Made by a program: the position numbers and the translations under genes. The notes below the pieces were generated by a model that was not told the origin of the DNA, searched no databases, and saw only the letters and a program-made list of their open reading frames with translations. Of a stretch of DNA of 32,154 nucleotides, positions 1 through 32,154 are shown one piece after another. The stretch comes from Clostridiales bacterium (GTDB lineage Bacteria; Bacillota; Clostridia; Lachnospirales; Lachnospiraceae). Every line of letters begins with the position of its first letter. Within the stretch, counting starts at the first letter, position 1. Location of the stretch: NCBI GenBank assembly GCA_021204765.1, contig JAJPYU010000235.1, forward strand, positions 1 to 32,154, given 5' to 3'.

Positions 1-1317
1 TACATATATGATGCTTTCTATAAGTATATAAGGACGGTTTTCACCATTAATAACATTAATTTCCAGGGCCGCTGTTACTTAGACGCCATAAATTATGTTA
101 CCTTACTGCCCCAGGAGTATTTCAATATGAACACCCTGGAGAGCTACGGCCAGGCGAATCTGCTGAAGGGCGGCGTTGTATTTGCGGATTATGTGACGAC
201 AGTCAGTGAGACCTATGCGAAGGAGATACTCAGTATTGATGGCGGCGAGGGACTGGACGGCCTGTTTCGCATGAGATCCTTCCGTACTCAGGGGATATTG
301 AACGGACTGAATTATATGGATCAGGATCCCTCTGCAGACACAAGGATCGCCTGCCGCTTTGATGGCAATATCGCTGCCTATAAGAAAGCAAATAAAGCTG
401 CGCTTCAGACAGAGTTGGGACTGGAGCAAAGGGAAGATGCCTTCCTTATCGGAATGGTATCCCGTCTGACTGACCAGAAAGGTTTTGACCTGGTGGATTA
501 CATTCTGGATGAGATTATGGGTATGGAGAGGGTGCAGATCGTGGTTCTTGGTACCGGTGAGCAACGCTATGAGGATCAGTTCAGATTTTATCAGGGCAAA
601 TATCCCGGCCGTCTGTCGGCGAACATTTTCTATTCCGAGGATATGGCACAGAGGATCTATGCTTCCTGCGATGCTTTCCTCATGCCTTCACTATTTGAAC
701 CATGCGGATTAAGCCAGCTCATGGCCATGCGTTACGGCACTGTGCCGTTAGTACGGGAGACCGGAGGGCTGAAAGATACGGTGGAGCCTTACAATGAGTT
801 TGAGCATACCGGAACCGGTTTCACTTTCCATAATTACAACGCTCATGAGATGCTCTACATGATACGCTATGCGGAGAAGATATTTACTCAATATCCCGAT
901 GAGTGGATGGATATGATCAGGCGTGATATGGAGACTGATTATTCATGGGAGTCGTCATGCAGGAAATATATGGTTCTCTATGAGGCCCTCCTGACTGAGA
1001 CAAAGGAACAAAAAGCCGAGGAGATAAAGAAGCAGAAGGAAGCCGAGGAGGCTGAGAAGAGACGCAGGGAAGAGGAACTGCGCATAAAGATTTTGATGGA
1101 GAAAGAAGCTGCCGGGGCGGCGAAGAAGACAAAAGAAGCCGAGGCCGCAAAAACAAAAAAGAAGGCGGCCGCAGCGAAGCAGACCGGGAAAAAGAAAGCA
1201 GCCGACTCTGCAAAGGCATCTTCTGAGAAGAGTGCCTCCGCAAAGACGGCTGTCGGCGATGCCTCCGCAAAGACGGCTGTTAAGAAGACCTCTGCCAGGA
1301 TAACAGTTAAAAAGTAA
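1..1317 (+). CDS. glgA: Glycogen (starch) synthase, 5'-truncated by window edge, with Lys/Ala/Glu-rich C-terminal tail
   Basis: Frame 1 is open from base 1 (YIYDAFYKYIRTVFTINNINFQG...). GT5 motifs present: TINNINFQG, GMVSRLTDQKGFDL, MPSLFEPCGLSQLMAMRYGTVPLVRETGGLKDTV. Confidence 0.93.
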   Translation, partial: YIYDAFYKYIRTVFTINNINFQGRCYLDAINYVTLLPQEYFNMNTLESYGQANLLKGGVVFADYVTTVSETYAKEILSIDGGEGLDGLFRMRSFRTQGILNGLNYMDQDPSADTRIACRFDGNIAAYKKANKAALQTELGLEQREDAFLIGMVSRLTDQKGFDLVDYILDEIMGMERVQIVVLGTGEQRYEDQFRFYQGKYPGRLSANIFYSEDMAQRIYASCDAFLMPSLFEPCGLSQLMAMRYGTVPLVRETGGLKDTVEPYNEFEHTGTGFTFHNYNAHEMLYMIRYAEKIFTQYPDEWMDMIRRDMETDYSWESSCRKYMVLYEALLTETKEQKAEEIKKQKEAEEAEKRRREEELRIKILMEKEAAGAAKKTKEAEAAKTKKKAAAAKQTGKKKAADSAKASSEKSASAKTAVGDASAKTAVKKTSARITVKK

Positions 1318-2206
1318 TCGCATTCTCCCTGCGGGAGTAATAGTAGGCGTGATCCGCCAGAATGTCCTCATTTTCCACATGACCGGCATTGACCTCGCTT
1401 ACCATCTTTGAGAAGTCAGCAAGCCTGTCATCTGATGCAGTGGGCACCAGGATCACTTCGTGTATGCTGCTGGGCAGGATATAGAAGTCTGCCTGGAATT
1501 TGTCGGCGTAAGAGCTGATGAGTTCGGTGTATACCATGTTGGCAGCACCGAAATAGTCCCTGTTATTGGTAAGCACATACATGGGATAAAGGGGATCGTC
1601 AGGTATTGGCACAGTGGGGTAATCCGGCAGTGAAGCCAGATCATGCATCAGGGAGCTCATTTGCCTGAGCCTGGGCGGCATAAGACGAATGGTATTCACT
1701 TTAGCTGTCTCATAGAGGGTATCGGGGTGTTGTTCCCATATCATCATGTGAGCATTCCTCACCATTATGGAGGCGTTCCCTATGTCAGAATCCACAGGGA
1801 AGACGCCGACGAAGACAACAGACAGATCCAGGTAGTCAATGTGCGGGACATCTGTCAGGAACTCCGCATTTTTTTCGCGGTTGATGAGCTTCATGACAAT
1901 GCGGCTTTTCACCTTTTCATAATCGGTAAAAAAGTCCACATTAATCCTGCCGGTAGCTCGATTTCTCTCATACTGGGCTATGATATCCCGATAGACTGCG
2001 GCAAAACTGCTTCCCTTATTAAGCGTACGGTAATAGTAATCCAGATACAGGGCCGGACCGATATTCACCCCGCCCTCAAGGATGACGAGGCCGTCCATAA
2101 AATCACCGTTATTGCGGTATACCCTTTGAACTGTGATCTTTTTAGGATTTGGGATGTCCTCAGCCAGACGTGCGAGAACCATTTCTTTAAATATTTCATA
2201 TTGCAT
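1307..2206 (-). CDS. DUF5688 family protein
   Basis: 299-aa ORF MQYEIFKEMVLARLAEDIPNPKKITVQRVYRNNGDFMDGLVILEGGVNIGPALYLDYYYR..., resembling the DUF5688 proteins common in Lachnospiraceae (recalled, not searched). Confidence 0.7.
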   Translation of the reverse strand: MQYEIFKEMVLARLAEDIPNPKKITVQRVYRNNGDFMDGLVILEGGVNIGPALYLDYYYRTLNKGSSFAAVYRDIIAQYERNRATGRINVDFFTDYEKVKSRIVMKLINREKNAEFLTDVPHIDYLDLSVVFVGVFPVDSDIGNASIMVRNAHMMIWEQHPDTLYETAKVNTIRLMPPRLRQMSSLMHDLASLPDYPTVPIPDDPLYPMYVLTNNRDYFGAANMVYTELISSYADKFQADFYILPSSIHEVILVPTASDDRLADFSKMVSEVNAGHVENEDILADHAYYYSRRENAITF

Positions 2207-2274
2207 ATGCAGCCGGGGGTGAAATGGCTGTGGGGAAATGGTAACACTTATTCACGGATATTTCAAGATGAAGT

Positions 2275-2303
2275 TTGCAATATATTCCCGGAAATGATAA
2301 AAT
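2275..2303 (+). promoter_or_regulatory. Candidate sigma-A promoter for rsmE operon (TTGCAA-17-TAAAAT)
   Basis: TTGCAA 2275-2280, 17-nt spacer, TAAAAT 2298-2303, in the divergent intergenic region. Confidence 0.4.
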
Positions 2304-2371
2304 AAAATGTAATGTGCGAAAAGCGCGGAGATTTTTTTCAAGCTGATATATACATATGCCGGGAGAAATGC

Positions 2372-3106
2372 ATGCAGCAGTTTTTTATAGAGGATGAACA
2401 GATAGGGAAAGAATATGTCACCATCACAGGCGGTGATGTGAACCACATCAAAAACGTGCTGCGTATGCGGCCCGGGGAGCGGATACGCGTGAGCTCTGCC
2501 GGAGGACAGAATTTCTTTTGCGAGATAGCTGAGATAGGCCGGGATTTCGTTCAGGCAGACATTATTGATGAGAATGCGCCGGACACAGAGCTGGCCTCGC
2601 GGATATATCTTTTCCAGGCATTGCCCAAGGGTGACCGCATGGATTATGTGGTGCAGAAGTCTGTGGAGCTGGGTGTGTATGAGATCATACCGGTAGCCAT
2701 GAAGTACTGCGTGGTAAGGCTGGATGAGAAACGCGCTGAAAAGAAAGTAGCGCGCTGGCAGGCCATAGCCGAGAATGCAGCTAAGCAGGCAAAAAGAAGC
2801 ATTGTCCCGGAGGTTAGGCCGGTGATGTCCTATGGGGAGGCTATTAGCTATGCAGGGGAATGTGATGTGCGGCTTGTGCCTTACGAAAATGAAAAGAGAA
2901 TGACCGCCACAGCGGAGGCACTGGAGAAGCTGGTACCGGGAAAGTCCGTCAGTGTGATCATAGGGCCTGAGGGTGGATTCTCGCCGGAAGAGATAGCAGC
3001 CGTCCGGGAAAGCATGGATGTTATTTCATTGGGGCGCAGGATCCTTCGCACTGATACGGCAGCGGTCTGCGCAATGAGCGCAGTAATGATGCATTTGGAG
3101 GAGTGA
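2372..3106 (+). CDS. rsmE: 16S rRNA (uracil(1498)-N(3))-methyltransferase RsmE
   Basis: MQQFFIEDEQIG...GDVNHIKNVLRMRPGE..., SPOUT motif VSVIIGPEGGFSPEEI...LGRRILRTDTAA. Likely start is the internal ATG at 2372. Confidence 0.93.
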   Translation: MQQFFIEDEQIGKEYVTITGGDVNHIKNVLRMRPGERIRVSSAGGQNFFCEIAEIGRDFVQADIIDENAPDTELASRIYLFQALPKGDRMDYVVQKSVELGVYEIIPVAMKYCVVRLDEKRAEKKVARWQAIAENAAKQAKRSIVPEVRPVMSYGEAISYAGECDVRLVPYENEKRMTATAEALEKLVPGKSVSVIIGPEGGFSPEEIAAVRESMDVISLGRRILRTDTAAVCAMSAVMMHLEE

Positions 3107-3110
3107 TCGT

Positions 3111-4265
3111 ATGGAAGCTTACCTGGATAATTCGGCGACAACGCCCTGTGCGGCATCCGTAGCGGATATCGTCCGCTGCGTCTCCACGGAGGACTTCGGC
3201 AACCCATCCTCCATGCATATGAAGGGCGTCGAGGCGGAGCGGCATGTCCGTGAGGCGTCTGAAAGGATCGCAAAGACCCTGAGGTGCCAGGCCAGGGAGA
3301 TTGTCTTCACCTCAGGGGGAACTGAGTCCAACAATATGGCCATCATCGGAGCTGCTATGGCGAACAGGCGCCGTGGCATGCATATCATCACCACGTCGGT
3401 GGAGCACCCCTCTGTGAAGAATACCATGAGGTTCCTTGCTGAGCAGGGCTTCGATATCACCTGGCTGCCGGTGAATGGGTACGGAGAGATATCTCCTGAC
3501 GACCTGTCTGCGGCGCTGCGCAACGACACCATCCTGGTCTCCATCATGATGGTGAATAACGAGATCGGTGCGCTGGAGCCGGCAGCTGAGGCCGGGAGGA
3601 TCATCCATGCGAAAAGTCCTGACATTCTTTTCCACGTGGATGCCATTCAGGCTTACGGAAAATTCCGGATTGCCCCGAAATCCATGAATATTGACCTGCT
3701 TTCGGTCAGCGGTCATAAGATACATGGGCCGAAAGGAGTGGGATTCCTCTATATAAGGGACAGGGCAAAGATACGTCCCATAATCTTCGGCGGGGGACAG
3801 CAGAGGAATATGCGCTCAGGTACGATAAATGCTCCGGGAATAGCGGGACTGGGGGAAGCCGCAAAAGAGATATATGAGGATTTCGACGAGCGCATTGACA
3901 GGATGTATGGACTAAAGGCTCATCTGGCGGCCCGTCTGGCTGCTCTGGATGATGTGCAGATAAACGGCCGCACTGACAGGCAGAGCGCCCCCCATATAGT
4001 GAGTGCCAGCTTTCCGGGAGTGCGGAGTGAGGTGCTGCTTCACGCTCTTGAGGAGAAAAAGATATACGTCTCCGCCGGCAGCGCCTGCGCTTCCAATCAC
4101 CCGGCAGACGGTACCACACTTCCTGCCATAGGGCTTGACAAGGCTCATCAGGAGTCCACGCTGAGATTTTCCATGAGCATACACACTACGCAGGAAGAAA
4201 TCGATTATGCGGTGGATGCGACAGCGGAACTGCTTCCGCTGCTCAGAAGATACAGAAGGCATTGA
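3111..4265 (+). CDS. Cysteine desulfurase (NifS/IscS-type aminotransferase class V)
   Basis: MEAYLDNSATTPC..., FTSGGTESNN, HVDAIQAYGK, SVSGHKIHGPKGVGFLY, SAGSACASN (active-site Cys). Confidence 0.94.
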   Translation: MEAYLDNSATTPCAASVADIVRCVSTEDFGNPSSMHMKGVEAERHVREASERIAKTLRCQAREIVFTSGGTESNNMAIIGAAMANRRRGMHIITTSVEHPSVKNTMRFLAEQGFDITWLPVNGYGEISPDDLSAALRNDTILVSIMMVNNEIGALEPAAEAGRIIHAKSPDILFHVDAIQAYGKFRIAPKSMNIDLLSVSGHKIHGPKGVGFLYIRDRAKIRPIIFGGGQQRNMRSGTINAPGIAGLGEAAKEIYEDFDERIDRMYGLKAHLAARLAALDDVQINGRTDRQSAPHIVSASFPGVRSEVLLHALEEKKIYVSAGSACASNHPADGTTLPAIGLDKAHQESTLRFSMSIHTTQEEIDYAVDATAELLPLLRRYRRH

Positions 4266-4334
4266 GTTCATACGATAATCCCACACATGATCAGCAATTA
4301 AATGTATGCTAACATTAGCGCTAAGGAGGAAATT

Positions 4335-5516
4335 ATGTTCCGGGCATTTTTGATAAAATACGGTGAGATAGGGATAAAGGGAAAGAATCGTTACCTCTTT
4401 GAGGAAGCCCTGGTGAGACAGATAAAGCTGGCATTGGGAAAGGTTGAGGGAGATTTTGTCATTTCCACGGAGAGAGGCAGGATCTATGCGGAGGCAAAAG
4501 GCCGCTTTGACTACGATGGTGCCGTGGAGGCACTGCGCCGGGTATTTGGAATTGTTGCCATCTGTCCCATGTGGCAGGTGGATCTGACTGATATGGATCA
4601 GATGAAAAAGGATGTCCTGGCCTATATCGATAGCGTATATCCTGACAAAAATAAGAGCTTCAAGGTCTTCACCAAACGGGCTGACAAGAATTTCCCTCTT
4701 AATTCCCAGGAGATAAATATTGCGTTGGGCGATGTCATCCTCGACACTTATCCGGAAATGCATGTGGATGTCCACAATCCTGAGATAGCCTTAAATGTGG
4801 AACTGCGAAATCGCCTGAATATTTATTCAGAGTCCATTCCGGGTCCCGGCGGTATGCCGGTTGGCACTGCGGGAAAGGCCATGCTGCTCTTATCCGGGGG
4901 CATAGACAGCCCGGTGGCAGGCTTCATGGTCTCAAAGCGAGGCGTCACTATAGAGGCGGTGTACTTCCACGCCCCGCCTTACACCAGCGAAAGAGCAAAG
5001 CAGAAAGTTATAGATCTGGCGGGGATCATCTCCCGATACAGCGGCCCCATAAAGCTCTTTGTGGTGAATTTCACCGATATCCAGCTGGCTATTTACGATA
5101 CCTGTCCCCACGATGAACTTACCATTATAATGCGGCGCTACATGATGAGGATAGCGGAATATTTTGCAAAAAAGGATGATTGCCTGGGTCTTATCACCGG
5201 TGAGAGCATAGGCCAGGTGGCCAGCCAGACCATGAAATCCCTGGCTGCCACAGATGCAGTCTGCACCATGCCGGTCTACAGGCCCCTCATCGCTTTCGAC
5301 AAGCAGGATATCATTGATGTCTCCGAGCGCATTGACACCTACGAGACCTCCATCCTGCCCTATGAGGACTGCTGTACCATTTTCGTGGCAAAGCATCCGG
5401 TGACCAAGCCGAATATCGGGGCTATCCGCCGCTCAGAGCACAGGCTGGAGGGAACGATAGAGGAGCTGATGGAGACAGCGCTTTCCACCACGGAGATCAT
5501 CACGGTGGGGGAGTGA
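4335..5516 (+). CDS. thiI: tRNA 4-thiouridine synthase ThiI
   Basis: MFRAFLIKYGEIGIKGKNR..., THUMP region, PP-loop LLSGGIDSPVAGFM, and LITGESIGQVASQT. RBS aaggagg upstream of ATG 4335. Confidence 0.95.
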   Translation: MFRAFLIKYGEIGIKGKNRYLFEEALVRQIKLALGKVEGDFVISTERGRIYAEAKGRFDYDGAVEALRRVFGIVAICPMWQVDLTDMDQMKKDVLAYIDSVYPDKNKSFKVFTKRADKNFPLNSQEINIALGDVILDTYPEMHVDVHNPEIALNVELRNRLNIYSESIPGPGGMPVGTAGKAMLLLSGGIDSPVAGFMVSKRGVTIEAVYFHAPPYTSERAKQKVIDLAGIISRYSGPIKLFVVNFTDIQLAIYDTCPHDELTIIMRRYMMRIAEYFAKKDDCLGLITGESIGQVASQTMKSLAATDAVCTMPVYRPLIAFDKQDIIDVSERIDTYETSILPYEDCCTIFVAKHPVTKPNIGAIRRSEHRLEGTIEELMETALSTTEIITVGE

Positions 5517-5536
5517 GGCAGCCTGATATAATAAAA

Positions 5537-5558
5537 AAGATTGCGCTTGCGCAATCTT
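5537..5558. repeat. Inverted repeat AAGATTGCGC-TT-GCGCAATCTT
   Basis: 10-nt arms 5537-5546 and 5549-5558, perfect. Confidence 0.7.
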
Positions 5559-5595
5559 CGCGCGCGAGCGGGTTGCGTAAGCAACAATTTCCTTT

Positions 5596-5627
5596 CCGCG
5601 AGCTGCGCATTCTCGCGGAGCGTTTTT
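5596..5627 (+). terminator. Intrinsic terminator downstream of thiI
   Basis: CCGCGAG (5596-5602) / CTCGCGG (5612-5618), then agcgTTTTT. Confidence 0.7.
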
Positions 5628-5663
5628 ATGTGATAGGAGACGAAGTTTCCTATCACATAAAAA
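5623..5663. repeat. 16-bp perfect inverted repeat between two convergent terminators
   Basis: TTTTTATGTGATAGGA (5623-5638) / TCCTATCACATAAAAA (5648-5663). Confidence 0.85.
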
Positions 5664-5686
5664 AGACACCATCTGCCGCGATGGTG
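5659..5686 (-). terminator. Intrinsic terminator downstream of the minus-strand HPr-like gene
   Basis: Read on minus strand: CACCATC-gcggca-GATGGTG followed by TC-TTTTTT. Confidence 0.65.
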
Positions 5687-5725
5687 CCCCTTAAGATCCG
5701 ATATGCTAAATTGTGATCGTCCGGG

Positions 5726-5959
5726 CTATGCCAGGTATGGGCCAAGCTGCTCGATAATGGCAGCCGTCTCCTCCTCATCGGCGTGGATGGAGAGCTCGAT
5801 GGGCTTTGACAGATCAAGGCTGAATATGCCCAGCATAGACTTCGCGTCAATGACATATCTCCCGGATATCAGGTCGAAATCATTTTCGAACTGTGAAATA
5901 TCCTTTACAAAGCTTTTTACTTTATCAATTGAATTAAGTGATACGAGAACTTTTTTCAT
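5726..5959 (-). CDS. HPr-family (PtsH-like) protein lacking the phosphorylatable His-15 motif
   Basis: 77 aa MKKVLVSLNSIDKVKSFVKDISQFENDFDLISGRYVIDAKSMLGIFSLDLSKPIEL...; retains the HPr SxxGxxSL region. Confidence 0.75.
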   Translation of the reverse strand: MKKVLVSLNSIDKVKSFVKDISQFENDFDLISGRYVIDAKSMLGIFSLDLSKPIELSIHADEEETAAIIEQLGPYLA

Positions 5960-6079
5960 AATAATACCTCCGTTAAAAGTCCGTGTCGCGAGTTGCTGTC
6001 CACACAGTGTGTATGGGATATACTAACTTGAATTCACCTTAATGTCAATCTGAACTGTTTAAAGAAAGCGAAAAATTTT

Positions 6080-7441
6080 ATGAAGAAAGCGTCTCTGCAC
6101 AATCTTGGATGTAAGGTAAATGCCTGTGAGACAGAGGCTATGGAACAGCAGCTGATCAGGGCGGGATATGAGATCGTGTCTTTCGGCCATCCTGCGGATG
6201 TCTGCGTGGTAAATACCTGCACCGTGACAAACATCGCCGACCATAAATCCCGGCAGATGCTCCACAAGGCGAGGAAGTCGAATCCGGACGCCATAATAGT
6301 GGCGGTGGGCTGCTATGTCCAGGCTATGGGAGAAGAGCTGCTTCATAACGGCGATGCGGATATCATCATAGGAAATGACAGGAAAGGTGAGCTGATAAGC
6401 CTCATAGAAAAATATGAACAGGAGATGCAGGGCACTGTCGGCACAGCCCCGGCAAAAGGCACAGATGCGCACTCACAGGTCGGCAAAAACAAGTGTAACT
6501 GTTCAGAGATCATAGATATAAATGCACCGGAGCGCCCATTTGAGGAACTGGGAATCACCCACCCCAGTGAGCATACCAGGGCTTTCCTTAAGATCCAGGA
6601 CGGCTGTAACCAGTTCTGCAGTTACTGCGCCATACCATACGCCAGGGGCCGGAACAGGAGCAGGAGGCCGGAGGATGCTTTGGATGAGGCGAAAAGCCTG
6701 GCGGCGGACGGATTTAAGGAGATAGTCTTAACTGGCATTAACCTGAGTGCTTACGGGACCGACCTGATGGGAAATAAGGAAGGCAGACCCCTGCTTGATC
6801 TGATAAAAGGCATCAATGACATAGAAGGGATACAGCGGATACGTCTGGGTTCTCTGGAGCCCCGGATCATCACGGAGGATTTTGTGAGGGAACTGGCATC
6901 CTATGAGAAAGTCTGCCCTCATTTTCATCTGTCACTACAGAGCGGAAGTGACACGGTTTTAAGACGGATGAACCGGCATTACACGGCGGATGGGTATTAT
7001 AGGAAATGTGAGATCATCAGGAATTTTTATGAGCATCCTGCGCTGACGACCGACATTATAGTGGGATTTCCCGGAGAGACTGAAGAGGAGTATGAAAATA
7101 CCTGCGATTTTGCGGGAAAAGTCGGATTTTATCAGATACATGTCTTTAAGTACTCCAGACGGGACGGTACTCCTGCTGCGAAGATGCCAAAGCAGGTTCC
7201 GGGTAAAGTGGCTGCCAGGCGCAGCGTCGGCCTGATCTCGCTTGGTCTCGCATTGGAGGATGAGTTTAAGAAATGGTACAATGGGAAAGTGGTGGAAGTG
7301 CTTTTTGAGGAACCCTTTTTTGAAGAGGGGCGGCAATATTTTACGGGATTTACCCCGGAATATATCAGGGTCCGCTTTTCCTCTGAAGAAGATTTGAGAA
7401 ACCGCATTTTGCCTGTTGTTTTTTCCGATAATATGGTTTAG
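6080..7441 (+). CDS. mtaB: tRNA (t6A37) methylthiotransferase MtaB, radical SAM
   Basis: LGCKVNACETEAM, CVVNTCTVTNIADHKSRQ, radical-SAM DGCNQFCSYCAIPYARGRNRSR, HLSLQSGSD, TDIIVGFPGETEEEY. Confidence 0.93.
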   Translation: MKKASLHNLGCKVNACETEAMEQQLIRAGYEIVSFGHPADVCVVNTCTVTNIADHKSRQMLHKARKSNPDAIIVAVGCYVQAMGEELLHNGDADIIIGNDRKGELISLIEKYEQEMQGTVGTAPAKGTDAHSQVGKNKCNCSEIIDINAPERPFEELGITHPSEHTRAFLKIQDGCNQFCSYCAIPYARGRNRSRRPEDALDEAKSLAADGFKEIVLTGINLSAYGTDLMGNKEGRPLLDLIKGINDIEGIQRIRLGSLEPRIITEDFVRELASYEKVCPHFHLSLQSGSDTVLRRMNRHYTADGYYRKCEIIRNFYEHPALTTDIIVGFPGETEEEYENTCDFAGKVGFYQIHVFKYSRRDGTPAAKMPKQVPGKVAARRSVGLISLGLALEDEFKKWYNGKVVEVLFEEPFFEEGRQYFTGFTPEYIRVRFSSEEDLRNRILPVVFSDNMV

Positions 7442-7487
7442 AATATTTAAGGAATATTGTTTTATTTACATAGATGAGGACATTTGC

Positions 7488-7754
7488 ATGAGAGATTTGG
7501 GAAATACACAGTACTTTAAAGTGGAGAAGGCACCGGAGCTTAAGGTCGGCGAGATCCTGGAGATAGTTTACAAGGCCATGATTGAGAAGGGATACAATCC
7601 GATTAACCAGATAGTGGGATACATCATGTCCGGTGATCCCACTTACATCACCAGCTACAATAATGCACGCTCACTGATCATGAGAGTGGAGAGGGATGAA
7701 CTGGTAGAAGAGGTCCTGACGGATTATGCCAGGAGGCACGGATGGCAGGTATGA
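7488..7754 (+). CDS. ireB: IreB family regulatory phosphoprotein (DUF965)
   Basis: [16 protein letters not shown]...[38 protein letters not shown]; directly upstream of ruvX as usual in Firmicutes. Confidence 0.9.
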
Positions 7755-8182
7755 GGATAATGGGTCTTGATTTCGGTTCTAAGACGGTGGGGGTAGCGGT
7801 AAGCGATCCCTTATTTCTTACTGCCCAGGGTGTGGAGATCATCCGCAGGAAATCAGCGAACAAATTACGCCGGACTTATGCGGAGATCGAGAGACTGGCA
7901 GCGGAGTATGAGGTGGGGAGAATAGTTCTGGGCTATCCGCTCCATTTAAGCGGTGCTGAGGGTGAGCGCTGCGAACTTACAAATGAGTTTAAGGAGAATC
8001 TGGAACGTCGGACAGGGCTTGCAGTGGAACTGGTGGACGAGCGGCTTACCACGGTCATGGCGGACAGAGCCATGGACGAGGCCGGACTGTCATGGGATGA
8101 GCGACAGGAGCAGGTGGATAAGATAGCGGCGGTATTTATACTGCAGGGATATCTTGACGGCAGGGAGAATATTGCAAAGTAA
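7742..8182 (+). CDS. ruvX: Holliday junction resolvase-like RuvX/YqgF
   Basis: [49 protein letters not shown]. Confidence 0.93.
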
Positions 8183-8237
8183 CAGGATTATCTCCTGAAA
8201 TTTATTTTTTAGTTTTTCGAGAGGGGATCGTAAACAG

Positions 8238-8507
8238 ATGGAAGACAGACCGGATAAAATAGTTTTTTTGGATCCGGACACCGATGAGGAGTCAGAATTT
8301 TTTGTGCTGGAACAGACGTGCATAGCAGGCGTCAGCTATCTCCTTGTGGCCGAGGATGATGAGGAGGACTGTGACGCTTATATTTTAAGAGAATTGAGGA
8401 CAGATGAGGATGATATCATCTATGAGATCGTCGAGGATGATGGTGAGCTTGCCGCTATCACTAAAGTCTTCGGGGAACTCCTGGAGGATATCGAATTCGA
8501 TTTTTGA
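8238..8507 (+). CDS. DUF1292 domain-containing protein
   Basis: Acidic 89-aa protein KIVFLDPDTDEESEFFVLEQTCIAGVSYLLVAEDDEED...; conserved position after ireB-ruvX. Confidence 0.85.
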   Translation: MEDRPDKIVFLDPDTDEESEFFVLEQTCIAGVSYLLVAEDDEEDCDAYILRELRTDEDDIIYEIVEDDGELAAITKVFGELLEDIEFDF

Positions 8508-8580
8508 TGATCCGGGATAAAAAGTCTTGCGATGGATGCCCGCATGCGACCGCATGACTTTGGAGCCTGTAGGATCATCA
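8505..8580 (+). promoter_or_regulatory. Structured intergenic element immediately upstream of RNase J
   Basis: Outer stem TGATGATCC (8505-8513) / GGATCATCA (8572-8580). Inner stem AAAGTCtTGCG (8521-8531) / CGCAtGACTTT (8551-8561) with one T-T mismatch. Confidence 0.55.
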
Positions 8581-8605
8581 AAGGATTTTGGATTGGAGGT
8601 GTGTT

Positions 8606-10267
8606 TTGCAGGCGGACAATAAAAATTTAAAGATAATCCCTTTGGGTGGACTGGAATCCATAGGGATGAATATTACTGCCTTCGAGTACGATGACAGTAT
8701 TATTGTGGTAGACTGTGGTCTGGCGTTCCCCGAGGACGACATGTACGGCATAGATCTCTGTGTGCCGGTGATCACTTATTTACAAGATAATGCAGATAAG
8801 CTGAAGGCTTTTTTTATCACCCACGGACACGAGGATCACATCGGGGCTTTGCCGTATGTATTTAAGGAAATAATTGCTCCTGTCTATGCCACCCGCCTTA
8901 CCATGGGACTGATCGAACACAAGCTGGATGAGCATGAGATGCTGGATGTGGTAAAGCGCAAGGTAGTCAGCTACGGACAGCATATTAATGCCGGAAATTT
9001 CGGTGTGGAGTTCATCAGGACGAACCACAGCATACAGGATGCGGCGGCTCTGGCCATACACACACCGGTGGGCATAATAGTCCACACGGGGGATTTCAAG
9101 GTGGATTACACCCCGGTCTATGGAGACGCCATAGACCTGCAGCGTTTCGGTGAGCTTGGTAAGAAGGGAGTCCTTGCACTGATGTGCGACAGTACCAACG
9201 CTGAGCGGGCCGGTTTTACCATGACGGAGCGGACGGTAGGGAAGATCTTTGCAAATATTTTCTCCGAACATACCCATCAGAGGATCATTATCGCCACCTT
9301 TGCCTCAAATGTGGACAGGGTGCAGCAGATCATAGACACGGCGTATAAATTCGGGCGGAAGGTGGTTGTGGAAGGCCGCAGCATGGTGACTGTCATTGAG
9401 ATCGCCTCTGAGCTGGGATATCTCAATATTCCTCCGGACACACTCATTGAAGTCGATTATATGAAAAATTATCCGGATGAGAGGATGGTACTCATCACCA
9501 CCGGCAGCCAGGGTGAGCCTCTGGCGGCATTGTCACGGATGGCCAACGGAACCCACAGGAAAGTGAAGATCACGCCCAATGACCTCATCGTCTTCAGTTC
9601 GAATCCCATACCCGGAAATGAGAAGGCAGTATCGAAGATCATAAATGAGCTTTACCAGATGAGTGCTGAGGTCATTTTCCAGGACACTCACGTATCAGGC
9701 CATGCCTGCCAGGAGGAGCTTAAGCTTATCTACTCCCTTTTGCAGCCGAAATACACTATTCCCATCCACGGTGAGTTCCGCCACAGGAAGGCCCAGGCCG
9801 GTCTGGCGAAGGAGCTTGGCTGGGACAGTGAGCATATACTTATGCTGTCCTCGGGAGATGTGCTGGAGATGGACGGAGAGAGTGCGGAGATTACCGGAGA
9901 GGTGCCGGCGGGAACAGTCTTTGTTGACGGCCTCGGCATCGGTGATGTGGGAAATATCGTCATGAGAGACAGACAGCATCTGGCGGAGGACGGCATCATT
10001 ATTGTGGTGCTGGCCCTGGATGCGGAAAACGGCGAGCTTTTGGCGGGACCGGATATAGTCAGCCGCGGCTTTGTATATGTGAAGGAATCTGAGAGCCTCA
10101 TTGACGAGGCCCAGGAAGTGGTGAATGCGGCGGTATGCCGCATGATAGATCAGGGTATCACAGACTGGGGCAGGATCAAGTCTGAGATAAAGGATGACCT
10201 GGGAGAATACGTGTGGAGGACAACTAAGCGGAGGCCCATGCTGATGCCGATCATACAGGAAGTGTAA
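8606..10267 (+). CDS. rnj: Ribonuclease J (metallo-beta-lactamase/beta-CASP)
   Basis: KIIPLGGLESIGMNITAFEYDD, HGHEDHIGALPY, HTGDFKVDYTP, TTGSQGEPLAALSRMA, PIHGEFRHRKAQA. Probable TTG start at 8606 after gattGGAGGTgtgtt. Confidence 0.92.
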   Translation: MQADNKNLKIIPLGGLESIGMNITAFEYDDSIIVVDCGLAFPEDDMYGIDLCVPVITYLQDNADKLKAFFITHGHEDHIGALPYVFKEIIAPVYATRLTMGLIEHKLDEHEMLDVVKRKVVSYGQHINAGNFGVEFIRTNHSIQDAAALAIHTPVGIIVHTGDFKVDYTPVYGDAIDLQRFGELGKKGVLALMCDSTNAERAGFTMTERTVGKIFANIFSEHTHQRIIIATFASNVDRVQQIIDTAYKFGRKVVVEGRSMVTVIEIASELGYLNIPPDTLIEVDYMKNYPDERMVLITTGSQGEPLAALSRMANGTHRKVKITPNDLIVFSSNPIPGNEKAVSKIINELYQMSAEVIFQDTHVSGHACQEELKLIYSLLQPKYTIPIHGEFRHRKAQAGLAKELGWDSEHILMLSSGDVLEMDGESAEITGEVPAGTVFVDGLGIGDVGNIVMRDRQHLAEDGIIIVVLALDAENGELLAGPDIVSRGFVYVKESESLIDEAQEVVNAAVCRMIDQGITDWGRIKSEIKDDLGEYVWRTTKRRPMLMPIIQEV

Positions 10268-10280
10268 CACAAGGGTACAG

Positions 10281-10319
10281 AAGTCAGACAATAGATGCTG
10301 GCATCTGATTGGCTGACTT
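10281..10319 (+). repeat. Nested hairpin after RNase J
   Basis: AAGTCAG (10281-10287) / CTGACTT (10313-10319) enclosing AGATGC-tg-GCATCT. Confidence 0.6.
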
Positions 10320-10325
10320 GGGGAT

Positions 10326-10536
10326 CCGCAAAAACATGAGTAAGAAGCCATTTTTCGAAGAAAAATGGGCGGATTACGATGCTACGAACACTTAGCAAGC
10401 TTAAGCGAGCTTACACATTGAACACTTAGCGACTGCGAAGCAGGAGCTTAGTGAGAAAGCGTGCAGAGCAGTGTGAGTGTATGCATAGCAATGTTTTCAG
10501 GATTGCGGGAACTCGAAGAGTGGAGCAATCCGTGTG
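10326..10536 (+). repeat. Dispersed structured repeat, copy A
   Basis: Alignable end to end with 16289-16497. Core 10376-10485 matches 16337-16446 with one mismatch. Contains three hairpins with GAA loops. Confidence 0.93.
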
Positions 10537-10561
10537 TTACAGAAGAATAGGAGGGGATAAA

Positions 10562-10894
10562 ATGGAGGATTACAACAACAGTCTTGACGCACTGGTGGAG
10601 GCTGTGAAGGCCAGCCCCCAGCTTAAACGTTACAAAAAGGCAGTGGAGCAGGTGGAGGATCATCCGGATAAAATAGCCCGGCTCCACGAGTTTCGTACCA
10701 AGACCTACGAGCTGCAGAATAAGGGGGACACAGTGGATATGTTCGCCGAGATGGACAGGCTGGCAGACTCATTTCATGATGTCTACCAGGATGACATAAT
10801 GAAAGAGTATGTCAACGCTGAGATAGCCCTCTGCAAGATCGTCCAGCACATTGAGCGGGAGATCATCGGCTGTCTGGATTTTAAGGAGATCTGA
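10562..10894 (+). CDS. YlbF/YmcA family protein
   Basis: MEDYNNSLDALVEAVKASPQLKRYKKAVEQVEDHPDKIARLHEFRTKTYELQN...; RBS aggagggg upstream of ATG 10562. Confidence 0.82.
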   Translation: MEDYNNSLDALVEAVKASPQLKRYKKAVEQVEDHPDKIARLHEFRTKTYELQNKGDTVDMFAEMDRLADSFHDVYQDDIMKEYVNAEIALCKIVQHIEREIIGCLDFKEI

Positions 10895-10916
10895 TATCCG
10901 AAGAGCGTAGCGATCC

Positions 10917-12194
10917 GTGGTATCATCAGAATCATGTGTGGACGGCATGAAGATGGAGAGAAGTATAAAAAAGCCTGAGCTGCTTATCCCGGCAGGAAGC
11001 CCTGAAGTGCTCAGGGTAGCTGTGACCTACGGTGCGGATGCCGTCTACATCGGAGGGGAATCCTTTGGACTGAGGGCCGGGGCCAAGAATTTCACACCGG
11101 CAGGCATGAGAGAGGGCATAGCTTTCGCCCACAGGGAGGGAGTGAGGGTCTATGTCACGGTAAATATCTTCGCCCATGAAAATGATCTGGCCGGTATAAG
11201 GGATTATCTTCTTTCACTGAAAGAGCTGCGGCCGGATGCACTTATCATTTCCGATCCGGGTGTGTTTGTGCTGGCTCGGGAGATCTGCCCTGATATTGAC
11301 ATTCATATCAGCACCCAGGCGAATAATACGAACTCTGAGACTTTTCTCTTCTGGTATGAGTTGGGAGCTAAAAGGGTTGTGGCTGCCAGAGAGCTTTCCC
11401 TGGAGGAGATTGGCGGGATCAGGTCCCGGATCCCCTCAGATATGGAAATAGAGGCTTTCGTCCACGGTGCCATGTGCGTATCCTACTCCGGACGCTGCCT
11501 GCTCAGCAACTACCTCACCGGCCGTGACGGCAATCAGGGCGCATGCACCCATCCATGCCGCTGGAAATACACTTTGGAGGAAGAAAAGCGGCCTGGTCAG
11601 TATCTGCCTGTTTTCGAGGATGGGCGGGGGACATATATAATGAACTCCGCCGACCTGTGCATGATCGACCACATTCCGGATCTTGCAGATGCCGGTGTTG
11701 ACAGCCTGAAGGTGGAGGGACGAATGAAGTCCGCACTTTATGTGGCGGTGGTGACAAAAGCCTACCGCCGTGCCATTGATGATCATTTCCGCAGGCCGCA
11801 TTATTATCAGGAACATGCGGCTGATTACCTGAGAGAAGTCAGCGAGTGTACCAGACGGAAATTTTCCACGGGTTTTTTCTATGGAAAACCAGATGATACG
11901 GCTATGATCTACGACAGCAACACCTATATCCGGGACTACACATTTCTTGGAGTAGTGGGTGAGAGGACTGCTGACGGTTATTTTCGTATCGAGCAGAAAA
12001 ATAAATTTTCTGTGGGAGAAACTATTGAAATTGTGAGGCCGGAGAGCGATAATATTGAAGTGACCGTAAAAGATATCCGCAACGAGGAGGGTCTGCCGCA
12101 GGAGTCGGCACCCCATCCCCGTCAGATTCTGTATATTAACGTGGGGCATGAGATGGAAATGTATGATGTCCTGCGAAGAAAAGAGGAGGAATAA
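10917..12194 (+). CDS. Peptidase U32 family protein (start uncertain, probably 10947 or 10953)
   Basis: KPELLIPAGSPEVLRVAVTYGADAVYIGGESFGLRAGAKNF, EAFVHGAMCVSYSGRCLLSNYLTGRDGNQGACTHPCRWKY, DSLKVEGRMKSALYVA. Confidence 0.92.
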   Translation: MVSSESCVDGMKMERSIKKPELLIPAGSPEVLRVAVTYGADAVYIGGESFGLRAGAKNFTPAGMREGIAFAHREGVRVYVTVNIFAHENDLAGIRDYLLSLKELRPDALIISDPGVFVLAREICPDIDIHISTQANNTNSETFLFWYELGAKRVVAARELSLEEIGGIRSRIPSDMEIEAFVHGAMCVSYSGRCLLSNYLTGRDGNQGACTHPCRWKYTLEEEKRPGQYLPVFEDGRGTYIMNSADLCMIDHIPDLADAGVDSLKVEGRMKSALYVAVVTKAYRRAIDDHFRRPHYYQEHAADYLREVSECTRRKFSTGFFYGKPDDTAMIYDSNTYIRDYTFLGVVGERTADGYFRIEQKNKFSVGETIEIVRPESDNIEVTVKDIRNEEGLPQESAPHPRQILYINVGHEMEMYDVLRRKEEE

Positions 12195-12199
12195 GTGCT

Positions 12200-13264
12200 A
12201 TGGCTGAGGAGCGTTATGTGGCTTATGTGGGTACCTATACCCGGGGGAAATCAGAAGGGATATATATTCTGGACATTGATACGGATACCTGGACGCCGAC
12301 TGTGAGAAAGGCTGTATCGGCCTATAATCCCTCGGACGTGCTGGTATCGAACAGCGGGGAATATCTGTACTGCACCACGGATCAGGGTGTGGCTTCCTTT
12401 AAGATAATGCCCGACGGTGACCTGGAGTTCATGAACCTTCAATGGACCGGCGGCATGAGGGGCTGCTATCTGGAGACCGATGATGAGGATAATTATCTCT
12501 TTGTGGCAGGATTTTATGACGGGCGTATCTCCGTCATGCATTTAAATGACGATGGCACTATCGGGGATATATCCGACGGAGTCTTCCATCAGGGAATGGG
12601 AGTGGATGCCTCCGGGAGGAATCTGATGCCGCACATCACCTGTGTGAAGATGGCACCTGATCTAAAAGGACTCTTTGCCGTGGACAACGGGCTTGACCAG
12701 GTAAAGTCCTATGATTTCGATGAGAAGACCGGGAAGCTGAAGCTCAGGGATATCATACGCTGTGAGCTGGATTCCCACCCCAGACTGGTGCATGTGGACT
12801 GGCAGGGGCAAATTGTGTACATACTTATGGAGACAGCTAATCAGGTGGCTGTATACAAGCTGCCTGAGAGGGGGACCCTGGAGGAGAATTCTTTCATTAA
12901 GCCAATCCAGAAAGTGCCCACCTTGGCGGGAGAGCACCGTCGCCATTCGGCTTCATTCGGAATGGATTTCTCCAGGGACAGGAAGCATCTTTTTGTCAGC
13001 AATACCACCACGAATATCGCATCGATATTTGATATAGACCCCGATACAGGACTTTTGACCATGAACTGCTTTGGCTCTTTAAGCGGGGATTATCCCAAGG
13101 CCATTGCGGCCATGCCGGACGGAGAGCATTTTATCGCCCTGGGGCAGAATACCGGGACGATCACGACATACAAGGTGAATTATGAGGAGAAATACTTTTT
13201 GATGTCTGCGAAACCGTTGTTAGTGGAGCAGCCCAACAGTATATATATCCATAAGCTCGCGTGA
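12200..13264 (+). CDS. Lactonase family protein (seven-bladed beta-propeller, 6-phosphogluconolactonase-like)
   Basis: YVAYVGTYTRGKSEGIYILDID..., HPRLVHVDWQGQIVYILMETANQVAVYKL, ASFGMDFSRDRKHLFVSNTTTNIASIF. Confidence 0.83.
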   Translation: MAEERYVAYVGTYTRGKSEGIYILDIDTDTWTPTVRKAVSAYNPSDVLVSNSGEYLYCTTDQGVASFKIMPDGDLEFMNLQWTGGMRGCYLETDDEDNYLFVAGFYDGRISVMHLNDDGTIGDISDGVFHQGMGVDASGRNLMPHITCVKMAPDLKGLFAVDNGLDQVKSYDFDEKTGKLKLRDIIRCELDSHPRLVHVDWQGQIVYILMETANQVAVYKLPERGTLEENSFIKPIQKVPTLAGEHRRHSASFGMDFSRDRKHLFVSNTTTNIASIFDIDPDTGLLTMNCFGSLSGDYPKAIAAMPDGEHFIALGQNTGTITTYKVNYEEKYFLMSAKPLLVEQPNSIYIHKLA

Positions 13265-13320
13265 GGGAAATGAAAATGCGGTTATGCGGGCAGGATCCGA
13301 AGTCGGGTCGCTGAGGCAGG

Positions 13321-14451
13321 CTATTCATCCTGGCTCATACGATAGAGCTTATCTTCTTTATATGTATGATATTTACCCGCATCAATCGCATCACGGATCT
13401 CAGACATCATCGTATTATAGAAATAGAGATTGTGCAGCACGCAGAGGCGCATGCCCAGCATCTCTTTTGCTTTTAAGAGGTGGCGGATGTAGGCGCGGCT
13501 GTAGCTGCGGCAGGCGGGACAGGCACAGCCCGGTTCAATAGGGCGGGTGTCTTTCTCGTATTTTTTATTAAAGAGATTCAGCTTGCCGTGGTTGGTGTAG
13601 ACGTGTCCGTGCCGTCCGTTGCGGCTGGGGTAGACACAGTCGAAGAAGTCCACGCCGCGCTCAACGCTCTCCAGTATATTGGCCGGGGTGCCGACGCCCA
13701 TGAGATAGGTGGGCTTATCCTGGGGCAGATATGGCACTGTGACATCCAGAATGTGATACATTTCCTCGTGTGTCTCCCCGACAGCCAGGCCGCCTACGGC
13801 GTAACCGTCCAGATCCATCTCACTGATGCGCTTTGCATGGTCAATGCGGATATCCTCGTAGATGGCCCCCTGGTTTATACCAAAAAGCAACTGATCCTTA
13901 TTTATGGTATCCTCCAGTGAATTCAGGCGTTGCATCTCATCTTTACATCTTACAAGCCAGCGATAAGTCCTGTCGACTGAGGGCTTAACATAATCCCTTT
14001 CAGCCAGGGCGGGGGCGCACTCGTCGAAAGCCATGGCTATGGTGGAGGCCAGGTTAGACTGTATCTGCATACTGACCTCAGGGCTCATGAAAATGATACG
14101 GCCGTCCACATGGGAATGGAACCTGACTCCTTCCTCTCTGATCTTCCTCAGCTCCGCCAGGGAGAATACCTGGAAGCCGCCGGAGTCGGTGAGCACCGGC
14201 CTGTCCCAGACCATAAACTTCCTGATGCCGCCCAGCTCCTTTATCAGCTCATCGCCGGGGCGCACATGGAGATGGTAAGTATTGGACAGTTCTATCTGGG
14301 CACCAATCTCATGGAGATCTTCAGTTGAAACCGCCCCCTTAATGGCCGCAGCCGTCCCCACATTCATAAATACCGGTGTCTGGACAGTGCCGTGGACTGT
14401 GGTAAATTCCGCTCTTTTTGCTCTGCCGTCTGTCTTAAGTATCTTATACAT
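13321..14451 (-). CDS. tgt: Queuine tRNA-ribosyltransferase (TGT)
   Basis: MYKILKTDGRAKRAEFTTVHGTVQTPVFMNVGT, VLTDSGGFQVFSL, GGLAVGETHEEM, DFFDCVYPSRNGRHGHVYT. Confidence 0.96.
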   Translation of the reverse strand: MYKILKTDGRAKRAEFTTVHGTVQTPVFMNVGTAAAIKGAVSTEDLHEIGAQIELSNTYHLHVRPGDELIKELGGIRKFMVWDRPVLTDSGGFQVFSLAELRKIREEGVRFHSHVDGRIIFMSPEVSMQIQSNLASTIAMAFDECAPALAERDYVKPSVDRTYRWLVRCKDEMQRLNSLEDTINKDQLLFGINQGAIYEDIRIDHAKRISEMDLDGYAVGGLAVGETHEEMYHILDVTVPYLPQDKPTYLMGVGTPANILESVERGVDFFDCVYPSRNGRHGHVYTNHGKLNLFNKKYEKDTRPIEPGCACPACRSYSRAYIRHLLKAKEMLGMRLCVLHNLYFYNTMMSEIRDAIDAGKYHTYKEDKLYRMSQDE

Positions 14452-14645
14452 TTCAAAATTCCTTTACGACTTTACGATTTTGTAAAAACATTTTATAATG
14501 GGTTAAAAGATGATTGTCGCCATGCGGCAATCAGATAAATTTACTCTAACCTATCAGAGGCTAAAAATCAAGATATAGTGCTGCGTCATGATAATGTAAG
14601 CATGAGTTTTTGTTACCGTGTGAAAAGTAACGAGTTTTTTCAGGC

Positions 14646-14674
14646 CTGCACCGGGCACTCCGCTGCCGGTGCAG
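14646..14674. repeat. Hairpin repeat X (upstream of aroC)
   Basis: CTGCACCGG-GCACTCCGCTG-CCGGTGCAG. Same loop and left flank (TTTTCAGGC) as 16020-16048. Confidence 0.88.
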
Positions 14675-14713
14675 AAAACAGATAAATCAAGCTTAAGCAG
14701 GGAGGAATGTGAT

Positions 14714-15817
14714 ATGGCCGGTTCAACATACGGAGATATTTTTAAAATAACTACCTGGGGAGAATCCCACGGTAAGGCGGTCGGCGTGGTGGTGGACGGC
14801 TGCCCTGCGGGACTCACGCTCTGCGAAGAGGATATACAGAAGTTTCTGGACAGAAGGAGACCCGGCCGGTCTGTTTACGCCACTTCCCGCAGGGAGAGCG
14901 ACATTGTGGAAATCCTTTCCGGTGTCTTCGAGGGAAAGACCACGGGCTCTCCCATTTCCCTGTTAGTGAGAAATACCGACCATCATTCCGCTGATTACAG
15001 TGATATAGCGGATAAATACCGCCCGGGGCACGCTGATTACACTTTCGATGCCAAGTATGGATTCAGGGATTACCGCGGAGGCGGACGTTCATCCGGCAGG
15101 GAGACCATAGGACGTGTGGCTGCCGGGGCCATTGCAGTCAGATTATTAAATGAGCTAGGGATCTCCCTGCTTGCCTACGTGAAATCCATAGGGCAGATAC
15201 ATGCCGACATGGAAAAGTTTGACCCTGGGGAGATTGGCAGGAATCCTTTATGTATGCCGGATGCACTGGCAGCCGCCAGGGCCGAAGCCTGTCTTGGTGC
15301 CTGCATACAGAATAAAGATTCCATGGGAGGCGTGATAGAGTGCGTTATCAGCGGCCTGCCCGCCGGGATAGGCGAGCCGGTCTTTGATAAGCTGGACGCC
15401 AGGCTTGCGAGTGCAGTCATGTCCATTGGGGCTGTGAAAGGATTTGAGACAGGTGACGGTTTTGCAGCGGCGGCCATGCATGGCTCTGAAAATAATGACC
15501 CTTTCATTACAGACTATGAAGGCCATATCATAAAGCAGACTAATCACTCAGGAGGTACCCTGGGCGGTATCAGCGATGGCGGAGAGCTAATATTCCGAGC
15601 CGCCTTAAAGCCCACTCCCTCAATAGCACAACCCCAGCAGACTGTGACATCATCCGGAGAACCGACGATTATAGAGATAAAGGGACGTCATGATCCGGTC
15701 ATTGCGCCCCGCGCCGTTGTGGTTGTCGAATCCATGGCTGCGCTGACCATAGCGGATCTGATGCTGGAAAACATGGGTTCGAGGCTGGAGTATGTAAAGA
15801 AAATATATAATAAGTAA
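14714..15817 (+). CDS. aroC: Chorismate synthase
   Basis: MAGSTYGDIFKITTWGESHGKAVGVVVDGCPAGL, RRRPGRS, YRGGGRSSGRETIGRVAAGA, NHSGGTLGGISDG. Start ATG 14714 with ggagg RBS. Confidence 0.96.
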   Translation: MAGSTYGDIFKITTWGESHGKAVGVVVDGCPAGLTLCEEDIQKFLDRRRPGRSVYATSRRESDIVEILSGVFEGKTTGSPISLLVRNTDHHSADYSDIADKYRPGHADYTFDAKYGFRDYRGGGRSSGRETIGRVAAGAIAVRLLNELGISLLAYVKSIGQIHADMEKFDPGEIGRNPLCMPDALAAARAEACLGACIQNKDSMGGVIECVISGLPAGIGEPVFDKLDARLASAVMSIGAVKGFETGDGFAAAAMHGSENNDPFITDYEGHIIKQTNHSGGTLGGISDGGELIFRAALKPTPSIAQPQQTVTSSGEPTIIEIKGRHDPVIAPRAVVVVESMAALTIADLMLENMGSRLEYVKKIYNK

Positions 15818-15839
15818 ACTGTTCACACAGTAGCGCTCT

Positions 15840-15858
15840 TCGCAAGAAAATCGCAAGA
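15840..15858. repeat. Tandem motif TCGCAAGA-n3-TCGCAAGA, copy 1
   Basis: TCGCAAGA at 15840 and 15851, 11-nt period. Same arrangement at 22621-22639. Confidence 0.6.
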
Positions 15859-15946
15859 ATTTCAGGTCTCGACATTTGGGAACTTAGAGAGTAGTATTTG
15901 CGTGTACGAAAAATTTGAGTTGACCGCTTTCTATTTTTCGCAATTA

Positions 15947-15984
15947 CAGCAAAAGGCATTTCCATGAGGAAGTGCCTTTTGCTG
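15947..15984. terminator. Terminator-like hairpin downstream of aroC
   Basis: CAGCAAAAGGCATTTCC-atga-GGAAGTGCCTTTTGCTG, 17 bp with one G-T wobble; A-tract on the left arm and T-tract on the right arm. Confidence 0.7.
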
Positions 15985-16019
15985 CGTCATGGTATAGGTT
16001 GATCGGTTACTTTTCAGGC

Positions 16020-16048
16020 CCGCGCCAGGCACTCCGCTGCTGGCGCGG
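16020..16048. repeat. Hairpin repeat Y (downstream of aroC)
   Basis: CCGCGCCAG-GCACTCCGCTG-CTGGCGCGG. Compensatory changes relative to 14646-14674. Confidence 0.88.
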
Positions 16049-16072
16049 TGAGAACGAGTAAATTATGCCAAA

Positions 16073-16116
16073 GCAGCACCCGCCTCGCCGGAGGCGACTT
16101 TAAATGCGGGTGCTGC
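16073..16116. repeat. Hairpin with 11-bp perfect stem
   Basis: GCAGCACCCGC (16073-16083) / GCGGGTGCTGC (16106-16116). Confidence 0.85.
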
Positions 16117-16117
16117 A

Positions 16118-16158
16118 GTTGCATTTCAGGCGTCACTTGGTGACGTCTGAAATGCAAC
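16118..16158. repeat. 19-bp stem, 3-nt loop hairpin
   Basis: GTTGCATTTCAGGCGTCAC (16118-16136) - TTG - GTGACGTCTGAAATGCAAC (16140-16158), one G-T wobble. Confidence 0.9.
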
Positions 16159-16288
16159 ATTGATCCTCACCGCAGGGATATGCCGGTTAAGTATTCCTTG
16201 ATTTATACCCACAAAAATGGTAGGATATAACACCAGGGGACAATAGCCGTGAAAAAGACGCCTGAATCCGATTTCATGGATATTGGAA

Positions 16289-16497
16289 CCGCTAAATATG
16301 AGTGAGAAGCCATTTTTTCAAAAAAATAAGCGGATCACGATGCTACGAACACTTAGCAAGCGTAAGCGAGCTTACACATTGAACACTTAGCGACTGCGAA
16401 GCAGGAGCTTAGTGAGAAAGCGTGCAGAGCAGTGTGAGTGTATGCACAGCTATATTTTCAGGATTGTGAGAGCACGGAGTGCGGAGCAATCCGTGTG
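16289..16497 (+). repeat. Dispersed structured repeat, copy B
   Basis: Second copy of 10326-10536. Terminal hairpin 16461-16492 conserved by compensatory substitution. Confidence 0.93.
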
Positions 16498-16529
16498 ATC
16501 ATGTATATTTTGATAATGGGAAGAATATC

Positions 16530-18152
16530 ATGAAGAGAAAGAAATTATTTTTTGGAACCCTTGCAGCTCTTATTATACTGGCATGTACCGTGGTGACAGC
16601 CTTTGCTTCTGACGGCGGAGATTACACCCCCACCATGTATGCCACATTCTGGGCTCTTGTGCCTCCCATCGTGGCCATAGTCCTGGCTCTTATCACCAAG
16701 GAAGTCTACAGTTCCCTATTTATAGGGATAGTCATCGGCGGCATTTTCTATGCAGGTCCCCATTTTTCAACTATCATCCAGCACATATTCCGCACCGGGC
16801 TGGTGGGAGCAGTGGCGGACGCCGACAATGTGGAGATCCTGCTCTTCGTGGAGCTCTTAGGGATTATGGTCTGCCTCATGACAAAGGCCGGCGGTTCCGT
16901 GGCCTTCGGAAAATGGGCCGGGGAGCATATAAAGAGCCGTGTCGGAGCCCAGCTGGTCACCATACTCTTAGGCCTTCTGATCTTCGTGGATGACGGCTTT
17001 AACTGCCTGACTGTGGGCACGGTCATGAGGCCGGTCACCGACGAGCATAAGATTTCCCGGGCGAAGCTGGCATACATCATAGACTCCACCGCAGCCCCCA
17101 TCTGCATCATCGCCCCCATCTCATCCTGGGCTGCCGCAGTCACCGGCTTCGTGGAGGGGGAAAACGGTTTTGCATTATTCATCAAGGCCATACCCTACAA
17201 TTATTACGCATTGTTTACCATAGTCATGCTCTTCGCCCTGACACTTTTCAAGATGGATTTCGGCCCCATGAGGACCCATGAGAGAAACGCCTTTGAGAAG
17301 GGCGACCTTTTCACTACGCCTGACCGTCCCTACGGCGACGATTCCGACGAGGAGGACCACGCGAACGGCGGCGTCATCGACCTGGTATTTCCTGTCATAG
17401 CCCTCATCGCCTGCTGCATCATCGGCATCATTTATACCGGTGGATTCTTCTCAGGTGTGGGCTTCATCACAGCTTTCTCGGAGAGCGAGGCGGCTCTGGG
17501 CCTTATGATAGGGAGTTTTTTCGGAATGCTCATCACCATCATATTCTATGCGGTCAGGAAGACCATGAAGATTGGCGATTCCATCAAGTGCATCCCCGAG
17601 GGTGCCAAGACCATGATCCCGCCTATGATCATCCTGATATTGGCCTGGACCCTCAAAGCCATGACCGTAAGCCTGGGAGCTTCCGAGTATGTGGCAGGGG
17701 TCGTGGACGCGGCCAAAGGCGGGCTGTTCTACTTCCTGCCGGCTATCATCTTTGTGGTGGCGGTATTCCTCTCATTCTCCACAGGCACATCCTGGGGGAC
17801 TTTCGGAATTCTCATTCCTATCGTCGTGGCAGTGTTTGCCGGGAAAGATGAGACCATGCTGGTCCTCTCCATCTCAGCCTGCATGGCCGGAGCCGTCTGC
17901 GGCGATCACTGTTCGCCTATTTCGGATACGACCATCATGTCCTCGGCGGGGGCCCGGTGCAGCCACGTGAACCATGTCTCGACCCAGCTGCCCTACGCCA
18001 TTACAGTGGCCTGTGTCAGCTTTGTCACCTATATTCTTGCGGGATTCATAAGGAGGGCGGTCATCTGCCTGCCCATAGGTGTCGTGCTGATGGTGGCGGT
18101 GCTCTTCGTGATAAAGAAGATAACGGGGAGGAAGCAGGCGGTGGCAGGCTGA
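16530..18152 (+). CDS. Na+/H+ antiporter NhaC family protein
   Basis: Multi-TM protein; TKEVYSSLFIGIVIGGIFYAG, FVDDGFNCLTVGTVMRPVTDEHKISRAKLAYIIDSTAAPICIIAPISSWAA, FSTGTSWGTFGILIPIV, GDHCSPISDTTIMSSAGARCSHVNHVSTQLPY. Confidence 0.9.
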   Translation: MKRKKLFFGTLAALIILACTVVTAFASDGGDYTPTMYATFWALVPPIVAIVLALITKEVYSSLFIGIVIGGIFYAGPHFSTIIQHIFRTGLVGAVADADNVEILLFVELLGIMVCLMTKAGGSVAFGKWAGEHIKSRVGAQLVTILLGLLIFVDDGFNCLTVGTVMRPVTDEHKISRAKLAYIIDSTAAPICIIAPISSWAAAVTGFVEGENGFALFIKAIPYNYYALFTIVMLFALTLFKMDFGPMRTHERNAFEKGDLFTTPDRPYGDDSDEEDHANGGVIDLVFPVIALIACCIIGIIYTGGFFSGVGFITAFSESEAALGLMIGSFFGMLITIIFYAVRKTMKIGDSIKCIPEGAKTMIPPMIILILAWTLKAMTVSLGASEYVAGVVDAAKGGLFYFLPAIIFVVAVFLSFSTGTSWGTFGILIPIVVAVFAGKDETMLVLSISACMAGAVCGDHCSPISDTTIMSSAGARCSHVNHVSTQLPYAITVACVSFVTYILAGFIRRAVICLPIGVVLMVAVLFVIKKITGRKQAVAG

Positions 18153-18170
18153 CCGGTTCAGACCTGAGCA

Positions 18171-19496
18171 ATGAGTAATACCGGCGCATCGCCCCTACTC
18201 GGTTGCGACGGTGCAGGGAGAGTTATGAATTTAGTTCGCACCTACGGGAATATAATAAAAAAGCAGGCACCCGTCCACAAAAAGGCAGCCTATCGCATGA
18301 TATGCGTGGGGCTGGGCCTGGAGAGATTCCGCACAAATCATCTGGCGGACAGGAAGATTCCCGCTGCATGGCGGCATCTTAACACTTACGCTGTGGAACA
18401 GGTGAGGGCGGCATTAAAAGACCCGGAGCACACTGTCTGGGCCAATATCTTTGCGCCGGTGGAGATACTGCAGTGCTTTGATGTCCATACATTATCAATT
18501 GAGTGTCTCAGCTCGTTTTTGTCAGGATTTACAATAGAAGATTATTTCCTGGACTACGCCGAGGCAGAGGGCATTTCCCCCACGCTCTGCTCATATCACA
18601 GGAATTTTGTCGGTGCCATGGACAGCGGCATCATTCCCCCGGCGGCCTTCGCGGTCACCACCTCCACAATCTGCGATGGAAATGTGAATACCTTCCGACA
18701 TCTGGGACGAAAGCATCATGTACCCACATTTCTTCTGGATATCCCCGATAAGTATACGCCGGAAGCGGAAGAGTATGTGGTGGGACAGCTGCGGGAGCTC
18801 ATCGGCCGGTTGGAGGAGACCTTCCACACAGGTCTTGATATGGACCGCCTCTCCGGGATATTAAAGCGGGAAAATGCCTCCAAGGAAAGCTACGCCAGAA
18901 GCCTTGCCATGATGGCGACCAGGGCTTATCCATCAACACTTACCATGCAAATGTATATGCTCTTTGCAAATCACATGAATATCGGAACGTCTGAGATCTA
19001 TGATTTCTATAGGGAGATGGAGGAAGAATTAAGTTCCGCACCGGAGTTTCACGGAATTAATATTTTCTGGGTTCATTTGCTTCCTTATTATCAGGAGACT
19101 CTCAAAAGCTATTTTAATGTCAGCGACAGATTCCAGATACAGGGGCTGGACTTAAGCCTTGACTACATGGAGCCGCTGGATCCTGCCCATCCCCTGGAGG
19201 CCCTGGCGAAAAAAATGATCTGCAATATCTACAACGGTTCCTACGAGAGAAAGGCGGATATGGTAAGCCGAATCGTGGAGGAGATCCATCCTGACGGAGT
19301 CATCAATTTCTGCCACTGGGGCTGCAAGCAGTCCTCCGGCGGTGCCATGATACTTAAAGAAAAACTGCAGGAGAAGGGCACGCCTTTCCTCATTATAGAC
19401 GGAGATGGAATAGACAGGAGAAACAGCCACGACGGCCAGATAAAGACCCGCTTTGAGGCTTTTCTGGAGATCATAGAGCAGCAGAAGGGGGCTTAA
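18171..19496 (+). CDS. 2-hydroxyacyl-CoA dehydratase family protein
   Basis: NLVRTYGNIIKKQAPVHKKAAYRMI..., WANIFAPVEILQCFDV, LCSYHRNFVGAMDSGIIPPAAFAVTTSTICDGN, VINFCHWGCKQSSGGAMILKEKL. Confidence 0.85.
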   Translation: MSNTGASPLLGCDGAGRVMNLVRTYGNIIKKQAPVHKKAAYRMICVGLGLERFRTNHLADRKIPAAWRHLNTYAVEQVRAALKDPEHTVWANIFAPVEILQCFDVHTLSIECLSSFLSGFTIEDYFLDYAEAEGISPTLCSYHRNFVGAMDSGIIPPAAFAVTTSTICDGNVNTFRHLGRKHHVPTFLLDIPDKYTPEAEEYVVGQLRELIGRLEETFHTGLDMDRLSGILKRENASKESYARSLAMMATRAYPSTLTMQMYMLFANHMNIGTSEIYDFYREMEEELSSAPEFHGINIFWVHLLPYYQETLKSYFNVSDRFQIQGLDLSLDYMEPLDPAHPLEALAKKMICNIYNGSYERKADMVSRIVEEIHPDGVINFCHWGCKQSSGGAMILKEKLQEKGTPFLIIDGDGIDRRNSHDGQIKTRFEAFLEIIEQQKGA

Positions 19497-19498
19497 GA

Positions 19499-21400
19499 AT
19501 GATTGCTTACATGTGCAAATACGCTCCAATTGAGATATTAGAGGCCTTCGGGGACACGGCAGTCATCATGGAGCCCCATGTGGCTAATTTCAACCATGCC
19601 GACAGCCTGATGCATCCCAATATCTGCTCCTACGTGAAGGCTGTGCTGGAGGAGTTCGAGTGCGGCAGCTATGGGGGAATGATATTTACCACCTGCTGTG
19701 ACAGTTCCCGGAGACTCTTTGACACCCTGAAGCGACTCCATCCGGAGAAATTCTTTTTCTGCTTCGACCTGCCCAGGAAGAATAATGATTTCGCCGTTTC
19801 TCTCTATAAGTCACAGATGAAGAATCTAATAGAGGAATATTCTGCCTTTTCCGGAAGAGCTTTTGATGCGGGAAAGCTGGCGGATATCTGCGATGGAGAG
19901 ATAGCTGCGCAGGAGCGGAAGAGAGAACTGCTTTCTTCCGGTCACATAAATGAAAAGCTCTGCGATATCTCAGTCTGCCTCGCCGGGGCCCGGCCCGGCT
20001 CAGAGGTAAAGCAGCTTATCGAGGATAAGGGAGCGCGTATAGCACTGGATCTGACCTGCACCGGGGTCACCAGGGAGTATGCCATAGACAGGGAAGATAT
20101 ATTGGGAAGCTATGCAAAGAGCCTCCTTGACCAGATCCCCTGTATGCGTATGAGCGAGGCCTGTCGCAGGCAGGATATACTGGCGGAATGCGCCGGAGAG
20201 CTGGACGGCATCATTTATCATACGGTGAAATTCTGCGACATTTATTCATATGAATATACGGAGCTTAAGGAAAGCTGCGGCCTGCCCATGGTGAAACTGG
20301 AGACTGACGCCACCAGCCAGTGCGCCGGACAGATACTCACCAGGGTAGAGGCTTTCTGCGAGGAGCTGAGGACTGGGAAAAAACATGGGAAGACGACAGA
20401 TGAGAGTGAGACAGGGCGACAGTCAGGTTCAGATAAAATGGATAATGACCGCTGCAGCTGTCCTGGTATAGACGCTCCTGAAATTCCCCGCATATCAGTT
20501 GGGGACGTAGCGGGAGATAAGCTGTCTAAAGGATTGGATCCGCAGTCAAAAATGGTATCAGAAGAATTATCCGGCAAACGGACAGGAACAGTTGCCGCCA
20601 TTCAAAATAATATAAATAAAGGAGAAAGGCATATGTATATCATGGGAATAGACAGTGGCTCTACTTCCACCAACGCCGTAATAATAAATGAGAAAAAAGA
20701 AATCCTTGCCTCGGCAGTCCTGCGCACAGGGGCCAGAAGCTCTGAGAGCGCACAACGCATCCTTAAGCAGGTGCTTTCGCAGGCTGGTCTGGAACTCCCG
20801 GATCTCTCCTCAATCGTCTCCACCGGTTACGGCCGTGTCAGCATCCCCTTCGCCGACAGGAATGTGACGGAGATCAGCTGCCATGGGCGGGGAGCGTATT
20901 TTTTAAATCCGAAAGTCCGCACCATCCTGGACATAGGCGGCCAGGACAGCAAGGCCATAAAGCTTAATGAACAGGGCGAAGTGGTTGATTTCGTCATGAA
21001 CGACAAATGCGCCGCCGGGACGGGACGCTTCCTGGAGATGATGGCCGCCACCCTGGAGGTGGACATAAGTGAGCTGGGTCCTCTGTCCCTTAAGTCAAAA
21101 GAGGATGTGGAGATCAGCAGCATGTGCACGGTCTTCGCCGAGTCGGAGGTCATCTCACTTATAGCTCAGAATAAGGAGACGTCCGACATAGCCCACGGCG
21201 TCCACAAAGCCATAGCAGGCAAGGCCATGTCCCTCATCAGGAGAGTAAATCCCGAGCCAGTCTACATGATGACGGGAGGAGTAGCAAAGAATCCCGGCGT
21301 CGTCAGAGTTCTGGAGGAGATGCTGAGAACTCCTCTCTACATCTACGAGGAGCCTGAGATCGTGGGTGCGCTGGGCGCTGCCCTTTACGGACTCGAGTAA
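19499..21400 (+). CDS. Fusion: 2-hydroxyacyl-CoA dehydratase-family domain + acyl-CoA dehydratase activase (BadF/BadG/HgdC type)
   Basis: N-terminal part MCKYAPIEILEAFGDTAVIMEPH...NICSYVKAVLEE; C-terminal part MYIMGIDSGSTSTNAVIINEKKE..., VSTGYGR, DIGGQDSKAIKLNEQGEVVDFVMNDKCAAGTGRFLEMMA, SSMCTVFAESEVISLIAQ. Internal ATG at 20633 preceded by aaaGGAGaaaggcat. Confidence 0.88.
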   Translation: MIAYMCKYAPIEILEAFGDTAVIMEPHVANFNHADSLMHPNICSYVKAVLEEFECGSYGGMIFTTCCDSSRRLFDTLKRLHPEKFFFCFDLPRKNNDFAVSLYKSQMKNLIEEYSAFSGRAFDAGKLADICDGEIAAQERKRELLSSGHINEKLCDISVCLAGARPGSEVKQLIEDKGARIALDLTCTGVTREYAIDREDILGSYAKSLLDQIPCMRMSEACRRQDILAECAGELDGIIYHTVKFCDIYSYEYTELKESCGLPMVKLETDATSQCAGQILTRVEAFCEELRTGKKHGKTTDESETGRQSGSDKMDNDRCSCPGIDAPEIPRISVGDVAGDKLSKGLDPQSKMVSEELSGKRTGTVAAIQNNINKGERHMYIMGIDSGSTSTNAVIINEKKEILASAVLRTGARSSESAQRILKQVLSQAGLELPDLSSIVSTGYGRVSIPFADRNVTEISCHGRGAYFLNPKVRTILDIGGQDSKAIKLNEQGEVVDFVMNDKCAAGTGRFLEMMAATLEVDISELGPLSLKSKEDVEISSMCTVFAESEVISLIAQNKETSDIAHGVHKAIAGKAMSLIRRVNPEPVYMMTGGVAKNPGVVRVLEEMLRTPLYIYEEPEIVGALGAALYGLE

Positions 21401-21407
21401 AACTTTA

Positions 21408-21448
21408 TTGATAATTGCTTTTGGATGGTATATACTTAGTATATACTA
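21408..21448 (+). promoter_or_regulatory. Promoter and candidate autoregulatory operator of mazEF-like module
   Basis: TTGATA (21408-21413), 17-nt spacer, TATACT (21431-21436). GTATATACT direct repeat at 21428 and 21439; 12-bp palindrome TAGTATATACTA 21437-21448. Confidence 0.65.
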
Positions 21449-21475
21449 AAAATATTTTAAGAGAGGAGCTGTATT

Positions 21476-21718
21476 ATGGTCGCGCAGGTAAAAGCATGGG
21501 GAAATGGCCAGGGAGTAAGATTTTCCAAAGAGTTACTTGAAACTCTTGGGATCCATCTTAATGATTATCTTCAGGTTAAAGTTGTAAATGAAGATATAGT
21601 TTTATCCAAAACCTTTAAACATAAAACTTTAGAAGAACGCACTGCGGAATGTGGTGGAAAGCTTGGGCCATATGAGGAGTCCGATTGGGGTGAGCCTGTG
21701 GGAAGAGAGGTATGGTAG
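21476..21718 (+). CDS. AbrB/MazE-like antitoxin
   Basis: MVAQVKAWGNGQGVRFSKELLETLGIHLNDYLQVKVVNEDIVLSK, typical swapped-hairpin AbrB N-terminus; 3 nt upstream of toxin ORF. Confidence 0.88.
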   Translation: MVAQVKAWGNGQGVRFSKELLETLGIHLNDYLQVKVVNEDIVLSKTFKHKTLEERTAECGGKLGPYEESDWGEPVGREVW

Positions 21719-21721
21719 GGC

Positions 21722-22033
21722 ATGCTTGATATCTCACAGGGTGATGTCCTGAAGGTTGAAAAGCAGACATTTCCGGTTTTGATCGTCAGTAAAAATTTTT
21801 TTAACAGATCTGAGAGGGTTATGGCGTGCCCGATCAGGCAGACTACTGATACAGACCCATTACACATTTATATTGAAACCGATGATATTTCCGGTACTGT
21901 TATGTGTGAACAGGTAAAATTATTGGATCTGCATTTTCGTGGATATAAGAAAACAGGTGAATTGCCGCTGGATTTAATTATGAATATCACAGATGCGATC
22001 CAGGGAATATTTGATTATTATCCGTACAATTAA
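21722..22033 (+). CDS. MazF/PemK-like toxin, divergent
   Basis: MLDISQGDVLKVEKQTFPVLIVSKNFFNRSERVMACPIRQT...IETDDISGTVMCEQVKLLDLHFRGYKKTGEL. Partner of upstream MazE-like gene. Confidence 0.78.
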   Translation: MLDISQGDVLKVEKQTFPVLIVSKNFFNRSERVMACPIRQTTDTDPLHIYIETDDISGTVMCEQVKLLDLHFRGYKKTGELPLDLIMNITDAIQGIFDYYPYN

Positions 22034-22045
22034 AGAGAGATTCAT

Positions 22046-22417
22046 ATGACATATAAAAGTGATATAGAGATAGCTCAGGTGTGCGAGATGAGAAAGATCA
22101 CAGAGATCGCTGAGATCGCCGGTGAGGATGAGAAGTGCCTGGAGCTGTATGGGAATTATAAGGCGAAGGTGGACTACGCCCTGCTGCGTGATCAGGCCGG
22201 GAAGCCGGATGGGAAGCTGGTCCTGGTGACGGCCATCAACCCGACACCTGCCGGAGAGGGCAAGACCCAGTACAGCTTCTCCGATGACCACCACTTTCTG
22301 GGTGCACTTTCCGGCTTTACCATCACGGTCAGAAACCTTAAAGTCTCCGCAGGCGCCGGCTTCATCGTGGCCTTAACAGGTGACATCATGACCATGCCGG
22401 GACTCCCCAGTAGGTGA
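22046..22417 (+). pseudogene. fhs: Formate-tetrahydrofolate ligase remnant with large in-frame internal deletion
   Basis: N-terminus ...[12 protein letters not shown]...[11 protein letters not shown]...[18 protein letters not shown] is joined directly to C-terminal [47 protein letters not shown], then SR-stop. Confidence 0.88.
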
Positions 22418-22433
22418 TAACCTTGATTTGAGC

Positions 22434-22563
22434 GATAAGCGACGAGAGTGCGGTTATGGTGGAGATTTTGACTGTTTGCAGGCATAAATCTCCTCTCATA
22501 GCCGCATTTGAGTGCAACGGACATCGAAAAACGCGAAGCTTTTTGAGATGCTCGTCGCTTTTC
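22434..22563. repeat. Three-way-junction-like structured element
   Basis: Closing stem AAGCGACGAG (22437-22446) / CTCGTCGCTT (22551-22560). Arm 1 22449-22506 (TGCGGTTATG/CATAGCCGCA plus GGAGATTT/AAATCTCC). Arm 2 22522-22550 (CATC/GATG, AAAAA/TTTTT, GC-GAA-GC). Confidence 0.75.
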
Positions 22564-22620
22564 ATAATTTTCCTTATTAGGGCACCTAGTTAATTGTACA
22601 TTTTTCTAAACCCTTCTGAA

Positions 22621-22639
22621 TCGCAAGACTTTCGCAAGA
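22621..22639. repeat. Tandem motif TCGCAAGA-n3-TCGCAAGA, copy 2
   Basis: TCGCAAGA at 22621 and 22632, 11-nt period, as at 15840-15858. Confidence 0.6.
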
Positions 22640-22749
22640 CTTTATTCATTTTTTTATTTTGTCTCTTCCGCTAAGGTATCCAAAGATGTGTTGGGCGGGG
22701 TTTTTGTGCCCGCCGCATGAATCTTAAAGGCCGGGAGGAGCGAACGCAG

Positions 22750-23079
22750 ATGAATATACTTTCCAATATCAACGGATCATGCCTGCTTTTCGGCATAATT
22801 TTCCTGATCGCAGGTTTTGTTTTTTTGATTGGCAAGGGACACGAACATATCAAGGCCTGGCAGAATATGACTGAGGAGGAGAAGGCCAAAGTAGACATCA
22901 AGCCTCTCTGCCGGAATCTGGGAGGCATACTCATGCTTTGCGGCGCCATTTTTCTGGTAAGCGGATTCTGGGCAGCCTTTAAGACCAACTGCTTCGCCTG
23001 GGCCATGCTGGCCTGGATGGTGGTCACTATCCTTGATGTAATCTACATCCAAAAAAGCGATAAATATAAGCTGGAGTAG
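22750..23079 (+). CDS. DUF3784-like small membrane protein
   Basis: MNILSNINGSCLLFGIIFLIAGFVFLIGKGHEHIKAWQNMTEEEKAKVDIKPLCRNLGGILMLCGAIFLVSGFW..., three predicted TM segments. Confidence 0.75.
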   Translation: MNILSNINGSCLLFGIIFLIAGFVFLIGKGHEHIKAWQNMTEEEKAKVDIKPLCRNLGGILMLCGAIFLVSGFWAAFKTNCFAWAMLAWMVVTILDVIYIQKSDKYKLE

Positions 23080-23091
23080 GAGTCAGCCATA

Positions 23092-23135
23092 CGCTTTGCG
23101 GGGTTTGGGACAATGAGCCCGGCCCCCGCAAAGCG
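23092..23135. promoter_or_regulatory. GC-rich 12-bp hairpin between DUF3784-like gene and mgtA
   Basis: CGCTTTGCGGGG (23092-23103) / CCCCGCAAAGCG (23124-23135); no T-tract follows on the + strand. Confidence 0.6.
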
Positions 23136-23224
23136 GTTAATCATAAACCGGCCCGCTCTGCCATAGCAGGGTAAGCCAGAATACTTTTCACATCACAAGT
23201 TTTTTAAAGAAAGAGGTGAGAGTT

Positions 23225-25987
23225 ATGGCGAAGAACAAGAAAGCCGATACTTCTGCCGACAGTAAGCGGAATGAGATCCGCGAAATCACTGAGCAGCGTA
23301 TCGAGCACTTTGCCAATCAGCCCATCGGAGATCTGTTAAAAGAAATTGACGGAAATCTCGTGGGTCTTGATGAGGCAACAGTTAACAAGAACCGTGAGAA
23401 ATACGGGAAGAACGTTGTCACGCACGGAAGAGAGAAAACTATGGCTGAGAGACTTGCTTCCGCGTTCGTCAACCCCTTCACGGCTATCCTGTGCTGCCTG
23501 GCTATCGTTTCCGCTATCACGGATATGATCTGCCCTATGCTGAACCTGCTGGGAAGCACACCGGATGATTTCGACTGCATGACAGTCATCATCATCCTCT
23601 GCATGGTCGCTATTTCCGGTATCATGCGTTTCGTTCAGGAGACGCGAAGCGGAAATGCCACCAAGTCACTGCTGGCGCTGATCACATCCACCAGCACGGT
23701 CACCCGTAAGGGACAGGAAGAGATCGAAATCCCCAACGATGATCTGGTCGTCGGAGATATCATCCATCTGTCCGCAGGCACCATGATTCCGGCTGACTGC
23801 CGCATCATCGAGGCCAATGACCTGTTCGTCTCCCAGTCCGGTATGACCGGTGAGTCTGAGCCTATCGAAAAATGGCCCACACTCCCCGAGAGTACACTGC
23901 CGGTACTGACCGATTATCAGGACATCGTTTTCATGGGTACCAACGTCGTCTCAGGATCCGGCAAGGCCATCGTGGTCTCCCCCGGTGACTACACCATTTT
24001 CGGTACTATGGCCCAGACTCTGCAGGATGCAGAGGTGGAGACAAGCTTCTCCAAAGGTGTTAACGCTGTGTCATGGGTTCTGATTCGTTTTATGCTGGTC
24101 ATGGTCCCCACCGTCTTCGTTATCAACGGTATCACCAATGGTAACTGGGTGGACGCTTTCATGTACGGTATCTCAATCGCTGTCGGCCTGACACCTGAGA
24201 TGCTGCCTATGATCGTTACGACCTGTCTGGCCAAGGGCGCTGTCTCAATGAGTAAACAGAAGACGGTCGTGAAGAACTTGAACTCTATCCAGAATTTCGG
24301 TGCTATAGATGTGCTCTGCACAGATAAGACCGGTACCCTGACCCAGGATCACATCATCCTGGAGTACCACATGAATATCGAGGGACTGGAGGATTCCAGG
24401 ATCCTGCGCCATGCTTATCTTAACAGCTACTTCCAGACCGGTTATAAGAACCTGATGGATATGGCCATCATCGCCAAGACCGAGGAGGAAGAGGAAGAGG
24501 ATCCCAGCCTTCAGGATCTTTCCGAGGCCTACACCAAGGTGGATGAGATTCCTTTCGATTTCGTCCGCCGTCGGCTGACTACAGTCGTTGAGGACAGGGC
24601 CGGCAAAACCCAGATGGTCACCAAGGGAGCTATCGAGGAAATGCTGGAGGTCAGCACCATGGTCGAGATCGAGGGCCAGGTGTATCCTCTTACTGAGGAG
24701 ATGCGTGAGAGAGTACTCTCCACCGTTGACAGTCTCAATAACAAGGGCTTCCGTGTACTGGGACTGTCCCAGAAGAGCAATCCTTCACCTGTCGGCACTT
24801 TCGGTGTCCAGGATGAGTGCGACATGGTTCTTCTCGGATACCTTGCCTTCCTCGATCCGCCGAAAGAGACTACCGCTGCAGCCATCAAGGCTCTTAAGCA
24901 GCACGGTGTTGACACCAAGATCCTCACCGGTGATAATGAGAAAGTCACCCGTACCATCTGCAAGCAGGTGGGACTTAAGGTCAATAACATGCTCTTAGGA
25001 CCCCAGATCGAGGAGCTCTCCGATGATGATCTGGCAGCCATGGCTGAGACCACCCAGGTCTTCGCAAAGCTTAACCCTCACCAGAAAGCGCGTATAGTCC
25101 AGGTTCTTCGTGATAACGGACATGTCGTGGGCTTCATGGGTGATGGTATCAATGATGCCGCCGCACTTAAAGGCGCTGATATCGGTATCTCTGTTGATAC
25201 TGCCGTCGACGTGGCAAAAGAGTCCGCAGATATCATTCTGCTGGAGAAAGACCTGATGGTCCTGGAGCGCGGTATTGTTGAAGGCCGTAAGACCTACGCC
25301 AATATGATCAAGTATATCAAGATGACCGCATCGTCCAACTTCGGTAACATGTTCTCCACCATTGCGGCTTCCGCACTGCTGAAGTTCGTGCCCATGATGC
25401 CTACGCATCTGATCTTCCTGAACCTGATCTACGATCTGTCCTGCACATCCATTCCGTGGGATAACGTTGATGAAGAGTTCCTTGAAGTACCCCGAAAATG
25501 GGATGCCTCTTCAGTGGGAAGTTTCATGATCTGGCTTGGACCAACCAGCTCGATATTCGACTGGACGACGTACCTGTTTATGTTCTTCGTGTTCTGTCCG
25601 CAGATATGCGGCGGGCACCGGTACAACGAGCTGGCAAATTATTACAGTGGCGACACGCTGGCACAGATGCAGAAGAATTACGCGGCACTGTTCCAGGCCG
25701 GATGGTTCGTCGAGTCCATGTGGAGCCAGACTCTGGTCATCCATATGATCCGTACCCCCAAGTGGCCTTTCCTGCAGAGCCATGCATCCTGGCAGGTATG
25801 TGCCCTTACCTTTACCGGTATCGGCGTGCTGACCATCATCCCTTACACCGGATTCGGCCGCATGATCGGTCTGGTGGGAATGCAGCCCATGTACTTTGCT
25901 TACCTGATCCCCTGCATCATCTTCTACATGCTGCTGGCGACCAGTATCAAGAAGGCTTATGTCCGTCACTTTGGCGAGCTCTTATAA
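23225..25987 (+). CDS. mgtA: Magnesium-translocating P-type ATPase (MgtA/MgtB)
   Basis: [95 protein letters not shown]. Confidence 0.95.
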
Positions 25988-26005
25988 GGAAAAGGAGGTA
26001 TCGTT

Positions 26006-26260
26006 ATGAATGTAAACTGGGATGGACTCTGGTATAGAATCTTTGGTATGACCTCCTGGCATGGCATTGCCATGGGGTTCTGGGTAGGAATGGTCATAGT
26101 TGCCCTCGTCGTCGTCGGTATGAACATCGTCGAGTGGAACTTTAAGAAGTTCGACCCTGAGAAACATAAACAGGAGGAGCACGAGAAGCTGATGAAGGAG
26201 CATGAGCTCCAGAAGAAGCACGACGAGCTCCGCGAGAAGCACGCAGACCTGTACAAATAA
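26006..26260 (+). CDS. Small single-pass membrane protein with charged coiled-coil-like tail, linked to mgtA
   Basis: 84 aa: TM WHGIAMGFWVGMVIVALVVVGMNIVEW then EKHKQEEHEKLMKEHELQKKHDELREKHADLYK. Own RBS aaaggagg; 19 nt after mgtA. Confidence 0.8.
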   Translation: MNVNWDGLWYRIFGMTSWHGIAMGFWVGMVIVALVVVGMNIVEWNFKKFDPEKHKQEEHEKLMKEHELQKKHDELREKHADLYK

Positions 26261-26329
26261 ACTTTCATGCTCACTTTGTGAGCACCATCAGGAATAAAAG
26301 CCGATGGCGACACTGAAATTGAGCTAAGG

Positions 26330-26370
26330 GGCTGTACCGGAATTACCCGGTGCAGCCTCGCTTTATTTTT
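26330..26370 (+). terminator. Intrinsic terminator after mgtA-small protein
   Basis: GGCTGTACCGG (26330-26340) / CCGGTGCAGCC (26347-26357), then tcgcTTTATTTTT. Confidence 0.75.
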
Positions 26371-26526
26371 ATGCACAGCCGCCCGCAAAGGCAATCTGCA
26401 GCCTGCCGTCTGCGCAGTCTGGTGCGGCGGGTAGGACCGGTACGCAGCCTTTTAATCGATCCTGTGCTACGCAAAGGGTAGGATTGTACTTGAAAAAGTC
26501 CCATAATTTACTGAAATAACGATTCT

Positions 26527-26598
26527 AATCAGGTGAATCCTGTGTTACCATAAAAATGCAAGAGAAATGCCGATTGCGTATTTCTCCTGATTTTTTAT
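26527..26598 (+). promoter_or_regulatory. Candidate attenuator upstream of ppdK
   Basis: GAGAAAT (26562-26568) / ATTTCTC (26580-26586) followed by cctgaTTTTTT. Alternative pairing AATCAGG (26527-26533) / CCTGATT (26586-26592). Confidence 0.35.
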
Positions 26599-26616
26599 GA
26601 AATAAGGAGGATCTAC

Positions 26617-29247
26617 ATGACAAAATGGGTTTATTTGTTCAGTGAGGGTAATGCGGATATGCGTGAGCTTTTGGGCGGAAAGGGTGCGAATCTGGCTGAG
26701 ATGACATCGCTGGGGCTGCCCGTTCCCCAGGGCTTTACCATCACCACAGAGGCATGCACACAGTATTATGAGGATGGCTGCGAGATCAATGGGGAGATCA
26801 GGGGACAGATTGGGGAATATATCGGGAAGATGGAGGAAATCACCGGGAAAAAGTTCGGCGATACTGAGAATCCTCTGCTGGTGTCCGTCAGGTCCGGAGC
26901 CCGGGCATCTATGCCGGGTATGATGGATACTATCCTGAACCTGGGCCTTAATGAGACAGTGGTGAACGTCCTGGCTGAGAAGTCCGGAAATCGCCGCTGG
27001 GCCTGGGACTGCTACCGCAGGTTTATACAGATGTATTCCGACGTGGTAATGGAGGTCGGAAAGAAATATTTTGAGCAGCTCATCGATAAGATGAAGTCGG
27101 AAAAAGGAGTCACCTACGATGTGGAGCTGACCGCAGATGATTTAAAGGAGCTGTCCGGGCAGTTTAAGGCTGAGTACAGGAAAATGCTGGGAGAGGATTT
27201 CCCTGACGATCCTAAGGAACAGCTGATGGGAGCCATCAAGGCTGTTTTCCGCTCCTGGGATAATCCCCGTGCTGATGTCTACCGCCGTGACAACGACATT
27301 CCCTATTCCTGGGGCACTGCCGTGAATGTCCAGAGCATGGCTTTCGGCAATATGGGCGATGACTGCGGCACCGGCGTAGCCTTTACCCGTGACCCGGCTA
27401 CCGGCGAGAAGAAGCTGATGGGCGAGTTCCTGGTAAATGCCCAGGGCGAGGATGTGGTGGCAGGTGTACGCACACCCATGCCTATTGCGCGGATGCAGGA
27501 GATGTTCCCCGAGGCCTTTGAGGAATTCGTAAATGTCTGCAAGACCCTTGAGGATCACTACAGGGATATGCAGGATATGGAGTTTACCGTGGAGAACCGT
27601 CACCTCTATATGCTCCAGACCAGGAACGGCAAACGTACAGCCCAGGCCGCCTTAAAGATTGCCTGTGACCTGGTGGACGAGGGCATGAGGAGTGAGGAGG
27701 AGGCCGTGGCAATGATAGAGCCAAGGAACCTGGATGCTCTGCTCCACCCCACTTTTGACGCTGATGCCCTTAAGGCCGCGAAGCCCATAGCCAGGGCACT
27801 GGGTGCTGCCCCCGGAGCTGCCTGCGGCAGGATAGTCTTTACCGCAGCCGACGCCGAGGCCTGGGCTTCCAGAGGCGAGAAGATAGTCATGGTCCGCCTG
27901 GAGACTTCCCCCGAGGATATCACCGGCATGAAAGTGGCTCAGGGAATACTTACCGTCCGGGGAGGAATGACCTCTCACGCTGCGGTGGTGGCCAGAGGCA
28001 TGGGGGCCTGCTGCGTGTCAGGCTGCGGCGATATCGTTATGGACGAGGAGAATAAGAAGTTTACTTTAGCCGGAAAGGAGTATCACGAGGGAGATGTCAT
28101 TTCCTTTGATGGTTCTACCGGATGCATATATGACGGAGCCATCCCCACAGTGGATGCGAAGATTGCGGGAGAGTTTGGCAGGATTATGGAGTGGGCTGAC
28201 AAGTACAGGAAGCTTTCCGTCCGTACCAATGCTGACACGCCCTCAGATGCCAGGAAAGCCCGTGAGCTGGGCGCTGAGGGCATCGGTCTGTGCCGTACTG
28301 AGCATATGTTCTTTGATGAGAATCGTATAGCGGCTTTCCGTGAAATGATCTGCGCTGACACCGCCGAGGAGAGAGAAGCTGCTTTAAATAAGATCCTTCC
28401 TTATCAGCAGGGAGACTTTGAGCAGCTCTTTGAGGCCATGGAGGGTGCGCCTGTTACCATCCGTTTTCTGGATCCGCCGCTCCATGAGTTTGTGCCCACT
28501 GAGGAAGAAGATATAAAGAAGCTGGCGTGGGCGCAGGGCAAGTCAGTTGAGACCATAAAGGGCATCATAGAGGGTCTTAAAGAGTTTAACCCTATGCTGG
28601 GACACCGCGGCGTGCGCCTGGCTGTCACCTATCCCGAGATTTCAAGGATGCAGACTAAAGCTGTCATCCGTGCCGCTCTTAATGTGAAGAAGGCTCATCC
28701 GGACTGGGATATGGTCCCCGAGATCATGATTCCCTTAATCTGTGAGGTGAAGGAGCTGCAGTACGTGAAGAAGACCATCACCGAGACTGCCGACGCTGAG
28801 ATAGCCGAGGCGGGCATTGACCTGAGATATGAGATCGGTACCATGATAGAGATTCCCAGAGCGGCTCTCACCGCCGAGGAGATAGCAAAGGAGGCCGACT
28901 TCTTCTGCTTCGGCACCAACGACTTAACCCAGATGACCTACGGTTTTTCCCGTGATGATTCCGGGAAGTTCTTGGATGCCTACTATGACGCGAAGATCCT
29001 GGAGAATGATCCTTTTGCGAAGCTGGACCGTATCGGCGTAGGGAAGCTGATGAAGACCGCCATGGCTCTCGGCAAGCCGGCGAATCCCGATCTGCACTGC
29101 GGTATCTGCGGAGAGCACGGCGGGGATCCTTCTTCCGTGGAGTTCTGCCATATGATAGGCCTGGACTATGTATCCTGCAGTCCTTTCCGCGTACCTATTG
29201 CCAGGCTGGCAGCGGCACAGGCGGCTATATCATACCCAGACAAATAG
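26617..29247 (+). CDS. ppdK: Pyruvate, phosphate dikinase
   Basis: MTKWVYLFSEGNADMRELLGGKGANLAEMTSLGLPVPQGFTITTEAC, LTVRGGMTSHAAVVARGMGACCVSGC, EGIGLCRTEHMFF, CGICGEHGGDPSSVEFCHMIGLDYVSCSPFRVPIARLAAAQA. Confidence 0.97.
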   Translation: MTKWVYLFSEGNADMRELLGGKGANLAEMTSLGLPVPQGFTITTEACTQYYEDGCEINGEIRGQIGEYIGKMEEITGKKFGDTENPLLVSVRSGARASMPGMMDTILNLGLNETVVNVLAEKSGNRRWAWDCYRRFIQMYSDVVMEVGKKYFEQLIDKMKSEKGVTYDVELTADDLKELSGQFKAEYRKMLGEDFPDDPKEQLMGAIKAVFRSWDNPRADVYRRDNDIPYSWGTAVNVQSMAFGNMGDDCGTGVAFTRDPATGEKKLMGEFLVNAQGEDVVAGVRTPMPIARMQEMFPEAFEEFVNVCKTLEDHYRDMQDMEFTVENRHLYMLQTRNGKRTAQAALKIACDLVDEGMRSEEEAVAMIEPRNLDALLHPTFDADALKAAKPIARALGAAPGAACGRIVFTAADAEAWASRGEKIVMVRLETSPEDITGMKVAQGILTVRGGMTSHAAVVARGMGACCVSGCGDIVMDEENKKFTLAGKEYHEGDVISFDGSTGCIYDGAIPTVDAKIAGEFGRIMEWADKYRKLSVRTNADTPSDARKARELGAEGIGLCRTEHMFFDENRIAAFREMICADTAEEREAALNKILPYQQGDFEQLFEAMEGAPVTIRFLDPPLHEFVPTEEEDIKKLAWAQGKSVETIKGIIEGLKEFNPMLGHRGVRLAVTYPEISRMQTKAVIRAALNVKKAHPDWDMVPEIMIPLICEVKELQYVKKTITETADAEIAEAGIDLRYEIGTMIEIPRAALTAEEIAKEADFFCFGTNDLTQMTYGFSRDDSGKFLDAYYDAKILENDPFAKLDRIGVGKLMKTAMALGKPANPDLHCGICGEHGGDPSSVEFCHMIGLDYVSCSPFRVPIARLAAAQAAISYPDK

Positions 29248-29250
29248 GGG

Positions 29251-29278
29251 TTGACATAATCTGTGATTGTGTTAAAGT
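29251..29278 (+). promoter_or_regulatory. Sigma-A promoter of rimP-nusA-infB operon
   Basis: TTGACA (29251-29256), 16-nt spacer, TAAAGT (29273-29278). Confidence 0.65.
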
Positions 29279-29307
29279 AGGTACAGTTATTTGGTACCTG
29301 TTGACTT

Positions 29308-29331
29308 GAGAGTGGGCTGCGGCCCACTCTC
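29308..29331 (+). promoter_or_regulatory. Leader hairpin upstream of rimP
   Basis: GAGAGTGGGC-TGCG-GCCCACTCTC, perfect 10-bp stem, followed by ATGCAA...TTGCAT. Confidence 0.6.
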
Positions 29332-29383
29332 ATGCAATGTTATGGATTACTTTGCATGGGTTTAGAATAATCGGGGACACGGA

Positions 29384-29851
29384 ATGAGCAAGAGAGAAGC
29401 AATTGAAAAAAAGACCGAGGAGCTGGCAGAGCCCATACTCACTGAGATGGGTTTCGAGCTGGTGGACTGTGAGTATGTGAAAGAAAGGGAGGATCACTTC
29501 CTCCGAATATACATAGACAAGGAAAACGGCATTACCGTAAATGACTGTGCCGACTTTTCCAGGGCTTTTGATCCCATACTGGATGAGGAGGATTATATTG
29601 ACGACGCCTACATTTTCGAGGTGAGCTCCCCGGGACTGGGCAGGCCGTTAAAGAAGGATCGTGATCTTTCCCGGAGTATCGGTGAGGACGTGGAAATCCG
29701 TACCTACAGGGCGATAGATAAGCAGAAAAATTTTACCGGGATCCTTGAATCTTTTACTGACAGCACTGTGACTGTCACCGATGAGGACGGAAATGAACAT
29801 ACATTTAACAGGAAAGATATCGCACAGATACATTTAGCGCTTGACTTCTAA
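29384..29851 (+). CDS. rimP: Ribosome maturation factor RimP
   Basis: MGFELVDCEYVKEREDHFLRIYIDKENGITVNDCADFSRAFDPILDEED...FEVSSPGLGRPLKKDRDL. Confidence 0.95.
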   Translation: MSKREAIEKKTEELAEPILTEMGFELVDCEYVKEREDHFLRIYIDKENGITVNDCADFSRAFDPILDEEDYIDDAYIFEVSSPGLGRPLKKDRDLSRSIGEDVEIRTYRAIDKQKNFTGILESFTDSTVTVTDEDGNEHTFNRKDIAQIHLALDF

Positions 29852-29870
29852 AACGAAGGAGGAAAAAGAA

Positions 29871-31247
29871 ATGGCCAGAAATGCCAAAAAACAACCTGCA
29901 AACGACAGCAATGAGCTTTTAGAGGCTCTGACTCTTCTTGAAAAGGAGAAAAATATCAGCCGTGATGTGATCATCGGCGCAATCGAAGCTTCTCTTATTT
30001 CTGCCTGCCGAAGCTATTTCGGAAGCAGCGACAACGCTAAAGTGGAGATTAATCCGGAGACCGGAGCTTTTCATGTGTATCTTGAGAAAACTGTGGTGGA
30101 AAAGGCGGATGAGCCCGGCTGCCAGATCAGCCTGGCAGAGGCGAAGATGCATGATGGCTCTCTGGAGCCAGGAGATATTTACCGCGAAGAGGTTAATTCC
30201 AGGGAGTTCTCCCGTATTGTCGCGTCAAATGCCAAGAATATCATCCTCCAGAAGATCCGTGAGGAAGAACGCAATGTTGTTTACCGGAAATATTTTGACA
30301 TGGCCAGGACCGTTGTCACCGGCGTGGTGCAGCGCTATGTGGGTGATAATGTCAGCATTAATCTGGGCAAGGCAGATGCCCTGCTCACCGCAAGCGAGAT
30401 GATAAAGGACGAGAAGTTTGAGCCTACCCAGAGAGTAAAGGTATATATACTGGATGTGAAATCCACCAACAAGGGGCCGAAGATCCTTGTTTCCCGTACT
30501 CATCCTGAGCTGGTCAGGAAGCTTTTTGAGGAGGAGGTCGCCGAGGTCAGGGATGGTGTTGTGGAGATAAAGAGCATAGCCCGGGAGGCCGGCAGCCGTA
30601 CCAAGATGGCAGTGTATTCCAATGACCCGGACGTGGATCCTGTTGGAGCCTGTGTTGGACTTAACGGTTCCAGGGTCAATGCTGTTGTCAACATTTTAAA
30701 CGGTGAGAAGATCGACATCATCAACTGGGATGACAGTGCTGCCCTGCTTATACAGAATGCGCTTAGCCCCGCAAAGGTTATTTCTGTTATCGCTGATCCC
30801 GACGAGAAGACTGCAAAGGTAATTGTTCCAGACTATCAGCTCTCCCTTGCTATCGGAAAGGAGGGCCAGAATGCCCGCCTGGCTGCAAGGCTTACCGGAT
30901 ACAAGATCGATATCAAAAGTGAGACTCAGGCACAGGAGGCCGGCGATGTATTCGACTATGAGGGCGAGTATGGGGATGATTACGATGATGACGGGTACTA
31001 CGATGATGACGGGTACTATGATGATGACTACGACGGTGAGTATGCTGACGACGGCGAATACGATGACGATAGTGAATATGCTGACGATGACTATTACGAT
31101 GACGATGAGTATTATGATGACGACTACGATGACGAGTATACAGATGAAGGATATTCTGATGAAGGCTATGCCGATGATGGGTATGCCGATGAGGATTACT
31201 CAGATGAGGAGTATGCAGACGATGGTCCGGAGGATTCCGGAAAGTAA
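29871..31247 (+). CDS. nusA: Transcription termination/antitermination factor NusA with Asp/Tyr-rich C-terminal tail
   Basis: S1/KH domains: VEIKSIAREAGSRTKMAVYSNDPDVDPVGACVGLNGSRVNAVVNILNGEKIDIINW, LAIGKEGQNARLAARLTGYKIDIKS. Tail of about 100 aa of D/Y/E/G. Confidence 0.95.
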   Translation: MARNAKKQPANDSNELLEALTLLEKEKNISRDVIIGAIEASLISACRSYFGSSDNAKVEINPETGAFHVYLEKTVVEKADEPGCQISLAEAKMHDGSLEPGDIYREEVNSREFSRIVASNAKNIILQKIREEERNVVYRKYFDMARTVVTGVVQRYVGDNVSINLGKADALLTASEMIKDEKFEPTQRVKVYILDVKSTNKGPKILVSRTHPELVRKLFEEEVAEVRDGVVEIKSIAREAGSRTKMAVYSNDPDVDPVGACVGLNGSRVNAVVNILNGEKIDIINWDDSAALLIQNALSPAKVISVIADPDEKTAKVIVPDYQLSLAIGKEGQNARLAARLTGYKIDIKSETQAQEAGDVFDYEGEYGDDYDDDGYYDDDGYYDDDYDGEYADDGEYDDDSEYADDDYYDDDEYYDDDYDDEYTDEGYSDEGYADDGYADEDYSDEEYADDGPEDSGK

Positions 31248-31263
31248 AAGGAGTTGAGTATAT

Positions 31264-31614
31264 TTGTCAGTCGACAGGATATTGTCCGGGCTTTCTCTGG
31301 CCCAGAAGGCCGGCCGGGTATCAAGCGGTGAATTTGAGACCCAGAAAGCCGTCAGAGAAGGCAGTGCGCATCTGGTCATTGTGGCCAAAGACGCCTCGGA
31401 CAACACGAAACATAAAATGCAAAACATGACGGATCATTACCGGGTTCCCCTTTATTTCTATTCTGATAAAGAGAGCCTGGGAAGAGCCATCGGCAGAGAA
31501 TACAGATCCATGGCGGCAGTTTGTGACGAGGGCTTCGCTGCATCCATGGAGAGAAAACTAATAGAAATAAACCGCGGAGGGAGGAATGAGTATGGCAAAG
31601 ACAAGAATATATGA
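31264..31614 (+). CDS. L7Ae-like ribosomal protein (YlxQ), TTG start
   Basis: VDRILSGLSLAQKAGRVSSGEFETQKAVREGSAHLVIVAKDASDNTKHKMQNMTDHYRVPLYFY; between nusA and infB. Confidence 0.85.
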   Translation: MSVDRILSGLSLAQKAGRVSSGEFETQKAVREGSAHLVIVAKDASDNTKHKMQNMTDHYRVPLYFYSDKESLGRAIGREYRSMAAVCDEGFAASMERKLIEINRGGRNEYGKDKNI

Positions 31615-32154
31615 TCTGTCAAAGGAGCTCGATGTATCTAATAAGGAAATTCTGGATTACCTTAGCTCACAGAAGGTTGAGGACAAGGTGCCCTCCAGTT
31701 CTCTGGAGGATAATGTTGCTTCCATGGTAAGAAAGAATTTTAAGAAGGACACTCCCTCTGAAAAGAAAGCTGAGGCGGCTCCTGCAGCACAGGGAGGAAA
31801 GGCCGATGCAGTTACAGAGGAGGCGGAACAGCCTAAGAAGAAATCAAATATTTCTGCTATATATAACCCTCAAAACAGTAAGATGAAGCCGCGTCAGGAG
31901 GGTGAGAGAAGACCCCGCCCTGATAGCGAAAGAAGACCTCGCCCTGATGGCGAGAGAAGGCTCCGTCCCGAAAGCGAGAGGAGACCCCGCTCTGAGGGCG
32001 AGCAGCGCCAGTCCAGGCCGGAAGGCGAGAAGAGGCCGCGTCAGGAGGGTGAGAAGAGACCCAGGCCTGAGGGCGAGAGCAGACCCAGCCCCGAGCGCGA
32101 AAGAATACCCCTCCCCCAGGGCGCAAGAAACCCAACCACACCCGCTGAGAGAAC
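31592..32154 (+). CDS. infB: Translation initiation factor IF-2, N-terminal part, truncated by window end
   Basis: ATG 31592: MAKTRIYDLSKELDVSNKEILDYLSSQKVEDKVPSSSLEDNVASMVRKNF..., then (RRPRPDGE)-like repeats. Operon position after nusA-ylxQ. Confidence 0.92.
   Translation, partial: MAKTRIYDLSKELDVSNKEILDYLSSQKVEDKVPSSSLEDNVASMVRKNFKKDTPSEKKAEAAPAAQGGKADAVTEEAEQPKKKSNISAIYNPQNSKMKPRQEGERRPRPDSERRPRPDGERRLRPESERRPRSEGEQRQSRPEGEKRPRQEGEKRPRPEGESRPSPERERIPLPQGARNPTTPAER
31897..32100 (+). repeat. Degenerate ~24-bp tandem repeat inside infB (8-aa unit ERRPRPEG)
   Basis: Translation: GERRPRPDS ERRPRPDG ERRLRPES ERRPRSEG EQRQSRPEG EKRPRQEG EKRPRPEG ESRPSPE. Confidence 0.85.

Follow-up and report, generated by a model that had tools for sequence, protein, structure and literature searches.

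Clostridiales-1 RNA (RF01699) is probably a transposable element of the MITE type, and a remnant of it lies between the RNase J and ylbF genes

The window analysed here, a stretch of 32,154 nucleotides, raises the question of why one structured repeat of about 210 nt should stand in front of two unrelated genes. An earlier note made from the DNA letters had described two copies of it, A and B, and its observations hold. The copies align over 10326-10536 and 16289-16497 (BLASTN E=1.1e-76), with a near-identical core (107/108 bases between 10378-10485 and 16339-16446) set between flanks that agree at 42/52 and 41/51 bases. Both lie on the + strand and end 26-33 nt 5′ of a start codon, that of ylbF (ATG 10562) after copy A and that of a Na+/H+ antiporter gene (ATG 16530) after copy B. 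The 3′ hairpins also are as described, the inner stem ACTC/GAGT of one corresponding to GCAC/GTGC of the other through two compensatory pairs, with one outer C-G pair becoming U.G. From this the note read selection on structure, and either a mobile structured element or a shared 5′-UTR regulator, a reading that is partly supported by what follows.

Copy A belongs to a known RNA family, Clostridiales-1 (RF01699), catalogued as a candidate sRNA (Weinberg et al., 2010, PMC2864571). The Rfam match has E = 3e-14 and contains a large insertion (Table 1), while copy B, a decayed element, reaches 39 bits over 16332-16501, below the 48-bit cut-off. The earlier note had named an Rfam family that fully explained the repeat as the finding that would count against it; such a match exists, but it is not a full explanation because Rfam lists no function for RF01699. 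The boundaries given there were too narrow, as the outer stem and hairpin 1 lie ~60 nt further 5′ and the element spans 10265-10539, and the core that had been taken as the conserved heart of the repeat is a nested insertion, element X, foreign to the RF01699 RNA. Copy A has the RF01699 consensus fold, in which P1 encloses hairpins 1-3. Its predicted structure (-96.7 kcal/mol, z = -6.1) retains P1 together with hairpins 1 and 3, while X forms an arm of its own, and the P1 5′ arm supplies the stop codon of the RNase J gene (TAA, 10265-10267). Its left terminal end is diverged, and neither a right terminal repeat nor a target duplication is seen.

Table 1. Positions in the window of copies A and B, their parts and the genes adjoining copy A.
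Feature	Position	Strand	Basis
Copy A: RF01699 (Clostridiales-1), interrupted by X, lacking the right terminal repeat	10265..10539	+	Rfam cmscan 72.2 bits, gathering 48
Copy A, P1 5′ arm (TGTAACACA)	10263..10271	+	fold; inverted repeat 10263-10274 / 10530-10541
Copy A, hairpin 1	10273..10327	+	fold, Rfam alignment
Copy A, hairpin 2 with inserted X arm, ends approximate	10331..10496	+	fold, Rfam alignment
Copy A, element X, long form of 111 nt, in hairpin 2 after CGA	10380..10490	+	junction against uninserted copies; other X copies
Copy A, second X-like insert of 57 nt, nested in X	10414..10470	+	comparison with short X of L023, L027, L029
Copy A, hairpin 3 (the covarying 3′ hairpin)	10500..10531	+	fold, covariation
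Copy A, P1 3′ arm (TGTGTTACA)	10533..10541	+	fold, inverted repeat
Copy B: decayed RF01699 element	16227..16501, 5′ end approximate	+	5′ part homologous to L009 and other copies
Copy B, element X, insertion point as in copy A	16341..16451	+	
Copy B, second X-like insert inside X	16375..16431	+	
Copy B, hairpin 3	16461..16492	+	
RNase J gene, directly 5′ of copy A	8588..10267	+	Pfam RNase_J domains
ylbF gene, directly 3′ of copy A	10562..10894	+	Pfam Com_YlbF

Copy A thus sits between the RNase J and YlbF genes (8588-10894). Both proteins are thought to function in mRNA decay, and the placement between two such genes is probably a coincidence. Elsewhere in the window, a nearly perfect 41-nt palindrome, GTTGCATTTCAGGCGTCACTTGGTGACGTCTGAAATGCAAC, lies at 16118-16158, 3′ of the chorismate synthase gene and 5′ of copy B. 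Further 3′ are a MazF/PemK-like toxin gene (PF02452; 21722-22033, +), preceded by a small gene (21476-21718, +) that resembles a MazE/AbrB-type antitoxin and has no Pfam match, and a formate-tetrahydrofolate ligase fragment of 123 aa (PF01268; 22046-22417, +), with two matched stretches of which the better covers profile positions 1-72 of 556; this fragment is probably an internally deleted pseudogene.

The evidence for mobility comes from the family. Complete RF01699 copies elsewhere in Lachnospiraceae measure ~183-210 bp and consist of a left terminal inverted repeat, GATRYYRGGGTCAAAAGG, hairpins 1-3 closed by P1, and a right-hand tail that repeats the left end in inverted orientation and is omitted by the Rfam model. 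With the ends set at GAT...ATC, exact target-site duplications of 7-9 nt flank 38/65 distinct element pairs, a fraction that is conservative because the 65 include a few sub-matches of larger elements; when flanks are swapped among elements, 2000 trials average 1.6 such pairs and never exceed 7. A first estimate of 5-6 nt for the duplication was replaced once the ends were fixed in this way. At locus L001, one copy is inserted in hairpin 1 of another, with ATAGTAT duplicated on either side; when these flanks are joined, they fold into that hairpin again. Empty sites are also present, as the RNase J-ylbF spacer is element-free and 6-158 nt long in 18 congeners and 294 nt long here. The note's mobile structured element is therefore borne out for the family.

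Shorter derivatives indicate which parts movement would need. In Muricomes intestini (strain DSM 29489 has 95 terminal-repeat sites), 69-nt elements made of the terminal repeats and hairpin 1 carry duplications, as does a 36-nt element made of the terminal repeats only; three apparent 36-nt mini-elements were rejected as sub-matches of longer elements. Because these derivatives bear duplications without hairpins 2 and 3, those hairpins appear dispensable for movement, although deletion after insertion could account for single mini-elements. By eye, variant terminal repeats (GAGACAAGCGGCAAAAGG, GATACAAGGGACAAAAGG and others) at L199, L130, L230, L140 and L184 change together at both ends and keep 7-nt duplications, which suggests that there may be several co-evolving types of mobiliser.

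Elements of the family range over 36-303 nt, contain no transposase gene and are dispersed in multiple copies; they have terminal inverted repeats, of which copy A keeps a diverged left end only. The terminal repeats, the target duplications and the element-free RNase J-ylbF junction lead us to conclude that the candidate sRNA RF01699 is very probably a MITE and copy A its remnant. The mobility of copy A itself is inferred from the family, because this copy has neither the right terminal repeat nor a duplication. Its diverged left end, missing right end and intact stems together indicate an old, immobile resident that would now be fixed inside the RNase J-ylbF operon.

The search for further copies that the note had proposed finds at least 28 above the cut-off in the 1.96-Mb genome of origin, with 52 matches at E<1e-3, and the family in relatives, for a total of 33/61 genomes searched (own genome and relatives) against 0/14 control genomes. 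Several contigs of the assembly (C63, C131, C172, C250, C266) begin inside RF01699 or its terminal repeats, and the true copy number is therefore probably above this count. Among GTDB species genomes, the matches listed for the hairpin 3 pattern carry record titles that name Lachnospiraceae, genera commonly assigned to that family, or clostridia without further detail. In the closed genome G057, which belongs to another family, five RF01699 units of ~150 nt each form a tandem array in one intergenic region (C1:1032209-1032955, L462), with further tandem pairs at 766 kb, 880 kb and 2261 kb. A viral origin was considered and rejected, since the hairpin 3 pattern has no match in IMG/VR and the two terminal-repeat matches there fall within long reading frames. 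On plasmids the full element has no match, and the 15 matches in phage records are all to unannotated human-faecal contigs.

What the copies do where they reside is a separate matter, and two features bear on it. The first is the fold. Across 66 distinct 32-nt sequences of hairpin 3, each tested pair is formed in 63-66, and at all six varying pairs this exceeds every shuffle; for the three pairs of the inner stem that occur as more than one pair type, 63-66/66 are paired against at most 51-58 in shuffles, which ignore the relatedness of the sequences. The loci that came from the hairpin 3 pattern search were chosen for the outer stem and not for the nine inner positions. Judged on this comparative evidence, the view that the structure of hairpin 3 is under selection, as the note had argued from two copies, is right.

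The second feature is orientation. Between co-oriented genes, as called by a simple ORF caller, RF01699 copies lie 90 sense to 24 antisense (p=3.6e-10). In the first set, the copies lacking the right repeat stood at 24:3, and the excess was replicated in 100 newly fetched loci (39:12 for copies lacking that repeat, p=2e-4); copies that keep the right repeat stand at 19:5 over both sets. The median distance from the upstream stop codon to the start of a sense copy is 10.5 nt. Replication direction was rejected as the cause of the bias, as it predicts antisense copies in lagging-strand operons and 20-kb GC skew places 14/14 of them in leading-strand operons, skew and gene strand being correlated; the replichore test in G057 is alone too small. 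Instead of a positive function, the bias may reflect a transcription-linked insertion preference or the loss of harmful antisense copies.

These features allow a mechanism to be proposed. The RF01699 element would be moved in trans by a putative DDE-type transposase, leaving AT-rich target duplications of 7-9 bp. Where it landed between co-oriented genes, its transcript would be predicted to adopt a stable fold of several arms, and sense copies would be retained, the fold perhaps acting on the shared mRNA through end protection or processing between cistrons. For resident copies, the likeliest function seems to be a role of this kind after insertion, affecting how mRNA is processed or stabilised between cistrons, and we propose it tentatively from orientation, covariation and the analogy to REP and BOX repeats. 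It is possible, though short of probable, that Clostridiales-1 is a transposable RNA module, that is, a MITE with a multi-arm fold dispensable for jumping, which selection keeps through its action on the mRNA of the host operon. If true, Lachnospiraceae would receive ready-made intercistronic processing or stability elements, with loops that take further hairpins without loss of function.

The same mobility evidence would be expected of a purely selfish MITE, whose fold would persist only because its copies descend from folded masters that were active until recently, and whose sense bias would come from transcription-linked insertion or the purging of harmful antisense copies. This explanation has to be taken seriously, while falling somewhat short of an even chance: the sense excess of 19:5 is already present in copies with the right repeat, and the BOX, RUP and SPRITE repeats have been judged likely parasitic (PMC3049150). 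Against it, hairpins 2 and 3 look unneeded for movement, yet hairpin 3 covaries strongly, and the immobile copy A retains all its stems despite divergence. The combination of a sense bias with a covarying fold that movement seemingly does not need permits a direct test of whether mobile repeats give operons RNA control elements. The identification matters for annotation as well: a family of abundant gut bacteria that Rfam classes as an "sRNA", with no known function, would become a transposable element whose ends are exactly defined, and its copies would have to be annotated and tested accordingly.

The remaining explanations fare much worse. A cis-regulatory RNA, riboswitch-like and common to the 5′-UTRs of ylbF, the antiporter and other genes, which the earlier note had offered as the shared regulator, accords with the sense orientation, the nearby start codon and the conserved structure. 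It is nevertheless very unlikely, as the downstream genes are unrelated, the element is absent from the orthologous position in the 18 congeners, copies bear target duplications, and sense copies start shortly after the upstream stop codon (the median distance given above) and keep no fixed distance to a start codon. A trans-acting small RNA in many gene copies, corresponding to the Rfam type "Gene; sRNA" and to a conserved fold with covariation, is very improbable. It would have to be present dozens of times at dispersed sites in a genome, to carry terminal repeats and target duplications, and to follow the neighbouring genes in its orientation; furthermore, the sense strand of copy A has no internal promoter- or terminator-like site, with a weak promoter-like match at the 3′ edge only.

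It might also be supposed that copies A and B arose by recent duplication of a single 210-nt unit, and element X bears on this. Uninserted RF01699 copies read GCGGATTNCGAATGTTTTGAGGATTGC, and in copies A and B the junction CGA|ATG is broken by the 111-nt stretch X (TGCTACGAACACTTAGC...TAGCA). X is found apart from RF01699 at several places, and as a short form (51-55 nt) inside hairpin 3 of other RF01699 copies; within the long form lies another X-like insert (CACATTGAACACTTAGC...GAGCA), and at locus L045 the nesting reaches a third level. Every nested X seen is in the same orientation, the junctions of nested X are constant, and X inserts leave no obvious duplication. With 15 matches in its own genome and weak partial matches only, in four congeners, X is nearly restricted to that genome. 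In this genome a second hairpin family, X, has entered the loops of the RF01699 element, with X-like inserts entering X in their turn, and in copy A the insert is predicted to fold as an additional arm that leaves the RF01699 structure unbroken. The identical insertion point and the 99% identical core favour a recent duplication, but the RF01699 flanks are ~80% identical, the flanking genes are unrelated, and X also occurs alone and at other sites. Such a duplication is highly unlikely; the pattern is better accounted for by separate insertions of X or by gene conversion of the core. Another hairpin repeat, GGTCTACGCTCCGCTCCGGTC followed by a variable hairpin in which pairing is kept, occurs inside RF01699 copies of the same genome at three points, the hairpin 1/2 junction, hairpin 2 and hairpin 3 (L018, L022, L025, L027, L028, L029, L037, L042).

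With regard to the mobiliser, searches for a DDE transposase partner (PF01609, PF00872 and PF01610 in 8 genomes) found none with matching ends. In Muricomes intestini, candidate "autonomous" elements of 1.2-4.6 kb between distant terminal repeats proved to be intervals of ordinary genes, and the ends of L267 and L268, once read out, belong to separate small elements and not to an autonomous one. In a search of 61 genomes, a Y1/RAYT transposase (PF01797) was absent from the genome of origin, whose assembly is 92% complete, and from G011 and G021, each of which has ~30 RF01699 copies. Movement of a REP/REPIN-type repeat by a RAYT (Y1 tyrosine) transposase, to which the palindromic, intergenic, high-copy character and the X inserts without obvious duplication might point, is therefore already disfavoured for RF01699 and extremely unlikely, given that no such enzyme was found in these three genomes and RF01699 makes 7-9-nt duplications.

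Compared with what has been described, the present reading adds to Rfam RF01699, with which copy A shares P1 and hairpins 1-3 at a score above the gathering cut-off, a right terminal repeat that the Rfam model lacks and, in copies A and B, the nested 111-nt element. In the text of PMC2864571 we found no mention of RF01699 mobility, and in the open-licence literature no paper linking the two. The family resembles prokaryotic MITEs (reviewed in PMC10969869) in its terminal inverted repeats, 7-9-nt duplications, small size, non-coding character and stable transcript fold; it differs in that a partner insertion sequence was not found, and in an interior fold that shows covariation across the family and that movement seems not to need. 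REP, BIME and REPIN sequences with RAYT (PMC2817692, PMC3116915) are likewise high-copy intergenic palindromes, and they would work in a like manner through possible effects on mRNA ends; in contrast to these, the genome of origin has no RAYT gene, the RF01699 fold is larger and multi-arm, and target duplications are present. The BOX, RUP and SPRITE repeats of Streptococcus pneumoniae, taken as non-autonomous mobile elements, are also short, interspersed, structured and modular, and can provide the stop codon of the upstream gene (PMC3049150). Their host family is unrelated; BOX grows by boxB modules, whereas the loops of RF01699 receive foreign hairpin elements, and for RF01699 strong covariation and a sense bias are shown.

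Follow-up and report, generated by a model that had tools for sequence, protein, structure and literature searches.

Probable nested mobile hairpins rather than a conserved leader upstream of an NhaC-type antiporter gene in a Lachnospiraceae genome

A structured repeat lies just upstream of the gene for an NhaC-type Na+/H+ antiporter in a 1.96-Mb Lachnospiraceae MAG, a draft that is 92% complete. The window, that is, the whole stretch of DNA that was analysed, has 32,154 nucleotides (contig JAJPYU010000235.1, assembly GCA_021204765.1). A first-pass annotation described the repeat as the second copy (copy B) of an element, at 16289-16497, in the same orientation as copy A and 33 nt 5' of the ATG at 16530, and the copy is present as claimed. 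Is it a leader of the antiporter gene, a gene for an RNA, or something else? It appears that copy B is a mobile element in three layers, a Clostridiales-1 MITE with a nested hairpin module, M, and a second module, N, nested in M. The probability of this reading is put at about 0.82. The features are the following:

8588-10267, forward strand: RNase J gene (PF22505, PF17770), whose stop codon falls in copy A, within the 5' strand of P1.
10261-10541, forward strand: copy A, a fuller Clostridiales-1 element between the RNase J gene and a YlbF-family gene, with M+N at 10380-10490 (cmscan, 72.2 bits).
14669-15817, forward strand: chorismate synthase gene (PF01264), 5' of copy B.
16228-16501, forward strand, ends approximate: copy B, an aged Clostridiales-1 (RF01699) host element (cmscan; 5' part set by alignment with the intact copy of genome G005).
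16230-16233, forward strand: 5' strand of P1, ACAC, with its partner GTGT at 16493-16496; the outer pairs have decayed in copy B (sequence, alignment).
16247-16279, forward strand: P2 arm, CCGTGAAA (16247-16254) with TTTCATGG (16272-16279); the conserved GCTTGC tip has decayed in copy B (sequence, DNA fold, alignment).
16294-16340, forward strand: P3 arm of copy B (sequence, inner-pair variants across copies), with AAATAT (16294-16299), GA, GTGA (16302-16305), the tip hairpin (16312-16327), TCAC (16335-16338) and GA (16339-16340).
16341-16451, forward strand: nested insert M+N, 111 nt, directly 3' of GA in the P3 tandem G.A joint (empty site in M-free host copies, pattern census).
16375-16431, forward strand: module N, 57 nt, within M after GAGCTTA (short against complete M copies).
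16452-16457, forward strand: lower 3' strand of P3 in copy B, ATATTT.
16461-16492, forward strand: P4 hairpin, GGATTGTGAGAGCACGGAGTGCGGAGCAATCC (helices 4 and 5 of the covariation alignment, RNA fold).
16530-18152, forward strand: NhaC-type Na+/H+ antiporter gene (PF03553, E 5e-53), 3' of copy B.

Copies A and B match without gaps between 10352-10536 and 16313-16497 (185 nt, 90% identity, BLAST E 7e-77). The middle was described as almost invariant, and the 111-nt core is indeed 97% identical between the two copies, with 81% for the left 60 nt and 76% for the right 60 nt. The "similar distance" to the start codon holds only approximately, at 33 nt for copy B and 26 nt for copy A (ATG 10562). 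The hairpins quoted for the two copies exist, and in copy B ATTTTTT-CA-AAAAAAT occupies 16312-16327. They had been taken for the 5' end of the element and actually cap P3, an internal arm with a variable tip. The element begins not at 16289 but about 60 nt further 5', at about 16228, where P1 and P2 are found (Rfam alignment of copy A, alignment of copy B with the G005 copy). Copy B keeps P3, P4 and part of P2, and its P1 is mostly decayed (sequence, fold, alignment). As RNA, 16222-16510 folds more stably than 200 of 200 shuffles (z -3.3), and the DNA fold of the same segment beats all shuffles but one (z -3.8). For copy A, the RNA fold reaches z -5.6 against shuffles. Both copies belong to a subfamily that starts with TAACAC.

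Copy A is a member of Clostridiales-1, with an Rfam match at 10265-10539 of 72.2 bits, above the curated gathering score of 48 bits. Copy B is matched by RF01699 at 16332-16501 with 39 bits (cmscan, E 5e-6), under that score, which fits its 111-nt insert and its decayed P1 and P2. It was assigned to the family through homology to copy A and to intact copies. There are many more copies than the two first recorded. The genome holds about 52 host-family matches and 26 matches of the core module. Of the 52, 28 are over the cut-off, and 14 control genomes gave no match. Host sequence makes up about 0.5% of the genome. Compared by RNase J, the genome comes closest, among named relatives, to Clostridiales/Lachnospiraceae MAGs. 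Clostridiales-1 is present in 33 of 61 genomes (this one and 60 relatives), mostly within the family, and its count per genome reaches 38 under the stricter filters of that search. The describing paper considers the motif likely to be an RNA, assigns it no role and rates it as unlikely to be cis-regulatory (Weinberg et al., 2010; PMC2864571). Neither later work on Clostridiales-1 nor a description of it as a MITE was found in the literature searched. The elements are like RF01699 in their four-helix fold, conserved joints and taxonomic range. The Rfam consensus is without the nested inserts that elements in this genome carry.

The fold was explored through 44 diverse copies of the family. Across 30 pairs of P1, the P2 tip, P3 and P4, 94% of cells are paired, and both partners vary in 27 of the 30 pairs. 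Covariation scores 0.478, compared with 0.164 for shuffled and at most 0.09 for slid alignments; the model was written from one of the aligned sequences, which biases the slid control in its favour but not the shuffles. The most telling pair lies inside the tandem G.A of P3 and occurs in all four Watson-Crick forms. The inner pair of P3 is GTGA/TCAC in copy B and GTAA/TTAC in copy A, and elsewhere it is GCAA/TTGC, GGAA/TTCC or GAAA/TTTC. The view of a structured, dispersed repeat whose stems are kept by compensatory change is thus borne out, with a covariation that fits selection on RNA and selection on single-stranded DNA alike. The constrained parts lie outside M+N. They comprise the ATGAG...CGAAT joint, which surrounds the tandem G.A, and the GATTGC...GCAATC helix.

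What Rfam lists as an sRNA is the inside of a MITE, about 184-215 bp overall, in relatives with young bursts. The ends can be read from near-identical copies in G021 and G009 (left TGATACCAGGGTCAAAAG, right CTTTTGACCCCAACATC). The terminal inverted repeats (TIRs) are imperfect and 17-18 bp long. They are TGATACCAGGGTCAAAAG/TGATGTTGGGGTCAAAAG in G021, G009 and G027, and similar ends occur in three copies of this genome (L031, L032 and L033). Full TIRs are not visible in copies A and B. Exact target-site duplications of at least 6 bp (6-7 bp) flank 20 of 30 family copies, compared with 2% for mismatched flank pairings; examples are ATAGTA, ATTTGA, ATGAAA and TTATGA. The flanking duplications that the first-pass annotation proposed to look for therefore exist in the family. 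At the flanks of copy A, GAAG stands on either side of the P1 stem and may be a short duplication. No clear duplication was seen at the flanks of copy B. For this reason and because of the decayed P1, the boundaries of copy B are approximate and its MITE nature is taken from the family. We infer that it arrived by the same transposition.

An autonomous partner was sought. A search for the MITE ends in six draft genomes turned up no transposase between them, and no MITE ends were found beside DDE_Tnp_1 genes, the one transposase family covered in this way, in four genomes. A pair of ends 1.27 kb apart (L197) was considered as an autonomous element. It encloses phosphoglycerate-mutase-like and aminotransferase-like ORFs (translations read by eye), and the pairing was put down to chance. 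There is also a minimal element of 69 bp (L232, G000:C55, 2007-2076) that consists of nothing but Clostridiales-1 TIRs and a P2 hairpin, with flanks ATTGTA/ATTATA.

Rfam types Clostridiales-1 as "Gene; sRNA", and the strong covariation and conserved joints would suit an independent small-RNA gene that was duplicated by chance. The TIRs and target-site duplications are not expected of such a gene, and the same holds for a copy number that reaches about 50 per genome among unrelated genes. Many elements (among L031-L196) start a few bases from the end of the preceding coding sequence, and often the element's own TGA or TAA provides its stop codon. An independent small-RNA gene is thus highly improbable. 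The MITE nature of the family accounts for how many copies there are and how scattered their contexts are; Clostridiales-1 is both mobile and structurally constrained. A discrete transcript would still be compatible with the MITE reading, if the MITE carries an RNA.

The position of copy B can also suggest a cis-regulatory leader, a riboswitch or attenuator, of the NhaC antiporter gene, with copy A as a related one. Both copies are structured and lie on the same strand as the gene that follows, 26-33 nt from the start codon. Of 69 copies, 53 lie between co-directional neighbours, and 41 of these share the strand of the two genes while 12 run against it (p 8e-5), a bias that rests on simple ORF calls and includes burst copies that are not independent. 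The bias hints at selection in transcripts; antisense insertions in operons may have been selected against. The downstream genes, however, are unrelated, there are about 50 copies per genome, and the scan listed neither a terminator-like site in the copy B element nor a promoter-like site just upstream. A weak extended -10-like stretch just 5' of copy B was considered and set aside, as it was not listed by the promoter scan. The motif had, as noted, already been marked as unlikely to be cis-regulatory.

The orthologous sites also speak against a leader. The gap between RNase J and ylbF, where copy A lies, is free of any element in 18 congeners and in a further 80 genomes (98 in total, and the two sets may share species). 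Loose signature matches in those 80 genomes fall in the following gene and not in the gap. For copy B, conservation as a regulator upstream of NhaC is not supported. No intact element was found at the orthologous site in the congeners read (G005, G019, G003 and G012), and the closest NhaC orthologue (G005, 76%) has no element upstream. There is a possible remnant in G012. Few orthologues exist, and empty sites alone are compatible with loss as well as gain of copy B. A regulatory leader is highly improbable on this evidence, and nested mobile hairpins are found here in place of a conserved leader. If it is co-transcribed with nhaC, copy B would sit in the nhaC leader.

Other repeats are present in the window. 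A composite hairpin repeat lies just 5' of copy B at 16008-16172, with outer CGGTGAG/CTCACCG and at least two inner hairpins. Its TTTTCAGGCC...CACTCCGCTGC part is repeated at 14637-14672, before the chorismate synthase gene, with 86% identity. Acidic low-complexity repeats with units of about 18 nt are found at the end of an ORF (30958-31206).

The invariant core of copies A and B had been read as a sign of sequence-specific constraint. It (16341-16451) is instead a separate nested module, which is absent from most host copies and is also found in other hosts. Most host copies run from GCGGATTGCGA straight into ATGTTTTGAGG, whereas copies A and B have 111 nt between them. High identity of the core is expected of a recent insertion, so no constraint is needed to account for it. 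The middle probably appears invariant as a young insert in an old host.

The short form of M is about 55 nt long, TGCTACGAACACTTAG...GTATGCGTTAGCT, and gave 26 pattern matches in this genome and 0 for the reversed pattern. Within Clostridiales-1, M is found in P3 after GCGGATTNCGA and in P4 after GATTGCGRGA; it is also found in other repeats. At least 12 of the 20 M copies that have both flanks present lie inside Clostridiales-1. When the flanks of M were joined, 13 of the 20 gave a match to M-free copies that spans the junction, and 12 of these were strong (E 1e-15 or better). The clearest proof of nesting comes from L055 and L031, which are practically identical apart from two inserts, each some 55 nt long; one of these is M. 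The two bases before M are GA in 18 of the 20 copies. No target duplication was seen at M insertions when empty sites were compared. The mean identity among M copies is 88.5%, and it is 92% for M+N. The arms of the M hairpin covary, with both pairs Watson-Crick in 28 of 33 hairpins (shuffle mean 13).

N is a relative of M, 57 nt long, inserted in M after GAGCTTA. It is absent from 15 short M copies and present in six complete ones. One more round of nesting is found in L093, a copy at a contig end. The inner hairpin of M was considered as a further insertion as well. Only L115 is without it, and a deletion between CTTA repeats explains this equally. Two more hairpin inserts were seen in Clostridiales-1, one set in L055, L057, L059, L007 and L009 and the other in L048, L052, L058 and L229. 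They share GGTCTACGCTCCGCT..CGGTC at one end and differ in their hairpins, so M is not the sole nested module.

Among canonical copies in relatives, none of those read carries M. The 61 genomes had suggested that M is species-specific. This was given up when a sample of 397 genomes of the family gave matches in 10 further genomes, most of the matches in G422 (7) and G415 (3). One match (L335) looks like chance in coding sequence. M-like modules show a patchy distribution across the rest of the family. In G422, from a distant genus, M lies inside a different, unrelated repeat of about 215 bp with its own inverted ends, GTTACTGTTCA/TGAACAGTAAC. This repeat in turn lies within Clostridiales-1 sequence in L342 and L348, and in L348 it has GTCAAAAT on both sides. 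Recombination between host copies cannot account for the several positions and hosts of M, though it may add to the number of its copies. Hairpins with the pattern CACTTA-NN-GA...GA-NN-TTAGTG and compensated NN are scattered in other genomes of the family (L331-L341, L349-L351), in some cases as tandem copies, and at one of these loci there is also an S4 ribosomal leader.

That M+N is an intrinsic, constrained domain lost from other copies is hardly credible, for the high identity among M copies, the compensated arms and the presence of M in an unrelated repeat of a distant genus are outweighed by its absence from all canonical copies read in relatives, its several positions and hosts, and the exact empty sites in near-identical copies.

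Under the three-layer reading, copy B would have been built up in steps. An old Clostridiales-1 MITE, a non-autonomous DNA transposon with TIRs, a target duplication of about 6 bp and a fixed branched interior fold, would have been moved in trans by a transposase, as the TIRs and duplications indicate. The 55-nt hairpin M would then have entered a helix joint, 3' of a GA step and without target duplication, and N, a related hairpin of 57 nt, would have entered M. As each insert is a hairpin complete in itself and sits at a joint, the host fold can be lengthened instead of disrupted. The fold is presumably maintained because mobility depends on it, or because it makes the element harmless when it is transcribed. 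M would be moved by an enzyme or process that acts on structured single-stranded nucleic acid. This draft genome, 92% complete, gave no match for a Y1 (HUH) transposase (PF01797) or a reverse transcriptase (PF00078). It is conceivable, if doubtful, that M represents a class of mobile hairpins of 35-60 nt that recognise folded joints, 3' of a GA step, in structured mobile elements. Such hairpins would leave no target duplication and use neither of these enzymes, and their hosts would grow like Russian dolls with the fold kept. M would then be a parasite of structured MITEs with a novel insertion chemistry.

Known systems offer comparisons. IS200/IS605 elements are like M in inserting 3' of a fixed short target (GA in 18 of 20 for M) without duplication, a resemblance in working and not in membership. 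REPINs depend on a RAYT (Y1-type) transposase. They are like M as very short mobile hairpins in many copies with no coding capacity (PMC3116915), but differ in that this genome gave no match for a Y1 gene. In the BOX repeats of Streptococcus pneumoniae, boxB folds by itself, and its loss or multiplication leaves the rest largely undisturbed; repeats inserted in one another have been treated (Croucher et al., 2011; PMC3049150). In architecture, which is all that is compared here, BOX is like Clostridiales-1 with M and N, a modular, structured, MITE-like repeat with an optional inner module. It differs in that boxB copies follow one another in tandem. M and N lie nested within arms, and M also enters unrelated hosts; no relation in sequence to BOX is expected. 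Expansion segments of clostridial 5S rRNA, Lachnospiraceae included, are modules at joints of a structured RNA whose core is expected to be unbroken (PMC7812874). They are likened to M by architecture alone, and the RNA that they extend is ribosomal.

The repeat 5' of the NhaC gene is best read as a structured, BOX-like MITE of an Rfam family that carries nested hairpin modules. Clostridiales-1, which Rfam and Weinberg et al. (2010; PMC2864571) present as a probable RNA of unknown role, and which is curated as a small-RNA gene, is the interior of a transposing MITE in several Lachnospiraceae. Individual copies should thus not be taken as regulators of the genes beside them. The nested modules provide clean pairs of before and after for the study of how folded nucleic acids gain arms, which is of relevance to BOX-like elements and to the expansion segments of structured RNAs. 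They also pose the question of which agent places hairpins of 55 nt 3' of GA at helix joints.
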